DNA of 64,000 bases, taken from the NCBI RefSeq assembly GCF_900100715.1, contig NZ_FNCA01000004.1, positions 248,001 through 312,000 of the forward strand. Direction: 5' to 3'. A program made the position numbers and the translations under genes. Numbering within the stretch: position 1 is the stretch's first letter; each line of letters opens with the position of its first letter. Positions 1 through 64,000 of this stretch are shown here, one piece after another. Source of the DNA: Methanolobus vulcani (GTDB taxonomy: Archaea > Halobacteriota > Methanosarcinia > Methanosarcinales > Methanosarcinaceae). The notes beneath the pieces were generated by a model. It was not told where the DNA came from. It saw only the letters and a list, made by a program, of their open reading frames with translations, and ran no database searches.

Positions 1-681
1 CTCCATTCCAAGAATGTTTGCATTCATTGCTGCAAGGTCTGGAATGTGTGCAAATATCTCGTCGAACCTGAGTATATAGACACCATCAGGAACGTTGCCG
101 TTGAATATCTTGAAAAGGTCTGAGAACAGGACAATAATACCTGTAAGGAACATTACGTCACCAATCCTGGTTGTCAGGAAAGCCTTCTTTGCTGCTGTTG
201 CAGCAGATGGTTTCTCGAACCAGAATCCGATAAGCAGGTATGAACATACACCCACAAGCTCCCAGCAAACGAAGAGCTGAAGGATGTTGTCTGAAAGGAT
301 CAGACCAAGCATTGAAGCTGTGAACAGTGCTGTCTCGGCAAAGTACCTGGAAGGTGCCTTGTCATGTGACATGTAACCTGTAGAATAGATGTGGATAAGC
401 AGACTTACAAATGTAACCATTGTAAGCATAACTGCTGCCAGTGGATCAACAAGGATACCTATGTTGAGCATGGCAAACCAGCTGTATGACTGACTCACGA
501 CTTCTTCAGGGTTTGCAAGCAGATTCAATGTTATTAATAATGAAATTACGAATGATGTAGCAATTGCTGCTATTGGAATTATTGCACCGCCTGTTGGCAG
601 TTTCTTCCCGAAGAAGAAAGTCAGCACAAAGGCAAGTGCAGGCAGGACCGGAATTAAAAATGCTAAATCTCCTACTGCCAT
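1..681 (-). CDS. fpoL: F420H2 dehydrogenase subunit FpoL (partial, N-terminal 227 residues)
   Basis: This is a NuoL/ND5-type proton-pumping membrane subunit of the F420H2:methanophenazine oxidoreductase. The frame is open from the ATG at 681 to the left edge of the window, so the C-terminal part lies outside. The start reads MAVGDLAFLIPVLPAL and is preceded by the ribosome binding site GAGGTGGT. Visible family signatures include hydrophobic helices from residue 5 onward, STGYMSHD near residue 100, and the helix with FVCWELVGVCSYLLIGFW around 135-153. It lies 2 bp after the fpoK stop codon at the 3' side of the fpo operon. fpoM and fpoN would be expected just outside the window. Confidence 0.95.
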   Translation of the reverse strand, partial: MAVGDLAFLIPVLPALAFVLTFFFGKKLPTGGAIIPIAAIATSFVISLLITLNLLANPEEVVSQSYSWFAMLNIGILVDPLAAVMLTMVTFVSLLIHIYSTGYMSHDKAPSRYFAETALFTASMLGLILSDNILQLFVCWELVGVCSYLLIGFWFEKPSAATAAKKAFLTTRIGDVMFLTGIIVLFSDLFKIFNGNVPDGVYILRFDEIFAHIPDLAAMNANILGME

Positions 682-683
682 TT

Positions 684-986
684 TTACCACCTCAGTATGT
701 TAATATGGTCAAGGCTGATAGTGTCCTTCAATCTGTAAAGGGCCATCAGTATAGCAAAGCCGATTGCTGCTTCACATGCTGCCAGTGCAATGGAGAACAG
801 TGCAAATACCTGCCCTGTAAGATCATGGTGGTAACTTGAGAATGCTACAAGGTTAAGGTTTGCAGCATTAAGCATGAGTTCCACGCACATAAGAATGCGA
901 ATACCACTGCGCTGTGTCATTAGTCCATAAAGACCTATGGAGAATATAATTGCTGAAACAGCAAGATAAAGTGCAATTGGTATCAT
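684..986 (-). CDS. fpoK: F420H2 dehydrogenase subunit FpoK
   Basis: A 100-residue NuoK/ND4L homologue, the usual length for this small antiporter-like membrane subunit. Three transmembrane helices are visible (about residues 2-20, 28-46 and 60-82). Helix 2 carries a glutamate ([17 protein letters not shown]) of the kind conserved in NuoK for proton translocation. The start ATG overlaps the fpoJ2 stop codon (ATGA, 4 bp), so translation is probably coupled. Product and role are clear from sequence and operon position. Confidence 0.96.
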
Positions 987-1291
987 TTGTTATCATCTCC
1001 TTTTGCCATGTAGATGGCACCCATCAATGCGGACAACAATATGATTGATAGTATTTCGAACGGAACCACAAAATCAGTGAAGATCATCATTCCGATACCC
1101 TGAATATTACTCTGATCAGCAATATTCTGTGGAAGCTGATCCATTGTTGGCCAACTTGTAAATGCAACTGACACAACGATCACGAGCAAGAACAGAAGTG
1201 CAATGATCATTCCAAGTATTCGTGGTTTAAGGTAGTTATACACAGATGTGATAACATCCATTGCTGTAAATGAGATTTCTTTATTCAGCAT
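983..1291 (-). CDS. fpoJ: F420H2 dehydrogenase subunit FpoJ, C-terminal half (FpoJ2)
   Basis: This encodes the second half of a NuoJ/ND6-type subunit, about 102 residues, with two clear transmembrane segments (about 27-47 and 75-95) and a hydrophilic loop between them. The frame extends upstream to a TTG at 1300, but the ATG at 1291 ([12 protein letters not shown]) is the more natural start and overlaps the end of the preceding half-gene by 11 bp. NuoJ is a single protein in bacteria. Splitting into two adjacent genes is known for the Methanosarcina fpo operon, so this is not a broken gene. Confidence 0.9.
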
Positions 1292-1559
1292 CTGCACCAA
1301 ACCCCTTCTTAGTAAGCATTACAGCGAACAGTATCAGTACACCGACTGCGCCAATGTATACAAGTACCTGGACCACTCCAAGGAACTGAGCATTGAGCAG
1401 TATATAGAAAGCTGCAACAATGAACATTGTTACCACCAGTGCAATGGCTGCTCTGACTACGTCTTTAGCCGTCACTACAAATATTGCGAATAATATCGAT
1501 ACAAGAGCAAGGATCGCAAAGACGATCAATTCAATTACTGTGCCTATTGTGGCGTCCAT
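1281..1559 (-). CDS. fpoJ: F420H2 dehydrogenase subunit FpoJ, N-terminal half (FpoJ1)
   Basis: A 92-residue membrane protein matching the first three helices of NuoJ/ND6 (about residues 6-28, 32-53 and 58-82). It contains the glycine-rich third helix segment QVLVYIGAVGVLILFAVML, which in NuoJ forms the pi-bulge helix near the quinone-coupling axis. It overlaps fpoI by 16 bp upstream and fpoJ2 by 11 bp downstream, a tight translational chain. Together with FpoJ2 it should reconstitute one NuoJ-like subunit in the membrane arm. Confidence 0.93.
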   Translation of the reverse strand: MDATIGTVIELIVFAILALVSILFAIFVVTAKDVVRAAIALVVTMFIVAAFYILLNAQFLGVVQVLVYIGAVGVLILFAVMLTKKGFGADAE

Positions 1560-1987
1560 CTGCTCACCTCTTCACCAGCTTCTTCTTCAGCATTAATGTC
1601 AACTTCCCTTGCCAACATGTCCGGTGTAAAGAGAAGATCCTCATGGTTCCAGCGGATCACACCTGTCAGGTATACCTTTGAACTTTCCAGTGCATCTTTT
1701 GGACACTGGCTGATACAAAGACCACAGAACAAACAGTGACCTATGTCGATCGATGGGAACCATCTCTGCTTATCACTATCTGGGCTTACACGTGCCCTGA
1801 CTATCTTAATACAATTATTGGGACATGTGTTGGCACATATTCCACAGCCTATACATTTTGATTTATCCAGTTTTTGTAAGCCTCTGAATCTGTCTGAAAG
1901 TTTTGTTGGTTCTTCCGGACACATTCTTGTAACAGGAGGACCGAAATAAATATTCTTTACTGCTGTTATGATATTTTTAATAACCAT
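1544..1987 (-). CDS. fpoI: F420H2 dehydrogenase iron-sulfur subunit FpoI
   Basis: A 147-residue NuoI-type ferredoxin subunit with two [4Fe-4S] motifs, CIGCGICANTCPNNC and CLFCGLCISQCPKDA. These carry electrons within the peripheral arm toward the quinone-like acceptor methanophenazine. The frame continues to a TTG at 2017 inside fpoH, but the ATG at 1987 (MVIKNIITAVKNIYFGPP) lies 1 bp beyond the fpoH stop codon and is chosen. The C-terminal tail (DINAEEEAGEEVS) is acidic. Confidence 0.95.
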   Translation of the reverse strand: MVIKNIITAVKNIYFGPPVTRMCPEEPTKLSDRFRGLQKLDKSKCIGCGICANTCPNNCIKIVRARVSPDSDKQRWFPSIDIGHCLFCGLCISQCPKDALESSKVYLTGVIRWNHEDLLFTPDMLAREVDINAEEEAGEEVSRWTPQ

Positions 1988-1988
1988 T

Positions 1989-3017
1989 TTAGTATACCCC
2001 CAGCAGACCAAGTGCAATTACCCATCCAAGGTTAAGGAGGGCCAATGGCAGAAGTTTTTTCCAGCTCAGGTCTACTACCTGATCGATCCTGTACCTTGGA
2101 ACAGCCCATCTAATTGCGATGATACCAAGCATCACCAATGCTACCTTCAGCAGGAAGAAAGCTGTTGGAAGGATTATACCAAGGATAGTTATATTGGTCA
2201 GGAATGCAGGAAGGTTCCATCCACCAAAGAACAATAGTACAACAAGCATTGAACCAAGGATCAGGTGAATATATTCTGCAAAGAAACAGTAACCGAATCT
2301 CATACTTGTATACTCGGTCATCCAACCTGCAATGAGCTCTTCTTCTGACTCGTTCTGGTCAAAGGGAAGACGACCCATATCAGCCATAAGAGCGATGAAG
2401 AATACAATAGCTCCAAGAGGCTGCATAATTACGAACCATAGAGGGCTCTGAGCCTCGGCGATATTTACTATATTCAGTGAACCGGCCATGATAGCCACGC
2501 TCACGACACAGATTCCAAGAGGGACCTCGTATCCTATCATACGTGCGAAGTTCCTGAAAGCTCCGAGAACAGAGAACTTGTTGTTTGCACTGTATGCAAC
2601 CATGAAAATACCGATGATTGAAATTGCGGACATTGCTTCAATATAGAGAACACTTATATCCATCTCGGTTGCAGCGATCACATAACTCTGACCATTTATG
2701 ATTATAGCACCAAAAGGCATTGCAACAAGCATCAGGAAAACTGATCCCATGAGGAGGATCGGTGCTGAAACGAATAATAACCGGTCAGCATTTCTTGGTA
2801 TGATATCTTCTTTCGTGAACAACTTGATAGCATCGGCAGCAAGCTGAAGTAATCCGTGAGGGCCTACCCTCATAGGGCCGTATCTCTGCTGGATATCTGC
2901 AGAGAGTTTACGCTCAAACCAGACAGCTACACAGGCACCACCGAAAACTCCACCCATGATGCATAATCCGAAGATACCCCTTAAAATCGGGTTATAGATT
3001 ATTGCTTCTATATCCAT
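1989..3017 (-). CDS. fpoH: F420H2 dehydrogenase subunit FpoH
   Basis: A NuoH/ND1-type membrane subunit of 342 residues with about eight transmembrane helices. Family signatures include FERKLSADIQQRYGPMRVGP near residue 40 and the acidic loop LPFDQNESEEELIAG, which contributes to the quinone-binding cavity at the junction with the peripheral arm. A GTG at 3026 is also in frame and overlaps the fpoD stop (GTGA). However, AGGTGATC, a near-perfect match to the archaeal anti-Shine-Dalgarno sequence, sits directly before the ATG at 3017, which decides the start. Confidence 0.95.
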   Translation of the reverse strand: MDIEAIIYNPILRGIFGLCIMGGVFGGACVAVWFERKLSADIQQRYGPMRVGPHGLLQLAADAIKLFTKEDIIPRNADRLLFVSAPILLMGSVFLMLVAMPFGAIIINGQSYVIAATEMDISVLYIEAMSAISIIGIFMVAYSANNKFSVLGAFRNFARMIGYEVPLGICVVSVAIMAGSLNIVNIAEAQSPLWFVIMQPLGAIVFFIALMADMGRLPFDQNESEEELIAGWMTEYTSMRFGYCFFAEYIHLILGSMLVVLLFFGGWNLPAFLTNITILGIILPTAFFLLKVALVMLGIIAIRWAVPRYRIDQVVDLSWKKLLPLALLNLGWVIALGLLGVY

Positions 3018-3022
3018 CGTGA

Positions 3023-4147
3023 TCACCTGTCAACCTCACTGGTACATGTGTCCATACTGCCGGCAATTGCCACAATATCTGCAACTGGTACTCCTTTAAG
3101 AAGTGGTGGCAGGGTCTGAAGGGTTGGGTACACAGGTCCTCTTACTTTTACACGATACGGTTTGTCTGAGCCATCAGATACCATATAGAATCCCATTTCT
3201 CCTCGTGGATCTTCCACGCGGTGGAATACCTCTCCGGCTGGAACTCTCATTACAGGTGACCTCTTTCCATACGGAGTTCCCTCCGGGAAGAGTGGTCCTG
3301 AAGGAATCTGGTCAAGACACTGCTCGATGATATACATGCTTTCACGCATCTCATCCAGACGTACCTGGATCCTTGCGAAAACATCACCATCGGTCTGTGT
3401 GCATACCTTGAAATCAAGATCCTCATAAACAAGATAAGGTTCATCCTTTCGAATATCGAAAGCAACACCTGTTGCCCTGAGTGGAGGTCCTGATACTCCA
3501 AGATCCTTTGCAACATCTGCTGTAAGAACTCCTATGCCCTTTGTTCTTGCTTTGTAGATAGCATCGGTCCTGTATAGTTCTTCATAATTGTCAATAGCCT
3601 TTCTCAGGTTTCCAAAGACATATTTTACATCGTCCTTGAATCCGTCAGGAAGGTCGTCCTTTACACCACCATAACGCAGGAAACTGTGTGTGACACGTGC
3701 TCCGGTAACGGAGTCAATAAGAGACATCACATCTTCTCTGTCCCTGATGGTATACATAAACATACTTACAAAGCCTACAAAGGAAGCATATTCCCCCATA
3801 CCTAGCAGGTGGCTCTGTAATCTGGAAAGTTCTTCCATAATTACACGGATATACTGTGCTCTTTCAGGCACCTCAATTCCTGCAAGCTTTTCAACACAAC
3901 CAACATAAGCTTCCTCGTTGGTCATTGCTGCAAGGTAACATATCCTGTCAACAATAGTAATACCCTGAAGATATGTCTTACTTTCAAGAATCTTTTCAAT
4001 TCCTTTGTGAATCCAGCCCATCTCGACCTCAGAGTCCACAACTGTCTCACCCCTAAGTTTTGCATTCAGCCTGAATGGTCCTGGCATCATGGGGTGTTGT
4101 GGTCCAAGGTGTACTATCATTTCAGAAGGTCCAACTGTTTCATCCAT
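3023..4147 (-). CDS. fpoD: F420H2 dehydrogenase subunit FpoD
   Basis: A NuoD/49-kDa-type subunit of 374 residues. It is related to the large subunit of NiFe hydrogenases but lacks the nickel-binding cysteines. Typical signatures are HLGPQHPMMPGPFRLNA near the N-terminus, GWIHKGIEKILE, and the C-terminal end CTSEVDR. With FpoB it forms the methanophenazine-binding pocket next to cluster N2. The ATG at 4147 is 10 bp downstream of the fpoC stop codon. The full family length is present and there is no sign of damage. Confidence 0.96.
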   Translation of the reverse strand: MDETVGPSEMIVHLGPQHPMMPGPFRLNAKLRGETVVDSEVEMGWIHKGIEKILESKTYLQGITIVDRICYLAAMTNEEAYVGCVEKLAGIEVPERAQYIRVIMEELSRLQSHLLGMGEYASFVGFVSMFMYTIRDREDVMSLIDSVTGARVTHSFLRYGGVKDDLPDGFKDDVKYVFGNLRKAIDNYEELYRTDAIYKARTKGIGVLTADVAKDLGVSGPPLRATGVAFDIRKDEPYLVYEDLDFKVCTQTDGDVFARIQVRLDEMRESMYIIEQCLDQIPSGPLFPEGTPYGKRSPVMRVPAGEVFHRVEDPRGEMGFYMVSDGSDKPYRVKVRGPVYPTLQTLPPLLKGVPVADIVAIAGSMDTCTSEVDR

Positions 4148-4157
4148 AATTTAACCC

Positions 4158-4634
4158 TCACACCAAATTCCTTGCTGTCTTGTTGGGGAAGCCTTTGTAA
4201 TCTTTACGCAGTGGCCACTCACCGAGCATCTCTTTCGGAAGTACAAGAGGCTTAAGGTCGGGGTGGTTAAGGTACTTCACACCAAACAATTCGTACGTTT
4301 CTCTTTCGTACCAATTAGCATTCCAGTAAACAGGCACTACAGACTCAACCTCAGGGTTGTCCCTTGGAAGGATGGCCTTCATTGTTAGGATAACCGGGTG
4401 TTCGTAGGAACCTATTACATATATTACTTCGATCTCATTCCTGTCCGGATAGTCAACTCCGAATTCACAGCAGAGGTGTCCGAAAGACAGGTCTTCCTTG
4501 AGGTAGCGGCAAACTTCCACTACATTTTCAGGCTTCACTTTGGCAACGGTCCTGATCTCAGATTCGACATTTGCATCACAGATGTCTTCAGGGAACTTGC
4601 CTGTAAGTGAAGAGATAATAGAATTAGCGTCCAT
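4158..4634 (-). CDS. fpoC: F420H2 dehydrogenase subunit FpoC
   Basis: A NuoC/30-kDa-type hydrophilic subunit of 158 residues, separate from FpoD (some bacteria have NuoCD fusions). The family motif region WYERETYELFGVKYLNHPDL is present around residues 108-127, followed by the characteristic LPLRKDYKG-like end (WPLRKDYKGFP). It is part of the peripheral arm that connects FpoB and FpoD. The preceding gene fpoB ends 9 bp upstream. Confidence 0.95.
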   Translation of the reverse strand: MDANSIISSLTGKFPEDICDANVESEIRTVAKVKPENVVEVCRYLKEDLSFGHLCCEFGVDYPDRNEIEVIYVIGSYEHPVILTMKAILPRDNPEVESVVPVYWNANWYERETYELFGVKYLNHPDLKPLVLPKEMLGEWPLRKDYKGFPNKTARNLV

Positions 4635-4643
4635 TTTTTCACC

Positions 4644-5204
4644 TCAGTAATCAGTACCTTTGTCCTTCTTTGCTTCGATCTTTTTCTGAAGCTCAACAAA
4701 ACCCTGAATAAGAGCTTCACATCTTGGAGGACATCCTGGAACAAAAACGTCTACCGGGAAGACATCATCTACATTCTGGTAGGTACTATATGACTCATAG
4801 AATGGACCACCGCTGATGGCACAGTCTCCAAAACAGATCACCCATTTAGGTGCAGGCATCTGATCCCAGATCCTTTTCAGAGCTGGCAGATATTTTTTTG
4901 TTACGTAACCACTGATGATCATTACATCAGCATGCCTTGGGGAGTTACGTGGAATAATACCAAAACGGTCAGTATCATAGTGAGCCATACCTGTAGCAAG
5001 TAGCTCAACACCGCAACAACCCATTGCATTTACCATAAACCATAATGAATTCTTACGTCCCCAGTTAAGAACATCCTGAATCTTCGTTTTCTTAATGAAA
5101 TCAGCGATAGCGTTTGAGTCTGTAAGCATTGTTCCTGGAACATCGGTATATCCAACATCCAAGACAGCATCTTGTTCGACATTCGTCTGCTCTATTTCAT
5201 CCAT
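4644..5204 (-). CDS. fpoB: F420H2 dehydrogenase subunit FpoB (cluster N2)
   Basis: A NuoB/PSST-type subunit of 186 residues that binds the terminal [4Fe-4S] cluster N2. The adjacent cysteines of the tandem motif (NAMGCCGVELLATG, around residues 59-72) and the downstream cysteines in CFGDCAISGG and VPGCPPRCEAL are all present. It passes electrons to methanophenazine at the FpoB/FpoD interface. The start overlaps the fpoA stop by 13 bp. The N-terminus has a short acidic extension (MDEIEQTNVEQDAV). Confidence 0.96.
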   Translation of the reverse strand: MDEIEQTNVEQDAVLDVGYTDVPGTMLTDSNAIADFIKKTKIQDVLNWGRKNSLWFMVNAMGCCGVELLATGMAHYDTDRFGIIPRNSPRHADVMIISGYVTKKYLPALKRIWDQMPAPKWVICFGDCAISGGPFYESYSTYQNVDDVFPVDVFVPGCPPRCEALIQGFVELQKKIEAKKDKGTDY

Positions 5205-5584
5205 TTAAGAGCCTCCTTCTTGATCAGATAAACGTAGCCAAACAATACAACAAAAATAAAGACAAGCATTTCGACAGTTGCTATAAAATCAATACCATGT
5301 CCCTTGAAGATCGTAGCCCAGGGATAAAGGAAAAGGACTTCAATATCAAAGAGAACAAAAGCAATGGCATAAAGATAATACTCGACATTGAATTGTATCC
5401 TGGCATTTCCTATTGGTAAGGAGCCAGCCTCATATGTCGTGTACTTTGCTGATGCCTTACTCCTCGGACTTAACAATTTAATGATAAGCATTGTCATGGG
5501 AGGCATCACTAGTGCCACAATGAGAATTATTGCAACCGGTATGTAACTATTGGCTATGTTACTAATATCGATTATTCCTGACAT
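5192..5584 (-). CDS. fpoA: F420H2 dehydrogenase subunit FpoA
   Basis: A NuoA/ND3-type membrane subunit of 130 residues with three helices (about 13-33, 72-92 and 100-120). The conserved loop YEAGSLPIGNARIQFNVEYY, equivalent to the switch-prone ND3 loop near the quinone site, sits between helices 1 and 2, and FDIEVLFLYPWA follows in helix 2. It is the first gene of the fpo operon here. Unlike the NADH-linked enzyme there are no NuoEFG genes; electrons enter through FpoF, which is encoded elsewhere in these organisms. Confidence 0.96.
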   Translation of the reverse strand: MSGIIDISNIANSYIPVAIILIVALVMPPMTMLIIKLLSPRSKASAKYTTYEAGSLPIGNARIQFNVEYYLYAIAFVLFDIEVLFLYPWATIFKGHGIDFIATVEMLVFIFVVLFGYVYLIKKEALKWMK

Positions 5585-5951
5585 AAACTATTCTCCTGAA
5601 AGTTATAATGATACATAGACTATTTGTATAAAACACCTTCGTGCGATGGATTATTCAAATAACTACTAAACATGTGCATATAGACAAACAATATCTGTCG
5701 ACATATTTTTCAATAGATAGAGTTCTAATAATTGATAATAATTCATCATATTTAAATTGTCTCAATTAAAATACCGCAGGCTGAAACCCGGCCAAAAACT
5801 ATAATAGGAAAGAGAGTCGGAACTCCGAATAATCTGCACAGGTAAAAAAAGAAAAGAATGAACAAATGATATTAGCATCTACCCATATATTGCATTTTTT
5901 AAATTGCCTCAACTCTTATAGCCAACAATCATTTGACATCACACATTTGTG
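5585..5951 (-). promoter_or_regulatory. Intergenic region with probable fpo operon promoter
   Basis: This is 367 bp of AT-rich sequence between the fpo operon and the upstream zinc-finger gene, both on the minus strand. A TATA-like element (ATTTAAAT, about 5750-5757) would place transcription start near 5728, giving a leader of roughly 140 nt for fpoA. A short palindrome TCGGA-AC-TCCGA lies near 5817-5828. No credible coding sequence was found in the gap. The long leader could allow post-transcriptional control, but that is inference. Confidence 0.4.
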
Positions 5952-6458
5952 TCAAATACTTTTCAATGAGAAATATTTCTTAATCACTGTGTCGCACTCA
6001 GAACAGGAAATAACCATCCAGTCGCCGACATCCCTTCGCGCGTATTTCTCAAATATGGAAGCACCACATTCCGGGCAGACATAATAGTCTTTGAAATAAT
6101 AATGGTAAAAGTGAGGAGTTGCCTCCAACCAGTCAAGTACTCTTTGCATATGCTCGAAATAACGCTTCTTTGAAGGCTGTTCATCTCCATTTTCTAGGGC
6201 ATCATGCACTCTTGCGCTGACATCTTTAGTGTGCTGATCTGATTTCTTCACCAACTTCTTGTAGTCAGAAATGTATTTTGTAGTACTATTGAGATAATTA
6301 AGATAAGCAGCATGGGCTTTCGGTTCACGTTTCCATATTGTTCGAAGGAAATACTCACCCATAACGTCTTCCATAATGTCTGCACAAGTAGTACAGATAT
6401 TATAGCCGTCAAAATGCTTGAAGTCCTGTAGTTCACCACATATCATACAAGTTTCCAT
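5952..6458 (-). CDS. Zinc-finger protein of unknown function
   Basis: A 168-residue soluble protein I do not recognise with certainty. It has two paired-cysteine sites: an N-terminal CMICGEL...CTTCAD (residues 4-24) and a C-terminal CPECGAS...CSEC (about 133-157), consistent with two structural zinc sites or one composite treble-clef site. The middle is helical and rich in charged and aromatic residues (KRYFEHMQRVLDWLEATPHFYHYYF). It lies upstream of fpoA in the same direction, but a 367-bp gap with its own promoter argues against strict co-transcription. The methanogen fpo locus is described as having accessory genes without complex I counterparts (FpoP, FpoO); whether this is one of them cannot be decided here. 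Confidence 0.75.
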   Translation of the reverse strand: METCMICGELQDFKHFDGYNICTTCADIMEDVMGEYFLRTIWKREPKAHAAYLNYLNSTTKYISDYKKLVKKSDQHTKDVSARVHDALENGDEQPSKKRYFEHMQRVLDWLEATPHFYHYYFKDYYVCPECGASIFEKYARRDVGDWMVISCSECDTVIKKYFSLKSI

Positions 6459-6469
6459 ATAATCAACCC

Positions 6470-6886
6470 TTAGAGAGAGCGTGGTGTCATTGCTTCACGT
6501 GTGAACATGATAGGGAAGATATTGAGAACTGCAAGAAGATCACCTTCCCTTATCCTTCCGCTTTCCTGTCCAATAACATAAGCAGAATTAATGACACGTT
6601 CAGTGTCTACTGGTTTTGCACCACCTTTTGCACCGACCTTGATAAGGGAAACAACCGCATGATGTGAAAATGTACATGGAAGTGCCACCATATCAGGATC
6701 CAGATGTATCTCTTTTACATTGACCTTCTTGAATTCACCTGCACGGATTTCCATATCCTCATCAGAGATTACCATTTCCCATTTTGCGCGAGTTGCGATG
6801 GTAAACTCGTACGGTGCAGCCTTAACCTTCTTGGATGTCAATTCCCCATTATCCCTTGAAACTACCTGGATCACTTCTTTCTTCAT
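6470..6886 (-). CDS. DUF22-like archaeal protein
   Basis: A 138-residue protein resembling the archaeal DUF22 family, with the characteristic phrases FTIATRAKWEMVI near the N-terminus and GDLLAVLNIFPI near the C-terminus. No catalytic residues are evident. The frame runs up to 6937, but the ATG at 6886 is preceded by AGGTGAACTT, a good ribosome binding site, and is chosen. It is followed 11 bp later by the zinc-finger gene, so the two probably form an operon. The family has no assigned function that I know of; the family call is from memory of its motifs and is moderately sure. Confidence 0.72.
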   Translation of the reverse strand: MKKEVIQVVSRDNGELTSKKVKAAPYEFTIATRAKWEMVISDEDMEIRAGEFKKVNVKEIHLDPDMVALPCTFSHHAVVSLIKVGAKGGAKPVDTERVINSAYVIGQESGRIREGDLLAVLNIFPIMFTREAMTPRSL

Positions 6887-6916
6887 AAGTTCACCTAAAG
6901 AGAAACTGACATGATG

Positions 6917-6956
6917 ATATATAAAAGTTCGCAACAACTGTCATGAATAATCATGA
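6917..6956 (-). promoter_or_regulatory. Promoter and palindromic element upstream of the DUF22-like gene
   Basis: On the minus strand a TATA box (CTTTTATATATC, about 6917-6928) lies 30-40 bp before the ATG at 6886, implying a very short leader. Just upstream of the TATA box is TCATGA-ATAA-TCATGA (6941-6956), a repeat of a palindromic hexamer. Its position upstream of TATA fits an activator site, perhaps for the neighbouring Lrp-type protein. This is inference from position only. Confidence 0.35.
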
Positions 6957-7043
6957 TATACTCGGCAGAAAATGAACTCGACAAGTATGTGAAAGAAAAC
7001 AAAAACATAAATGTGCTCACACTAGCACGTTATCTGAATTTCA

Positions 7044-7493
7044 TTATTTTTTAAGGATCACACAACTCTTTTCCTTATGGCATTTTGTTGTGAGTATGCT
7101 TTGAGAATCTTTTATACCATCCATGTTGCCCAGTAACTGGAGAACATTTTCTTTCAGAGAATGGATATCAAAGGTTCTCACTTTAAGGAGCAGATCATAA
7201 GGCTCTAGCAATTCATAGACTTCCAGTACGTCCTCGATAGTCTTCAGACGGTTGATTATATTGATTCTCTTACTCTGCTCGATATTAACACCTATGAAAG
7301 TCGTAACATTAAGACCAACTTCATTGGTATCAACTTTAACAGTAAATTCCTTGATAATCCCCGTTTCACGCATTTTCTCAATTCTCTTATGCACAGTGGA
7401 TGTTGCGAGGTCAAGAGCTGTTGCGATCTCAGTGCTGTGCATACGGGAATCTTTGCAAAGGTGTTCTAATATAGCCAGATCAACTTCATCCAT
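7044..7493 (-). CDS. Lrp/AsnC family transcriptional regulator
   Basis: A 149-residue regulator with the classic two-part layout. The N-terminal winged helix-turn-helix spans about residues 1-60 (MDEVDLAILEHLCKDSRMHS, followed by the recognition helix DLATSTVHKRIEKM). The C-terminal RAM/ligand-binding domain covers about 65-140. The length is typical of the family. It is transcribed away from the ferredoxin/flavoprotein pair, and the 180-bp AT-rich gap between them (with TTAGTTAATAATAATAAAT just before its ATG) could hold shared control sites. The ligand cannot be predicted from sequence. Confidence 0.92.
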   Translation of the reverse strand: MDEVDLAILEHLCKDSRMHSTEIATALDLATSTVHKRIEKMRETGIIKEFTVKVDTNEVGLNVTTFIGVNIEQSKRINIINRLKTIEDVLEVYELLEPYDLLLKVRTFDIHSLKENVLQLLGNMDGIKDSQSILTTKCHKEKSCVILKK

Positions 7494-7677
7494 GATAATA
7501 TAATTATTAGTTAATAATAATAAATATTTCCGTTTGAATTCCCAGAAGACAAAAATGTGTGCTATATTGCAAATAATATCATCTAACGTAAATCATCATG
7601 CTTTATAAAACAAAACAAAGAACAATAAGACTTTTTATTCTTGAAAACCTTATACAATGAAATCCGGTGAATGTAAT

Positions 7678-7833
7678 ATGAAAGTAAACAAAAACTGTGT
7701 AGGATGTGGCCAATGTGCTGCTTTTTGTAAATTTGGAGCCATTGAGATCAGAGGAAAAGCAAGTTTTACTTCTGCCTGCATCGAGTGCAGAGCATGTGCC
7801 GCATACTGTCCGGTTAAAGCAATAGAGGCATAG
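7678..7833 (+). CDS. Small dicluster ferredoxin (51 aa)
   Basis: A 51-residue ferredoxin. The protein contains two [4Fe-4S] motifs: CVGCGQCAAFC (with lysine instead of the usual proline after the fourth cysteine) and CIECRACAAYCP. The ATG at 7678 is preceded by GGTGA; an in-frame ATG at 7657 is less well placed. It ends 1 bp before the start of the flavoprotein gene, implying that it delivers electrons to that enzyme. The arrangement parallels the ferredoxin/geranylgeranyl reductase pair at 12.2-13.5 kb. Confidence 0.9.
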   Translation: MKVNKNCVGCGQCAAFCKFGAIEIRGKASFTSACIECRACAAYCPVKAIEA

Positions 7834-7834
7834 G

Positions 7835-9118
7835 ATGAAAGCAATTATTATCGGTTCAGGACTGGGAGGGCTTTTGAGCGCAGCAAAGCTTTCAAAAGCA
7901 GGATATCAAGTAGAGATCTTTGAGCGCCTTCCCATTATAGGAGGGAGGTTCACCAACATCCAGTACCAGGGTTTCCAGCTATCCACCGGCGCATTGCACA
8001 TGATCCCTCACGGACCTGCCGGACCCCTTTCACAGTTACTGAAAGAGATAGGTGCAGATGTAGAAATAGTCCGTAAGAAACCAGTCTCAGTCATAAGAAT
8101 TCCACGAACCAGAAAAGATACTGACTACAAATACGGTCATAAGGACATAGTTTTTGAGGACTTTAAAGTTCCATTCACACTTCTAAATCGCCTTAAACTC
8201 ATATATTACGTTATAAGTACCAGAAAAAACCCTCCAACAGGACAATCCTTTGAAGAGTGGTGCATAAAACACATCCCACAGGATTGGACATACCGTATTT
8301 CAGATTCGTTTTTCGGATGGGCACTCAGCCTCAAAGGAGCAGATGTACCTGTTGAAGAAGCCTTTGAAATTATCGAGAACCTTTACCACTTCGGCGGACC
8401 GGGAGTTCCAATGGGAGGATGTAAAGGAGTTACAGACGCTCTGGTAAATGTTATCAATGCCAATGGCGGAACCATACACACATCCTCAGAAGTTGCAGGT
8501 CTTAAATTAGACAATGACAAAGTTACCGCAGTTATCGTGGATGGTGAGGAACATACCGCTGATATTATTATTAGCGATATTGGACATCCTGCCACTGCAA
8601 ACCTGATAGGGACTCAAACAAATGTTAGTGGAATGAAAGAATATATACTCAAATCGAAAGACCTTAAACCATCTGCCGGAATAAAGATCTGCCTTTCATC
8701 AGACAAGCCACTTATAGGGCATGGTGGGGTGCTCCTCACACCTTATGCAAAAAGGGTTAACGGTATTAATGAAGTAACAAATGTAGATCCTTCCCTTGCA
8801 CCGGCTGGAAAACACCTTACAATGGCACATCAATGTGTTCACTGGAATGATCTTGATAACCTTGACAGAGAGATCGAACTTGGAATTGAAGACCTAAAGG
8901 ACATTTTCTCAGGAAAAGAATATGAAGTACTTCTTATACAATCATATTCAAATGATTGGCCTGTGAACAGATCTCCCTCAGGAGCAGACCTTAAGAACAG
9001 AACTCCAATGTCAAACCTTTTTGTTGTAGGAGATGGAGCAAAAGGAAAAGGTGGTATTGAAGTTGAAGGTATTGCCCTGGGTGTTAAGAACTGTATGCAG
9101 AATATATTGATAGAGTGA
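7835..9118 (+). CDS. FAD-dependent CrtI/phytoene-desaturase-like oxidoreductase
   Basis: A 427-residue flavoprotein with the N-terminal Rossmann motif GSGLGGLLSAAKLSKAGYQV followed by an acidic residue (VEIFERL) and the GG doublet IIGGRF, typical of the phytoene desaturase/amine oxidase superfamily. The C-terminal FAD motif LFVVGDGAKGKGGIEVEGIA is also visible. The most likely substrates are isoprenoid, but the exact reaction (desaturation, isomerisation or reduction) cannot be told. It is immediately downstream of a ferredoxin, which suggests ferredoxin-dependent reduction rather than oxygen-dependent chemistry in this anaerobe. The N-terminus overlaps nothing; the start ATG follows TAGG. 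Confidence 0.85.
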   Translation: MKAIIIGSGLGGLLSAAKLSKAGYQVEIFERLPIIGGRFTNIQYQGFQLSTGALHMIPHGPAGPLSQLLKEIGADVEIVRKKPVSVIRIPRTRKDTDYKYGHKDIVFEDFKVPFTLLNRLKLIYYVISTRKNPPTGQSFEEWCIKHIPQDWTYRISDSFFGWALSLKGADVPVEEAFEIIENLYHFGGPGVPMGGCKGVTDALVNVINANGGTIHTSSEVAGLKLDNDKVTAVIVDGEEHTADIIISDIGHPATANLIGTQTNVSGMKEYILKSKDLKPSAGIKICLSSDKPLIGHGGVLLTPYAKRVNGINEVTNVDPSLAPAGKHLTMAHQCVHWNDLDNLDREIELGIEDLKDIFSGKEYEVLLIQSYSNDWPVNRSPSGADLKNRTPMSNLFVVGDGAKGKGGIEVEGIALGVKNCMQNILIE

Positions 9119-9181
9119 AACATATAAAAATCATTACCAGTAAAACTTATGTAATGGTTGCTTTAAAACAAGGAAGTAACA

Positions 9182-10168
9182 ATGGACGAATTTGTAACAT
9201 TCTGCCGCAATGTCTTCGTACCCGTCACAAATATTTGCAGGAATAACTGCAGATATTGTACTTTCAGGTGCGATCCGGATGATCCGGATGCAAAACTTAT
9301 GAAGATAGATGAGATTTTGCCGATACTAGAAGATGGTAAAAAAGCAGGATGCACAGAAGTTCTTTTTACATTTGGAGAATATGCCGAGGAAGTTCCAAAA
9401 TATAAAGAATGGCTGGAAGAATTGGGATACAACAACACAGTAGATTACATATATGACTTGTGCAAAATAGCCATCAATACCGGTCTTTTGCCACATACAA
9501 ATGCAGGTATACTGAATTATACGGAACTTGAGAAACTAAAACCTCTGAACGCCAGCATGGGATTAATGTTAGAAACTACAGCCGACGTAGCCGCACATGA
9601 AGGATCTCCCGGAAAAGTACCTTCCAGAAGAATTAAAACAATACGTTACGCTGGTGAGCTCCATATTCCCTTTACAACGGGCATACTCATAGGCATAGGC
9701 GAGACACTTGATGACAGGATCAATTCCCTGCTTACCATTGCCGAACTACATGAGGAATATGGACACATACAGGAAGTTATAATACAGAACTTCACTCCCA
9801 AGCCGGACACACCAATGGCAGATATGCCCTCTCCTACTGATGAAGAGATGATACAGGCTATACTGATAGCAAGGGAAATACTTCCCGATGATATAGCAAT
9901 ACAGGTTGCACCAAACTTAATAGATCCATATATCCTTATTCAATGTGGCGCCAGTGACCTTGGGGGAGTCTCACCAACCACAATTGACTGGATAAATCCT
10001 GAAGCTGAATGGCCAAGTGTCTCAGAATTGAAGGAAATGGTGCATGATATGGAGCTTAAGGAAAGGCTTCCGCTTTATCCGCAGTACATTAAGAAAGGGT
10101 GGTACAGCGATAATCTGAAAGATCTGATCAACGGTCTTGCAGACGATGATGGGTATCGGAAAGTTTGA
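9182..10168 (+). CDS. cofG: FO synthase subunit 1, CofG
   Basis: A 328-residue radical SAM enzyme that, with CofH, builds the deazaflavin FO from tyrosine and the riboflavin precursor 5-amino-6-ribitylaminouracil. The radical SAM cluster motif is CRNNCRYC (residues 19-26). Family signatures include LFTFGEYAEEVPKY, and ASMGLMLETT followed by HEGSPGKVPSRRI. The ATG at 9182 follows AAGGAAGT. It overlaps the cofH open frame but not the preferred cofH start, so the two are closely spaced co-transcribed partners. Full family length. Confidence 0.96.
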   Translation: MDEFVTFCRNVFVPVTNICRNNCRYCTFRCDPDDPDAKLMKIDEILPILEDGKKAGCTEVLFTFGEYAEEVPKYKEWLEELGYNNTVDYIYDLCKIAINTGLLPHTNAGILNYTELEKLKPLNASMGLMLETTADVAAHEGSPGKVPSRRIKTIRYAGELHIPFTTGILIGIGETLDDRINSLLTIAELHEEYGHIQEVIIQNFTPKPDTPMADMPSPTDEEMIQAILIAREILPDDIAIQVAPNLIDPYILIQCGASDLGGVSPTTIDWINPEAEWPSVSELKEMVHDMELKERLPLYPQYIKKGWYSDNLKDLINGLADDDGYRKV

Positions 10169-10221
10169 TTTCCGAACAGGGCACACAATTTAAATACAAA
10201 AGAAAAGTATCAGTGAGAACT

Positions 10222-11337
10222 ATGAACCCTAATATCCCGGAAGATATCATTGAACGAGCCTATCAAGGCAAGACCACCAAGGAAGATGCGCTTTTTTTGT
10301 TAGAAGTGCCGCCTTTCAAGCTGTTCGAACTTGCGGACAGGTTGCGCCAGGAAACTGTAGGCGATACAGTTACCTATGTAGTAAACCGCAACATCAACTT
10401 CACTAACCGCTGTATTGGAAATTGTGGATTCTGTGCGTTCTGTGACAACACCGGTTATATTTTAGGCATTCCTGAAATACTCGAGAAGGTAAGGGATGCA
10501 GAGAGCCAGGGAGCAACTGAGGTATGCATCCAGGGTGGACTCCTTCCAAATGTGGATATCAATTTCTATACAGACATAATCAGAGCTGTTAAGACCGAAT
10601 TCCCACATATCCACACACATGCATTCTCCCCTATGGAAGTATACCATGCTGCAAAACAGACAGATATCACCGTTGGTGAGGCACTTACAATGCTCAAGGA
10701 AGCAGGACTTGACACCATGCCTGGCACTGCTGCAGAAATATTGTCTGACAGAGTGAGGGACATAATTTGCCCAGGTAAGCTAAAAACCGATGAATGGGTA
10801 GATGTGATCACACAAGCACACCAGACCGGTATCAACACTACCGCAACGATCATGTACGGACACGTAGAGACCATCGAGGAACGTATTGACCACATAATGC
10901 TCATCAGAAAGATACAGAAAAATACTAGTGGTTTCACGGAGTTCGTTCCATTGACATTCATGCCTTATAACAACAAGATAGGCGCTGAAATGATTAAACA
11001 GGGAAGATATGCAACCCCGGGAATGCAGGATCTACAATTATACGCTCTTGCACGCATTATTCTTAACACCCATATTGATAATATTCAGGCAAGCTGGGTC
11101 AAGCTCGGAAAGAAACTGGCACAAGTAGCTCTTTTCTGTGGTGTGAATGACCTTGGCGGAACCCTGATGGAAGAAAAGATTTCAGCCTCAGCCGGTTCTA
11201 CAAACGGACAGTTCATGTCAGCGCAGGAACTGGAATGGTTTATCACATCATCGGGAAGAAAACCATTGCAGAGAAATACAATATACAAACCAATTCTCAG
11301 CAATGACTCAGAACAGATGAAGTTCAAGGTTGCTTGA
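10222..11337 (+). CDS. cofH: FO synthase subunit 2, CofH (5-amino-6-(D-ribitylamino)uracil--L-tyrosine 4-hydroxyphenyl transferase)
   Basis: A 371-residue radical SAM enzyme acting with CofG in coenzyme F420 synthesis. The cluster motif is CIGNCGFC, preceded by RNINFTNR. Further signatures include VCIQGGLLPNVDINFYTDIIRAVK and the C-terminal DLGGTLMEEKISASAG. The frame extends upstream to a TTG at 10165 overlapping the end of cofG, but the ATG at 10222 (MNPNIPEDIIERA) matches the usual CofH length. cofC follows 62 bp downstream, making a compact F420 head-group locus. Confidence 0.95.
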   Translation: MNPNIPEDIIERAYQGKTTKEDALFLLEVPPFKLFELADRLRQETVGDTVTYVVNRNINFTNRCIGNCGFCAFCDNTGYILGIPEILEKVRDAESQGATEVCIQGGLLPNVDINFYTDIIRAVKTEFPHIHTHAFSPMEVYHAAKQTDITVGEALTMLKEAGLDTMPGTAAEILSDRVRDIICPGKLKTDEWVDVITQAHQTGINTTATIMYGHVETIEERIDHIMLIRKIQKNTSGFTEFVPLTFMPYNNKIGAEMIKQGRYATPGMQDLQLYALARIILNTHIDNIQASWVKLGKKLAQVALFCGVNDLGGTLMEEKISASAGSTNGQFMSAQELEWFITSSGRKPLQRNTIYKPILSNDSEQMKFKVA

Positions 11338-11399
11338 TGCTTAAAAAGAGAGATAGTATAGCAGATGTGCCAGGAAGAAGTATTTTATGAGAAAGTACA

Positions 11400-12035
11400 A
11401 TGAAAGCATTGATACCTTATAAAAAGAAAAATGCCAAATCGAGGCTTTCACCTGCACTTACTTTGAAAGAGCGAGAGGAATTCGTAGAACTCATGCTAAG
11501 GGACGTTATTTCAAGTCTTAATGAAGCAGGCGTTGAGGAAATAGACATTCTAACGACACCCGATAATGGTGTCCCAGAAGACCTGGATGTCAATGTTGTC
11601 CTCAGCGAACATGATCTGAATGAAGCTATCAATGGTTATCTGGAACAGGAAAATATGCCAATATTCATCATAATGGCAGATCTTCCGCTGGTGAGAGCAA
11701 AGCATATTGAAGATATTGTTTCAAGGAATGAGGATATTGTAATAGTCCCTGGAAAAGGAGGGGGAACAAACGTTATTTTCATAAAAGACCCTTCCAATTA
11801 CCATGTTAAATATTATGGATCCAGTTTCCTTAACCATTGCAACATAGCAAAGGACAGGGACTGTTCGGTCTTTATTTATGATTCATTCATGCTGAGCACT
11901 GATATCGACGAGCCGCATGACCTGGTGGAGATAATGCTTCATGGACATGGGAACTCACAAAAATACGTGAATGAAAGGTTTGATATGAAAACAGGTAAGG
12001 CCAGAGCGAAGATAAATGCTACGGGCGATGCATAA
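11400..12035 (+). CDS. cofC: 2-phospho-L-lactate guanylyltransferase, CofC
   Basis: A 211-residue nucleotidyltransferase that activates 2-phospholactate with GTP before transfer to FO in F420 synthesis. The N-terminal signature MKALIPYKKKNAKSRLSP contains the family's nucleotide-binding basic residues. The GT-A-like core carries IIMADLPLV, with the metal-binding aspartate, and the later PGKGGGTNVIF segment. The length is typical. It follows cofG-cofH, so three F420 genes are consecutive. Confidence 0.94.
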   Translation: MKALIPYKKKNAKSRLSPALTLKEREEFVELMLRDVISSLNEAGVEEIDILTTPDNGVPEDLDVNVVLSEHDLNEAINGYLEQENMPIFIIMADLPLVRAKHIEDIVSRNEDIVIVPGKGGGTNVIFIKDPSNYHVKYYGSSFLNHCNIAKDRDCSVFIYDSFMLSTDIDEPHDLVEIMLHGHGNSQKYVNERFDMKTGKARAKINATGDA

Positions 12036-12154
12036 ACCACATATATTCCTTTTACTATATTGGAGTCCCTGATTACTCGTTTGAATACAAGAATTAGAAA
12101 GATATATTTCCTTTTAAACTATTAGTGATGAATTATACAAATTTATAGGTGATA

Positions 12155-12331
12155 ATGGTGACCATCAATGTAAATAAATTCAAATGCGGTTACTGTGGGG
12201 CATGTGTTAGTGTATGTCCGGCTGGAGCACTTGAATTGGTCGAAACCTGGATAGAAGTAAATGAATCATGTACTTCTTGCGGCATCTGTGCCAAAATATG
12301 TCCTGTCGGTGCTATTGAGGTGAAAAAGTGA
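12155..12331 (+). CDS. Dicluster ferredoxin partner of geranylgeranyl reductase
   Basis: A 58-residue ferredoxin with two [4Fe-4S] motifs, [12 protein letters not shown] and [16 protein letters not shown] at 12149 is in frame, but AGGTGAT immediately precedes the ATG at 12155, which is taken as the start. The stop codon overlaps the GTG start of the reductase gene, so the two are translationally coupled. In Methanosarcina acetivorans an equivalent neighbouring ferredoxin has been reported to be needed for geranylgeranyl reductase to saturate archaeal lipids; the same role is inferred here. Confidence 0.92.
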
Positions 12332-13545
12332 AAAATGAATATGATGTTGTGGTCATAGGCGCCGGTCCTGCAGGATCGATTACTGCAAAAACAGCCGCAG
12401 AAAAAGGCCTCAGTGTCCTATTGATAGAAAAGAGGCAAGAGATAGGCGATCCTGTAAGATGTGCCGAAGGAGTTAGTAAAGTATGGCTCAGAAAGCACAT
12501 AGAACCTGATCACCGCTGGATATGCGCGGATGTAAAAGGCTCACGTATCTTTGCTCCTGACGGAACAATGGTAGAAATGGCAGAAGAGATCGCAGGCGGA
12601 GAGGTCGGGTATGTGCTTGAACGCAAGATATTTGACAGAGCCCTTGCCTACGAAGCATCAAAAGCCGGCGTAGAAGTAATGGTTAAGACAAGAGCCACTG
12701 GACTTATAATTGAAAATGGATTCATTAAAGGTGTTAATGTATCCCATCTTGGCCAATCCTACGATATCAAGGCAAAGATCGTCATTGGCGCCGATGGAGT
12801 TGAATCAAAAGTTGGCAGATGGGCAGGAATTGATACTTCTATCAAACCAGCAGACATCGAAACCTGCGCCCAGTACCTTATGAGTGGTACAGGTATTGAC
12901 CAGGAATATTGTTATTTCTACCTTGGTAACGAGGTTGCACCTGCGGGTTATGTATGGATATTCCCAAAAGGAAACGACATGGCCAATGTAGGCATAGGTA
13001 TCCTTGGAAATAAATCAGGCAACGGAAAACATGCAATAGATTATTTGAACGATTTTGTAAATGATAAATACCCGGATGCAAAAATACTGGAAATGGATGT
13101 TGGCGGCGTTCCTGTAAGCGGCAGCATTGAAAGAACCATTGCAAACGGCCTGATGCTGGTAGGAGATGCAGCCAGACAGTCTGATCCTATCACAGGTGGT
13201 GGAATCATCAATGCAATGGAAGCTGGAAAGATTGCCGGCGAAGTTGCATACAATGCCATATCAAGAAATGATGTATCAACAGATTCACTTAATGAATATG
13301 AGGTTAAATGGCGGGAAACCATTGGTCGCGAGATAGATAACAGCCTGATAGTCAAAAACACATTCACTAAATTCAGCGACAAAGAACTTAATTCATTGGG
13401 ACACTCACTCAAAGGAGTTAATTTCTCAAGTATGAGTCTGCTTGATCTTCTTTATGCACTCTTCAAGGCAAACAAGAAACTTTTATGGGAATTAAGAGTT
13501 CTTTTCAAAACAGTGGTAAAGTACGAGCTTGACTTTGAAAAATAA
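12328..13545 (+). CDS. Digeranylgeranylglycerophospholipid reductase (geranylgeranyl reductase)
   Basis: A 405-residue FAD enzyme that saturates the double bonds of archaeal isoprenoid ether lipids. The FAD-binding motif [22 protein letters not shown] is at residues 5-26, followed by the acidic end of strand 2 (LLIEKR). The family's [11 protein letters not shown] contains the conserved cysteine. [20 protein letters not shown] is the second FAD-contacting motif. The start is GTG, with the upstream ribosome binding site GAGGTGA inside the ferredoxin gene. The pairing with ferredoxin explains the electron source. Confidence 0.94.
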
Positions 13546-13546
13546 T

Positions 13547-13568
13547 AAAGTGATATAATTATCACTTT
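13547..13568. terminator. Convergent hairpin terminator
   Basis: A perfect inverted repeat AAAGTGATA-TAAT-TATCACTTT sits directly after the geranylgeranyl reductase stop codon and before the convergent trkH gene. T-rich sequence on the plus strand follows (ATTTTCATTTCTATTTTT). It probably terminates or stabilises the plus-strand transcript and may serve the opposite strand too. Confidence 0.6.
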
Positions 13569-13615
13569 ACCTAATTTTCATTTCTATTTTTAACTGGCCT
13601 TCAAACACTTCTTAA

Positions 13616-15049
13616 TTATCTTTTCCAGAATTCTGGAGTAAACATCACTATCACTGTGAAAACCTCAAGCCTTCCAATCCACATATTGCCAATGAGCAAT
13701 ATTTTTCCTACAAAAGGAACAACATCAAAATTAGCCATCGGACCAACCAGATTAAATCCAGGGCCAATGTTGCCCAATGTTGCGATTGATGCAGTGATGG
13801 AACTTAGAATATCCATACCCATAAGAGAAAGAAGACCAGCAGATACTGCAAATATCATAAAGTAGATCACTACAAAAGAGACGATTGCCTGCATTACATC
13901 ATCTGGAACTGTTTTGTTATTGAATTTGATAGGCTGGACAGCCCTTGGATGAATGGACTTGAAAAGAGCACGCTGCCCATATTTAAGAAGGAGAAGAAAC
14001 CTTACAACTTTAATGCCACCAGAGGTTGAACCTGCACAGCCACCTATGAACATTACCGCAAGCAATACAATCTTTGCAGAATCTGTCCACAAATTGAAAT
14101 CCACGGTTGCAAAACCAGTTGTAGTCATGATAGAAACTACCTGAAAAACTGCATACCTGAACGATGTTAATATTGTCTCGCCCATATCGTTCCAGAGACT
14201 GAAAGTGAGAATTGCAGTTGCAATTAACGTAACCGCAGCATAGAACTTGAACTCATCATCTTTTACAAGACTGTTCCTGTCAGTGTATAATGTGCGATAG
14301 TGCAGAGCAAAGTTAGCTCCGGAAATGAACATAAAAAGTGTGATAATACCTTCAATGAGAGGACTGTTGAACGCAGCGACACTCAAACCATATGGGGAAA
14401 AACCTCCACATGCCATTGTTGTAAATGTATGGGTCAATGCGTCATAAAAGGACATGCCTGCAAGCAACAGAGCAATAACTTCCAGCAAAGAAATAAAACA
14501 ATAGACCAACCAGAGGATCTTAGCAGTTTCCCTGATTCTTGGTTTTATCTTATCCTCGGTCGGACCAGGAGCTTCTGCCCTGAACAACTGTCTTCCTGCA
14601 ACACCAAGTTTTGGAAGAATGGCAATGAAAAGCATGATAATACCCATACCACCAAGCCATTGTGTCAGACTGCGCCAGAAAAGTATACTGCGGGAATGAG
14701 CTTCGATATCTAGAAGAACTGTTGCTCCGGTTGTTGTAAAACCGGACATGGATTCAAAAATTGCGTTTATAGGACTTATACCATCAAGCATGAAAGGAAT
14801 GGCACCGAATATAGCAGCAGCAAGCCATCCAAGTGCAACAATGGCAAAACCCTCCCTGGTTTTCCATTCTTCTGATGATTTGTAGCGTGCTGAAAGCAGG
14901 ATGCCAGTAATACCAGTAATTAACACTGCAGCCAGAAATGGATAGAGAGAATCGCCATAATAGACAGCCACCAGCAAAGGAACGATCATTATGGCACCCA
15001 GGAATCTGAGAAGACCACCTAAAACATTCAATATGACTTCGTACTTCAA
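13616..15049 (-). CDS. trkH: Trk-type potassium uptake protein TrkH
   Basis: A 477-residue membrane channel subunit for potassium uptake, with about ten to twelve hydrophobic segments and the fourfold filter-type loops, for example [44 protein letters not shown] and [15 protein letters not shown]. The start appears to be TTG at 15049, preceded by GGGGGTG; no in-frame ATG matches the conserved N-terminus [17 protein letters not shown]. It is 22 bp downstream of trkA on the same strand and forms the Trk operon with it. Confidence 0.93.
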
Positions 15050-15071
15050 GAATACACCCCCTCGTCATTAA

Positions 15072-16406
15072 CTACTTGAACAGTTTTTCAACTTCAGCAT
15101 TTGCAGACTGGAGACTGAAAACTACTACACGATCCCCTTCCTGAATAACATATTCCCCACGAGGAACAATTGTATTTCCATTATGGACAACCATACTGAC
15201 AATGGCACCTGCCGGGAATTTTACATTTTTCAGAGGTTTACCCACTATCTTTGACTTCTTAGAAGTGGTATATTCTATGATCTCGGCTTTTTCACCTTCA
15301 ATGGTGGTTATTGATTCAATTCCCTGTCCGAAGGTCATTTTCAGAACTTCGTTAACTGTTGCCTGTCTTGGACTTACTGCACTGTCAACACCAACCATTT
15401 CAAACAGCGAAACATAATCTGAGCGGTCCGACCTGGCAATAACTTTTTTCACACCTAACTGTTTAGCAAGCAGAGCACACAAAAGGTTCTTTTCGTCACT
15501 GTTGGTCACAGATATAACAACATCCATCTCGGAAATATCTTCTTCCTTCAGGAGATTGATATCTGTTCCGTCGCCATTGAGAACAAGTACATCAGGAAGT
15601 TCTTCTGCAATTTCAAGGGACCTTTCTTTATCGGACTCGATGATCTTCAGGTCAAATTCACTTTTTGCTACCATTTTAGCAAGATAGAAACCAACTACTC
15701 CACCACCGATTATCATCACTTTACTTCTTTTGCCGGCCTTTTCTCCGAAAAGATCACGGACCTCTTTCATTGCAGCAGGTTTACCGATAACAACTATATG
15801 ATCGTTACTTTCGATTACATCCTCACCATGTGGGATTATAACCTCTGTATCCCTGAAAAGCGCACTTACTATGCAGCAATTTGCAAGATGAAGATCCTGC
15901 ATCTGCTTGCCGACAATATTATGATCAGATGGAACCACAAATTCCATCATCTCAACCTTGCCATCGGCAAAAAGCTCTGCATCAATTGCGGAAGGAATAG
16001 CAAGTATCTCTGCAACTTCTGATGCAAGAGTTAGCTCCGGGCAGACCATAATATCAATTCCGATCTTAGGTCTTTTAGCCACAGGTTTGTCAATATAATC
16101 AGGATTACTTACCCTTGCAACCGTTTTCAGTTTTGTACTATCAGACACAGTAAGTTTTGAGGCCATACATGCAACAATGTTCACCTCATCAGAACCTGTA
16201 ACAGCAACCAGAAGACCTGCATTTTCAAGGGTTTCATGAAGAATGGAAACGTTGGCACCATTGCCATGAATAACGTGGACATCAAGTTCGTCTGCACGTG
16301 CACATGCTTCCTCATTCTGGTCAACTACCACAACATCATTCGTCTGGTAAAGAGCCTTAGCAATATGATAACCAACCTCACCAGCACCAATAATCACGAT
16401 CTTCAT
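15072..16406 (-). CDS. trkA: Trk system potassium uptake protein TrkA
   Basis: A 444-residue cytoplasmic gating subunit made of two tandem RCK modules. Each has a Rossmann nucleotide-binding half, KIVIIGAGEVGYHIAKAL at residue 2 and SKVMIIGGGVVGFYLAKMV around 230, and a TrkA-C domain. It binds NAD(H)/ATP and controls TrkH. The length and domain order are standard for TrkA. A TATA-like element (TATAATAAG on the minus strand near 16475-16485) lies upstream. Confidence 0.95.
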   Translation of the reverse strand: MKIVIIGAGEVGYHIAKALYQTNDVVVVDQNEEACARADELDVHVIHGNGANVSILHETLENAGLLVAVTGSDEVNIVACMASKLTVSDSTKLKTVARVSNPDYIDKPVAKRPKIGIDIMVCPELTLASEVAEILAIPSAIDAELFADGKVEMMEFVVPSDHNIVGKQMQDLHLANCCIVSALFRDTEVIIPHGEDVIESNDHIVVIGKPAAMKEVRDLFGEKAGKRSKVMIIGGGVVGFYLAKMVAKSEFDLKIIESDKERSLEIAEELPDVLVLNGDGTDINLLKEEDISEMDVVISVTNSDEKNLLCALLAKQLGVKKVIARSDRSDYVSLFEMVGVDSAVSPRQATVNEVLKMTFGQGIESITTIEGEKAEIIEYTTSKKSKIVGKPLKNVKFPAGAIVSMVVHNGNTIVPRGEYVIQEGDRVVVFSLQSANAEVEKLFK

Positions 16407-16530
16407 AATAATACCTTCAAAAGGTCATAAATAAGATATTTGTTGATACGGAAAACAAAACCGCATAATGTTCTTATTTCTTATTATATCTTACCCACAC
16501 AACTGGTGAAGCAATATAAATAGATGTCCT

Positions 16531-16564
16531 AAAAAAAGAGATCAAAATAAAATACGAAAAAAAA
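16531..16564 (-). terminator. Oligo-T terminator after dnaJ
   Basis: On the minus strand, just after dnaJ, there are T tracts (eight consecutive T at 16557-16564 and seven at 16531-16537). Archaeal RNA polymerase terminates efficiently at such T-rich stretches. This probably ends the grpE-dnaK-dnaJ transcript. Confidence 0.5.
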
Positions 16565-16574
16565 GAAGAAGGAA

Positions 16575-17756
16575 CTATGCACCTGCTTCAAAAGCACCTT
16601 TTACTTTCTCAAAGATACCTTTTCCACCTTTAGTAGCCTTCACATCAGGCCCCCCATCAAGATCCTGAAGCTTTTTGAATATATCTTTCTGCTCATTTGA
16701 AAGCTTGGTAGGTGTTTTAACGATAATCTTCACAAGCTGATCGCCATGAGAGTGTCCATGAAGATGGGGCATACCTTTACCCTTCAGACGCAATATAGAA
16801 TGAGTCTGCGTACCGGGTTTGATATTCATTTTCACTTTACCGTGAAGTGTCGGGACCATTACATCCCCCCCAAGCGCAGCGGTTGCAAAGGAAATTGGCT
16901 GCTCATAGACAATATCATCACCAACACGCTGGAACTTTTCATGTGGTTCCACATGGATGACAACATAAAGGTCACCCGATGGTGCACCCGGACTACCTTC
17001 TTCGCCTTCTCCTCTGATCTTCAGACGAAGTCCGTTGTCAGCACCCTTTGGAACTTTAACAGAGATCTTGCGGACCTTCTTCATCTTACCTGTGCCTTTA
17101 CAGGCAGGGCAGGGTTCATCAATGATCTCCCCTCGTCCATGACATGCATTACAGGTACTTGTTGACATGAATGTACCGAAAGGTGTCTTACGTGCCTGGG
17201 TCGTTTGACCGGAACCATGGCATGTAGGACATGATTTCGGACTTGTCCCGGCCTTGGCACCAGTTCCATTACATGACTCACAGTTTTCTGCACGAGGAAC
17301 ATTAATTTTGGTATCTACACCTTCAGCAGCCTGCTCAAGAGTGATTCCCAGATCATAACGCAGGTCTGAGCCCCTCATTGGACCCTGTCGCCTCTGGCCT
17401 CCGCCAAAGCCGCCAAAACCTCCGAATCCACCAAAGCCTCCGCCACCGAAGATGTTTCCAAGTATATCCCCAAGATCTGCAAAGTCTCCGAAGTCTGCAT
17501 TTCTGAAAATATCTTCCTGACTGTAACGACCATCTATACCTGCATGGCCGAACCTGTCATACTGTTCTCTCTTCTCTACATCCGAAAGTACAGCATAAGC
17601 TTCTGATATTTCCTTGAACTTCTCTTCAGCGCCTTCTTCCTTGTTCTTGTCCGGATGGTACTGCATTGCAAGCTTTCTGTAAGCTTTCTTGATCTCGGAC
17701 TCAGTGGCATCCTTTGATATACCTAATATCTCGTAATAATCGCGTGCGGTGGACAT
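16575..17756 (-). CDS. dnaJ: Chaperone protein DnaJ
   Basis: A 393-residue type I Hsp40. The J domain covers residues 1-70 with the HPD motif (MQYHPDKN). A glycine/phenylalanine-rich linker follows ([20 protein letters not shown]). Four zinc-finger repeats CxxCxGxG are present: [24 protein letters not shown] and CPACKGTG. The C-terminal substrate-binding domains complete the protein. It stimulates DnaK ATPase and delivers substrates. It is the last gene of grpE-dnaK-dnaJ. This heat-shock set in methanogens is generally regarded as acquired from bacteria. Confidence 0.97.
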
Positions 17757-17867
17757 GGATGATTCCTGTTATATCTGTGATATTATATTGATATGTTTGA
17801 TTTTAAAATTAAAAGTAGTAAGATACTTTCAGATTAAAGTATCTTACCCGACATTATCCATGTTTGA

Positions 17868-19721
17868 TTACTTGTCATCGTCTACTACTTCATAGTCCGC
17901 GTCCACAATGGTGTCATCACCAGAGTCTGAAGAACTTGCTGTGTCTTCTGCGGCAGATGCTGCAGCTGCAGCTTCTTCCTGTGCCTTCTGGTACATTGCA
18001 GCGGATACGTCGTAGACAGCTGTCTGAAGAGTCTCGGTCTTAGCTTTGATGTCCTCTATGTCATCTGATTCAAGGGCAGTCTTGAGATCACTGATCGCAG
18101 CTTCGATCTTTGACTTCTGCTCATCGGTTGCAACCTCTTCAGCTTCCTTGAGAGTTTTCTCAGAAGCATTCACAAGGGATTCTGCCGTATTCTTGACTTC
18201 AACCTCCTCCTTGCGCTTCTTGTCCTCTTCAGCATGCATCTCAGCATCCTTGACCATCTTGTCGATCTCATCATCCGTAAGACCACCTGGTTTCTGGATG
18301 GATATAGACTGTTCCTTGCCTGTTCCCTTATCCTTTGCATTCACATGAAGAATACCATTTGCATCAATGTCGAATGTAACCTCGATCTGTGGGATTCCCC
18401 TTGGTGCTGGTGGAATACCATCAAGTGTGAACTTACCCAGGGATTTGTTACCTGATGCAACACCTCTCTCACCCTGAAGTACATGGATCTCTACAGATGG
18501 CTGGTTGTCAGCTGCTGTTGAGAATATCTGGCTCTTCTTGGTCGGAATTGTTGTGTTCCTTTCGATAAGCGGTGTTGAAACTCCTCCAAGAGTCTCTATA
18601 CCAAGTGTCAGTGGTGTGACATCAAGCAGAAGTACGTCGTGGACCTCACCACCAAGTACACCGGCCTGGATTGCTGCACCAACTGCTACAGCTTCATCAG
18701 GATTGATGTTCTTGTATGGATCCTTTCCTGTTGCCTTCTTTACAAGCTCGGTTACTGCAGGCATCCTTGTGGAACCTCCTACAAGAAGTACCCTGTCGAT
18801 ACCTGATGCGGATACCTTTGCATCCTTCATTGCCTGATTGACAGCCACAAGAGTCTTGTCAAGCAGGTCAGATGTCATCTTCTCGAACTGTGCCCTTGTA
18901 AGGTCAATGTCAATGTGTTTTGGCTGACCATTAGCATCTGCAGTGATGAATGGAAGGTTGATGTTGGTTGAAGTTACACCGGAAAGCTCGATCTTTGCCT
19001 TCTCAGCTGCATCCTTCAGACGCTGGAGTGCCGCCTTGTCCTTTGAGAGATCGATACCTTCGTTCTTCTTGAATTCCTCAACAAGGAAGTCAACAATTCT
19101 CTGGTCAAAGTCATCTCCACCAAGGTGGGTGTCTCCTGCAGTTGAAAGAACTTCAAATACTCCTCCGCCAAGTTCAAGGATAGATACATCGAAAGTACCT
19201 CCTCCAAGGTCATAGATGAGTATCTTGTGATCTTCCTCGTCCTTGTCAAGACCATATGCAAGTGATGCTGCAGTTGGCTCGTTGATAATTCTCATTACCT
19301 CAAGACCTGCTATTGTACCTGCATCTTTTGTAGCCTGCCTCTGAGAGTCATTGAAGTATGCAGGAACAGTGATCACTGCCTGTGTGATAGTCTCACCAAG
19401 ATAGGATTCCGCATCCTCCTTCAACTTACGCAGGATCATTGCAGAAACTTCCTGCGGCGAATATTCCTTTCCATTAAGGGTTACCTTATAGTCACCCTCA
19501 CCAATGTGTCTCTTAATTGAGCTTACACTATTCTCGGAGTTGGTGATCAGTTGCCTTTTAGCAACCTGACCTACCAGTTTCTCACCTTTCTTAGAGAAAC
19601 CTACAACTGAAGGAGTCGTCCTTCCTCCCTCTGCGTTAGGGACAATAGTAGGTTCCCCACCTTCGATCACAGCCATACAGGAGTTTGTAGTTCCCAGGTC
19701 AATTCCCAATATCTTTCCCAT
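17868..19721 (-). CDS. dnaK: Chaperone protein DnaK (Hsp70)
   Basis: A 617-residue Hsp70. The nucleotide-binding domain begins [20 protein letters not shown] and includes the signatures [14 protein letters not shown] and [13 protein letters not shown]. The linker [16 protein letters not shown] leads into the peptide-binding domain. The lid and acidic tail end in [16 protein letters not shown]. The length is standard. It works with GrpE and DnaJ encoded on either side. Confidence 0.98.
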
Positions 19722-19827
19722 TTTATTACCTCTTTATATGAATTAAATTATTGTATAATAGTAAATTATTGAACATTATATATATTGAAGATTACCTATT
19801 ACTAGTAATCTTCTGAAATCATTGCGT

Positions 19828-20349
19828 TTACTTTTCTTCAGGTTTCTTCGAAACAGTCACCATTGCAGGTCTTATGACCTTTGTGTGCAGGCAGTACCCC
19901 GGTTTACAAACATCTACCACAGTATTTTCTTCATGGTCCGGATGTTCCACATGCATCATTGCTTCGTGGAGGTAGGGGTCAAATTCAGCACCTTTGCACT
20001 CGATCTTTTCGAGACCTTCTTTCTCAAGTATTCCAGTAAACTGTTTGAAGACCATCTCAATACCAGTGATGACAGATGAAATGTCGTCGGTCTGCTTTGC
20101 AGATTCCAATGCACGCTCAAAATTATCATAAACTTCAAGAAGTTCAATAATAATCTGCTCAACTGCAAACTTGCGATATTCTTCTTTCTCCCTTGCGCTT
20201 CGTTTACGGAAATTATCAAATTCCGCGGTAAGTCGCAGGAGCTTGTCGCGAAGCTGTGCAGCCTCATCTTCAGCAGGGGTTTCTTCGACTTTACCTTCAT
20301 CAACTGTTTTTGAATCTAAATCTTCACAATTCTCTGGTCCATCAGCCAT
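19828..20349 (-). CDS. grpE: Nucleotide exchange factor GrpE
   Basis: A 173-residue GrpE with a long N-terminal helix (AAQLRDKLLRLTAEFDNFRKR) and the C-terminal beta domain containing the family end HTKVIRPAMVTVSKKPEEK. A TTG at 20355 is in frame, but the ATG at 20349 (MADGPENCEDLD) has GGAGAT about 8 bp upstream and is preferred. It promotes ADP release from DnaK and is the promoter-proximal gene of the heat-shock operon. Confidence 0.95.
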   Translation of the reverse strand: MADGPENCEDLDSKTVDEGKVEETPAEDEAAQLRDKLLRLTAEFDNFRKRSAREKEEYRKFAVEQIIIELLEVYDNFERALESAKQTDDISSVITGIEMVFKQFTGILEKEGLEKIECKGAEFDPYLHEAMMHVEHPDHEENTVVDVCKPGYCLHTKVIRPAMVTVSKKPEEK

Positions 20350-20389
20350 TCTCAATATCTCCGCATATTTTGTGCGCAGTAATGTGTAG

Positions 20390-20430
20390 TCGAACTAGTG
20401 ATTGTTTGAAGTTCTATAAATACTTTTCGC
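20390..20430 (-). promoter_or_regulatory. Probable grpE-dnaK-dnaJ promoter
   Basis: On the minus strand the sequence GCGAAAAGTATTTATAGAAC contains a purine-rich BRE-like element followed by TATTTATA (RC at 20415-20422), an excellent archaeal TATA box. Transcription would start near 20390, about 40 nt before the grpE ATG. No bacterial CIRCE element was seen, in keeping with archaeal regulation of a bacterial-type operon. Confidence 0.55.
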
Positions 20431-20488
20431 ATAGTCTGTTTGTTTTGGCGAAATGAAGTGTACAAAAAAGAAGATAAATCCATATTTT

Positions 20489-20501
20489 AAACAGACTGTT
20501 T
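20489..20501. other. Short perfect palindrome near the end of the upstream membrane-protein gene
   Basis: AAACAG-A-CTGTTT lies between the 3' end of the membrane protein gene (20516) and the grpE promoter. It could be a small terminator hairpin for the former or an operator for the latter. Position alone does not decide. Confidence 0.3.
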
Positions 20502-20515
20502 GAATACGACCATGA

Positions 20516-20929
20516 CTAAAAAGTATTACTGAATCTATGCTGTAGAACACGTATCAATAGCATGCTTGCAATCATGCAGACTGCAAGAGCTGAAACTACC
20601 TGATCAAAACCTATCTCAGTAATACCACCGCCAATAGCGAATCTGACACCACTGAAAAATGCAGTTGCAGAAAAAGTGGCCGCCAGACCTATGATTGCTC
20701 CACCAACAAGAGAGCCCATATAATCTGCACCTCTTGATTCAAAAAATACAGAGCCTGCTATGAATATCACTGCAAAGATAAGAAGCATTACAGCCATCGG
20801 GACCGGAGTGCTGCCTTCCCGAGCCATGCTCATAAGTCCAAAAGCTACACCGATCATGAAAACTGCCATTGTGGTTGATACAACCAGTGCCTGCACAAAT
20901 GGGTTTTCCGTATTTACATCCATATTCAT
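20516..20929 (-). CDS. Small integral membrane protein, unknown function
   Basis: A 137-residue protein with four predicted transmembrane helices (about 12-33, 43-62, 70-92 and 107-127) and small-residue-rich segments such as GSLVGGAIIGLAATFSATAFF. There are no recognisable catalytic or cofactor motifs. The start ATG at 20929 has GGG directly upstream; a second ATG two codons later (MDVNTENPF) is an alternative. It lies upstream of the heat-shock operon in the same direction, but a separate grpE promoter suggests independent expression. I do not recognise a named family. Confidence 0.75.
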   Translation of the reverse strand: MNMDVNTENPFVQALVVSTTMAVFMIGVAFGLMSMAREGSTPVPMAVMLLIFAVIFIAGSVFFESRGADYMGSLVGGAIIGLAATFSATAFFSGVRFAIGGGITEIGFDQVVSALAVCMIASMLLIRVLQHRFSNTF

Positions 20930-21073
20930 CCCATTCTTCTATCGGTAATCATACTATATAGATATTGTTAATATATAGAGGGCAAATATATATTATTGAA
21001 AGCAGCATCAGCATACAAAATATTATTAACTGAAGGTTTGCAACTACACAATCAACTACATTGAATATTCTGG

Positions 21074-21859
21074 CTATAGCTCTATTATCGGTTGTGACCT
21101 CAGAAGATAGTATTCGAACAATTCACTGCCCCACTTCAGTGCAGCCTCATTACAGAATACAAGGTCTTTGCGGTCATAATTCCCACTCCTGTCAAAAAGG
21201 CACATCATTAGAAACTGATCAGTTATGAAGAGCGATGCAAGTTTCAGGTCATCAGGATATACGAAAAGTTTTCCTCTTTTACTCCCAAGGAAGACCTCTA
21301 GCTCATGCTGATAGTCCTGTATATGTTTTTTTAGAGCGGGTTCGGACATAATTATCAAAACATCGATACCTTTTTCGACCAGATCCAATAGAAACGAAGG
21401 AAAAGCAGGATGGAGAAAAGAGGTTGCTCCCATTATAGAACTAGATCCAAGTGCATTTTCGACCAGTTGCTTATTAAGCTCGAACATATCATTCAGGTCA
21501 GGCTCCAATATATGACAACTATGCAACTCTCTTATTCTTTTGAGAAGATGAAGAGGAACCGGACTTATGTCATGTTCTGTCCAGTATTGATGGTTCCCCT
21601 CAAGAACTGATATTGTACCCATCAGAGGCAGCATATCCTCTACGATAATCTCACCAATTTCAGTGAGTCTGCAGATATCTTTAGTCTTGACCATAAGGCC
21701 ATTTTCGGATAGTATCTTTATTTGAGGGAGTATTGCATGGCGGGTGACATCAAGAATCTCAAGAATCTCATCCATTTTACGCGGACCATTTTTAAGAAGC
21801 AACAATAAATTTTTTCTTTTTTCCGACATGAAGATAACATCTGTAAGTGAACGTCGCAT
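21074..21859 (-). CDS. FilR1/Msr-type winged-helix transcriptional regulator (first paralogue)
   Basis: A 261-residue methanogen regulator. The N-terminal winged helix-turn-helix covers about 1-75 (SEKRKNLLLLLKNGPRKMDE, then LDVTRHAILPQIKILSENGL). It is followed by the middle domain seen in FilR1-like and DUF1724 proteins. Family members in Methanosarcina (the Msr proteins) control methyltransferase genes for methylotrophic growth, but the target of this copy is unknown. A close paralogue lies at 26684-27484, with matching blocks such as VIFxSEKRK and LxWxxELFEYYL. It faces away from nearby operons on both sides. Confidence 0.85.
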   Translation of the reverse strand: MRRSLTDVIFMSEKRKNLLLLLKNGPRKMDEILEILDVTRHAILPQIKILSENGLMVKTKDICRLTEIGEIIVEDMLPLMGTISVLEGNHQYWTEHDISPVPLHLLKRIRELHSCHILEPDLNDMFELNKQLVENALGSSSIMGATSFLHPAFPSFLLDLVEKGIDVLIIMSEPALKKHIQDYQHELEVFLGSKRGKLFVYPDDLKLASLFITDQFLMMCLFDRSGNYDRKDLVFCNEAALKWGSELFEYYLLRSQPIIEL

Positions 21860-22026
21860 AACATGGCCCTCCTTATTGCTAATTATAAATTACACAGTTA
21901 GCCAGTATAAACATTTTCCACCAGAAGCCATCAAGAGTTTAAAAATATCAGGGATATTTAAAAAGTATTAATAAAAAAATATAATATATAAAGTAAAAAT
22001 GAACTTACACGCAGGCAATGACCTTT

Positions 22027-22152
22027 TCAGATAAAATCAGCACTGGTAATGCTGCCACATCGAGGACAATAATAGACAACATTCAGACCTAATTTCTGTT
22101 TTTTCAATACATTCCTGCAACGTGCACAGGACCTTGGTAACTCATTTTCCAT
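22027..22152 (-). CDS. Zinc-ribbon microprotein (41 aa)
   Basis: A 41-residue ORF read directly from the minus strand. It carries two CxxC pairs, SCARCRNV at residues 8-15 and YCPRCGSI at 28-35, spaced as in a single zinc ribbon. Its start lies 3 bp after the stop codon of the next microgene, so the two form a bicistronic unit. The cysteine spacing and tight linkage argue for a real gene. No named family is recognised; possible roles are nucleic-acid or protein binding. Confidence 0.65.
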   Translation of the reverse strand: MENELPRSCARCRNVLKKQKLGLNVVYYCPRCGSITSADFI

Positions 22153-22155
22153 TAT

Positions 22156-22320
22156 TTAACCCCACTCGCACAATAATGTGGTATCTTCAAATAACATCAT
22201 TGATTCCATTCGTGCTGTATTTTCTTTTGTCCAGTAGCCACAGAACCTGCATACCAGTATTCCTTTTACACTATCATGGAATTCACCATGGCATTCCGGA
22301 CATTTTTTTAATGACCCCAT
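22156..22320 (-). CDS. Zinc-ribbon microprotein (54 aa)
   Basis: A 54-residue ORF on the minus strand. It has a zinc-ribbon layout, KCPECHGEF (residues 6-14) and VCRFCGYWT (23-31), followed by a helical acidic tail (MESMMLFEDTTLLCEW). GGAG sits 8 bp before the ATG, a good ribosome binding site. It is followed after 3 bp by the 41-aa zinc-ribbon gene and lies downstream of a folded non-coding island. Function unknown. Confidence 0.65.
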   Translation of the reverse strand: MGSLKKCPECHGEFHDSVKGILVCRFCGYWTKENTARMESMMLFEDTTLLCEWG

Positions 22321-22384
22321 CTTTGATACTCCATTGTTTAATATGTAAACTCAGATTATACCATTAAACATTTGAAAGAAAGAC

Positions 22385-22620
22385 AGGATAGAATGAATCT
22401 ATTCTGTCCTTTTAATGCCTGCTTTCTTTCATGCTACAGAAGAAGGCAGATTCCTCCACCTTTTCGTGTCCCGTAGTTCTTATTCAGTTACTTGGTAACA
22501 TTCCTGTCTGAATGGCAACGCCTCAAAGAACTTCGAAACTTCAGTTCACTCCCACAATGGTTGAAGAACTCCCCTTCCCAACCCGCGGATGTTTTGACCG
22601 AACTGCCCCATTCGATCATC
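22385..22620 (-). ncRNA. Candidate structured non-coding RNA
   Basis: A GC-richer island in AT-rich intergenic DNA with several hairpins. There is a 10-bp stem at 22385-22394/22401-22410, another 10-bp stem (one G-U) at 22419-22428/22440-22449, and GTTAC-TTG-GTAAC at 22487-22499 nested within TTCA/TGAA. All of the last group is enclosed by GTTCTT/AAGAAC (22476-22481/22526-22531). On the minus strand a TATA-like TTATATATG at about 22640 would start transcription near 22615, and the first-listed hairpin plus a T-rich run would end it. I could not match it to RNase P RNA or SRP RNA, and strand is inferred. Confidence 0.4.
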
Positions 22621-23245
22621 ATTCTTACAAATAGAATTCTTCATATATAAGACAATTCAGATTTAAATTACGGACCTTTTGGAAATTATAACGGCTTTAT
22701 AATTTCACGTAAAGACAAATATCCAAATTGAAAACTATGAGAACAATGAAAGAAAAAGGACACATTAGGAAACTATTTTTAGAAACTATTTTTAGAAACT
22801 ATTTCTCAAATGAAAAATTCCACTGGGCCAAAAAGATATATTGTTAAACAAGAAGAGCGAACCATTGCGTTCAAAGTGTACCATAAAACACAATGGTTCC
22901 TTACTCCTCTACTCACTTACTTCCGATACGGGTCTCTTTTCTTTATGAAAGTGGCATCTTATCGGGAAAGACACTACTTTTTGTACCCCCGCCGTAAACC
23001 GGTTAAACCCGGCTCCAACCCGACGCACCTTAATTGAGATAAAATCCCAACTCCACTTATCAAGATATTAGTTATAGTATATAACACAAATTCGATGAAA
23101 TTTATTACCACATATCAAATTTTAACGTCATTGAAACTTCAAATACCATTGCAACTAAAGAAGTGTAAGTATCCTGTAAAGACCTGAATATATGTGCAGA
23201 TATTAATAGCAAAGGATATATCAAATAAATGCAGTTGCATCCAGC
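22621..23245. other. Intergenic stretch with tandem repeat and a doubtful 75-codon ORF
   Basis: Between the RNA-like island and mfnD there is no convincing gene. Three tandem copies of a 13-bp unit (GAAACTATTTTTA; third copy diverged) occupy 22769-22807. An open frame at 22810-23037 (plus) lacks a ribosome binding site and its predicted protein looks atypical. The same segment contains a long imperfect hairpin (AACCATTG at about 22861 pairing with CAATGGTT at about 22892) and a CCGG-TTAAAC-CCGG element near 23000, so an RNA is as likely as a protein. Confidence 0.35.
22769..22807. repeat. Tandem repeat, 3 x 13 bp
   Basis: Units at 22769-22781, 22782-22794 and 22795-22807. The first two are identical (GAAACTATTTTTA) and the third differs near its end (GAAACTATTTCTC). 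The array immediately precedes the doubtful 75-codon ORF. Confidence 0.85.
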
Positions 23246-24175
23246 ATGAAAATACTGCTTGCTGAATACGCTATGGGAATTGGCCTTGGTGGAACATTGT
23301 TGCTGGAAGGCAGAGCTATGCTAAGTACGCTTGCTGACAGTTTTACTCGTCTTGGCCATGAGGTTAACTACCTTACCGCGGAAAGCAAGTTAAAATGTGG
23401 AAATGCCGTATTATCTGACGAGAACACATTTGAAGATGTGCTGGAGAAGGTTTCAAAAGAAAGTGATGCAGCCCTTGTCATTGGCCCTGACGAACTGTTG
23501 GGTGACCTCACAGAGATAATAGAAAAGAACACTGTTAACCTGGGTTGTGCCTCAGGATCCATACGTCTGTGTGCAGATAAACTGACATGCACAAAAGTGC
23601 TTGTATCAAATTCAATTGCAGTTCCAGAGATCAAGGATATGAAATCCGAAGGGAACTATGTCATTAAACCCAGGTTTGGATGTGCCTCCGAAGGTGTCAG
23701 GCTCAAAGATGCTGACAAAATGGACGAGCAGCTTGATGAATATATTGCAACCGAATACATTGAGGGAGAGCACCTCAGCGTCAGTTTGATATGTGGACAG
23801 AAGTCCCTTCCTTTAAGCCTTAACAGGCAATTAATCGATATAAAGGAAGAGAATGGCGAAACCATTTTTGATTACAAGGGAAACCAGGTTCCCTACAGAG
23901 CAGAGTTTGAAGAAGAAGTATTCAGCACTGCAAAGAGAACTGTTGGAACACTTGGATGCAATGGATATGTGGGAATAGATATAGTATATGGAGATAAACC
24001 ATACGTAATAGATGTGAACCCAAGACCGACCACTGCAATATTCGGACTTGTCAGAACACTTGGATGCGAGATTGGAGATTTACTACTTATGAACATGTTT
24101 GGAGAGCTTCCTGATTCAGTTGAACTTACAGGGGAATGTTCTTTCACCAAAGATGACATTGAGGACATCATATGA
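23246..24175 (+). CDS. mfnD: Tyramine--L-glutamate ligase, MfnD
   Basis: A 309-residue ATP-grasp enzyme that joins glutamate to tyramine in methanofuran biosynthesis. Visible ATP-grasp features are the lysine strand NYVIKPRFGCASEGVRL, the specificity segment ATEYIEGEHLSVSLI, and the metal-binding VDVNPRP-type motif YVIDVNPRPTTAIFGL. The N-terminus MKILLAEYAMGIGLGGTLLLEG is typical of MfnD. It overlaps mfnF by an ATGA junction, and mfnE follows, so three methanofuran genes are clustered. Confidence 0.92.
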   Translation: MKILLAEYAMGIGLGGTLLLEGRAMLSTLADSFTRLGHEVNYLTAESKLKCGNAVLSDENTFEDVLEKVSKESDAALVIGPDELLGDLTEIIEKNTVNLGCASGSIRLCADKLTCTKVLVSNSIAVPEIKDMKSEGNYVIKPRFGCASEGVRLKDADKMDEQLDEYIATEYIEGEHLSVSLICGQKSLPLSLNRQLIDIKEENGETIFDYKGNQVPYRAEFEEEVFSTAKRTVGTLGCNGYVGIDIVYGDKPYVIDVNPRPTTAIFGLVRTLGCEIGDLLLMNMFGELPDSVELTGECSFTKDDIEDII

Positions 24176-25161
24176 GAATAATAGGGATCGATATTGGTGG
24201 TGCTAATACTAAGATAGCATCTGCCGACGGAAAGATCATTGAACTACATTATATTCCACTGTGGAAAGACACAACCCTGCCAGAGTCACTGGAGGACATT
24301 GCCACCGAACTTAAACCGGATATGGTCAGCGTGGTCATGACAGGAGAGCTAGCAGATTGCTTTGAAGACAAACTCGAGGGAATTCAGTTCATAATGAGGT
24401 CTGTTGATGAGGCCTTTGATTGCAAGACCATGTATATAGACAGCAATGGACACTTCTACGATGAAGACTCAAGCCTGCGTGAGCTTGCAGCAGCTAACTG
24501 GGCTGCATCCACAAGGCTGATAGGATCTGAGATAGGAGACTGTATTTTCGTTGATGTAGGAAGCACAACCAGTGACATAATACCCATCAAAGATGGAAAA
24601 CATGTTGCAGGTCTTACAGATTTTTCAAGGCTTGTCCGAAGTGAACTTTTCTATGCAGGAACCCTCAGGACAAATCTTGCTTACCTGCTGGACAAAGTTC
24701 AGGTAGCAGATGGTCACTGCAATATTTCCTCAGAGCTTTTTGCAAACACTGCTGATGCATACCTGCTGCTTGGAGACATCACCGAAGAATTATACACCTG
24801 TGAAACAGCAGATGGAGCTGGTAAGAGTAAGACCGATACCATGAGGAGACTGGCAAGGGTTGTCTGTGCAGACCTGACAGAGATATCACCGGATGATATC
24901 TACAATATTGCAGCCCAGGTTAAGGAAAGACAAATAAGCCATCTTTGTGAGACCATATCTGTTGTTGCGGAGAAGAATGGACTCAACAGGATAGTTTCCG
25001 CAGGACTGGGTGAATTTATGATAAAGGAAGCAGCAAAGAGAATGGGGTTTGAATGCATTTCCGTTGCTGAAAAGTGGGGAAATGAAATCTCTAAGGTGTT
25101 CCCTGCATATGCTGCTGCAAGGATATTGGAAAATGAGATCTCACAACCGGGAAAAGAATAA
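24172..25161 (+). CDS. mfnF: Methanofuran biosynthesis protein MfnF (aminofuran--tyramine coupling enzyme)
   Basis: A 329-residue protein of the ASKHA/hydantoinase-like superfamily. It starts MRIIGIDIGGANTKIASADG (a nucleotide-binding loop) and has a second DVGSTTSDIIPIKDG motif around residue 124. In Methanocaldococcus MfnF joins the phosphorylated aminomethylfuran to gamma-glutamyltyramine. The neighbours mfnD and mfnE, which supply exactly those two substrates, support the assignment. The start ATG overlaps the mfnD stop. Confidence 0.9.
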   Translation: MRIIGIDIGGANTKIASADGKIIELHYIPLWKDTTLPESLEDIATELKPDMVSVVMTGELADCFEDKLEGIQFIMRSVDEAFDCKTMYIDSNGHFYDEDSSLRELAAANWAASTRLIGSEIGDCIFVDVGSTTSDIIPIKDGKHVAGLTDFSRLVRSELFYAGTLRTNLAYLLDKVQVADGHCNISSELFANTADAYLLLGDITEELYTCETADGAGKSKTDTMRRLARVVCADLTEISPDDIYNIAAQVKERQISHLCETISVVAEKNGLNRIVSAGLGEFMIKEAAKRMGFECISVAEKWGNEISKVFPAYAAARILENEISQPGKE

Positions 25162-25208
25162 GAACTCAGAGAAGATACATTTAATAAGTACATGAATTAC
25201 AGATAAGG

Positions 25209-25227
25209 ATGATATCGAAGATATCAT
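25209..25227 (+). other. Hairpin between mfnF and mfnE
   Basis: A perfect 8-bp inverted repeat ATGATATC-GAA-GATATCAT in the 99-bp gap before mfnE. An AT-rich TATA-like stretch (TTTAATAAG) lies about 25 bp upstream. It may sit at the start of a separate mfnE transcript or be a processing site in the operon mRNA. Confidence 0.45.
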
Positions 25228-25260
25228 ATTTATCTGAAAAAAGATTGGGAGCAGACTGTT

Positions 25261-25899
25261 ATGAGAACGGTGGTGAAACTGGGGGGAAGCCTGATTAAAC
25301 ATTCGGCTTCTATTATTACTGCCCTTGAGGAACGTTTTGGAACTTTGGGACAGGGAGATGAAAATTCTATTTTGATAGTTCCCGGAGGCGGCGTGTTTGC
25401 CAACTCTGTCAGGAACATCAGTGAAAAATGTTCCATCGGAGACGATGCGGCTCACTGGATGGCAATCCTTTCTATGGAACAATATGCATACTTCCTGATA
25501 GATAAGACAGGTATCAACTCCGTGGAAAATATACACGATATTCCTGCAGGTGTTTCTGTGCTTATGCCATACAAAATGCTAAAAGAGACTGACAGGCTTC
25601 CACATTCATGGAACATTACTTCTGACACCATAGGAGCATGGATAGCAAAAGAAACAGGATCACGATTTGTAAAAGTAACTGATGTTGATGGAGTGATTGC
25701 AGATGACATCATCCAGAAATGGATGACTGCTCTTGAGCTTTCAAGGATGGGAGTTACCTGTATTGACAGTTCACTACCAGGTTTTTTAATGGAGAATATG
25801 ATGGACTGTGTCGTGGTCAATGGAATGTATCCGGAAAGGGTCATTGATGCTGTTATCGGAAAAAATGTAGTTGGCACTCACATCAAGGGGAATATTTAA
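25261..25899 (+). CDS. mfnE: [5-(Aminomethyl)furan-3-yl]methyl phosphate kinase, MfnE
   Basis: A 212-residue member of the amino-acid-kinase family. It starts MRTVVKLGGSLIKHSASI (phosphate-binding glycine loop), continues with SILIVPGGGVFANSVRNI, and has a C-terminal nucleotide segment FVKVTDVDGVIADDI. In methanofuran synthesis it phosphorylates the aminomethylfuran phosphate to the diphosphate used by MfnF. GGGAG lies upstream of the ATG. The context of mfnD-mfnF makes the family call firm. Confidence 0.9.
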   Translation: MRTVVKLGGSLIKHSASIITALEERFGTLGQGDENSILIVPGGGVFANSVRNISEKCSIGDDAAHWMAILSMEQYAYFLIDKTGINSVENIHDIPAGVSVLMPYKMLKETDRLPHSWNITSDTIGAWIAKETGSRFVKVTDVDGVIADDIIQKWMTALELSRMGVTCIDSSLPGFLMENMMDCVVVNGMYPERVIDAVIGKNVVGTHIKGNI

Positions 25900-25988
25900 A
25901 TTATATACTGCGTATGTACTGAAATCACTGACATGCTGATTTTCAGTATTTTATTGATCATATATTACTCACAGTAAGGAGATTTTAA

Positions 25989-26156
25989 ATGGCAAATAAA
26001 GTTGATAATTGTACCACATGCAACAAGAGCCTTGTGGAAACAGGTTACGTACGTTTCCCATGCCCGGTTTGTGGTAATGAGCTTGGAAGATGTACAAGCT
26101 GCAGACAACAGAGCAATCCATACGAATGCCCAAAATGCGGCTTTACAGGAGCATAA
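25989..26156 (+). CDS. HVO_2753-like archaeal zinc-ribbon protein (55 aa)
   Basis: A 55-residue protein. It carries four CxxC-type knuckles, CTTCNKS, CPVCGNE, CTSCRQQ and CPKCGFT, which would bind two zinc ions. This corresponds to a small archaeal family known from Haloferax (HVO_2753) that is often next to the gene for elongation factor 1-beta, as here (10-bp gap). Its role is probably translation- or RNA-related but is not established from sequence. TAAGGAG precedes the ATG by a few bases. Confidence 0.88.
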
Positions 26157-26166
26157 GGTGAGTTAA

Positions 26167-26436
26167 ATGGGAGAAGTTGCAGCAACAATGAAGATTATGC
26201 CAACAGGCGTGGATGTAGACCTCGATAAACTTAAGGACGATGTTATCGCAGCACTTCCAGAAGGTGCAGAATACGGTACACACGAGATACAGCCAATTGC
26301 ATTCGGACTTAAGGCAATCGTAATGGTTGTCATTGTAGGTGACGGAGAAGGCGGTACAGAAGCTGTAGAAGAAGCCTTTGCAGCAGTAGAAGGTGTAGAG
26401 AGCGTTACCGTAACAGATGTCGGAAGACCTGTTTAA
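26167..26436 (+). CDS. ef1b: Elongation factor 1-beta (aEF-1beta)
   Basis: An 89-residue archaeal guanine-nucleotide exchange factor for aEF-1alpha. The sequence begins MGEVAATMKIMPTGVDVDLD and contains the family segment EIQPIAFGLKAIVMVVIV. It ends VESVTVTDVGRPV. The length is standard for the archaeal version, which consists only of the catalytic domain. AAGGTGAG just upstream serves as ribosome binding site. T-rich sequence follows as terminator. Confidence 0.96.
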   Translation: MGEVAATMKIMPTGVDVDLDKLKDDVIAALPEGAEYGTHEIQPIAFGLKAIVMVVIVGDGEGGTEAVEEAFAAVEGVESVTVTDVGRPV

Positions 26437-26451
26437 ATCTCTCAACCACTC

Positions 26452-26470
26452 TTTTTTAACTCTTTTTTTT
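26452..26470 (+). terminator. Oligo-T terminator after ef1b
   Basis: Six consecutive T residues at 26452-26457 and eight at 26463-26470, immediately downstream of the aEF-1beta stop codon, with no coding sequence before the tRNA. This is a typical archaeal termination signal. Confidence 0.6.
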
Positions 26471-26499
26471 TATTAATTTCTTAATTTTGTAACTTTATT

Positions 26500-26571
26500 G
26501 GGCTCGTAGATCAGGGGGAGATCGTCACGTTCGCAACGTGAAGGCCGCGGGTTCAAATCCCGCCGCGTCCA
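26500..26571 (+). tRNA. tRNA-Ala (CGC anticodon)
   Basis: A 72-nt cloverleaf. The D stem is GATC/GATC, the anticodon stem TCACG/CGTGA encloses loop TTCGCAA (anticodon CGC), and the T arm is GCGGG-TTCAAAT-CCCGC. G3-U70, the alanine identity pair, is present in the acceptor stem. Position 5-68 is a U-C mismatch (GGGCTCG against CGCGTCC). The discriminator is A and CCA is not encoded. No intron. Confidence 0.95.
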
Positions 26572-26683
26572 TGAAAGATTGCATAATATATTCAAAATAT
26601 ATAATTCCGGACTCAACTTGCTACAATATTTATATGAAAGCGAGCAATTCTGAATAATACAAAATGTAGGTTGAACATTAAGA

Positions 26684-27484
26684 ATGAAGAAAAAGCTAAT
26701 CGAGGTGATATTTTCTTCTGAAAAAAGAAAAAGCACCCTTATGCTATTACAGGATGGACCTAAAGAAATAGATTTCATCCTCAAAAACCTGAAAACAACA
26801 AGGAATGCTTTGCTTGCTCAGATCAAGATGCTGGAAGAATATAATCTTGTCAAGCATATTGATGATACATATGAACTAACAAAAATAGGCCAGCTAATCG
26901 TTCACGACATGTCGCCACTACTAAAAACAATTAATGCGCTGGACAGTGATATGGATTACTGGGGAACACACAACACAGACTTTATACCTCCAGAGCTATT
27001 TGAGAGAATTGGTGAACTTGGTGAATGTGAAGTCGTAGATCTGTCCCTTACGGATTCGTATCAACTTAATTCATCCGTTGTAAAAACTACATTCCTATCT
27101 GATTCATTTTTTGTAATTACATCTTTTTTTCATCCGGACTATCCCCGCGTATTCGATGAAATGACAAAAAAGAACATCAGATTATGTATAATTGTTTCTG
27201 AAGATGTCCTTAAAAGAATACAGAATCAACACTCATCACATTTTACAAAATTACTGAATCGAGATTTGTTTAATCTATATGTATATCAGAAAGACATGCA
27301 ATTTCAGGTTCTTGCACACAACAACCATTGTTTCCTACTTCGCCTTTTGAATAATAGTGGGAATATCGATATAAAACATTTACTCACTTTTAATCCATCT
27401 GCACTTGAATGGGCACAGGAGATTTTTGAATATTATTTAAAAGATGCAATTTCAATTTCAGAACTGCAAACTCTTCAGACATAG
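26684..27484 (+). CDS. FilR1/Msr-type winged-helix transcriptional regulator (second paralogue)
   Basis: A 266-residue regulator paralogous to the one at 21074-21859. The N-terminal winged helix is SEKRKSTLMLLQDGPKEIDF with recognition helix region LKTTRNALLAQIKMLEEYNL. The middle and C-terminal region is the FilR1-like/DUF1724 domain, ending with the shared LEWAQEIFEYYLKDA. These proteins are restricted mostly to methanogens and relatives. The effector is unknown. It stands alone between tRNA-Ala and a 330-bp gap. Confidence 0.85.
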   Translation: MKKKLIEVIFSSEKRKSTLMLLQDGPKEIDFILKNLKTTRNALLAQIKMLEEYNLVKHIDDTYELTKIGQLIVHDMSPLLKTINALDSDMDYWGTHNTDFIPPELFERIGELGECEVVDLSLTDSYQLNSSVVKTTFLSDSFFVITSFFHPDYPRVFDEMTKKNIRLCIIVSEDVLKRIQNQHSSHFTKLLNRDLFNLYVYQKDMQFQVLAHNNHCFLLRLLNNSGNIDIKHLLTFNPSALEWAQEIFEYYLKDAISISELQTLQT

Positions 27485-27815
27485 CTTTTTATATTTATCC
27501 GGCTTATCACAATATAGACAGTTAACTTACTTGTGGGTTAAGAAAGGGACTATTCCATTGGCTACTTCTTTTAAGTTAATCGTTAACAAGAGAGCGTCGT
27601 ATAGATTGCGGGAGAGAGGTTCCCGTCTCAATGAAAACTGCTATAGCATCACAACAAAATGCCCACCAGGCATCATACAATCATCAGTATCCAGTAGTTG
27701 TGACTATGTTCAGCTGCAATAATTGTAGACTTGATAAGAATCAAAATTGAACGAATCGTGCGAATGATCTTGACCCGAAGATAACTGATCAAATAAACAA
27801 CAAAGGAAAATAAAT
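27485..27815 (+). promoter_or_regulatory. Long leader or ncRNA region before the RGG zinc-ribbon gene
   Basis: There are 331 bp without a credible gene. A TATA-like TTTTTATATTTAT lies at about 27486-27498, so a transcript could begin near 27520 and run as a leader of about 300 nt into the RGG gene. Within it, ATTG...CGGGA-N7-TCCCG...CAAT near 27604-27632 can fold as a stacked stem. An open frame spanning 27444-27722 overlaps the regulator and has no coding character. Confidence 0.35.
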
Positions 27816-28100
27816 ATGAGAGACGACAGAAGCAGTGGTTTCAGAGGCGGTTCAAGAGACGGAAATGGCAGAAGTGATAATGGAGGATTCAGAAAAGGTG
27901 GCCCAAGAGGCGGCGGAAACCGCAGTGGCAATAGTGGTGGCAGAGGAGGAAACTTCAGACAGAACAACGGCCCAAGAGAATTGCACAAGGCAACCTGCTC
28001 AGACTGTGGACAGGAGACAGAAGTCCCATTCAAGCCAGCAGAAGACAGACCTGTTTACTGCAGAGAATGCTTCCAGAAGCACAGACCAAAGAGATACTAA
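27816..28100 (+). CDS. RGG-repeat protein with CxxC-x17-CxxC zinc ribbon
   Basis: A 94-residue basic protein. The first 50 residues are a low-complexity arginine/glycine-rich region (GGSRDGNGRSDNGGFRKGG and similar), as found in RNA-binding proteins. The C-terminal part holds CSDCGQE...YCRECFQKH, a zinc ribbon with 17 residues between the pairs, the same layout as a small bacterial family. It ends in KHRPKRY. RNA or single-strand nucleic-acid binding is likely. AAAGGAAAA precedes the ATG. It is preceded by an unusually long non-coding leader. Confidence 0.85.
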   Translation: MRDDRSSGFRGGSRDGNGRSDNGGFRKGGPRGGGNRSGNSGGRGGNFRQNNGPRELHKATCSDCGQETEVPFKPAEDRPVYCRECFQKHRPKRY

Positions 28101-28289
28101 AATATTTATTTAAAATCAGACCATGAGGTAGAGAATTTACTCTGCCTCAAACTGATATACATATCTATCTTTTTTTAGATTTACAATCTGCACTTTGAAC
28201 CCTGAACATCAGAAAATAAACCTTTCATTACCATACAAATAACTAAATACATGGCATATCCATCTTTTAATCGGAAATAGGGTTAGATC

Positions 28290-29600
28290 ATGGAAATAAC
28301 AAGAGCTTTTGCCATTGTAATATTGCTGATGGCAATACTTGTAAACATTGCAAATGCAGTATCCACTGAAGATTGTAAAAAGTGCCACATGGACGAATAT
28401 GAAGCATGGAGCTCATCGGTCCATTACGACAATGATGGAATCATTTCCGGCAAACCAGGGCCTGAGGCCTGTATTTTTTGCCATTTCGGAAATACCCCGC
28501 GACTTTACAGCATAATGTATGGAGAAGTCTCGGCTGAATCGCCTGAATGTGAAATATGTCACAGACCTCCTGCTGAGGGATTCACAACCCATATCGTAAC
28601 CCCTTCTGAAGCAGTTCCACCACTTGATCTGTCGGCAGAGATTTGTGAAGATTGCCATACAAAACCTCACCATATCATCTATGAAGAGTGGAACGAATAC
28701 AACAATAGCGACTATGATCCTGTTTCAATGAAAAGCCACTCAGAGCCCGCTGAAACTGAAACTTACATGCAGAATAATAGTTATGAATCCAGGATCACCT
28801 GCGTAATGTGCCATGAACCACATAGTGCAAAACTTAGAATGGAAACCCAGGAACTTTGTGAAAGCTGCCATAGTTCTAAGCTTTCAAAGGAAACATATAA
28901 AGACAACAATTCAGAATTTTACGGTGGGCCTCAGTGGGAAATGTACAACGGGTCCATCTTTACAAATGATGTACATGCAGTGAACCTGAAATGTGTGGAC
29001 TGTCATATGGCAACAATAACCGATAAAACCGGAGAGAAGAAATTGGTCACAGGTCATTCATTCAACTTTGATCCGGTGTTACTTTCTGATCCTTATTCCG
29101 GAAACATATGCAAGAAATGTCATGTAACAGGACATGATAAGATACCTGAAAGTGGTGATTGTAACGACTGTCATGAAGTTTCTCTTTCTAATATAACATC
29201 TAGCAGACAGGAAATAACCGCAAGTAAACTTCATGAACTTGAAATATTACAGAAAAACGCCAGTCATGCCCTGTTTTTGTCAGACTTCAATGAAAGTCAG
29301 GATAAACTAATGGCAGACTATAATGAAGCGGTTTCCTATATTGAGTTTGTAAAAGCTGATGGCAGTCTTGGAATGCATAATGAAAAAAGAACCAGAGAAT
29401 ATCTGGAAAAAGCAGAGATCCTGCTTCGCTCAATAACAGGAGAAGAAAGTACTGATATTGGTATTGAAGAAACAGAAATTGCAGTGAATGAAAAGCAAAA
29501 AGAAAAGACAGTACCAAGTGTTGGATTTGTAATATCACTCTTTATAATCTCTGTAACTGCAATTGCCCTATCAATATCAAAAAAGAAAAGAGGAAAATAA
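28290..29600 (+). CDS. Nine-heme cytochrome c with signal peptide and C-terminal membrane anchor
   Basis: A 436-residue exported protein. Residues 1-24 form a hydrophobic signal sequence (MEITRAFAIVILLMAILVNI). Nine CxxCH heme sites follow: CKKCH, CIFCH, CEICH, CEDCH, CVMCH, CESCH, CVDCH, CKKCH and CNDCH. After the hemes comes a helical region with FVKADGSLGMHN, reminiscent of the C-terminal bundle of multiheme nitrite-reductase/hydroxylamine-oxidoreductase-type cytochromes, then a single transmembrane segment (about 410-428) and a KKKRGK tail. It would sit on the outer face of the membrane. Heme count differs from the seven-heme MmcA of Methanosarcina acetivorans. Substrate or partner unknown; electron transfer to or from outside acceptors is plausible. 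Confidence 0.9.
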   Translation: MEITRAFAIVILLMAILVNIANAVSTEDCKKCHMDEYEAWSSSVHYDNDGIISGKPGPEACIFCHFGNTPRLYSIMYGEVSAESPECEICHRPPAEGFTTHIVTPSEAVPPLDLSAEICEDCHTKPHHIIYEEWNEYNNSDYDPVSMKSHSEPAETETYMQNNSYESRITCVMCHEPHSAKLRMETQELCESCHSSKLSKETYKDNNSEFYGGPQWEMYNGSIFTNDVHAVNLKCVDCHMATITDKTGEKKLVTGHSFNFDPVLLSDPYSGNICKKCHVTGHDKIPESGDCNDCHEVSLSNITSSRQEITASKLHELEILQKNASHALFLSDFNESQDKLMADYNEAVSYIEFVKADGSLGMHNEKRTREYLEKAEILLRSITGEESTDIGIEETEIAVNEKQKEKTVPSVGFVISLFIISVTAIALSISKKKRGK

Positions 29601-29610
29601 TTAATTTGAT

Positions 29611-30390
29611 CTATTCTGAATCATTAGCCTGTTTTTCGGACTCAGGTTCAAGGGCAGAATATATGCTGCTGACACCTTCCATGACCTTGAAGCCTTTTGC
29701 GGTTATCATGTAGTCACCTCTTTCGTGCCTTTGTATTATCATACCCTTTTCAACAAGTTTTTGAAGATGGAACAAGAGATTTCCACCCCTAAGACCAGTT
29801 AGACTTGAAAGAGCAGAAAAACTCTTAGTTTCAGCGGAAATTGCCTTAAGAATCTCAAATCGCTTCTGATGACAGAGGGGTTCAAGTATATCAGTGACAA
29901 CCTCTTCAGGAGGAAGCTGGCTAAGATCCTGGCGTTTATCCTTATTGGTCTCATAGATACGCATGGAACGCATGAGAGTTACCTGTCTTGAGAGAATGTC
30001 AGATGCTTCTGCAAAACAGATATCACATTTATCGTAAGGCACCTTTGTGCGGAGCTGTTTTATTTCAAGGCGATTTTCCTCTATTGCAGCTTCATTTACA
30101 TTACCACCCCTGATAAGACCTGCATTCTTTTCCAGAATATTGGAGATCAGACCTTTGCATTCATTTCTCATCTCACATTTTTTGACCATATTTTTTTCAA
30201 GACCTTTTCCGGCATCTTCCATTAAATGACGAACAATTACCCCAGAGTAATCGTTTTTCACATTACTTACCATCATATCGAGATGCTGATGATTTGATGA
30301 ATCCATGAAAGAACGTATGTCACTCTGAATATCGGAAAGCATGTGCTTGATATCAGAAAGGTCTAAGTTGAAGTCATTTTCCTGGGCCAT
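29611..30390 (-). CDS. ArsR-like winged-helix regulator with cysteine-containing N-terminal domain
   Basis: A 259-residue regulator with an unusual layout. A helical N-terminal part contains cysteines in KKCEMRNECKG and YDKCDICFAEA (about residues 70-80 and 118-128), which could bind a metal or sense redox state. The DNA-binding winged helix is at the C-terminus (about 168-240; PLCHQKRFEILKAIS, then LSSLTGLRGGNLLFHLQKLV). It converges on the nine-heme cytochrome gene (10-bp gap) and diverges from the MTH865-like gene, with a nested set of inverted repeats between. I do not recognise a named family beyond ArsR-like. Confidence 0.8.
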   Translation of the reverse strand: MAQENDFNLDLSDIKHMLSDIQSDIRSFMDSSNHQHLDMMVSNVKNDYSGVIVRHLMEDAGKGLEKNMVKKCEMRNECKGLISNILEKNAGLIRGGNVNEAAIEENRLEIKQLRTKVPYDKCDICFAEASDILSRQVTLMRSMRIYETNKDKRQDLSQLPPEEVVTDILEPLCHQKRFEILKAISAETKSFSALSSLTGLRGGNLLFHLQKLVEKGMIIQRHERGDYMITAKGFKVMEGVSSIYSALEPESEKQANDSE

Positions 30391-30461
30391 AGAACGAAGT
30401 TAGTTCTGATCGGATATATAGGTTTGTGCATAATACAATTAGGTCATTCAAGTATACTCAA

Positions 30462-30513
30462 CTATACAAGGTATAGTACAGTGCCGATTAAGTATATATC
30501 AGAAACTGTACTA
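30462..30513. promoter_or_regulatory. Nested inverted repeats between divergent regulator and MTH865-like gene
   Basis: CTATAC-AAG-GTATAG (30462-30476) is a perfect 6-bp dyad. Overlapping its end is TAGTACAGT at 30474-30482, exactly complementary to ACTGTACTA at 30505-30513, with 22 bp between. That spacer contains TAAGTATATAT, a TATA box for the plus-strand gene. Such an arrangement fits an operator for the adjacent ArsR-like regulator controlling the MTH865-like gene and perhaps itself. Confidence 0.6.
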
Positions 30514-30608
30514 TTAGGTATTGCTGAAACACACTCCGGAGTTAAGCATCAGCAACTGACCAGAGAACAAATCTGAAAAACGAAATAAAATAAAAATGGA
30601 GAAATAAA

Positions 30609-30848
30609 ATGAGCGTAAAAGATGACATACACAGCCAGATCGTCGGTGGACTTGCAGATGCAACATTCCCAATTGAGACACCTGAAAAATTACTTGCAGC
30701 ATTCCCGGCAGGAGCAGACACAACCTGCAAATCAGGAGATGTATCAGTAACAGCGGGTGAAGCAGGAGGACTTCTCACAGCAGATGATTTCCCATTCAAG
30801 AGTGCAAAGGAAGTTGCAGACGTAATCGTTGAGAGGGCTGGACTTTAA
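30609..30848 (+). CDS. MTH865-like protein
   Basis: A 79-residue soluble protein matching the small MTH865 family of methanogens, known from Methanothermobacter as a compact helical EF-hand-like fold without a known function. Recognisable features are SQIVGGLADATFPIETPEKLLAAFP near the N-terminus and the C-terminal DFPFKSAKEVADVIVERAGL. GGAG lies 7 bp before the ATG. It is divergent from the ArsR-like regulator, and the long dyad in its promoter suggests it is regulated by that protein. Confidence 0.8.
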   Translation: MSVKDDIHSQIVGGLADATFPIETPEKLLAAFPAGADTTCKSGDVSVTAGEAGGLLTADDFPFKSAKEVADVIVERAGL

Positions 30849-30852
30849 GTCC
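30840..30852 (+). terminator. Hairpin terminator after the MTH865-like gene
   Basis: GGACTT-T-AAGTCC, a perfect 6-bp inverted repeat that includes the stop codon, followed by pyrimidine-rich sequence (TTCCAACCTTTATC). It probably ends this monocistronic transcript. Confidence 0.45.
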
Positions 30853-30997
30853 TTCCAACCTTTATCATCTCCCTTTTCATGAAACCACACCTAAACCTAT
30901 ACCTCCTTCAGACACAATCTTTTTTAAATTCGGCAACCACTGTTAATGTGTAATATTTTTCAGTTAACACATTGACAATGGAAGTTGTGATAAAATA

Positions 30998-33004
30998 ATG
31001 GATCTGACATTATTTACCGACATAGGAATCATTTTTGGATTATCAATAGCCATTTTACTGCTTTTTAACAGGATCAAGCTACCTTCAGTACTTGGTTTCC
31101 TTGTAACTGGTATGCTTGCAGGCCCTCACTGGCTTGGAATTATCAGCAGCGTAAGTGAAGTGGAAGCCCTTGCTGAAATAGGCATTATTCTTTTGCTCTT
31201 TACAATTGGAGTCGAAATGTCAATCAGGGAACTCTGGGAGATCAAAAGACCAGTACTTCTCGGAGGAACTTTACAGATCGGAGCAACCATCCTGCTTGTC
31301 TACTATATTGATATCTACCTTGGATTCAGTTCAGGGACTGCTCTATTTATAGGATTCCTAATTTCCCTTAGCAGTACTGCCATTGTACTGAAATTACTTC
31401 AGGAAAAAGCAGAACTGGATACACCTCATGGTAAAACATCTCTTGGGATTCTCATATTCCAGGACGTTATGATAGTTCCCATGATACTGATAACCCCAAT
31501 AATTGCAGGAGCAGCTACAGAATCAGGTGATACATTCGGTATATTTATGCTAAAAGCAATAGGCATAATATTACTTGTCCTGGCAAGTGCCAGATGGATT
31601 GTCCCGGCACTGCTTTACCAGATAGCAAAGACAAGGAACAGGGAACTATTTCTCCTTAGCATTGTTTTTATCTGCCTTGCAACTGCATGGCTTACATCCA
31701 GTATTGGACTTTCACTTGCCCTTGGAGCCTTTATGGCAGGTCTTATCATTTCAGAATCAGAATACAGTCATCAGGCCCTGGGAAACATAATGCCCTTCAG
31801 AGATATTTTCATGAGTTTTTTCTTTGTATCCATAGGAATGCTTCTGGATATCAGCTTCTTTACAGACAATGTTGCATACCTGATTTTACTGGCAATTGCA
31901 ATAGTCATAATTAAAACAGCTACGGCAGGCTTTGCAGCTCTTATACTGGGATATCCACTTCGTACAATTATCATTGCCGGACTTTCACTTGCACAGGTTG
32001 GGGAATTCTCATTTGTGCTGTCAACATTCGGACTGCAATATTCCCTTCTTGACCAGAATATGTACCAGATATTCCTTGCAGTATCCATAATTACGATGGC
32101 TGCAACTCCTTTCATTACAGAATCATCATATGGAATATCGGACAAAGCATCAAAAGTAGTACCATTCCAGAGACTTATTAACGGCTTCTATACAACTGCT
32201 ATCACATCAAAAAGCAGTGATGAAAAACTTGAGGACCATCTAATCATAGTTGGTTATGGATTTAATGGTAAAACGTTATCACACGCAGCAAGGAATGCAG
32301 GTATACCATATGTGATAATTGAAACAAATCCTGAAACTGTAAGAAATGAAAAGAAAAAGGGTGAAAAGATCATCTATGGTGATGCAAGCCATGAAGCTGT
32401 ACTTGAATCCGCAAATATAGATTCTGCAAGGATCCTGGTGGTAGGGATTTCCGATTTTGTTGCCACAAGGAAAATAATTGACATGGCAAAGAGCCTGAAT
32501 CCTGAAACTTACATCATTGCTAGAACACGCTATGTAAACGAGATGAGTAAACTCAGTGAGCTTGGCGCTGACGAAGTTATCCCAGAGGAATATGAGACAT
32601 CTGTTGAGATATTTGTCCGTCTGCTAAAAAAATACCTTGTGCCTGAAGAAGATATTGATAAATTCACGCGTGAAGTACGTGCGAACGGATATAGCATGCT
32701 CAGAAAATCCTACACCAAGGATCAGGAGAGACACTTCGATCTAAAGGATGAACTGCCGGGGATAGAGGTCAGTACTTTCAAAGTTGGTGAAAGCTGTCTT
32801 GCAAATGGAAAAACGCTTAAGGATCTAGAAATCAGGACGAAGCATAAAGCAACCATCCTGGCAATCCGCAGAGATAATAAAACAATCACAAATCCGGATG
32901 GTGATATTTCTCTGTACTCAGGTGATATCTGTATCATTTTCGGCAAGCCAGAAGACCTGCATAAAATCAGGGAGATATTCAAGGGACCTTCATGCAGGAT
33001 ATGA
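30998..33004 (+). CDS. Kef-type cation/proton antiporter (CPA2) with RCK domains
   Basis: A 668-residue membrane protein. The N-terminal CPA2 transporter domain (about 1-385) has twelve or so helices, with signatures LPSVLGFLVTGMLAGPHWLG, FTIGVEMS, ISLSSTAIVLKLL and GIIISESEY-like GLIISESEYSHQ. A TrkA-N domain starts near 405 (HLIIVGYGFNGKTLSHAAR), followed by a TrkA-C domain (about 585-665). It exports potassium or sodium in exchange for protons under nucleotide control. It is the second of three potassium-related systems in the window and stands alone. Confidence 0.92.
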   Translation: MDLTLFTDIGIIFGLSIAILLLFNRIKLPSVLGFLVTGMLAGPHWLGIISSVSEVEALAEIGIILLLFTIGVEMSIRELWEIKRPVLLGGTLQIGATILLVYYIDIYLGFSSGTALFIGFLISLSSTAIVLKLLQEKAELDTPHGKTSLGILIFQDVMIVPMILITPIIAGAATESGDTFGIFMLKAIGIILLVLASARWIVPALLYQIAKTRNRELFLLSIVFICLATAWLTSSIGLSLALGAFMAGLIISESEYSHQALGNIMPFRDIFMSFFFVSIGMLLDISFFTDNVAYLILLAIAIVIIKTATAGFAALILGYPLRTIIIAGLSLAQVGEFSFVLSTFGLQYSLLDQNMYQIFLAVSIITMAATPFITESSYGISDKASKVVPFQRLINGFYTTAITSKSSDEKLEDHLIIVGYGFNGKTLSHAARNAGIPYVIIETNPETVRNEKKKGEKIIYGDASHEAVLESANIDSARILVVGISDFVATRKIIDMAKSLNPETYIIARTRYVNEMSKLSELGADEVIPEEYETSVEIFVRLLKKYLVPEEDIDKFTREVRANGYSMLRKSYTKDQERHFDLKDELPGIEVSTFKVGESCLANGKTLKDLEIRTKHKATILAIRRDNKTITNPDGDISLYSGDICIIFGKPEDLHKIREIFKGPSCRI

Positions 33005-33626
33005 ACGTAGTTGAGCTGCCTCAGAAGATATTAAGCAATAAAGCATACTAATGCCTATGTGGATACAAATCCCTCCACCACATACATGAACTTACAACTA
33101 ATAATTATAACATTTAATCATGAAAATATTCATATAAAAAAGTATTGGAACATAGACACATATTCTGTAATTAGACTGGCAAGAAACCTGCAGAATATTT
33201 TGTGCTCACCAATAATCACAAAAAATAATTGATTATGAAGATTGCATGCGTTTACCTTATAAAGGAGAAAATTAGAGCACTTATTGAAAAGGAAGACCTC
33301 ACAAAAGGTCTGAAAAAAGAATACTAAATCAGTAAATGGAGAATAGAACATGGAATGGAAGTTGTCTAGAAAGACACAACAGCGTTTCAGACATTTCAGA
33401 GTCTGGAAAGATTTCGAACAAATTGATGCAAAGCCAGAGAGCTATAAATGTCTTGCATCAAAAAAATCAACTTGCGCTGTGGGATTTTTAAGGCCTTCCA
33501 TTAGTACGATGTACTAATCAAACTGGGACTGAAATATTATTCTTACCTTTACCAGGTAGGAAAACATTCTTTTTTTTCTGCTATAAATGCAAAGTAATAA
33601 ATTGACATAAGCTATAAGCTTATTTC
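33005..33626 (+). other. Intergenic region with two possible microgenes
   Basis: There are 622 bp of AT-rich sequence with no ORF above 60 codons that looks real. Two short frames on the plus strand deserve notice: 33235-33327 (30 codons, ending LIEKEDLTKGLKKEY) and 33350-33517 (see separate entry). TACCT-TTACC-AGGTA near 33547-33561 followed by a run of T may be a terminator. Confidence 0.4.
33350..33517 (+). CDS. Possible basic microprotein (55 aa)
   Basis: This 55-codon frame starts at an ATG with GGAG 8 bp upstream and encodes a basic protein beginning MEWKLSRKTQQRFRHFR and containing two cysteines. The codon pattern is plausible and a T-rich terminator-like element follows, but no homologue is recognised. 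It could also be the decayed remnant of a larger gene together with the 30-codon frame just upstream. Confidence 0.35.
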   Translation: MEWKLSRKTQQRFRHFRVWKDFEQIDAKPESYKCLASKKSTCAVGFLRPSISTMY

Positions 33627-33950
33627 ATGTTCAGCAAACATAGTATATTTGATTACAAAGAAGTACTTCCCGGAATTATGATGAAAACTATTGTTTACGG
33701 GGAAAAGACCCTGATGACTGAATTTTTACTACAGAAGGGAAGCCATTTACCTTCACACGAGCATATTCATGAGCAAACCGGATATATGGTCTCAGGAAAA
33801 ATGTTGCTTACCATAGGTAGCGAAACACACGAAGTAACCACCGGTGATTCATGGAATATACCGTCTAATACCCCACATAAAGCAAATATAATTGAGGATT
33901 CTGTTGCTGTTGAAGTTTTCTCTCCCTGCAGGGATGAGTATCTTGACTGA
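33627..33950 (+). CDS. Cupin-domain protein
   Basis: A 107-residue single-domain cupin. The first cupin motif region is SHLPSHEHIHEQTGYMVSGKM, with histidines and glutamate for metal binding (H-x-H...E). The second is GDSWNIPSNTPHKANI, with the conserved histidine. Such small cupins bind a metal and act as sensors, isomerases or dioxygenases; sequence does not tell which. It is monocistronic with a strong terminator. Confidence 0.88.
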   Translation: MFSKHSIFDYKEVLPGIMMKTIVYGEKTLMTEFLLQKGSHLPSHEHIHEQTGYMVSGKMLLTIGSETHEVTTGDSWNIPSNTPHKANIIEDSVAVEVFSPCRDEYLD

Positions 33951-33991
33951 TTGAAATTAAGTTTATATTTCAATTTGTTTCAATCTTTTTT
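33949..33991 (+). terminator. Nested hairpin terminator after the cupin gene
   Basis: GATTGAAA (33949-33956) pairs with TTTCAATC (33978-33985), and inside this TTGAAAT pairs with ATTTCAA (33951-33957/33967-33973), giving two alternative stems. Six or more T residues follow directly. A good terminator. Confidence 0.6.
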
Positions 33992-34082
33992 ATATTACTT
34001 TTTCTTGGTTTTTTACATAGCATCCTACACTAATAATATACGAGTATATAAATATAAGTAATATTTGTGTAGTAAATAATCG

Positions 34083-34112
34083 TACATCGGAATCCGATGT
34101 ATGAGTACTCAT
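34083..34112. promoter_or_regulatory. Two adjoining palindromes at the promoter of the small gene at 34159
   Basis: TACATCGGA-A-TCCGATGTA (34083-34101) is a perfect 9-bp dyad. It is joined at A34101 to ATGAGTACTCAT (34101-34112), a perfect 12-bp palindrome. A TATA box (GTATATAAATA, about 34044-34054) lies 30-40 bp upstream, so the dyads overlap or follow the transcription start. They may form an operator or a stable leader hairpin. Confidence 0.55.
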
Positions 34113-34158
34113 ATAGGAACCGACTTGAAAAAAGCATACTGAATTAAAAGGTGAAAAA

Positions 34159-34400
34159 ATGAAAGACACTTGGGAAAAAGTCTTTGAATACGCATCTTCC
34201 CCACTTCACGAACGATGTCCAGAAAACTTAGAGAAGGAGTGAACATCCAGGTCAATGAAGGGAAAGTCTACTCTAAGGTGGTTCTTTTCCTGGGAGAACA
34301 GTTCGTACGTATTACAGAAGACGAAAATAGTCAGAAGATCAACACATATTATGACTGGGAAAAGATCGAATCAGTAAGAACATATAGCAAAGGAGAGTGA
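34159..34400 (+). pseudogene. Small conserved-looking gene split by a one-base frameshift
   Basis: A strong ribosome binding site (AGGTGA, 34149-34154) precedes the ATG at 34159, whose frame encodes MKDTWEKVFEYASSPLHER and then reaches a stop at 34240-34242. The adjacent frame from 34215 continues with MSRKLREGVNIQVNEGKVYS to a stop at 34400 but has no ribosome binding site. Adding one base between 34214 and 34216 would fuse the two into an 80-residue protein. Either the gene is broken, the sequence has an error, or a frameshift is used. The fused product looks like a small RNA-binding-type beta protein with the end YYDWEKIESVRTYSKGE; function unknown. Confidence 0.6.
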
Positions 34401-34479
34401 GCACTCTTTGTGTATGATTCCGAATAATGGATAATGGAATTATCCATTTACTTTTTAGGATAGACGGTTTATTATTTCA

Positions 34480-35262
34480 TTAAACGGAGATTTCATCTTT
34501 CAACTGCTCATAGCAACGAACAAGTAGATTGGGACTTGCTTTCATATCAAGGATAGTAAAATCAAAAAGTCTTGCAAACTCTTCCACCATGGGTTCGAAC
34601 TGCTTCTCATAATAAAGCCCCGTATCCATTTTAGCCACATTCTTATATCCTGCATAATCAAAAACAAACTTTGAGAGCTTAATATTATCCGGATCAGGCG
34701 TCATACCTGCGGATACGACCATCTCACGCCAGTGGGCTGCCCACATAGGTGTCATGAAAAAGGTACCCACACCATTAAAACTCTTAAGTTTCTCAAGATA
34801 TGCGGCCCTGCCACCAAGCACTGCACCAATGCAGTCATCGATAACATCACCATTATTCTCCTTCAGTATGTGCACAGGACATGGAAGATCTGAAAGCTCT
34901 GTATCCACCTTTCCAAGAACATTTCCGCAGAGACCATAAAAAAGAAGGATGCCATCTGAATATTCTGCCATCTCACGTGCTTTGTCATAAACAACTTCTT
35001 TGAGGTGCTCAGGAGTTGCATGCAAAGCAAGCTCAAGCATTTCCACAACAAGAACAAGAGTTTTTGTTTCTTGCAGAAAATCTGAAAGCCTGTTTTCTTT
35101 TACCAGAGTGAAATTACAACCCGAATCCTTCAGTTTAGCCACAAGACCACCACAATCCGCATTATCAACTACTAAGAGATTCGTTATGGAATCGTCATTT
35201 TCAACAATATGAACGATCTCATCCTCAAACATCCTACAGGCAATGAAAGTAAGTACTGGCAT
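34480..35262 (-). CDS. DUF1638 family protein
   Basis: A 260-residue protein of the DUF1638 family, recognised by LTFIACRMFEDEIVHIVEND at the N-terminus, the glycine/cysteine-rich ILLFYGLCGNVLGKV and the LPCPVHILKENNGDVIDDCIG region. Members occur in methylotrophic methanogens and in bacteria near corrinoid-dependent methyltransferase and reductive activation genes. A methylamine- or corrinoid-linked role is therefore possible, but no such neighbours are seen here. Several cysteines could bind metal. The function is not established. Confidence 0.82.
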   Translation of the reverse strand: MPVLTFIACRMFEDEIVHIVENDDSITNLLVVDNADCGGLVAKLKDSGCNFTLVKENRLSDFLQETKTLVLVVEMLELALHATPEHLKEVVYDKAREMAEYSDGILLFYGLCGNVLGKVDTELSDLPCPVHILKENNGDVIDDCIGAVLGGRAAYLEKLKSFNGVGTFFMTPMWAAHWREMVVSAGMTPDPDNIKLSKFVFDYAGYKNVAKMDTGLYYEKQFEPMVEEFARLFDFTILDMKASPNLLVRCYEQLKDEISV

Positions 35263-35384
35263 TTGTCCACACTCTCCATGAAAAAGAAATGTGATTTAAT
35301 CTGAAACCACATTGTATTAGAAACTACCCCTTTGATAGATGAACAGCAATCGTTCAAATCAAACCGATTAACGGAAATATGAAC

Positions 35385-37196
35385 TCACATCTCAAACCTT
35401 GTAACTACTCCATGAAGCTTGTCTGAAGGAAGCTTATAGAACTGAACAAAGGAAGGAGATAATTTCTTCATCAGGGCAAATATTCTCCAGATAACATTAT
35501 CTGTAATGATCTCCTCTTCACCATAAAATATGGTGCGTTCATCTATTCCTTCTGCTCTGAGAATCTCAACAAGATCGATAACTTCCATATATCCCATCTT
35601 GATCTCAAATACCCGTAAACCTTTTGAAATTTCTTCTTTAAATGTTCTATTTACACCAAATGGTTCTTCACTTAAAGAAATTGAAATTACAACATTGTCT
35701 TCATAAATAATCCCATTATCAAACATCGTATGGGTAATGTATTGAGGAACAAAAGACATGTCCCGTGCAAAGAAAAGAGCTGTTCCTTTTATTTTAGATG
35801 CCCTCATGTAAAGCATATTATACTTTTTGAGAAAATCATCGAGCACCATTGGTTTCAGCAATCTGTATAGTCTTTTCTGCCCTGAGGTATAGATCAGTAT
35901 CATACTGAGAAGGATAGCTGCTATGGTAATTGACCAGTAACCCCCATGTGGGATCTTGTACATATTAGCCAGGAGGTACACAAAATCAACAATTGTCACA
36001 AGGAATGCAATTGCTGACTTCAACATATCTTTCCTTATATAGAAGATCAAAGTCATCATAATTCCGGTTATCACCATACTTCCGGTTACTGTCAGTCCGT
36101 ATGCTGCAGCTAATTTATGAGATTCCTTGAATTCATACATAACAAACAACACTGAAATCAGAAGTAACCAGTTAACCACGCTAATGTATATCTGGGATTT
36201 CATTTCTTCTGAGGTATAGTCTATCTTCAGAAGAGGAGCAATCCTTGTACTTATTCCCTGATATACGATTGAGAACATGCCGCTTATCATTGCCTGTGAA
36301 GCTATAATAGTGGCAAGGACACTAAGAATCAGGAAAGGAATATATATTACAGGCGCCTGCTGATAAATCATTTCAAACAAAACATTGGTTGAATTGGGAT
36401 TACGAAGCATGAATGCTCCCTGCCCCAGATAATTCAGAACCAGTGCTACAAATACTATTTTCCATGCTTTTATGATAGGTTCTTTACCCAGATGTCCCAT
36501 GTCAGCGTAAAGCGCCTCACCACCTGTTGCACAAAGAATTACTTCAGACAATACAAAAAAACCTGTCCATCCGTTAGTTAGAACGAATTCAACTGCATAA
36601 TATGGATTTATAGCTTTCAGAACTTCTGGTGTGGAAAAAATAGAAATAACGCCTGAAAATGCAAGTGTACCAAACCATAAGATCATCAAAGGCCCAAAAA
36701 CCCATGCTATCTTTTCAGTACCTTTCCTTTGAATTGAAAAAAGACCTATTGCAATTATTCCGGCAATCAATATCAGCGTATTCTGGTGAATGGCTTCAAG
36801 ACCCGGAATCACACGTAATCCTTCCACAGCACTTAAAATACTGATCGCAGGGGTGATAACTCCATCACCCAGGAGAAAAGAGATACCCACATAGGACAAG
36901 AATGTAATAACACTTACCTTCCTGCCTGATTTGAGTAACGGAACAAGAATTTCTTTTAATACAATGGTTCCGCCTTCACCTTTTTTACCCAAGCTCATTG
37001 CAAGCCAGGAATATTCTATTGTCACAAGTATGATAAGTGTCCAGAAAATAAGAGAGAGAACACCAAGTACGTGTTCTTCTGTCAGCTTAGTAATAATGAA
37101 TATAACTGTGAGAGTATATATTGGACTCGTACCGATGTCTCCAAAGACGAGACCCATGGAGTTTATTATCCCTCTGACATCCATGTTTTTAATCAT
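35385..37196 (-). CDS. kup: KUP/HAK-type potassium transporter
   Basis: A 603-residue potassium uptake protein with about twelve transmembrane helices. Family signatures include GLVFGDIGTSPIYTL at residues 16-30, GKKGEGGTIVLKEILVP, and FLLGDGVITPAISILSAVEGL around 105-125. A C-terminal cytosolic domain of about 150 residues follows. It is transcribed alone. Kup-type carriers are proton-coupled and suit acidic or low-potassium conditions, complementing the Trk system in the same window. Confidence 0.95.
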   Translation of the reverse strand: MIKNMDVRGIINSMGLVFGDIGTSPIYTLTVIFIITKLTEEHVLGVLSLIFWTLIILVTIEYSWLAMSLGKKGEGGTIVLKEILVPLLKSGRKVSVITFLSYVGISFLLGDGVITPAISILSAVEGLRVIPGLEAIHQNTLILIAGIIAIGLFSIQRKGTEKIAWVFGPLMILWFGTLAFSGVISIFSTPEVLKAINPYYAVEFVLTNGWTGFFVLSEVILCATGGEALYADMGHLGKEPIIKAWKIVFVALVLNYLGQGAFMLRNPNSTNVLFEMIYQQAPVIYIPFLILSVLATIIASQAMISGMFSIVYQGISTRIAPLLKIDYTSEEMKSQIYISVVNWLLLISVLFVMYEFKESHKLAAAYGLTVTGSMVITGIMMTLIFYIRKDMLKSAIAFLVTIVDFVYLLANMYKIPHGGYWSITIAAILLSMILIYTSGQKRLYRLLKPMVLDDFLKKYNMLYMRASKIKGTALFFARDMSFVPQYITHTMFDNGIIYEDNVVISISLSEEPFGVNRTFKEEISKGLRVFEIKMGYMEVIDLVEILRAEGIDERTIFYGEEEIITDNVIWRIFALMKKLSPSFVQFYKLPSDKLHGVVTRFEM

Positions 37197-37384
37197 AGAA
37201 TAATTTCCTGTAATTAATATACCCCCTGTTAAATACAGGGCTAATACAAAAGCGTTTGGTTTAAAATATAGTTATACGATTTGCCGTAGCAGTAAAAATC
37301 CCATTCGTATGAAATACTGACAAAATTTGTATAATCTCTGGCAAAGATTAATAAGTCTTGATTAAGAACTCTAAAAGAAACTAC

Positions 37385-37717
37385 ATGGAAATAATGAGCT
37401 ATCTTTATCTGGCATTTGCTATCATTTTTGAGATTTGCGGAACCACTTGCATGAAATTATCAGCGGGCCTGACAAAGCCACTGCCATCTGTACTTATCTT
37501 TGTGTTCTATGGAATAAGTTTCATATCATTCACCATTGCCCTGAAAAAAATAGAGGTAAGTGTAGCCTATGCGATCTGGGCAGGACTTGGTGTTGCCATG
37601 ATATCTGCCATAGGGCATTTTGGATTTGGCGAACCTATGCCACCTGTCAGAATTGCATTCCTGGTCCTCATTGCAATAGGTGTTATAGGACTGCACCTGA
37701 GCAGCAGTGTTAACTAA
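37385..37717 (+). CDS. SMR family multidrug/quaternary-ammonium transporter
   Basis: A 110-residue small multidrug resistance protein with four transmembrane helices. The essential membrane glutamate is in helix 1 (AFAIIFEICGTTCMKLSAG). The conserved helix 3 segment KIEVSVAYAIWAGLGVAMISAIG and the loop GFGEPM are present. The frame extends nine codons further upstream to a TTG, but the ATG at 37385 gives the standard length. In a methylotrophic methanogen it could export quaternary ammonium compounds or guanidinium; the substrate is not determined by sequence. Confidence 0.9.
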   Translation: MEIMSYLYLAFAIIFEICGTTCMKLSAGLTKPLPSVLIFVFYGISFISFTIALKKIEVSVAYAIWAGLGVAMISAIGHFGFGEPMPPVRIAFLVLIAIGVIGLHLSSSVN

Positions 37718-37719
37718 AC

Positions 37720-38511
37720 TCAGGAACTTCTGAGCATTTCTTTTTTGAACATCCCATACTCATCAAAGCCTCTGTATATCAGGACAAATACTCCCAGAAG
37801 CACATTCACCATGGTTGTTACATATATTGCAAGCATGATGGCTATCTGGTATTTTATTGCAACAAGAGGGCTTGCACCGGCAAGAATCTGACCGGTCATC
37901 ATTCCAGGAAGGAAGACTATTCCTATTGTGGCCATATTTGCAATTGTAGGCTTTAGTGCAACCCTGATGCTTTTACGAAGATATGGGACAAGTGCTTCTA
38001 TCTTTTCAGCCCCCATTGACAAGCGGAAAAGATATCGATTTTCATTTCTCTGTATCTCATTGCAGAAATTATCCATTCCAATTACATTGGCTTTAAGTGA
38101 ATTACCCAGTACCATGCCTGCAATAGGTATGAAATATCTTGCATCAAAAAGATCAGTGAGGTCTATTATGAATTTATTGAAGTAGAGCAACATAGTATAA
38201 TTGGTCACTGCCATGAAAATAGTGAGCAATGGCAGCAGATTTTGTGTTTTCAACTCCGCATTTTTCAGAACAGTATGTGATGCCACAAAAACCATTACAA
38301 GCACCCACACAATATTGAGTACTGGATTATTCAGGTCAAATACAAAAGTTAGAAAAACACCAACAAGGAGGAGTTGAAGGACCATCCTTAATGCACTTTC
38401 AAGTGTTGAAGAAATTAATTTCAGATCCAAGTAATAGCTTATAAGAACAGGTATAATAAGCAGGAAGAAAGAAAAAAACATTCCTTCAAGGCTTATATCA
38501 TATGTTACCAT
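37720..38511 (-). CDS. fetB: ABC transporter permease, FetB/UPF0014 family
   Basis: A 263-residue membrane protein with about seven helices, typical of the FetB (YbbM) family. Signatures include ESALRMVLQLLLVGVFLTFV near residue 38 and the cytoplasmic coupling region ALKPTIANMATIGIVFLPGMMTGQILAGASP. In Escherichia coli FetAB exports iron and protects from peroxide stress. Its start overlaps the fetA-like stop by 1 bp. The adjacent divergent peroxiredoxin gene fits such a role. Confidence 0.88.
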   Translation of the reverse strand: MVTYDISLEGMFFSFFLLIIPVLISYYLDLKLISSTLESALRMVLQLLLVGVFLTFVFDLNNPVLNIVWVLVMVFVASHTVLKNAELKTQNLLPLLTIFMAVTNYTMLLYFNKFIIDLTDLFDARYFIPIAGMVLGNSLKANVIGMDNFCNEIQRNENRYLFRLSMGAEKIEALVPYLRKSIRVALKPTIANMATIGIVFLPGMMTGQILAGASPLVAIKYQIAIMLAIYVTTMVNVLLGVFVLIYRGFDEYGMFKKEMLRSS

Positions 38512-39143
38512 CAGTTCACCCTACCTGAGAAGTCAATTACCTTCATTGCTTTAGTTTCCCATTCCCTGTCATGAGAAATTGCAAGTACTGTCCATTGTGG
38601 ATTATCAAAGAATATGTCTACAACCTTCTGTTTCAAACCTGTGTCAAGTTCTGATGTAACCTCATCAAGAAGGAAAATATCTTTGCCTGAAAGTAATGCA
38701 AGGACTAAAACCACTCTTTGTTTTTCGCCACCTGACAGTTTCATGTATTCTTTATTCACCAGATCAGGAGAAAGAGACAGGCGATTGAGCAGTTTCTCAA
38801 GATCACTTTTACCATTGTTATTTCTGTTAGCTTTGAATGAGAAGACCTCATCAATGAGATCTGATACCTTTCCTTCTGCTATGTCGGTATCCTGAGAGAC
38901 ATAAGCGACCTTTTTTCTGATATCCCATATGTTATCGGCATCTACAGGAACCCCTTCCAGGTATATTTCACCGGAGTTATATTTTCCAAACCCCATTATC
39001 ATTCTGAAAAGTGTTGATTTTCCAATTCCGGAATTCCCTTTTATTAATATTTTCTCACCTTTTAATATTGAGAAATTAAAATCTGAAAGAATTGATTTTC
39101 CATCATAACTAACAGAAAGGTTTTGAATATCCAATAGCCCCAT
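38511..39143 (-). CDS. fetA: ABC transporter ATP-binding protein, FetA-like
   Basis: A 210-residue ATPase subunit. Walker A is GNSGIGKST (residues 36-44), the Q-loop is VAYVSQDT, the signature motif is LSGGEKQRV, Walker B is DIFLLDEVTSELD, and the switch histidine is in AISHDREWE. It pairs with the downstream permease. The promoter region shared with the divergent peroxiredoxin gene contains a perfect 19-bp palindrome. Confidence 0.9.
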   Translation of the reverse strand: MGLLDIQNLSVSYDGKSILSDFNFSILKGEKILIKGNSGIGKSTLFRMIMGFGKYNSGEIYLEGVPVDADNIWDIRKKVAYVSQDTDIAEGKVSDLIDEVFSFKANRNNNGKSDLEKLLNRLSLSPDLVNKEYMKLSGGEKQRVVLVLALLSGKDIFLLDEVTSELDTGLKQKVVDIFFDNPQWTVLAISHDREWETKAMKVIDFSGRVN

Positions 39144-39212
39144 TATGATTTACTCCAGTAATACATAGATGAAATTTACGTTATTGCCATAAGCTGTATG
39201 CGGATATAGCTT

Positions 39213-39231
39213 CCCAATATAGAATATTGGG
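39213..39231. promoter_or_regulatory. 19-bp palindromic operator between fetAB and peroxiredoxin
   Basis: CCCAATAT-AGA-ATATTGGG is a perfect 8-bp inverted repeat centred in the 254-bp gap between the divergent fetA-like gene and the peroxiredoxin gene. It lies about 70 bp upstream of the fetA ATG and 25-40 bp upstream of the TATA box for the peroxiredoxin. A dimeric regulator could control both genes from here. Confidence 0.6.
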
Positions 39232-39254
39232 TCCTATTTACATAATATAGCTCA

Positions 39255-39338
39255 GATATATATAGAGCTATTACTTACTTAGTTGTGGGTTGGTCTGACA
39301 TATACTTACAACTCTGCCCCCGATAAGAAACCAACCCA
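39255..39338 (+). promoter_or_regulatory. Peroxiredoxin promoter with 9-bp leader hairpin
   Basis: A TATA box (GATATATATAGAG, 39255-39267) predicts transcription start near 39287. TGGGTTGGT at 39286-39294 pairs perfectly with ACCAACCCA at 39330-39338, enclosing a 35-nt loop with a C-run. The mRNA leader (about 110 nt) would thus begin with a stable stem-loop. It might protect the mRNA end, act as a regulator binding site, or be a separate small RNA. Confidence 0.5.
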
Positions 39339-39397
39339 AAATCTCTTTCATATAAGATTCAGAGTCCGGAAACAATCTTTTTGCTTAAACTCTTTAA

Positions 39398-39904
39398 ATG
39401 AAAACATACATAGAATATGTCATGAGCAAGAATTCACTTACAGAAGGACATAAAGCTCCTGAGTTTTGTCTTCCAGACCAGGATGAGAATAATGTATGTC
39501 TCAAGGATTTCGCTGGAAAATGGGTTGTTCTTTACTTCTATCCAAAGGATAACACCTCAGGATGTACAAAGGAAGCACAGGACTTTACAGCTCTTAAAGG
39601 TGACTTTGAATCAGAGAATGCTGTTATTCTTGGAGTAAGTAAAGACAGTGTTAAGTCACATATAAAATTCATCGAGAAAAAAGAACTTGGAATTACCCTT
39701 CTTTCAGATGAAGAAACAACAATTCATCAGAAGTATGACGTCTGGAGAATAAAGAAGAACTATGGCAAAGAATACCTTGGAACAGTCAGGTCAACCTTCC
39801 TTATTGATAATGAAGGAAATATTGCAAGGATATGGGACAATGTTAAAACTAAGGAACATGCAGAAAAAGTACTTGCAACTCTGAAAGAAATCAAAGCTAA
39901 CTAA
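39398..39904 (+). CDS. Thioredoxin-dependent peroxiredoxin (Bcp/PrxQ family)
   Basis: A 168-residue thiol peroxidase that reduces peroxides. The fold core KAPEFCLPDQDENNVCLKDF leads to the active-site motif YPKDNTSGCTKEAQDF, with the peroxidatic cysteine in SGCTKEA. The usual PrxQ resolving cysteine five residues later (as in CTKEAC) is replaced by glutamine, so it is either one-cysteine type or uses one of the two extra cysteines near the N-terminus. The start may be the ATG at 39398 or, giving a more usual N-terminus, the ATG at 39422 (MSKNSLTEGHKAP). Confidence 0.92.
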   Translation: MKTYIEYVMSKNSLTEGHKAPEFCLPDQDENNVCLKDFAGKWVVLYFYPKDNTSGCTKEAQDFTALKGDFESENAVILGVSKDSVKSHIKFIEKKELGITLLSDEETTIHQKYDVWRIKKNYGKEYLGTVRSTFLIDNEGNIARIWDNVKTKEHAEKVLATLKEIKAN

Positions 39905-39920
39905 ATTGATAAATTAGAAA

Positions 39921-40094
39921 CTAGAAATTGATATAATCGGATATTGTGCTGAATATCAAAATATAACCAAGTGCCAGCATAATAAGGGATATGTACCATG
40001 CCCATCTGAGAATTCTACCAAGATTCTCAGGTTGCATCATTTTTAGAAAAAAACGATCGACCGCGCTTGGCCGATCTTCTGGAACATCGTTCAT
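39921..40094 (-). CDS. ahaG: A-type ATP synthase operon small membrane protein (AhaG-like, 57 aa)
   Basis: A 57-residue protein. After a charged N-terminus (MNDVPEDRPSAVDRFFLKMM) it has one transmembrane helix (about residues 31-50, WAWYISLIMLALGYILIF). It follows ahaD by 20 bp on the same strand. The Methanosarcina mazei operon is described as ending with a small gene ahaG at this place, and this gene fits in size and position. The function of AhaG is not established. Confidence 0.75.
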   Translation of the reverse strand: MNDVPEDRPSAVDRFFLKMMQPENLGRILRWAWYISLIMLALGYILIFSTISDYINF

Positions 40095-40114
40095 AAAAAA
40101 AGGTTATCAAAGGA

Positions 40115-40732
40115 TTATCCTTTGATCCTCTTGAGTCTGAAGGTGTTTTCCCTCTCCATCTCTTCGAGACGGAGCCTAATGAAGACCATTGCTTCCTGTA
40201 GTTCAGGTATAACCTTGAACTCGAGAGCATTGACACGCCTTTTTGTCTTCTCGATATCATCAAGAAGCTTTTTCATGGTTGTCTCTATCTCTGCTGCAAG
40301 GATGATCTTTTCTACGAGATGCTCATAAGCATCTGCTGCCTCATCGGTGTATGAACTGGTACCAAGAATACCATAACCTCTTTCGTGTATGGATTTCTTA
40401 ACACTGGATGATTCGATCTTTGGAACAACCACACCCATGATGTTACGACTTTCCAGCTCAATTTCAGGCTTGCTCTGAAGTGCAAAAGCTGTGGATTTGA
40501 CGGTAATTGTACCGTCAACAGCATTTGCAATACCGATCTTACGGGAAGCTTCTTCATAGGCGGCATCCAGCTCAGATCTGACATCCTTAGCCTTGCTGAG
40601 AATCTCAAAGAACTCAAGGATAAGACCATCTCTCTTCATCTTAAGCAGCTTGTGACCACTCTGTGAGAGCTTGATTTTTTTCTTGATCTCAATGAGTTCT
40701 GATCGAGTTGGTTTTACATCTTTCACGCCCAT
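40115..40732 (-). CDS. ahaD: A-type ATP synthase subunit D
   Basis: A 205-residue central-stalk subunit with long N- and C-terminal helices forming a coiled coil. The N-terminal signature [33 protein letters not shown] is typical, and the C-terminal helix reads [31 protein letters not shown]. It turns inside the A3B3 head to couple rotation with catalysis. Start ATG at 40732 with AAGGTGATCC upstream, a strong ribosome binding site. It is 17 bp after ahaB. Confidence 0.95.
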
Positions 40733-40749
40733 GTTGGATCACCTTTAAG

Positions 40750-42129
40750 TTAGTTGCTCTTGTGAGCAGGGTGGTACTTCTCGATATACTTGTTATCGAT
40801 CCTGGTAAGCAGAGCTTCCGGAAGCTCAGAGAGAATGTCCCAGCCAACCTGAAGTGTGTCTTCAATTGACCTGTCTTCATCTCTTCCCTGACGTACGAAT
40901 CTGTCTTCGAACAGATCTGCGAATTCAAGAATCCTCTGGTCTCTCTCGGACAATGCCTCCTTACCTACGATAGCCACAAGACCTCTGAGGTCACGACCTT
41001 CTGCATAACCAGCATACATCTGGTCAGATACTGCTTTGTGGTCATCCCTAGTCTTTCCTTCACCTATACCTGAGTTCATCAGACGTGACAGTGATGGAAG
41101 AACATTGATTGGTGGGTAGATACCCTTCATATGAAGTTCCCTGGAAACTACGATCTGACCTTCTGTGATATAACCTGACAGATCGGGGATCGGGTGGGTA
41201 ATATCGTCACCTGGCATGGTAAGGATTGAGAACTGTGTTACAGATCCCTTTCTTCCCTTGATTACACCTGCACGCTCATAGAGTGATGCAAGGTCAGTGT
41301 ACATGTAACCTGGGTAACCACGTCTACCTGGTACTTCTTCACGGGCTGCGCCCATCTGACGGAGTGCTTCACAGTAGTTTGTGATGTCAGTAAGGATAAC
41401 AAGTACGTGCATATCGTGCTCGTATGCAAGATACTCTGCAGCTGTAAGAGCCATCCTTGGTGTGATGATACGTTCTACAGCAGGGTCGTCTGCAAGGTTA
41501 AGGAAAACCACAGCTCTCTCAAGAGCACCGGTCTTCTCGAAGTCTTCCATGAAGTACTGGGCTTCTTCGTTTGTGATACCCATTGCAGCGAATACTACTG
41601 CGAAATCTTCAGTGGAACCAGGAACCTTTGCCTGACGTGCGATCTGAAGAGCGATCTCGTTGTGTGGAAGACCTGATCCTGAGAAAATAGGAAGCTTCTG
41701 TCCACGAACAAGTGTGTTTGTACCGTCAATGGTAGAGATACCTGTCTGGATAAAGTCCTCTGGTGGCATCCTTGAATATGGGTTCATTGATGCACCGTTT
41801 ACATCGATCCTGTCTTCCGGAACAATACGTGGTCCACCATCGAGTGGTTCACCTGCACCGGACAGAATACGACCGAGCATGTCCTTTGATACAGGGAGTT
41901 TAATTGTCTCACCGGAGAACACTACACCAGACTCTTCGTTGAGTCCGCCTGTACCTTCGAATACCTGAACTGCTACAACATCAGCGGAGGTATCAAGAAC
42001 CTGACCTCTCTTTGTTGTGCCGTCTGGAAGGTTGATGTGAACAAGTTCACCGTAACCTACTGGTTCAGTCTTCTCGAGAAAAATCAGCGGTCCGGCGATT
42101 TCTGTGATCGTCTTATATTCCTTGGTCAT
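40750..42129 (-). CDS. ahaB: A-type ATP synthase subunit B
   Basis: A 459-residue non-catalytic nucleotide-binding subunit of the A3B3 hexamer. It begins [20 protein letters not shown]. It has a degenerate P-loop region ([22 protein letters not shown]) as expected for B subunits, and the [18 protein letters not shown] region. The open frame extends to 42183, but the ATG at 42129 has GGAGGCAACT upstream and lies 1 bp beyond the ahaA stop codon. Full length. Confidence 0.97.
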
Positions 42130-42130
42130 C

Positions 42131-43861
42131 TTAGTTGCCTCCAAGTGCTGCAAATTCCTTGTCCATCTTTTCCATGACAACATTCAGTGCATCATCGAAG
42201 TTCTCTTCGAATTTGACCTTGGCAAGATCGTCCTTAGACTCTACTGAGAGGATATCCTTCATTGGGATTCCTGCTTCCAGTGATGCCTGTGCCATGTCAC
42301 TGTACTTGGAGATTGCTTTGAGTAATTTATACTGTTTATCGAATGGACAGTATGTGTCAACAGGGTGGAATGCGTTCTGCTGAAGGAAGTATTCCCTGAG
42401 CATACGGCAGATCTCAAGAATCAACTGCTGGTCTTCCGGAAGTGCATCGGAACCAACAAGCTGTACGATCTCCTGAAGTTCGGATTCCTGCTGGAGAAGA
42501 TCCATTGCATTGTCCCTGAGTGGTACCCAGTCAGGTGCAACGTTCTCTGCAAACCAGTCAGAAAGACCCTGGGTGTACAGACTGTAACTTGTAAGCCAGT
42601 CAATGGATGGGAAGTGTCTCCTCTGTGCAAGTTTTGCATCCAGTGCCCAGAACACTTTTACGATACGGAGAGTGTTCTGTGTAACAGGCTCTGAGAAGTC
42701 ACCACCAGGTGGTGATACTGCACCAATAACTGTAATTGAACCTTCTTCTGCTGCAAGTGACTTTACTGCACCTGCACGCTCATAGAACTCTGAGAGTCTT
42801 GCAGAAAGGTATGCTGGATAACCTTCTTCACCAGGCATTTCTTCAAGCCTTGAGGAAATTTCTCTCATTGCTTCTGCCCATCTGGATGATGAGTCTGCCA
42901 TAAGTGATACATCGTATCCCATGTCACGGTAGTATTCTGCAATTGTGATACCTGTGTAAACAGATGCTTCACGAGCAGCTACAGGCATGTTGGATGTGTT
43001 TGCGATAAGAACTGTACGTTCCATGAGAGGACGACCGGTCTTTGGGTCCTGGAGTTCAGGGAACTCATTCAGTACATCAGCCATCTCATTTCCACGTTCT
43101 CCACATCCAATATATACTACAATGTCAGTGTCACTCCATTTTGCAAGCTGCTGCTGTGTAACAGTCTTTCCTGAACCGAATGGACCAGGGATAGCTGCTG
43201 TACCTCCCTTTGCTACAGGGAAGAGACCGTCAAGGATTCTCTGACCTGTAATAAGAGGTCTTTTTGGAATGAATTTCTTGTCTACTGGACGTGGCATTCT
43301 TACAGGCCACTTCTGCATCATGGAAATTTCGGTACCGTCTGTGAGTACACAGATCGTTTCGTCTACCTTGAACTTTCCTGACTTTATCTCTTCAACTGTA
43401 CCGGAAACTGTTGGTGGCACCATGATCTTGTGCTCAACGTTCTCTGTTTCCTGTACAACACCAATTGTCTGACCGCCCTTTACGGAATCGCCACTTGATA
43501 CAGTAGCCTTGAATTCCCATACTCTTTCACGGTCAAGACCGTTGGCAGTCACACCTCTGCTAATGAAGTCTCCCATCTTTTCCTGGAGAACTTTCAGAGG
43601 TCTCTGAATACCATCATAAATACTTTCTAATAAACCTGGACCGAGCTCTACAGAGAGGGACATTCCAGTGTTCACTACAGGCTCACCTGGCTTGATACCA
43701 GATGTATCCTCATATACCTGAACAGTGGCTTTGTCACCTTCAATTCTGATAACTTCGCCCATAAGACCTTCGTGACCAACGTGTACCACATCGTACATCT
43801 TTGGCTTTATACCCATAATAGTAACGACAGGTCCGGCCACACGATAAACTTCACCTTTCAT
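42131..43861 (-). CDS. ahaA: A-type ATP synthase catalytic subunit A
   Basis: A 576-residue catalytic subunit. The P-loop is [12 protein letters not shown] (around residue 230), the non-homologous insertion of A subunits is present upstream of it, and the catalytic glutamate region [12 protein letters not shown] and the [25 protein letters not shown] segment are clear. A GTG at 43867 is in frame, but the ATG at 43861 ([13 protein letters not shown]) overlaps the ahaF stop by ATGA and is preferred. No intein interrupts the P-loop region. Confidence 0.97.
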
Positions 43862-44157
43862 TTCCACAGATCTACACCTACCGATTGCTTTATTTTTTCC
43901 CTTAAATTCGAACTTTCACCACTACCACCGAGAGTCACAACAGTTGGCTCAACAGAATCGCTGATAGTGTATCTCAACATCTCCGGTAGTCCATTCAGAT
44001 CATCACCGTGCATTATCAGAATGCCGACTTCTCGATCCTCAAGTATTTTCTCTACAGTAGGCTCAAGTTCGCCATTATTAACTTCAAATATCTTTTTGAT
44101 ACCCGCAAGTCTGAAACCTGTTACAAACTCGCTATTTCCTACCACTGCTAATTCCAT
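43858..44157 (-). CDS. ahaF: A-type ATP synthase subunit F
   Basis: A 99-residue subunit of the central stalk. Its Rossmann-like fold starts [20 protein letters not shown], with the family segment [19 protein letters not shown] in the middle. It binds subunit D and is thought to regulate the motor. It overlaps ahaC (1 bp) and ahaA (4 bp). Confidence 0.94.
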
Positions 44158-45233
44158 CAGATCACCAACTGTTCCTTGATAACATCATCTTCGAGGTTGG
44201 CAGCTTTACCACGAATGATTATCCGCAAGTTGCTTATCTCGTTCTGTTTACTTAGCATGTAGTCCATGATTGGTACAATTGAGATCGGATAAACATGTGA
44301 GAAGCTTGCTGCAGATTTAAGCCTGTGCTGTTTCAGTCGGGTTTCGATATCAATTAATGAACTCATATCCGGTTTTACAACATCTGAGATGACATCCCAG
44401 TAAGGGTTGTTTTCCAACTCAGATACAAAGTCTGCAAAGGAAAGAGGCATCAATCTTTCTGTCTCTTTAAGTTTGCACTTCAATCCACCTTCGATCATCA
44501 AATCCATTGACTCTGAATCAGTAATTCCTGACTTCTTCAGACGGAAAAGAGTAACAAGATTTTTTATATCGATGCCCATTCTGGTAAATTCCTCAAACAG
44601 CTTGCGATCCTTTGATTTGGACCCGCCTACTGCGGCAAACAAACCTGTGTAGTACATTTTATCAAGCTTATTCTCGATCTCAGAAAGATTTGCACCATCG
44701 TAATTTTTTAATATCGGGTAATATTCCGTATTTGCAAGCTCAGAGATGACTTCCTCGTAAGTTGCTTTTGCTGCAAGGTCAGAAAGGCAAGTATAACTCA
44801 GTCTTCCTGCTGCAACAATTGCATCAAGAATTTCTTCTGTTGATGCATTACAATATTTACCACGCAGAATGGTTTTAATATTCCAGATATCATACTTCTT
44901 GAGTTTCTCACCGATAAGGAAGTTCACATCACCATCTGAAATATTAAGTAACTTAGTGAAGGTCTCTGCAAGATTCCTGTTAAGTGCATGCTCAATAAGG
45001 TCTACGCCTTCATACTGCCTTGCCAGTTCGTCGACATCCTCCTTATACTCAGATTCTTCTATGAACCTGGTAATTTCATCAATGCTCATGTTCATGAGCC
45101 TAGGATAGGTCTCCTTTGGCAGAAGCTTACTTTTCATTGCACGTACACGTGCTGTGGTATATGCATAATTTGCATGACCCTTTGAATGGGATTTTTTGGA
45201 ATTACCACGCTTAAATTTCTGCAACAGCTGCAT
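44157..45233 (-). CDS. ahaC: A-type ATP synthase subunit C
   Basis: A 358-residue helical subunit (V-type subunit d homologue) that sits on the proteolipid ring and receives the D/F stalk. The signatures [29 protein letters not shown] at the N-terminus and the C-terminal [19 protein letters not shown] are typical. Slightly longer N-terminus than some homologues, rich in lysine ([13 protein letters not shown]). Placed between ahaE (7-bp gap) and ahaF. Confidence 0.94.
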
Positions 45234-45240
45234 TTAGAAA

Positions 45241-45792
45241 TCACCCGAATAAGATATCAGATGTCTGTTTCAACAACCGCTCATTCACGCTTTTAAGGAT
45301 GACATCGTAGGTATAATCCAATCTGATAGTACCATCTTCGTTCTCGATAACAACACCACCGAGACAATCGATATTGCCGGCGTATTCGAGAGAAGATAAC
45401 TTCTTGACAATCTCCTCGGAAACAGCATTAGAATAGATCTTTGTGCCGTTTGCCTCGTTCTCACTGATGAGTTCTTTGAGGAGTGCTTCATTTTTCTCTG
45501 GAGAAAACTCAGAAATGGTTTCTACAGCCTGGACATATACTTTTTCGAGTATTTCCTTGCGTGCATTGAGCAATGTGCGCTTCACTTCGAGATTTGCACT
45601 GGATATTTCTTGCTGCCTTATCTTTTTAATATCATCTTCTGCCTTTGCAAGACGTTCACCCATAATCCTTTTAGCATTCTGTTTTGCTTCATCAAGAATC
45701 AGAGCTACTTCTGCATCTGCTTCAGAATCCAGTTTGGAAACTTCTGCCTGAGCAGCATCCATGATATCTTTAACAACAGTTTCTAGTCCCAT
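45241..45792 (-). CDS. ahaE: A-type ATP synthase subunit E
   Basis: A 183-residue peripheral-stalk subunit with an N-terminal helix forming a coiled coil (MGLETVVKDIMDAAQAEVSKL; then AEVALILDEAKQNAKRIMGERL) and a C-terminal globular domain that touches the A3B3 head. The open frame reaches a TTG at 45816, but the ATG at 45792 gives the family-typical N-terminus and follows AAGGTGTTGAGC. It pairs with AhaH to form the stator. Confidence 0.93.
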   Translation of the reverse strand: MGLETVVKDIMDAAQAEVSKLDSEADAEVALILDEAKQNAKRIMGERLAKAEDDIKKIRQQEISSANLEVKRTLLNARKEILEKVYVQAVETISEFSPEKNEALLKELISENEANGTKIYSNAVSEEIVKKLSSLEYAGNIDCLGGVVIENEDGTIRLDYTYDVILKSVNERLLKQTSDILFG

Positions 45793-45838
45793 GCTCAACA
45801 CCTTTATAAAATTCAAGAGCGAAAAATGCGCTCTTAAA

Positions 45839-48024
<2,186 letters not shown>

Positions 48025-48032
<8 letters not shown>

Positions 48033-48351
48033 GTATTGCCCTCTCGAATTCGTTAATGATTAATGTTACAGCCTCGTCTATTTTGGATGAAGCAGAGCTT
48101 GCGATAGTTTTAGCCTCGCTGCCCCCATTCTCGACGATTTTTGCTTTATCTGAAGTGATAGACTCTTCTGCAGATTTCATTGCACTTTGTGCAGATTTCT
48201 GTGCATCGACTTCGGCCTGTTTAATGATTTCCCTGGCCTCGGCACGTGCACTGGCGATACGGTCGTTTTTTCTTTTGATACCGTCGTCAACCATTTTGTG
48301 TGCATTGTCTTCTGCTTCTTTGATTTCCGACAAGATTTTTTCTTTGGCCAT
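48025..48351 (-). CDS. ahaH: A-type ATP synthase subunit H
   Basis: A 108-residue helical peripheral-stalk subunit ([20 protein letters not shown] followed by continuous heptads with many alanine, lysine and glutamate residues). An in-frame ATG at 48363 exists, but the ATG at 48351 has GAGGAT about 6 bp upstream. It is the first gene of the ten-gene operon ahaHIKECFABDG, the same order as in Methanosarcina mazei. Confidence 0.92.
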
Positions 48352-48389
48352 GCTAATCCTCATGTGATGAATTGCTTATTATCCCGAAT

Positions 48390-48427
48390 AAATCAACATC
48401 TCCTATTGCTAACTCACATATAAAGTA
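48390..48427 (-). promoter_or_regulatory. Probable promoter of the aha (A-ATPase) operon
   Basis: The minus strand reads ATACTTTATATGT (48415-48427), a good archaeal TATA box, placing transcription start near 48391 and a leader of about 40 nt before ahaH. No obvious operator is visible around it. Confidence 0.5.
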
Positions 48428-48569
48428 TTCGGTTTTCCAGATACTAGCGAGCCATAAATAATCACGATTTATCATGATAGTGGAAGATTTTATTAGAGAT
48501 ACAATATTACAAATGTTTGCTCCTGGTTGCGATAAATATAGTACTTTAATGAACAATGATTATACAAAA

Positions 48570-49760
48570 TCAACAAATAGATTTATCAAGTCTTACCGGA
48601 AGCTGTGTTCCTTCCGGTATAGTGCGGATATATTTGCTACGGAATTCAGGGTTGCGCATCATACAGTATTCCGCAGAGCAATTATATGCTTCATGCTTGC
48701 CCATTCTTTCCCATATTGCAGCAAGATCCTCCTCACGAATATTGCCGAATGAAAGAGGAGTATAAGCACAGGGTAAAACATCCCCCCCTGCTGTTGTATG
48801 CATCCATCTCCTACCTGCAAAACAACCAAACTCATCAGGACCCATAAAATTCGGGAATGAAGTTACCCTTGGACCATCCTCTTTTTTGTTCATTGATTTC
48901 TGGAACTTCCCAAGCCTATCAACATCTTTGGAAGTAATTACCTCATCCTCATGATCCAGCCAGCGTCCAACAGCTATGATCTCATAAATTGATAATTCCT
49001 GCATACCCATATCTGCTGCAAAATTGTAGAAACCATCAAGATCATCTATATTATGAGGTGAAACAACCACAAAAAGATCCGCAAGAACCCCAGCATTGAC
49101 AAAGTGCTTGATACCATTGACAGTATTCTGGAAAGCTCCTTCACGATTTCTTACACGATCATGTTCAGCCTCATCAGGACTATCCAGACTTAAGTGTGCA
49201 GCAAAAAGACCTGCTGCTTTTAGATCCATAGCCCTTTGTTCAGTCAAACTGAAACCTGATGTGAAACATGAAACTATAGCACGGGACTTGTCCACCTTGG
49301 CGATCATTTGCTCAAGGTCTTTCCTGAGCAAAGTTTCCCCACCATCAAAAGCAATATAATATGAACCTAGATCAATTGACTGGCCAATAGCACTATTGAT
49401 TTCATCAGCAGTCAGAATTGGATCTGCAACAGTACCAGCCGCCCCACAATGTATACAATCATAAGGACAGTGCGTTGTAATCCCTATTGAAAATTGATCA
49501 GGTACTCTCTTCTTTAATATAGAGGCCACCTGGGCACTGATCATCCTATTGAATATATCGCCCGGCATTGGCGGAGCCCATGTAGAGAATATTATGTTAT
49601 CCTCATCTGAATATATGGGTTTCTCTTCAAGAAATATCTTGTTGATACGTTTTATAATCGGTTTTGCAACAGCAGACAGGGGACCCTCTGTATCAAGGAC
49701 CACTCGTCCGTTTTCTGTGCTGGCATTTACTTTAATTACTGATTTATCATAAACCCTCAT
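48570..49760 (-). CDS. Radical SAM protein of unknown substrate
   Basis: A 396-residue radical SAM enzyme. An N-terminal region of about 100 residues precedes the cluster motif CPYDCIHC (C-x3-C-x2-C, about residue 103). A glycine-rich DGGETLLRKDLEQM motif follows. The C-terminal part has further cysteines (FGCFAGRRWMHTTAGGDVLPCAY; NCSAEYCMMRN) suggestive of a SPASM-like auxiliary cluster domain. The ATG at 49760 follows CAGGTGAC. It is the last gene of a minus-strand operon after ccmD, ccmE and a polyprenyl synthase. The N-terminus does not resemble AhbC. The substrate is unknown; a prenylated or heme-related compound is suggested by context only. Confidence 0.85.
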   Translation of the reverse strand: MRVYDKSVIKVNASTENGRVVLDTEGPLSAVAKPIIKRINKIFLEEKPIYSDEDNIIFSTWAPPMPGDIFNRMISAQVASILKKRVPDQFSIGITTHCPYDCIHCGAAGTVADPILTADEINSAIGQSIDLGSYYIAFDGGETLLRKDLEQMIAKVDKSRAIVSCFTSGFSLTEQRAMDLKAAGLFAAHLSLDSPDEAEHDRVRNREGAFQNTVNGIKHFVNAGVLADLFVVVSPHNIDDLDGFYNFAADMGMQELSIYEIIAVGRWLDHEDEVITSKDVDRLGKFQKSMNKKEDGPRVTSFPNFMGPDEFGCFAGRRWMHTTAGGDVLPCAYTPLSFGNIREEDLAAIWERMGKHEAYNCSAEYCMMRNPEFRSKYIRTIPEGTQLPVRLDKSIC

Positions 49761-49785
49761 GAAGTCACCTGACAATTGAATAAAA

Positions 49786-50655
49786 TTAAAGGATATCAGC
49801 AGGAAGCATATCCACAGTAATAAGGTCAGTTATTAATTCCAGTTTATCCCTTGAATCAGAAGACGGGAACGAAGCAAGGATATCTTTTGCATTTTTAACG
49901 CAGATACAAACCTGTTCCACAGTTTTCTCCACAGTTTTATCATGATCCATAACCCTTCTGTAGATAAGAGGTAATGTAACAGATTCATAAGTAGAACTTT
50001 TATCTTCAAGCTCATTAAGATACTCAAGAAGATCATCAACTATCTGATATGCATTGCCCACATTTTCACCAAAGGACCTTAATTTCCTGGCAGTTTCAGA
50101 ATCAGCACCTGCAACATATGCACCTATTGCGGCACTTGCAGCAAAAAGAGATCCTGTCTTCTTACTGATACACTCAAAGTAGTTCTTTTCCTTGAATTCA
50201 TCATCAACACTTGAAATATCGATGGTTTCACCTTCAGCCATATACATTCCTGCCCGGCCGAATTCATTTACTGCATCATTACCATATCCGGAAATAAGAG
50301 ATATTGCCTTGGAAATCAGGAAATCACCACAAAGAATAGCTGCCGGGATTCCATATTTTTTGTGTGCTGACTCGACACCACGACGTACAAGACCTCCATC
50401 AAGTACATCATCATGGATAAGAGATGCGGAATGAATAAATTCAATTGCAAGTGCTGCCTTTACGCCTTCAGTTGAATTTCCTCCACACATCTCAGTACAT
50501 AATATAAGCATAACAGGACGGATATTCTTTCCACCGGAACTGCATATGTGCAGAAGCATCTTTTTCATCTGGGAACTATCATCCATAGAATGGACCATAT
50601 CATCCTTGGCCATCTTGATCAACTGATATTCATCCAGATCATCTATTTGTATCAT
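49786..50655 (-). CDS. Polyprenyl diphosphate synthase
   Basis: A 289-residue trans-isoprenyl diphosphate synthase. The first aspartate-rich motif is HDDVLDGGLVRRG (DDxxD), preceded by the chain-length region AIEFIHSASLI with small and aliphatic residues before the motif, which favours a long product. The second motif is modified to YQIVDDLLEY. GGKNIRPVM binds the isopentenyl substrate. It follows ccmE by 12 bp. Possible products are the side chain of methanophenazine or another long prenyl group; length cannot be fixed by reading alone. Confidence 0.9.
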   Translation of the reverse strand: MIQIDDLDEYQLIKMAKDDMVHSMDDSSQMKKMLLHICSSGGKNIRPVMLILCTEMCGGNSTEGVKAALAIEFIHSASLIHDDVLDGGLVRRGVESAHKKYGIPAAILCGDFLISKAISLISGYGNDAVNEFGRAGMYMAEGETIDISSVDDEFKEKNYFECISKKTGSLFAASAAIGAYVAGADSETARKLRSFGENVGNAYQIVDDLLEYLNELEDKSSTYESVTLPLIYRRVMDHDKTVEKTVEQVCICVKNAKDILASFPSSDSRDKLELITDLITVDMLPADIL

Positions 50656-50667
50656 AACCACGCCTGC

Positions 50668-51048
50668 TCATTCTGAGTATTTAGAAGGACAACTCATAAC
50701 TATCTGACTTGCTTCAACCATGGTTGGAGAAAGCATTTTTCCGCTTATACTAACACTTTGCCCCTCTGCAAGGTTGGCCGGAAGAGAACCGGTATATTCC
50801 ACATTAATCTCATAAGAAGGTTCTTCCAGGTCCTGAAGTGCAAAAGAAGTTCCGTCTGTAGTAATATCAAGAGTTCCATTCTTGATCATGCCCATTGTGT
50901 TGACATCATGCCCTACAAACTCCTCTGAGTTCTGAGATATATCAGATATCATATAATATCCCTGTGAAAGGTCAACATTCCAGAGACCTACAAAACCAAC
51001 AACAGCGATGAAAACAACTGCAACTATCGTTTTTTGTGTTCTATCCAT
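50668..51048 (-). CDS. ccmE: Cytochrome c maturation protein CcmE, CxxxY variant
   Basis: A 126-residue heme chaperone. One N-terminal transmembrane anchor (about 8-25) is followed by an OB-fold domain (GMIKNGTLDITTDGTSFAL to GKMLSPTMVEASQIVMS). In bacterial CcmE the heme-binding motif is HxxxY; here the C-terminus has CPSKY (Cys120, Tyr124), the CxxxY form known from archaea and some bacteria. The ATG at 51048 follows GAGGTGCTTCC. It carries heme outside the membrane for attachment to CxxCH proteins such as the nine-heme cytochrome in this window. Confidence 0.88.
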   Translation of the reverse strand: MDRTQKTIVAVVFIAVVGFVGLWNVDLSQGYYMISDISQNSEEFVGHDVNTMGMIKNGTLDITTDGTSFALQDLEEPSYEINVEYTGSLPANLAEGQSVSISGKMLSPTMVEASQIVMSCPSKYSE

Positions 51049-51081
51049 AGGAAGCACCTCTACAATGATCGTTTATCAGGA

Positions 51082-51198
51082 TCACTTTTCTATCCTGTTA
51101 CATTGGCGCAGCAGTTTTCTACGGGAACTCACAATGTATGCAACATATACCACCAATGTAATCCACGTAATTGTAAATGCAATCTCTAACGCGCCTAT
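51082..51198 (-). CDS. ccmD: CcmD-like membrane microprotein with apparent ATA start codon
   Basis: This frame encodes about 38 residues: GALEIAFTITWITLVVYVAY as a single helix, then a basic tail SSRRKLLRQCNR, the size and layout of CcmD. A strong ribosome binding site, GAGGTGAT, lies 5 bp before ATA, which occupies the place where ATG would be expected; no ATG, GTG or TTG exists between the upstream in-frame stop and this point. It ends 33 bp before ccmE. It is either a rare non-canonical start or a recently damaged gene. Confidence 0.6.
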   Translation of the reverse strand: MGALEIAFTITWITLVVYVAYIVSSRRKLLRQCNRIEK

Positions 51199-51257
51199 AA
51201 AGAATCACCTCTATATCAGCCTATTTGTTCGTCATAGGCATTAAGACGAACCCTTAT

Positions 51258-51364
51258 ATCAAAAATCAGGCACAAATGAACCAATTTATACATTGATGGC
51301 TCAGCCTGATAATCAAGTATTAATATGGGTGTGCAGTAGTATAGTCCCATCCTATAAATAGGTA
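51258..51364. promoter_or_regulatory. Divergent promoters for the ccmD and ahbD operons
   Basis: On the plus strand, CCTATAAATA (51351-51360) is a good TATA box and gives transcription start near 51385 for ahbD, only about 20 nt before its ATG. On the minus strand GTATAAAT (51284-51291) predicts a start near 51260 for the ccmD operon. The back-to-back arrangement lets heme synthesis and cytochrome maturation be co-regulated. Confidence 0.55.
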
Positions 51365-51405
51365 ATATAAGCCAACATACGAACAAAAAACATTCATGAT
51401 CAATT

Positions 51406-52452
51406 ATGGTAAAACCTCCAAGACTCATCGCATGGGAAACAACAGCAGGATGTAACCTTTCATGTAAACACTGCAGAGGTTCATCTACTGAGAAAAAACC
51501 AGAGGGCGAACTTACAACTGAACAAGCACTCCATTTCGTAGATGAAATTAAAGAAATGGGAAATCCAATACTCATACTTAGTGGTGGAGAGCCACTGGTA
51601 AGGGATGACATATTCGAGATTGCAAAATATGCCACGGAAAAAGGTCTGCGCGTTGCTATGGCAACAAACGGAACTTTAGTCACACCTGAAATGGCAGACA
51701 AAATAAAAAACGTGGGCATTCAGAGAGTAAGCATCAGTCTTGATGGTTCTAGTCCTCAGACACATGATGACTTCCGTTGCATGCCAGGAGCATTTGAAGG
51801 TGCCTTGAATGGAATAGAGAATCTAAAAGATGCAGGGATAGGTTTCCAGATAAATCCTACAATCACAAAACGCACCATAGATGAAATTCCTGCCATACTT
51901 GAGATGGCAAAGGAACTGGGCGCAGATGCACTTCATATTTTCCTTCTCGTACCAACAGGAAGAGGCAAGGAACTTGAAAACGATGAGATCCCTCCTGTGG
52001 AATACGAAAGGATACTCAATTGGTTCTATGACAGGCAGAAAGATGCAGGCATACAGCTCAAAGCAACCTGTGCACCCCATTATTTCAGGATAATGCGCCA
52101 GCGTGCGGAAAAAGAAGGTATTGAGATAAGTGTCAAAACCCACGGTTACGAAGCAATGACCAAAGGATGTCTCGGAGGAACAGGGTTTTGTTTTGTATCA
52201 AGCACAGGAGACGTATATCCTTGCGGATATCTTCCAGCACTTGCAGGAAACATAAAAGAGCAGAGTTTCAAGGATATCTGGGAGAACTCGAAGGTATTCA
52301 ATGATCTGCGTGATGTCTCCAAACTAAAGGGAAAATGTGGAATATGTGAATATAATACAGTATGCGGAGGCTGCCGTGCACGTGCATATGCTGCCACAGG
52401 AGACTATCTTGAGGAAGAGCCATACTGTATATATGTACCTAAAAAACAGTGA
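51406..52452 (+). CDS. ahbD: Heme b synthase AhbD (radical SAM, Fe-coproporphyrin III decarboxylase)
   Basis: A 348-residue radical SAM enzyme that decarboxylates two propionates of Fe-coproporphyrin III to give heme in the siroheme-dependent pathway. The cluster motif is CNLSCKHC (residues 16-23). The auxiliary-cluster SPASM domain at the C-terminus is CGICEYNTVCGGCRARA with YC at the end. Adjacent ahbA and ahbB support the AhbD rather than AhbC assignment, as in Methanosarcina barkeri. No ribosome binding site is obvious, in line with a very short leader. Confidence 0.88.
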   Translation: MVKPPRLIAWETTAGCNLSCKHCRGSSTEKKPEGELTTEQALHFVDEIKEMGNPILILSGGEPLVRDDIFEIAKYATEKGLRVAMATNGTLVTPEMADKIKNVGIQRVSISLDGSSPQTHDDFRCMPGAFEGALNGIENLKDAGIGFQINPTITKRTIDEIPAILEMAKELGADALHIFLLVPTGRGKELENDEIPPVEYERILNWFYDRQKDAGIQLKATCAPHYFRIMRQRAEKEGIEISVKTHGYEAMTKGCLGGTGFCFVSSTGDVYPCGYLPALAGNIKEQSFKDIWENSKVFNDLRDVSKLKGKCGICEYNTVCGGCRARAYAATGDYLEEEPYCIYVPKKQ

Positions 52453-52457
52453 TTTGA

Positions 52458-52913
52458 ATGATATTTCTTGATGATACCGATAAAAAGATACTCAATACTA
52501 TCCAGTTTGATTTTCCTCTGGAAACAGAGCCTTATAAGAAGCTGGGAGAAGAATTGGATATCAGTGAAGACGAAGTAATTGAAAGGCTTGCCAGGCTGCA
52601 TGACGATGGTGCTGTCAGAAAGATTGGACCAATAATCAACCGCAAAGGTGTAGGAGGCACCAGCACCCTTGTGGCTGTAAGTGTTCCTGAAGAAAGGGTT
52701 GAAGAAGTAGCAGAATACATCAACGCCTATCATGAAGTATCACATAACTATCATCGTCCGGAGAAATTCAATATATGGTTCACTATTTCTGCAGCTAACA
52801 GAGAAAGAATTGATACTATAATAGGAGAGCTCCGTGAAAAGACCGGAATGGAGTTTGTTGACCTTCCAACTAAAAAACTGTTCAAGATCGGAGTAAGGTT
52901 CAACATTAAATAA
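52458..52913 (+). CDS. ahbA: Siroheme decarboxylase subunit AhbA
   Basis: A 151-residue member of the Lrp/AsnC-like decarboxylase family. The N-terminal winged-helix-like domain (DDTDKKILNTIQFDFPLETE) is followed by an alpha/beta domain with SHNYHRPEKFNIWFTI, containing histidines of the substrate pocket. With AhbB it removes two acetate carboxylates from siroheme to form 12,18-didecarboxysiroheme. It starts 5 bp after ahbD and is followed by ahbB. A or B is assigned by order and motif. Confidence 0.9.
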   Translation: MIFLDDTDKKILNTIQFDFPLETEPYKKLGEELDISEDEVIERLARLHDDGAVRKIGPIINRKGVGGTSTLVAVSVPEERVEEVAEYINAYHEVSHNYHRPEKFNIWFTISAANRERIDTIIGELREKTGMEFVDLPTKKLFKIGVRFNIK

Positions 52914-52924
52914 GCGGTGAGACC

Positions 52925-53383
52925 ATGGACGATATTGATGAGAAGATAATTAAAATGACACAGAACGGCATCCCGCTTAAAAAATCACCTTTTGCAGATA
53001 TTGCCAGTGAACTTGGGATAAGTGAGCAGGAAATAATAGACCGCCTCAAAAAGATGCAGGGAGAAGAGGTCATTCGCAGGTTCGGTGCATCAATCGGACA
53101 CAGGGATATCGGAATTATTGCAAATGCAATGTGTGTCTGGAACGTGCCTGATGAGAGAACAGAAGAAGTCGGTACAACAATGGCAAACTTCTCCGAGGTC
53201 ACACACTGCTATGAAAGACCACGTGCTCCAGGATGGGACTACAACCTGTTTGCAATGGTCCACTCATACACAAAGGAAGACTGCGAGGAAGTTGCAGCAA
53301 GGATATCAGAGGCAACCGGAATCACGGATTATAAACTTCTTTACAGTGACAGAGAATTCAAGAAAACTGGAGTTAGGTTGTAA
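52925..53383 (+). CDS. ahbB: Siroheme decarboxylase subunit AhbB
   Basis: A 152-residue paralogue of AhbA: DDIDEKIIKMTQNGIPLKKS at the N-terminus and the substrate-pocket segment THCYERPRAPGWDYNLFAMVH at about 94-114. Together the two form the heterodimeric siroheme decarboxylase. GCGGTGAGACC precedes the ATG. The structural similarity to Lrp regulators often causes misannotation; the operon context settles it. Confidence 0.9.
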   Translation: MDDIDEKIIKMTQNGIPLKKSPFADIASELGISEQEIIDRLKKMQGEEVIRRFGASIGHRDIGIIANAMCVWNVPDERTEEVGTTMANFSEVTHCYERPRAPGWDYNLFAMVHSYTKEDCEEVAARISEATGITDYKLLYSDREFKKTGVRL

Positions 53384-53445
53384 TCGAAATCTTTAACTAA
53401 TTTTACCGGAAAAAGCAGAAGGCAATCATTTCCGGAGATGGAGAT

Positions 53446-54120
53446 ATGAAAGACAAGAACCACTTCCTGCCACTGCTGATTGATATGAGCGACAAGAAAG
53501 TCGTGATATTCGGAAGTGGATCTGTCGGGGAAAGAAAAGCTAAACTGTTCTCAGAGTATGCAAAAGTTACGATAGTCAGTCGTAGCTTTCATGATGTTTT
53601 TTATGAGCTTGAAGAAAAATACGACATCAGGTTAATCAAAGCGGATGCAGGAAAGCTCACAGATGAAGAGATAAATGATATCATAAGAGATGCTTTCCTT
53701 GTAATTCCTGCCACCAACGACAGAAGCATAAATGAAAGGATTGTTGTTCTGTCTAAATCCTTTGGGATACTGACAAATGAAGTAGATGCCATTGGTGATG
53801 TCACAGTGCCTGCTGTGATAAAACGTGGGGGACTTACCATCAGCATATCCACCACCGGCTCAAGCCCTGCCTTTTCAAGATTTACACGTCAGCAGGTTGA
53901 GAAGATCATTACACCTGAATTTGCCGACATGATCAAAATCCAGGATGAAATGAGAACTTACCTAAAAGGCGAAGTTCCTGACCAGAAAGACAGAAAAGAG
54001 ATACTGTGGGAAATTCTTGAGAGTCAGGAAGTGTGGGACGGGCTTAAAGAATCATATGAAAAAGGGTTTAATACAGCACAGGGTATAGTAAGGAAGAAAA
54101 TAAGCGAGAAAGTCAGATGA
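53446..54120 (+). CDS. sirC: Precorrin-2 dehydrogenase / sirohydrochlorin-forming enzyme
   Basis: A 224-residue protein equivalent to the N-terminal part of CysG (SirC/Met8 family). The NAD-binding motif is KKVVIFGSGSVGERKAKLF, followed by VTIVSRSF and VIPATNDRSINERI. It oxidises precorrin-2 to sirohydrochlorin with NAD; some family members also insert iron. GGAGAT lies before the ATG. In the pathway it acts just before siroheme formation and AhbAB. Confidence 0.92.
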   Translation: MKDKNHFLPLLIDMSDKKVVIFGSGSVGERKAKLFSEYAKVTIVSRSFHDVFYELEEKYDIRLIKADAGKLTDEEINDIIRDAFLVIPATNDRSINERIVVLSKSFGILTNEVDAIGDVTVPAVIKRGGLTISISTTGSSPAFSRFTRQQVEKIITPEFADMIKIQDEMRTYLKGEVPDQKDRKEILWEILESQEVWDGLKESYEKGFNTAQGIVRKKISEKVR

Positions 54121-54171
54121 ACATGTACCACAGACACCGCTATTTGAATTATTGTAAAACACGAGGTAACC

Positions 54172-55464
54172 ATGACTGAAATAACCAGTATGGTGATAAC
54201 CCATTCCAAAGCAACTGTCGAAGAGATAGAAGAAGCATGGGAAGGGGACATAGAAAAAATGCTCAAGGACCTTCATTCCCTTGATCTTGTTTGCGAGTGT
54301 GTTGTACTTAAGACCTGCAACCGCGTTGAAATATATGTTGTTTCACCAAAGGGCAGTACTGTCCTGTTCCACTTTGCCAAGAAAATGGGACTTTCTTCTA
54401 ATATAATAGACTTTTTTGAACATGAAGAATCCATCATGCATCTTCTCAGGCTTGCATGTGGTCTTGAATCCATGATCATCGGTGAAGACCAGATCCTTGG
54501 TCAGATCAAAGACCTGTACCTTGTTGCTAAAAAGATAGGAACCACTGGCAAAATGCTCGATACTGCATTCAGCAAAGCTATACAGGTAGGAAAACGTGTC
54601 AGAACCGAGACTGAAATCAACCGTGGTGCACTTTCAATTGCATCAGCATCAGTAGATCTTGCAGAAGACACTGTTGGTGACCTTAAGAATAAGATGGTGC
54701 TGGTCATTGGAACCGGAGAGATGGGGACACTTGTCACAAGGGCACTTTCCCACAGGGAGATCGAACTGATGTACATTGCCAACCGTACATATGAAACTGC
54801 AAAGAACCTTGCCGATGAAATGGGAGGGCATGCAGTACACTTTGACCAGATCGATGAGAATCTCAGGAGAGCCGATGTGGTCATCAGTGCAACCGGTGCA
54901 CCCCACTATGTTCTGAAATACGAACAGGTCGAAAAGGCAATGAGCTTCAGAGAAAAAGAACTCCTACTAATTGATATCGCAAATCCCAGAGATATTGACC
55001 CTTCTACTGATAACATCCCTCATGTGACCCTCTATAATATAGATAACCTGAGAGTCATAAATGAGAAGAATCTGGAAATGAGAATGGAAGAAGCTAAAAA
55101 AGCCCAGTCAATTATCGATGAGGAATTCGATCTTCTAATAAAACAATACAAGAGACAGAGAGCAGATACACTTGTATCTGAACTGTATGCGCAATCATAT
55201 AAACTCCGCGTGAATGAAAAAGATAAAGCCATCACAAAACTTGGTGCCTACCATACAATTGGTGACACTGAAAAGCAGATCATCGAAGACCTGACACACT
55301 CCATAATCAATAAAATGCTGGCAGAGCCTACCAAAGTAATCAGATATGCAGCAGAGATCGGTGACGACGAGCTGCTGGAGTCTGTTGCCAGAGTATTTAT
55401 CGCTAATAGATCAAACATTAAAGAAAAGAATGAGCTGGTAAAATGTTCCCCGAGCGCAGAATGA
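54172..55464 (+). CDS. hemA: Glutamyl-tRNA reductase HemA
   Basis: A 430-residue enzyme that reduces glutamyl-tRNA to glutamate-1-semialdehyde, the first committed step of tetrapyrrole synthesis. The catalytic cysteine lies in [13 protein letters not shown] (about residue 45). The NADPH domain has [20 protein letters not shown], and a C-terminal dimerisation helix ends the protein. GAGGTAACC precedes the ATG. hemB overlaps its 3' end by 22 bp. Confidence 0.97.
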
Positions 55465-56417
55465 GAAGGCTGAGAAGCGGCAAGATTAGAGATCTGGTAC
55501 GTGAAACATCATTGTCAGTTAATGACCTGATATATCCGGTGTTTGTCAATGAAATAATAAACGAATCAGAGGAAGTAGCATCCATGCCAGGCGTGTTTAA
55601 CCTGCCATTGGACATGGTCGCAGACGATGCAAAAGAAGCTGCGGATCTCGGAATACCTGCCATGATACTTTTTGGCATTCCAGAGCATAAGGATGAGAAA
55701 GGAAGCAGTGCCTGGGGAGATGAAGACATTGTACAACAGGCAGTGCGCGAGATCAAGAATGAACTCGGAAAAGACATGCTTGTAATTACCGATGTCTGCC
55801 TTTGCGAATATACTGACCATGGACACTGTGGAATGGTTGATTTTGACACAGAAGAGATCATGAATGATCCAACTCTACCACTTCTTGGAAAGACCGCACT
55901 CAGCCATGTAAAAGCAGGAGCAGACATGGTTGCACCATCAGGAATGATGGACGGCATGATATCTGCAATTCGCAGTGAGCTTGATAAAAACAATTTCCAC
56001 AATACTCCAATTATGTCCTATGCTGCAAAATATTCATCAGCGTTTTATGGACCCTTCAGGGATGCAGCAGGTTCAGGATGCTGCTTCGGAGATAGATCCA
56101 CGCACCAGATGGATCCCGCAAATTCTGATGAAGCACTCATGGAAGCAGCTCTTGATATCGAAGAGGGGGCCGACATAATTATGGTCAAACCGGCACTTCC
56201 GTATCTTGATATATTATACCGCCTCAAGACAGAATTTGAAATTCCAACGGCAGCTTACAATGTCAGTGGTGAGTACTCAATGCTTAAGGCAGCAGCACAA
56301 AACGGCTGGCTTGATGAGAAACAGGTGATGTATGAATCCTTGATATCAATTAAGCGTGCAGGTGCTGATATGATTATTACTTATTTTGCCAAAGAAATGG
56401 CACAGATGTTAAAATGA
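55443..56417 (+). CDS. hemB: Delta-aminolevulinic acid dehydratase HemB (porphobilinogen synthase)
   Basis: A 324-residue enzyme condensing two ALA molecules to porphobilinogen. The zinc-binding cysteines are visible in [13 protein letters not shown], with the Schiff-base lysines in [16 protein letters not shown] and [10 protein letters not shown]. The N-terminus [11 protein letters not shown] fits the family (FPxxRxRRLR), so the ATG at 55443 inside hemA is preferred to the ATG at 55461. Confidence 0.97.
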
Positions 56418-56432
56418 TTACAGGGTGTTTAT

Positions 56433-57698
56433 ATGTCATTAGATAAGTCCAGAGATTTATACAATAAAGCAAGAACCCTCCTGCCAGGAGGAGTCAGCAG
56501 TCCGGTAAGAGCTATCAAACCATACCCATTCTACACTGAATCAGCATGCGGTTCTAAAATAAAAGACATTGATGGAAATGAGTACATCGACTACTGTCTT
56601 GCATATGGACCTAATATTCTGGGACACGCAAATCCCACCATCAAACAGGCAATAATTGACCAGCTTGATAAAGGATGGCTCTACGGCACACCAACAGACC
56701 TTGAAGTAAAACTTGCTGAGAAGATAGCAGCACTTTACCCAAGCATCGATATGCTCAGGTTCGTTTCAACAGGAACCGAAGCAACTATGAGTGCACTTCG
56801 TGCAGCAAGGGGATTCACAGGCAAGAACAAGTTCATTAAGATCGAAGGTGGATTCCACGGTGCACATGATGCCGTACTGGTTAAAGCCGGCTCAGGTGCA
56901 ACAACTCTTGGAAAGCCAGATTCACTTGGAATTCCAGAGGACTTTACAAAACACACATTACAGACACCTTTTAACGATATTGAAGCACTTACCCAGTTAA
57001 TTGAAAAGAACCAGGACGATATGGCAGCGGTCATACTTGAACCTGTAATGGGTAATATTGGTCCTGTACTTCCAGAGGGAGATTACCTCAAAGAGGTTCG
57101 CAAAGTTACAGAAGAAAATGATGTAGTACTCATCTTTGACGAAGTTATCACAGGTTTCAGGCTTGCAATGGGTGGAGCACAGGAATACTTCGGCGTTACA
57201 CCTGATATGACAACACTGGGAAAGATCGTCGGTGGAGGAATGCCAATCGGAGTTTTCGGAGGAAAGAAGGAGATCATTGAAATGATTGCACCTTCCGGAA
57301 GCGTTTATCAGGCAGGAACCTTCAGCGGAAGCCCGGCTTCAGTTGCAGCAGGACTTACAGTAATTGATGTACTTGAAAAAGAAGAAGTACACAAGAACCT
57401 TAATGCAACAGGAGACATGATGAGAAGCAGATTGTCTGAAATTGTTGCAGACCTCAATCTCGACTATAACGTAGTTGGAATTGCATCCATGTTCAAGATA
57501 TTCTTTGGAGACAAACCACTTAACTACCAGGATGTTCTCAAATGTGACAAGGAAGGATACCTGAAGTTCTTCTTCAAGATGCTTGACAGTGGTGTATTCT
57601 TACCACCATCACAATTTGAGACAAATTTCATCTCAACTGCACACAGCGAAGAGGATATTGAAAAGACACTCTCCTCATACGAAGCAAATCTTAAATGA
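56433..57698 (+). CDS. hemL: Glutamate-1-semialdehyde 2,1-aminomutase HemL
   Basis: A 421-residue PLP enzyme that converts glutamate-1-semialdehyde to 5-aminolevulinate. The motif [18 protein letters not shown] is at the N-terminus, [20 protein letters not shown] is the PLP-pocket strand with aspartate, and [18 protein letters not shown] holds the catalytic lysine. Standard length. Located 15 bp after hemB. Confidence 0.97.
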
Positions 57699-57711
57699 AC
57701 GGTGAATTCAC

Positions 57712-58659
57712 ATGATAATAGGAACCCGTGGAAGTGCACTGGCTATTGCACAAACAGAGACAATAGAACGTCTCCTTTCAGAACTTGGAGTCAGCACAAC
57801 CCGGAAGATAATCAAAACATCCGGTGATACTTTCACAGACAGGCCACTCCATGAAGTTGCCGGAGTCGGAGCCTTTGTCAGGGAGCTGGATGACAGGATG
57901 ATCGATGGTGAGATCGACATATCAGTTCATTCAATGAAAGATCTACCAACAATCCGACCTGATGAACTTGCTACATCTGCGGTGCTTAAACGTGATTCAC
58001 CATATGATGTACTTCTTACAACAGACGGATCAAGGATAGATGATCTTCCTGAAGGAGCAGTACTTGGTACGACATCAATGCGCAGAAGAGCCCAGATACT
58101 CAGATACAGACCTGATCTCCATGTACAGGATCTCAGGGGAAACATCAACACAAGAATAAGGAAACTTGAAGAAGGACTTTATGATGGAATTCTTCTCGCA
58201 GAAGCAGGCCTTCAGAGAATGGGCTGGGAAATGGATGTGGAACGTCTTGATCCACAGTTCTTCTGTCCCTCTGCAAACCAGGGAACAATAGCTGTGGTCA
58301 CACCTGCCGGAAGTGAGGCAGAAGAAGTAACTTCTAACCTGGACCACCAGCAGACCAGAATTGAGACTGAAATTGAACGTATAGTCATTACTGATGTAGA
58401 AGGTGGATGTACTGCACCAATAGGTTCCTTTGCTCAGTTTATAAATGAAGATGAGATCAGTGTATGCTGCGAAGTACTGGCACTTGACGGTTCAGAGCAT
58501 GTACGTATTGAAGAAGTTATCCAGGCTGAAACATATCAGGAACATGCCGGAATGATAGCAAAAGAACTTGTACAGATGGGCGGAAAAGAACTTGTGCAGA
58601 GAGCTGTCTGCCAGTTGAGTGCAGGAACAGCCACAGAGGTGCAGGGACAATATGATTAA
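57712..58659 (+). CDS. hemC: Porphobilinogen deaminase HemC (hydroxymethylbilane synthase)
   Basis: A 315-residue enzyme assembling four porphobilinogens into hydroxymethylbilane. MIIGTRGSALAIAQTETI at the N-terminus, SVHSMKDLPT, LGTTSMRRRAQILRYRPDL and the cofactor-binding cysteine in VEGGCTAPIGSFA are all present. It is the last heme gene of the operon. Genes for uroporphyrinogen III synthase and its methyltransferase are not in the window. Confidence 0.97.
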   Translation: MIIGTRGSALAIAQTETIERLLSELGVSTTRKIIKTSGDTFTDRPLHEVAGVGAFVRELDDRMIDGEIDISVHSMKDLPTIRPDELATSAVLKRDSPYDVLLTTDGSRIDDLPEGAVLGTTSMRRRAQILRYRPDLHVQDLRGNINTRIRKLEEGLYDGILLAEAGLQRMGWEMDVERLDPQFFCPSANQGTIAVVTPAGSEAEEVTSNLDHQQTRIETEIERIVITDVEGGCTAPIGSFAQFINEDEISVCCEVLALDGSEHVRIEEVIQAETYQEHAGMIAKELVQMGGKELVQRAVCQLSAGTATEVQGQYD

Positions 58660-59554
58660 AATAACAGGAATCGAACTTGAGAATCCAACTATACTGGCAG
58701 CCGGAATAATGGGAACCACTGGTGCATCCCTTGCACGCGTGGCAAAGGAAGGGGCCGGAGCAATAGTTACAAAGTCCATCGGCCCGGAACCAAAGGAAGG
58801 ACACAAGAACCCAAGCATGATAGACCTTGGTTACGGTTTTTTGAATGCTATGGGATTACCTAACCCATCTTATCCTGATTTTAAGAAAGAGCTTGCAATT
58901 GCAAAGAAACAAGCCGGCACTCCGGTTATTGCAAGTATATTCGGAGGAAACGAAGAAGAGTTTGTTGAAGTTGCGCAGGGACTTCTTGACTCAAATCCTG
59001 ATGCATTTGAACTAAATGTAAGCTGTCCGCATGCACTTGGATATGGTGCATCTGTTGGAAGCAATCCAGATGCAGTTGAGAGGATCACAGCTGCAGTAAA
59101 AGATGCAGTTGATATACCAGTATGGATAAAACTTACACCTAACGTCACTGACATAGTGACAATTGGAGATGCTGCCCAGAGAGGAGGAGCTGACGCAGTC
59201 GTTGCAATCAATACTGTGAAGGGGATGGCAATTGACATCGAAAGCGGTTATCCTATTCTTGGAAACAGATTTGGCGGACTTTCAGGAAAGGCAGTGAAGC
59301 CTGTTGCTATCAAATGTGTCTATGACCTTTATACAGCCTTGGATATACCTGTGATAGGCGTTGGAGGTGTTTACACCTGGGAGGATGCAATTGAAATGAT
59401 GATGGCAGGAGCTACTGCAGTACAGATCGGGTCTGCAGTTCATGAGGGACTACAAGTTTTCAGCTCGATTGCGACTGGTATTGAGATGTTCATTGCTGAA
59501 AGAGGATACAAGGACGTAACAGATGTCATCGGACTTGCACATGAGAGGATATAA
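58652..59554 (+). CDS. pyrD: Dihydroorotate dehydrogenase, class 1B, PyrD
   Basis: A 300-residue FMN enzyme of pyrimidine synthesis that oxidises dihydroorotate to orotate. The ATG at 58652 ([21 protein letters not shown]) overlaps hemC by 8 bp, although the frame is open from 58619. It has the class 1B cysteine base in [39 protein letters not shown] binds the FMN phosphate. Class 1B needs PyrK, which follows. Confidence 0.95.
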
Positions 59555-60333
59555 TGTACCCCATCAACGTCAAAATTACTAAAATCATCAAGGAAACTCC
59601 ATCCACAAGGACTTTTGTTTTTGACAGATCATTTGATGAAGCCATACCCGGACAATTTGTAATGGTATGGATACATGGAGTTGATGAGATTCCCATGGGA
59701 TTATCAAGCAAGAACTCCATCACTGTACAAAAGATAGGAGATGCAACCGAGAAGTTATTCAATCTCAATGAAGGAGATTCAATTGGAATAAGAGGACCTT
59801 TCGGAAAAGGCTTCACACTTCCAGACAAAGATGAGAAAATCCTACTCATTGCAGGCGGAGTAGGTACTGTACCTATTGTAGCGCTGGCAAATCATGCAGC
59901 TTCTGAAGGTGTATGCATAACCACTATTCTTGGGGCCAGAAATGCCGATGAACTTCTCTTTGTTGACAAATTTACATCATACGGAGAACTTCACATAACT
60001 ACAGATGATGGTTCTGCACACAGGTGCGGTTTTGTAACTGATGTGCTTGCAGAGAGTGATATTTCATCCTTTGATAGAATATACACATGCGGTCCTGAAA
60101 TGATGATGAAATGCATCTTCGGAATGCTTGAAAATGAAGAGGCACTTGAGAAGACAGAGTTTAGCCTTCACAGATATTTCAAATGCGGAATTGGCGTATG
60201 TGGTGCCTGCTGCATGGATAAGAAAGGCTTAAGAGTTTGTAAGGACGGACCTGTATTCAATGGTTTAGAACTTGTTGATTCCGAACTTGGCAAATACATG
60301 CGTGGCCCAAGCGGTAATAAGAAGGATTTTTAA
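59554..60333 (+). CDS. pyrK: Dihydroorotate dehydrogenase electron transfer subunit PyrK
   Basis: A 259-residue FAD/[2Fe-2S] protein. A ferredoxin-reductase-type FAD domain (about 1-95) and NAD-binding domain ([20 protein letters not shown]) are followed by the C-terminal [2Fe-2S] motif [10 protein letters not shown]...C (about residues 211-229). It passes electrons from PyrD to NAD or another acceptor. Its ATG overlaps the pyrD stop by 1 bp. A hairpin terminator begins within its last codons. Confidence 0.95.
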
Positions 60334-60354
60334 AATCCTTATTCTTTCTTTTTT
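60322..60354 (+). terminator. Hairpin terminator after pyrK
   Basis: AAGGATTTT-T-AAAATCCTT (60322-60340) forms a 9-bp stem, followed by ATTCTTTCTTTTTT. It should end the long ahb-hem-pyr transcript. Confidence 0.7.
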
Positions 60355-60492
60355 GACATAATCCTGATTATCTAGCTGATAGTTTGCTCGATTAGGTCAA
60401 CTGACAGCATAATCTATGGTTTTGAGTTTTCACTGAGATACTTCCAAAATCAAGATAAATGATTATGATAAGCATTATCACATTTTGTATTT

Positions 60493-60517
60493 TTTGGTAA
60501 TGTATATATATACCAAA
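60493..60517. promoter_or_regulatory. Dyad around the TATA box of the PEF-CTERM gene
   Basis: TTTGGTA (60493-60499) and TACCAAA (60511-60517) are perfectly complementary, with an 11-bp spacer rich in TATA. The promoter of the PEF-CTERM gene at 60572 therefore lies inside a probable operator. Confidence 0.45.
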
Positions 60518-60571
60518 TATATAGAAGATGCAGTATCAAAGATAATTTAGCATAAATCTTGGTGGTATGAT

Positions 60572-61234
60572 ATGAAAAACAATTTGAAAAATATAGCATT
60601 GGTGCTCATTGTTGCAATAATGCTGGCAGGAACAGCATCTGCTGCTGCTTCTGTGACTGTTACTGACGGAACAAGTAACCTGGACATATGGACATATGGA
60701 AACCATAATTCTGCAACAAGTGGATTCGAGTCATATTTCAGCAGCTCAATTGTCGGAAGTACATGGACAAATGCTGATGGCAGACTCGCAGTGATAAGTG
60801 AAGACGGCTACATGAATGTTGAGACAGAATATCCTGTAAATAACTTCTGCATCATATTTGCAAGTGACAGCAATGATGGATTTGCAAGAGTTTTTATTGA
60901 TGAAGAAATGGTCTGGCAGGGAGATACCTGGGCAGATGTAAGCCTTGGCCAAGACATCAACCAGCAGAAGATAAGATCACTCATGATCAATGGCCTTGAA
61001 TATAATACACATTCAATTGTCATCAAAAATGTCAATGTTGCGCAGGAAGAACAAATGGAAGTCAGAACTCTCAACGTTGAAGAGGCAAATGCGCATGACG
61101 GACATGTAACTATTTATGAATATGGTTACAATCTTCCTGATACTGAAGAAATTCCTGAGTTCCCAACAATTGCAGCACCTATCGCAGCAATAATCGGACT
61201 TGCTTTCATCTTCAGTAAGAGAAAGGAAGAGTAA
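60572..61234 (+). CDS. PEF-CTERM surface protein
   Basis: A 220-residue exported protein. The signal peptide covers residues 1-24 (NIALVLIVAIMLAGTASA), followed by an extracellular beta-rich domain with several tryptophans. The C-terminus has EIPEFPTIAAPIAAIIGL, a PEF motif and hydrophobic helix, ending FSKRKEE. This tripartite tail is the PEF-CTERM signal for archaeosortase C processing and lipid anchoring in Methanosarcinales. The mature domain itself is not recognised; a carbohydrate- or surface-binding role is possible. It is transcribed alone. Confidence 0.88.
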   Translation: MKNNLKNIALVLIVAIMLAGTASAAASVTVTDGTSNLDIWTYGNHNSATSGFESYFSSSIVGSTWTNADGRLAVISEDGYMNVETEYPVNNFCIIFASDSNDGFARVFIDEEMVWQGDTWADVSLGQDINQQKIRSLMINGLEYNTHSIVIKNVNVAQEEQMEVRTLNVEEANAHDGHVTIYEYGYNLPDTEEIPEFPTIAAPIAAIIGLAFIFSKRKEE

Positions 61235-61306
61235 ACTCATAATAATGATAAACAAAAACTAATGAAGCATTATAGCTTCATTTTCTTTTCTATTTTAAAA
61301 ATAGTA

Positions 61307-61543
61307 TTATGCAGAATATTCCTGCACCATTATCTTTGTGGCCATACCCATACCTAATGCGTAATCACAGCCGTTTATAGAAACAATAAGAGAGCCATTG
61401 ACACCTTTTTTGACTTTAAGCAGAGTATTCTCAATAAAACCCATTGATCTAAGACGACTTATCAGGCATTTACCTGCATTAATAGAAATAATCTTACTAT
61501 CCTTACCTTCAGGCATCATAGCAAGCGGTATTATTGGAGCCAT
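61307..61543 (-). CDS. feoA: FeoA-domain protein
   Basis: A 78-residue SH3-like FeoA protein. Characteristic features are KIISINAGKCLISRLRSMGF and NTLLKVKKGVNGSLIVSINGCDYALGMGMATKIMV. FeoA assists the ferrous-iron channel FeoB; no feoB is in the window, so it may act elsewhere or be a free-standing copy. The promoter region carries a DtxR-type iron box. Confidence 0.9.
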   Translation of the reverse strand: MAPIIPLAMMPEGKDSKIISINAGKCLISRLRSMGFIENTLLKVKKGVNGSLIVSINGCDYALGMGMATKIMVQEYSA

Positions 61544-61603
61544 TTTTTACCTCATTGGTTTTTAGAAGCTGCCGAAAGAATGTGATTTTACATCCTCGTA
61601 ATG

Positions 61604-61621
61604 AATTAGGCAACCCTAATT
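61604..61621. promoter_or_regulatory. DtxR/Idr-type iron-responsive operator upstream of feoA
   Basis: AATTAGG-CAAC-CCTAATT is a perfect 7-bp inverted repeat that includes the TTAGG...CCTAA halves seen in DtxR/IdeR-family sites. It is 60-78 bp upstream of the feoA start and overlaps the predicted transcription start downstream of a TATA region (about 61640-61655, minus strand). Repression by a metal-bound DtxR-type protein in iron excess is the natural reading. Confidence 0.6.
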
Positions 61622-61752
61622 TTACTTGACAATGCAATATAGTGTATAATAGTATATATAATTTCCCGGTTTCGAACAAAAATTGTCCATTGAACAATCT
61701 AACTTGATTTTCAACACAAGTGATTTAAATCTTAATTTGAATCCATACATCA

Positions 61753-62967
61753 ATGTCCATGGAATCTAAGAAATCTAAAATACCTGAGCTCATAATGGGT
61801 GTTAGAAACTTTGCAGCTCTTAAAGCATGCCAGCAACACGCAGATGCAGTTTACTTTTCTCTGGACAGACTAAGTCTAAGATCACGTGCACAGGAAATAA
61901 CTAGTGAAAACCTTGCTTCTTTTATTGATGAAATTCATGCTCATGGGCTTAAAGGTTACATGGCAGTGAATTCGGTAATATACCCGGATAACCTCACCGA
62001 ACTTGATGAAGTACTAGAATGTGCAGCCTCTGCAGAAGTCGATGCTGTTATTGCATGGGATCCTGCCACCATAACCAAAGCAGCAGAAAAAGATCTTCGC
62101 ATACACATATCAACTCAAGCTAATGTCTCAAACCAAATCACAGCAGAGTTTTACAGGTCACTGGGAGCCAGCAGGGTGGTACTTGCAAGAGAACTTAGCC
62201 TTGAGCAAATTGCTGAAATCAAAAAAGACACAAAAATGGAACTAGAAGCATTTGTGCACGGCGCAATGTGTCAGGCAGTCTCAGGCAGATGCTATCTTTC
62301 AGCTTACCTTCTTGGAAAATCAGGAAATTGTGGAGAATGCAGCCAGCCTTGCAGATGGGAATGGTCCCTTCATTCAGATAACGGTGCAATAGTCGATATT
62401 GAAGGAAAGTATCTTATGAGTGCAAAGGACCTTTGCATGATCGAGTACATACCCGAACTTGTAAAAGCCGGAATTGATTCATTCAAGGTTGAAGGAAGAT
62501 TACGTAATCCCGGATATACTGCAACTGTATCAGAGTCTTATCGAAATGCTATAGATCTGTTTAAAGAAGGGAATTTTACCAAAGAAAAAGTACTTCCACT
62601 TAAAGAGAAAATGGCACTCGAGTACAACAGAGGATTTTCAACAGGATTCTATTTCGGATATCCGGGACCTGACAGCCTGGCATTTGATTTCGATATGAAT
62701 GCATCCCCGGTTAAACGCGAAGCTGTGGGAATAGTAACGAATTATTATCCAAAGCAATCCGCTGCCGCAGTGAAACTTCTGGAACAGGGACTTGAGAATG
62801 GAGACAGAATCGTTATCGAAGGTAGTACTACCTATCTTGAACAGGAAGTCACATCCATTGCCTTGGAAGGCAGAGCAGTAAGTTCTGTGAAAAGAGGAAA
62901 TGAAATAGGACTTGCTGTTGAGGATATTGTTCGCAAAAATGACCGTGTTTTCAAGATAAGAAAATGA
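61753..62967 (+). CDS. Peptidase U32 family protein
   Basis: A 404-residue protein of the U32 family. The signature EAFVHGAMCQAVSGRCYLSAY is at about 164-184, followed by GNCGECSQPCRWEW. The cysteines in these segments are those that in related enzymes (TrhP, RlhA, UbiU/UbiV) bind an iron-sulfur cluster used in oxygen-independent hydroxylation of RNA or quinones. A hydroxylation or RNA-modification role is therefore more probable than proteolysis. Possible start variants: MSMES or the second methionine. Stands alone. Confidence 0.85.
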   Translation: MSMESKKSKIPELIMGVRNFAALKACQQHADAVYFSLDRLSLRSRAQEITSENLASFIDEIHAHGLKGYMAVNSVIYPDNLTELDEVLECAASAEVDAVIAWDPATITKAAEKDLRIHISTQANVSNQITAEFYRSLGASRVVLARELSLEQIAEIKKDTKMELEAFVHGAMCQAVSGRCYLSAYLLGKSGNCGECSQPCRWEWSLHSDNGAIVDIEGKYLMSAKDLCMIEYIPELVKAGIDSFKVEGRLRNPGYTATVSESYRNAIDLFKEGNFTKEKVLPLKEKMALEYNRGFSTGFYFGYPGPDSLAFDFDMNASPVKREAVGIVTNYYPKQSAAAVKLLEQGLENGDRIVIEGSTTYLEQEVTSIALEGRAVSSVKRGNEIGLAVEDIVRKNDRVFKIRK

Positions 62968-63085
62968 TAAATAAATTGTTACTTTTTTTAACCATCATTC
63001 ATATATTGAAACTATATATTTTCTTACCATATATATAATTCAGGTAGACAAAGTTCTTATGATAAATGAAATATAGAGAGGGGCG

Positions 63086-63101
63086 AGCAGGAACACCTGC
63101 T
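63086..63101 (+). promoter_or_regulatory. Leader hairpin before the truncated corrinoid gene
   Basis: AGCAGG-AACA-CCTGCT, a perfect 6-bp stem in the predicted leader of the corrinoid gene. A TATA box (ACCATATATATAA, about 63027-63039) lies upstream, giving a start near 63062. It may stabilise the mRNA or act in control. Confidence 0.45.
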
Positions 63102-63154
63102 TAGAAAGCAAACCTTTCAATTTCAAAGAACAATGTCTGAGGAATGATGAAATC

Positions 63155-63472
63155 ATGAATTATAGTGATTCTGCAAAGAGAGAGCTTATCAATAAGGCTA
63201 AAAATTCTGTAATTAACTTCAACGACGCTGAAGCAACAAATGTAGCAATGGAGACAATAAGGTCAGGCATTGATCCGGTAGACATCATTGAAGAAGGATT
63301 TATTGAGGGCATGAAAACAGTTGGTGACGGATTTGAATCTGGAAAACTTTCACTCATGGACATACTCACAGCTTCAAAGACAATGAACAAAGGAATATCA
63401 CTTCTTAAACCGGCAGCCATCAGTACCCATGAAGACAGCTGTTTCTTTGGAAACTTAATGTTGTCACTTTAA
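63155..63472 (+). CDS. Truncated corrinoid protein (N-terminal B12-binding cap domain only)
   Basis: A 105-residue protein. Residues 1-90 match the helical cap domain of methyltransferase cognate corrinoid proteins (MtbC/MttC/MtmC type): LINKAKNSVINFNDAEATNV, IIEEGFIEGMKTVGDGFESG and LSLMDILTASKTMNKGI. The corrinoid-binding Rossmann domain with DxHxxG is missing; the C-terminus is an unrelated 15-residue tail. Normal length is about 210-220 residues. The gene has a leader hairpin and a neat terminator, so it may be expressed as a short protein, or it may be a decayed gene. Confidence 0.8.
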   Translation: MNYSDSAKRELINKAKNSVINFNDAEATNVAMETIRSGIDPVDIIEEGFIEGMKTVGDGFESGKLSLMDILTASKTMNKGISLLKPAAISTHEDSCFFGNLMLSL

Positions 63473-63479
63473 ATGAAAA

Positions 63480-63495
63480 GTATGCGAGAGCATAC
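63480..63495 (+). terminator. Hairpin terminator after the truncated corrinoid gene
   Basis: GTATGC-GAGA-GCATAC forms a 6-bp stem with a GNRA tetraloop, followed by ATCAAATTTCTGTTTTTC. It lies 7 bp after the stop codon. Confidence 0.6.
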
Positions 63496-63627
63496 ATCAA
63501 ATTTCTGTTTTTCTTCTATTGTTTCTCTTCTTATAGATATCGATTCACACTTGTCTTATTCCTGAATGATAAGATAATATATTAGTGCCAACAATATTAC
63601 CGCCATTAAGACTTGAAGAGGAATATT

Positions 63628-64000
63628 ATGGACGAATTCATGCAGGCAGCTATCGATGAAGCTAAAAAAGGAATGAAAGAAGGTGGAATACCTATCGGAT
63701 CAGTTCTTGTGAAAGAAGGAAAGATCATTGGAAGAGGTCATAATAGAAGAGTTCAACATGATGATCCCCTTGCACATGCAGAGATTGACTGCATACGTAA
63801 TGCAGGAAGGATTGGAAAATACCAGGGAACTACAATATACTCCACACTAATGCCATGTTATCTCTGTGCCGGAGCTATTGTACAATTCGGCATAAAAAAA
63901 GTAATTGCAGGAGAATCAAAAACTTTTGATGGTGCTGCAGAGTTCATGAAGGAACATGGTGTTGAGGTTATTGACCTTGATATTGATGAATGCAAAGATA
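63628..64000 (+). CDS. Cytosine deaminase-like nucleoside/base deaminase (partial)
   Basis: The ORF begins at the ATG at 63628 with GAGG upstream and runs off the right edge (124 residues visible). Zinc-site motifs of the cytidine deaminase fold are present: the HAE motif in PLAHAEIDCIRN and PCYLC in STLMPCYLCAGAI. The surrounding sequence (GGIPIGSVLVKEGKIIGRGHN) resembles yeast-type cytosine deaminase more than tRNA adenosine deaminase. It probably salvages cytosine to uracil. Only the last part of the protein is missing. Confidence 0.85.
   Translation, partial: MDEFMQAAIDEAKKGMKEGGIPIGSVLVKEGKIIGRGHNRRVQHDDPLAHAEIDCIRNAGRIGKYQGTTIYSTLMPCYLCAGAIVQFGIKKVIAGESKTFDGAAEFMKEHGVEVIDLDIDECKD

Follow-up and report, generated by a model that had tools for sequence, protein, structure and literature searches.

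The multiheme cytochrome c described here, encoded in the window (the whole stretch of 64,000 nucleotides of Methanolobus vulcani DNA that was analyzed), is predicted to be a variant of the OcwA/NrfA type from which a catalytic heme has been pruned. Comparison with relatives and solved structures makes it rather likely that this is a surface-anchored cytochrome of the OcwA/NrfA superfamily that works as an OcwA/MccA-like oxidoreductase or conduit, with heme 5 lost and heme 2 open. If so, methanogens gain a surface cytochrome other than MmcA and, via the orthologs, a candidate pyrrolysine cytochrome. The relevant features are collected in Table 1.

Table 1. Positions of the cytochrome gene, its predicted protein features and related genes; coordinates with a locus prefix refer to that locus, all others to the window.
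Feature	Position	Strand	Basis
Multiheme cytochrome c gene, OcwA/NrfA superfamily	28290..29600	+	436 aa, ATG start, nine CxxCH
Signal peptide, residues 1-23, ending NIANA	28290..28358	+	Hydropathy; Ala23 invariant across 17 aligned homologs
Heme 1 CKKCH, OcwA heme 1	28374..28388	+	Motif and profile alignment
Heme 2 CIFCH, OcwA heme 2 (distal site open in OcwA)	28470..28484	+	Motif and profile alignment
Met76 codon ATG; TAG in this column in some relatives	28515..28517	+	Alignment, 18 rows
Heme 3 CEICH	28548..28562	+	Motif and profile alignment
Heme 4 CEDCH	28644..28658	+	Motif and profile alignment
His127-His128, equivalent to OcwA HH281/282 over heme 2; kept in 5/5 of clade	28668..28673	+	Alignment
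Deletion site: about 36 residues of homologs gone, including the CxxCK heme (OcwA heme 5/NrfA heme 1)	28755..28784	+	Alignment, motif table
CVMCH, OcwA heme 6	28800..28814	+	Alignment
CESCH, OcwA heme 7	28857..28871	+	Alignment
Gly212-Gly213, replacing His-His of the heme-5 pocket (OcwA HH380/381; NrfA HPxxE His)	28923..28928	+	Alignment
CVDCH, OcwA heme 8	28992..29006	+	Alignment
Inserted heme segment CKKCHVTGHDKIPESGD; shared by 7/7 locus-lineage sequences and by no other family member	29109..29159	+	Alignment, motif table
CNDCH, OcwA heme 9	29160..29174	+	Alignment
Three C-terminal helices, residues 299-330, 335-360, 365-383	29184..29438	+	AlphaFold2 local pLDDT blocks mostly 52-80; tail aligns with OcwA, NrfA
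DGSLGMHN, directly after second C-terminal helix	29358-29381	+	Tail alignment
C-terminal membrane helix 409-429, then basic residues; site of homologs' PGF-CTERM signal, here PSVGF	29514..29576	+	Hydropathy, alignment
Winged-helix regulator, convergent; next gene in most orthologous loci; putative regulator of the cytochrome	29611..30390	-	Domain match, synteny
TAG-bearing genes	L033:10001-11287, L008:901-2268, L009:1471-2838(-), L013:1441-2790(-), L016:895-2415, L018:895-2247		Alignment

Architecture and heme map

All 18 cysteines of the protein fall within its nine CxxCH motifs, which start at residues 29, 61, 87, 119, 171, 190, 235, 274, and 291. In 5000 residue shuffles the motif occurred 0.03 times on average and at most once, which excludes nine motifs by chance, and Pfam models for Cytochrom_C552 (3.3e-8) and Cytochrome_C7 (2.2e-15) match the sequence. 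The original prediction of nine such motifs, a signal peptide and a C-terminal membrane helix was borne out with exact coordinates, and its methanogen host was confirmed by a 68%-identical ortholog in Methanolobus bombayensis DSM 7082. The signal peptide and the helix were called by hydropathy alone (N-terminal hydrophobic segment at about residues 6-23); both segments support the extracellular, membrane-anchored location that had been proposed, and function at the cell surface is probable. The anchoring mode is less sure given PSVGF in place of PGF: PF18204 (PGF-CTERM) matches the own-genome paralog (9.2e-5) and the homolog L030 (1.6e-8), the Pfam search of the protein itself returned no PF18204 match, and the genome encodes an archaeosortase (4.8e-82). 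The protein may be held by its own helix instead of by PGF-CTERM processing. A three-helix C-terminus is expected in NrfA-type proteins, and the suggestion of a reductase-type tail held up, with the three helices and DGSLGMHN (residues 357-364; DGSxGxHN in general form) aligning with OcwA, OmhA, MccA, and NrfA. The AlphaFold2 model has a mean pLDDT of 37, from an alignment of two rows (the protein and its M. bombayensis ortholog), so that the C-terminal helices alone are usable, with moderate confidence. Low dN/dS values, 0.14-0.17 against the four other orthologs with nine CxxCH motifs and 0.14-0.21 among the five closest orthologs that form this nine-CxxCH clade, argue that the gene is constrained by purifying selection.

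Homologs were found in 33 of the 111 genomes of Methanosarcinaceae searched with the protein. Among solved structures, a profile of 17 family members matched 6i5b (4.8e-27), 6qvm (9e-21), and both NrfA 2j7a and MccA 4rkm at 2.7e-12, while the sequence alone gave weaker matches (6qvm 6.8e-7, 6i5b 7.7e-6). The profile match to 6i5b falls in four stretches, three of them significant independently, and the homology extends over hemes 1-4, hemes 6-9, and the helical tail. This entry is listed as “uncharacterized protein”; its HH pairs at chain positions 252/253 and 351/352 match the published OcwA pairs 281/282 and 380/381 after the same shift of 29 residues, which identifies it as OcwA of Thermincola potens, a nonaheme cell-surface terminal reductase (excerpts of PMC6703420). 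On these matches, the protein belongs to an OcwA-like family that is spread across Methanosarcinaceae and includes CxxCK members. Rather than a well-characterized family of different function, the homologs form a recognizable one for which the literature excerpts consulted describe no characterized methanogen member, and a literature search on OcwA and methanogens, conducted outside subscription journals, returned no title or abstract opening describing these cytochromes. An archaeal cluster 1, which may or may not be this family, has been modelled on an octaheme nitrite reductase (excerpts of PMC4429474).

Motifs 1-4 correspond to OcwA hemes 1-4, motifs 5, 6, and 7 to hemes 6, 7, and 8, and motif 9 to heme 9, with motif 8 inserted. 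The two proteins therefore share hemes 1-4 and 6-9 in order, and also the heme-2 HH motif, the DGSxGxHN helical tail and, as far as it can be predicted for the methanogen protein, a surface location; in contrast to OcwA, the protein is archaeal, lacks heme 5 and its HH pocket, has an extra heme before heme 9, and carries a C-terminal membrane anchor. The heme count given in the original prediction is correct, but the telling feature is the lost NrfA-type catalytic heme together with the inserted one, and on this map nine is a coincidence of one heme gained and one lost. In OcwA, HH281/282 sits above the open heme 2 without a ligand role, and heme 5 superimposes on NrfA heme 1 (excerpts of PMC6703420). 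Aligned with OcwA, the heme-2 motif (HH127/128) is present in 5/5 members of the clade; distal-ligand candidates are seven other histidines, invariant in the 17-sequence set, and H282. The second-best profile match, 6qvm, which we take to be the OmhA-type cytochrome of Carboxydothermus ferrireducens with eleven hemes, differs from the protein in its length of 681 aa and its larger number of hemes. MccA (SirA), an octaheme sulfite reductase, has the OcwA heme set without heme 5 (excerpts of PMC6703420), and the motif table gives the methanogen protein the same four plus four hemes. MccA also shares the tail, as DGSWGMH, in addition to its profile match, whereas the protein is far shorter and has one extra heme and another domain architecture. 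Copper at heme 2 is a feature of MccA.

The heme-5 region among relatives

In a tree of 22 rows, CxxCK stands at the heme-5 place in 17/17 others and is absent in 5/5 of the clade to which the protein belongs. These five rows group together exclusively (100/100), with two CxxCK rows as their sister group, and the grouping of all seven is also supported at 100/100; the tree omits the broken L010 and L019 as well as Methanohalophilus, g7, and g9 rows that are redundant (L017, L021, L022, L025, L028, L029, L031, and L032's relatives G017, G023, and G024). The two sister rows (G059 and G043) have ten heme motifs, nine CxxCH plus the CxxCK, and occupy this locus too, flanked by the same neighbors, so that they can be regarded as positional orthologs. 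In a homolog from a different family within the order, nine CxxCH motifs follow the OcwA order, the heme-5 one reading CLKCH, and the protein ends in a PGF tail. Together with the CxxCK of the relatives, this argues that heme 5 is ancestral, and its loss in the five-member clade is the simplest reading.

The pocket facing heme 5 (HH380/381 in OcwA) has become GG, SG, or DG in the clade (5/5) and is RY in the ten-heme orthologs; the same position reads LHPQWEMY in the own-genome paralog and HHPNWEMY in Methanohalophilus members, aligned with QHPEYETW of NrfA. The histidine of the NrfA HPxxE-type motif is catalytic. The CxxCK of the NrfA/ONR nitrite reductases persists in relatives at this locus and in the paralog, which also retains the HPxxE-type histidine, whereas the protein has neither (GGPQWEM at this site). 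Heme 5 and its facing histidine pocket have thus disappeared together in the clade, and nitrite reduction of the NrfA type at heme 5 should have been lost with them. With this site gone and H127-H128 kept, one open site would remain, and the alignment points to heme 2 as this single open and possibly catalytic site, as in MccA.

Heme composition also varies more widely. The paralog (L037:7657-8955; G000 contig 15) encodes 432 aa with eight CxxCH motifs, CVSCK, an NrfA-like HPQWEMY, and a PGF-CTERM tail, and is possibly a nitrite/hydroxylamine reductase in a methanogen. Members from several genera (L032, L024, L030, L011) are without heme 2 and keep CxxCK, and with seven CxxCH plus CxxCK they match octaheme nitrite reductases in heme set; a full NrfA (PF02335, 1.1e-135) occurs elsewhere in the order, in a different family (L038, G181). 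In the scheme proposed by Costa et al., octaheme enzymes descend from a nonaheme ancestor resembling OcwA, with heme 2 lost in HAO and heme 5 lost in MccA (excerpts of PMC6703420). Within this one archaeal family, some relatives lack heme 2, some have all nine heme positions and others ten, and a clade at one syntenic locus has no heme 5. Hemes would therefore be in the course of being lost and gained among close species, which makes the catalytic consequence directly measurable. A search of genome contigs in general returned one close relative and three distant bacterial ones, and a CxxCH pattern scan over the whole genome gave 510 matches, a background too high for listing multiheme genes, so that the tally of such genes is incomplete.

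Within the genus, the gene at this locus is intact in seven and decayed in two (G046, G051) of the 27 genomes searched, and this patchy presence implies that it is dispensable. Its neighbors encode DnaJ/DnaK/GrpE, an ATP-grasp protein, a hydantoinase-type protein, FilR1-type regulators, a winged-helix regulator, a KefC-type antiporter, and a KUP-type K+ transporter. No electron-transfer partner is found among the neighboring genes in the window and the orthologous loci; an operon partner was rejected, these being genes for chaperones, biosynthesis, regulators, and K+ transport. Two FilR1-type regulators flank the region (21074-21859 on the minus strand and 26684-27484 on the plus strand), the second of which has a single match (37% identity) over eight orthologous loci and may accordingly be a recent arrival.

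Proposed function and rival explanations

In the mechanism that we favor, electrons would enter from membrane carriers (at the level of methanophenazine or of MmcA/Rnf), pass along the heme chain and exit at the surface, either by direct contact with an extracellular acceptor or onto a small-molecule ligand of heme 2. Heme 2 is the only heme expected to stay open, in parallel with MccA, which uses heme 2 and lacks heme 5. With this exit route, the protein would work more like OcwA/MccA than like MmcA. The difference in heme count from the seven-heme MmcA, pointed out in the original prediction, is real, since a separate MmcA is encoded next to the rnf genes on another contig. This mmcA (contig 10; 495 aa) has five CxxCH motifs, one Cx3CH, and one Cx4CH and is followed by rnf genes, identified by sequence inspection and by the operon order in excerpts of PMC11024163. 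There, MmcA of Methanosarcina acetivorans is described as a heptaheme protein with Cx3CH/Cx4CH motifs, related to the octaheme tetrathionate reductase (OTR), encoded in the rnf operon and without a membrane helix. Both are multiheme c cytochromes of a methanogen electron chain, but the protein is without the MmcA motif set and is not encoded by the first gene of an rnf operon. That it is nonetheless an ortholog of MmcA or OTR, which are the known multiheme proteins in these Methanosarcinaceae genomes, is exceedingly improbable and was rejected: its own genome carries mmcA beside rnf, and TIGR04315, the model sought for OTR, has no match above cut-off in the genome and does not appear in the protein's list of NCBIfam matches.

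A pure conduit has more to recommend it, and we regard it as a possibility of some weight, although not the expected outcome. All nine hemes would then be bis-His, with H127 or H128 ligating heme 2, and the protein, lacking any catalytic site, would relay electrons that connect carriers in the membrane with minerals, humics, or partner cells. The clade conserves at least nine non-motif histidines (45, 101, 127, 128, 150, 178, 229, 256, 282, 363; each 5/5), the heme-5 site is lost along with its pocket, and MmcA, one heme short of its reductase relative OTR, has been described as an electron conduit (excerpts of PMC11024163). Against this, the ligands of the inserted heme are guesses and the aligned HH pair of OcwA lies over an open heme 2 that it does not ligate (excerpts of PMC6703420), for which reason the all-bis-His arrangement is kept as a rival. 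It is somewhat unlikely that heme 2 serves a detoxifying reductase acting on nitrite, hydroxylamine, or sulfite instead of extracellular electron transfer. Nitrite and hydroxylamine are substrates of OcwA, and in MccA heme 2 is the site for sulfite (excerpts of PMC6703420); the paralog, with CVSCK and HPQWEMY, resembles NrfA (QHPEYETW); however, the clade in question is the one without the NrfA-type site, and no nitrogen or sulfur genes lie next to the gene. Lastly, a relic heading for loss without important function would fit a gene that is missing from most genus genomes, decayed in G046 (three TAA and one TAG) and a pseudogene in G051, but it is made very unlikely by the dN/dS within the clade and by all nine motifs being intact in 5/5 members.

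In-frame TAG codons and a candidate pyrrolysine

Three of the seven intact genes contain an in-frame TAG. It falls in the Met76 column, ten residues ahead of the first cysteine of heme 3 and downstream of the signal peptide, in M. bombayensis (L033), G059 (L008), and G043 (L009), and likewise in three genomes from a second genus (L013, L016, L018); the pseudogene L010 has a TAG in the same column too. Otherwise, across the 18 aligned rows, the column holds ATG in the protein's own gene and three orthologs and GAA or GAG in four group-B rows, and the segment containing it is absent in four rows lacking heme 2. Values of dN/dS are 0.13-0.27 upstream and 0.13-0.31 downstream of the TAG, and 89 copies of 18 neighboring genes at the same eight loci contain no in-frame stops. 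Selection on both sides and stop-free neighbors argue that the codon is read, and translation as pyrrolysine is the simplest reading; suppression by another tRNA is possible. PylS-type matches occur in 110/111 family genomes, 99 of them above cut-off and many of the weaker ones being other synthetases, with G039, G059, G043, G007, G008, and G009 above cut-off.

We tentatively propose a pyrrolysine cytochrome in part of the genus, in which pyrrolysine, encoded in the heme-2/heme-3 linker and placed at or near the heme-2 pocket, may shape the site or serve to bind a substrate resembling an amine or hydroxylamine, and methionine would have replaced it in the window protein with the loss of heme 5. 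If true, this would be an oxidoreductase using the 22nd amino acid outside methylamine methyltransfer. Titles and abstract openings from a literature search on pyrrolysine and multiheme proteins outside subscription journals describe no pyrrolysine cytochrome. One further sequence, L019 (G031, Methanohalophilus group), was not counted, since its TAG lies three columns earlier, at a conserved Trp, and a TGA stands at the CxxCK cysteine, so that we regard this gene as decaying. The second histidine of the heme-2 pair is lost (HE or HG) in all TAG carriers but M. bombayensis; the TAG is possibly linked with heme 2, with few independent events behind it.

Follow-up and report, generated by a model that had tools for sequence, protein, structure and literature searches.

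The locus

The window analysed here is a 64,000-nucleotide stretch of the Methanolobus vulcani genome (G000; the stretch lies on contig G000:C14). On its minus strand, two genes of cytochrome c maturation are followed by a prenyl synthase gene and a radical SAM gene.

51406–52452, plus strand: ahbD, heme b synthase (TIGR04545, 601.7 bits, cut-off 500); context only
51082–51198, minus strand: ccmD-like ORF of 38 codons with an ATA start, one hydrophobic segment and a basic tail (TIGR04391)
50668–51048, minus strand: ccmE, heme chaperone, ATG start with an alternative GTG at 51057 (PF03100, CPSKY)
49786–50655, minus strand: GFPS-type prenyl synthase, i.e. all-E geranylfarnesyl (C25) diphosphate synthase (PF00348, NF040627, DDVLD)
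48570–49760, minus strand: rSAM1, radical SAM/SPASM-type enzyme of 396 aa (PF04055, PF13186)
48025–48363, minus strand: ahaH, which opens the A1AO ATP synthase operon (ahaH–ahaI order); context only

A first-pass annotation had described four same-strand genes spaced 12–33 bp apart and divergent from the heme genes. The coordinates agree with this, the gaps being 33 bp between ccmD and ccmE, 12 bp between ccmE and GFPS, and 25 bp between GFPS and rSAM1. The divergent ahbD lies 207 bp from the ccmD-like ORF, and 206 bp separate rSAM1 from the downstream ahaH, which has the same orientation. The A1AO ATP synthase operon occupies window positions 40750–48363, directly downstream of the four-gene unit, and is conserved in family f1. 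An Rfam scan of the operon region gave no matches.

The same annotation knew of no description of the unit as a pathway. This holds in so far as no paper in the literature searched, outside whose scope lay bioRxiv and most subscription papers, names the radical SAM genes or their partners. Parts of the neighbourhood, however, had been published: ccmE and GFPS form one putative operon in M. acetivorans (PMC9084895), and in Mhp. mahii, heme genes and ATP synthase genes occur close to GFPS (PMC3017947).

The CcmD-like protein and CcmE

The ccmD-like ORF scores 29.0 bits against TIGR04391, the alternative CcmD family (cut-off 24), and stays below the cut-offs of the classical CcmD models PF04995 and TIGR03141. 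By the TIGR04391 cut-off, the single membrane segment and the ccm neighbour, it belongs to the CcmD family. It has no ATG, GTG or TTG start. Instead, it begins with an ATA codon that is preceded by a GAGGTGA Shine–Dalgarno sequence, aligns with the ATG of relatives, and is found in all 19 Methanolobus ccmD loci compared (some of which are the same genome twice). In the same loci, with the same duplication, the frame contains no stops and has a pN/pS of 0.41, and frame +1 is interrupted by stops in 19 of 19; the ORF is therefore coding. The codon at this position (51196–51198 of the window) is apparently ATT in other Methanolobus members, and a conserved non-canonical start of this kind is one that gene callers would miss.

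CcmE is assigned by PF03100 (55.2 bits, cut-off 24.6) and by its C-terminal CPSKY, which corresponds to the archaeal CxxxY heme-binding motif. Among the 25 Methanosarcina-type genomes (g6 and g7), a CcmD-like protein above the cut-off occurs in 12 of the 13 with CcmE and in none of the 12 without it (Fisher p 2.7e-6, uncorrected for kinship). For TIGR04391 in the 150 genomes surveyed in the order, the corresponding counts are 99/127 and 0/23. Thus, ccmD and ccmE are lost together. Genome G133, which we take to be M. acetivorans C2A, has a 34-residue CcmD-family ORF 25 bp upstream of ccmE.

The predicted CcmD-family gene beside ccmE contradicts, and would correct, the published view that ccmD is universally absent from archaea (PMC9084895). 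Earlier records of CcmD-like genes in some archaea may exist, given that Halobacteria and Nitrososphaeria are among the classes in the CcmC/CcmD alignments of PMC12077264. In M. barkeri, CcmABCEF without CcmD was enough to mature one cytochrome (PMC9084895). CcmD is therefore not strictly essential there, and the predicted protein would have no more than an accessory or conditional role. Together, ccmD–ccmE would serve cytochrome c maturation by loading CcmE with heme.

The prenyl synthase and rSAM1

The polyprenyl synthase matches PF00348 with 182.5 bits and carries the DDVLD motif. Its best NCBIfam match by far is NF040627, geranylfarnesyl diphosphate synthase, at 331 bits, which is below the equivalog cut-off of 600. 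In G133, synteny places GFPS next to ccmE (L176; C1:5066461, 49% identity), and another gene at C1:710773 (37% identity) resembles a C20 synthase and fits the expected position of MA0606. The latter is given as the M. acetivorans GFPS homologue in PMC8546582.

The membership of rSAM1 in the radical SAM superfamily rests on PF04055 (71.2 bits, cut-off 29.5), and the motif C98xxxC102xxC105 is invariant in an alignment of 16 orthologues. A SPASM match follows (PF13186, 33.7 bits, cut-off 21.5). Three C-terminal cysteines (313, 331 and 366) are invariant in the 16 orthologues, compared with about seven for two auxiliary clusters, and the protein likely has one auxiliary cluster. Against the NCBIfam equivalogs of AhbC, AhbD and NirJ, rSAM1 reaches only 50–115 bits, far from the cut-offs of 500–650, and no functional NCBIfam model is matched above its cut-off by any of the radical SAM proteins of the set described below. 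The AlphaFold model of rSAM1 (pLDDT 81.6, pTM 0.86) has, according to Foldseek, the radical SAM/SPASM fold, with SkfB, PqqE and SuiB as the nearest PDB entries. This result confirms the fold only and does not reveal the substrate.

The radical SAM family and its partner genes

Of 393 genomes of the phylum, 95 contain matches (E ≤ 1e-50) to a profile built from the 16 rSAM1 orthologues, and nearly all of these have three copies. In 24 genomes searched at a laxer threshold, no family member scores below 228 bits and no further match above 152 bits. A tree, in which bootstrap values are not fully settled and some branches are long, recovers supported clades for rSAM1, rSAM2 and rSAM3, the last with a deep-lineage copy as its sister, and places rSAM4 apart. 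A scan of named genomes returned Methanosarcinales relatives only, with M. vulcani, M. bombayensis and M. profundi among the close ones, plus one bacterial match with 23% identity.

Single family members occur in G223 (f20) and G280 (f30). That of G223 (L127:7707–8837) is rSAM2-like with 57% identity, groups with f3, and would be the product of transfer or contamination. The divergent rSAM1-family member of G280 adjoins a gene for a B12-binding radical SAM protein with BchE/HpnJ-like scores (L128:8913–10295).

Elsewhere in the M. vulcani genome, rSAM2 lies directly after the genes of a UbiA prenyltransferase and of an FAD-dependent protein of the geranylgeranyl reductase family (GGR).

G000:C10:339282–340217: UbiA prenyltransferase
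G000:C10:336968–338077: rSAM2, directly after UbiA and GGR

The UbiA–GGR–rSAM2 operon is conserved in the f1 loci inspected (L096–L100, L175) and in G094 (L180); in f2, UbiA is apart from rSAM2 and the order is not kept. Nineteen Methanosarcinia genomes with the radical SAM set were tested for the rSAM2-linked UbiA, which scores 388–613 bits in every one of them and at most 67 bits elsewhere. These genomes also contain a second UbiA with a weaker match, presumably the membrane-lipid enzyme. The fourth radical SAM protein, rSAM4, reaches 324–616 bits wherever a tested genome has the full set, G094 (67% complete) being the one exception, and stays below 195 bits elsewhere. None of the inspected neighbours of rSAM3 and rSAM4 in Methanosarcinia was informative.

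Compact clusters of UbiA, GGR-like, rSAM4 and other radical SAM genes lie at L112–L119 (f11, f15, f17, f21). In f11, f17 and f21, UbiA, GGR, rSAM4, the three radical SAM paralogues and an NMT1/THI5-like protein share one cluster; in f15, the same genes are split over two. The NMT1/THI5-like protein was discarded as a universal partner: its orthologue occurs only in these four families and was not found in Methanosarcinia. McrA was found in none of the 11 genomes of the class that comprises f11, f17 and f21. The cluster, which in this McrA-less class is conserved at about 35% identity, suggests a methanophenazine-like carrier outside the methanogens.

Distribution and respiratory carrier

The radical SAM set is present in f1, f2, f3 and G094 within the order, in f6 within the class, and in f11, f15, f17 and f21 elsewhere in the phylum. 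Apart from the one McrA-less uncultured class, nearly all genomes in which its three paralogues co-occur belong to lineages with known or inferred methanophenazine, it being understood that few of these lineages have had the compound measured and that most genomes are identified by kinship only. We take G220 to be Methanothrix thermoacetophila and G009 to be Mhp. mahii; f15 probably represents Methanonatronarchaeia, f9 Archaeoglobaceae, f5 g16 Methanoperedens, and f8, f14 and f16 cytochrome-free methanogens. At E ≤ 1e-50, no member of the family was found in the sampled, presumably cytochrome-free methanogens of the phylum, so that the wide occurrence in such organisms which the first-pass annotation had named as counting against its idea is not observed. 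The association with methanophenazine that it had suspected was borne out by the survey, where the family tracks methanophenazine lineages. Published studies infer methanophenazine in ANME-2a/b/c and menaquinone in ANME-1 (PMC9012536), menaquinone also in Methanoperedens (PMC5244752), and methanophenazine also in Methanothrix and Methanonatronarchaeum (PMC12918732, PMC7374477).

Strong matches to MqnE of the futalosine pathway (E below about 1e-110, called by a score gap) occur in f4, f5 g16 and g20, f9, f10, f20 and f34. TIGR03700 was rejected as a yes/no marker of MqnE: at 1e-40 it has relatives in 384 of 393 genomes, and many archaeal MqnE candidates fall below its cut-off. The genomes with strong MqnE lack the radical SAM set, and both coincide only in G223 with its single rSAM2-like gene. 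G094 (L094, L180) belongs to f5, the family of the futalosine-bearing g16, yet has rSAM1–3, GFPS, UbiA and GGR. Its gene content suggests a switch of carrier within f5.

Conservation of the gene order

The GFPS–rSAM1 pair is present in every f1 locus inspected. In most of those that retain ccmE, ccmD–ccmE lies upstream of GFPS, and the divergent ahbD is found in the f1 members outside g6 and g7 that retain ccmE. Downstream, ahaH–ahaI follows rSAM1 wherever the contig extends that far (L106 ends too early). In f2, ccmE and rSAM1 are still adjacent and GFPS is missing; in f3, ccmD–ccmE–GFPS is intact and rSAM1 is located elsewhere (G043:C103, G067:C9). The f6 genomes, which belong to another order, and G094 maintain the GFPS–rSAM1 pair. 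Pairs of the unit thus persist in different combinations among families. The gene order is not unique to this genome, which the first-pass annotation would have counted against its idea, and since GFPS–rSAM1 recurs in all f1 loci inspected, it is not due to chance. All these genome comparisons sample one phylum, in which relatedness among genomes inflates simple statistics.

A candidate pathway for methanophenazine

Methanophenazine, which serves as the analogue of a quinone in cytochrome-containing methanogens and presumably in several methane-oxidising archaea, is a 2-hydroxyphenazine carrying a C25 2,3-dihydroprenyl ether. The first isoprene unit of its chain is saturated. The C25 chain is ether-linked to the phenazine (PMC3017947), and papers of 2018 and 2021 call the biosynthesis not deciphered (PMC6315138, PMC8546582). 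The literature covered by our search contains no methanophenazine pathway with a radical SAM or UbiA enzyme.

The GFPS–rSAM1 module, UbiA, GGR and rSAM2–4 are, in our judgement, fairly probably the genes of methanophenazine synthesis. GFPS would make the C25 diphosphate, and the UbiA-type prenyltransferase would couple the chain to the head group as an ether. The FAD-dependent geranylgeranyl reductase-like enzyme would saturate the first isoprene unit. In the least certain step, rSAM1, rSAM2, rSAM3 and rSAM4 would build the phenazine head from aromatic precursors or modify it. We infer the product, each of these chemical steps and the division of labour among the radical SAM enzymes from gene presence, order, co-distribution and family membership.

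The fit of the gene set to the known methanophenazine structure counts for this assignment. GFPS by itself is not specific, since homologues (~40%) occur in menaquinone lineages and f2 has none; it was rejected as a methanophenazine marker. As the McrA-less class carries its cluster at about 35% identity, the product there may be a relative of methanophenazine. More speculatively, and with less than even confidence, the archaeal phenazine head would arise through radical SAM chemistry that has no relation to that of the bacterial phz pathway, with three paralogous SPASM-type enzymes and a fourth radical SAM enzyme, and the McrA-less class would make a methanophenazine-like carrier for non-methanogenic respiration.

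Alternative explanations

In f1, rSAM1 shares an operon with ccmE, and in f2 it adjoins ccmE; its best NCBIfam match, albeit weak, is AhbD with 115 bits. It might accordingly be a cytochrome c or heme maturation enzyme that modifies heme or CcmE. Yet rSAM1 is retained in 25 of 25 Methanosarcina-type genomes, including all 12 that lack CcmE, where it keeps its place after GFPS in L077, L078, L080 and L103–L105. Conversely, the f5 g16 genomes, which have CcmE and TIGR04391 matches, contain no rSAM1 orthologue (the best matches, where there are any, lie at 1e-20 to 1e-30); two of these genomes are part of the phylum sample, and both match MqnE strongly. Its scores also lie far below the AhbC, AhbD and NirJ cut-offs. 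A gene that persists where CcmE and CcmD have been lost, and that a futalosine lineage rich in CcmE lacks, is therefore not one of cytochrome c or heme maturation; this pattern of presence and absence led us to reject such a role, which we regard as very improbable. Nor does it support the reading of the first-pass annotation, in which heme, cytochrome c and prenyl lipid would belong to a single pathway. The operon is composed of two functional modules, ccmD–ccmE and GFPS–rSAM1, probably on one transcript. The persistence of GFPS–rSAM1 in the CcmE-less Methanosarcina genomes and in f6 counts for methanophenazine synthesis.

Scarcely credible is the notion that the gene order is a mere accident of shared ancestry in Methanosarcinaceae and has no functional meaning. 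The separation of the operon parts elsewhere (ccmE–rSAM1 in f2, ccmE–GFPS in f3, GFPS–rSAM1 in f6) could be cited in its favour, but the phylum-wide co-distribution and the rSAM2–UbiA–GGR linkage are independent of this operon, and the rSAM1 profile across the phylum mostly refutes it. The radical SAM set could also make another prenylated lipid or cofactor that accompanies methanophenazine respiration, or mature a protein of the chain such as HdrE or VhtC. Its presence in the McrA-less class would suit such a product, as would the frequent modification of peptides by SPASM enzymes, to which the nearest solved structures (SkfB, PqqE, SuiB) belong. However, the same clusters encode UbiA and a prenyl reductase-like enzyme, which speaks for a small molecule with a prenyl chain as the product. 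These are exactly the activities that methanophenazine requires, which makes this explanation unlikely.

With GFPS, UbiA, the reductase and four radical SAM enzymes as candidates, the question of methanophenazine synthesis comes within reach of genetics in the tractable Methanosarcina. If the assignment is true, the set would offer a genomic marker that tells methanophenazine users from menaquinone users, and would suggest phenazine chemistry by a new enzyme type.

Comparison with known systems

The archaeal Ccm system of M. acetivorans resembles the first module in its CcmE with CxxxY and in the putative operon of ccmE and GFPS; it differs in that the published account denies an archaeal ccmD, whereas G133 has the short ORF ahead of ccmE (PMC9084895). 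The M. mazei GFPS (MM_0789) has been assigned to synthesis of the methanophenazine side chain (PMC3017947). The synthase of the operon resembles it in having NF040627 as its best family match, and differs in falling short of the cut-off of that model.

Like the SPASM enzymes SkfB, PqqE, SuiB, AhbC/AhbD and NirJ, rSAM1 combines a CxxxCxxC core with a C-terminal domain that matches the SPASM model, and SkfB and PqqE are its nearest PDB entries by sequence and fold. Unlike them, it has three invariant C-terminal cysteines, is only 16–19% identical to its best structural matches, and scores below the functional cut-offs.

The futalosine (mqn) pathway of menaquinone synthesis likewise assembles a redox carrier with a prenyl chain under anaerobic conditions, using the radical SAM enzymes MqnE and MqnC and a UbiA prenyltransferase, and the NMT1/THI5-like protein of the deep lineages, with its periplasmic-binding-protein fold, recalls MqnA/MqnD. 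However, the radical SAM set and strong MqnE are found in separate genomes, apart from the lone gene of G223, and no orthologue of the NMT1-like gene was found in Methanosarcinia. The bacterial phz pathway also makes a phenazine head group, but the candidate set described here is based on radical SAM enzymes; a PhzF-domain gene is present in only some methanophenazine organisms, where its role is unclear (PMC5244752).
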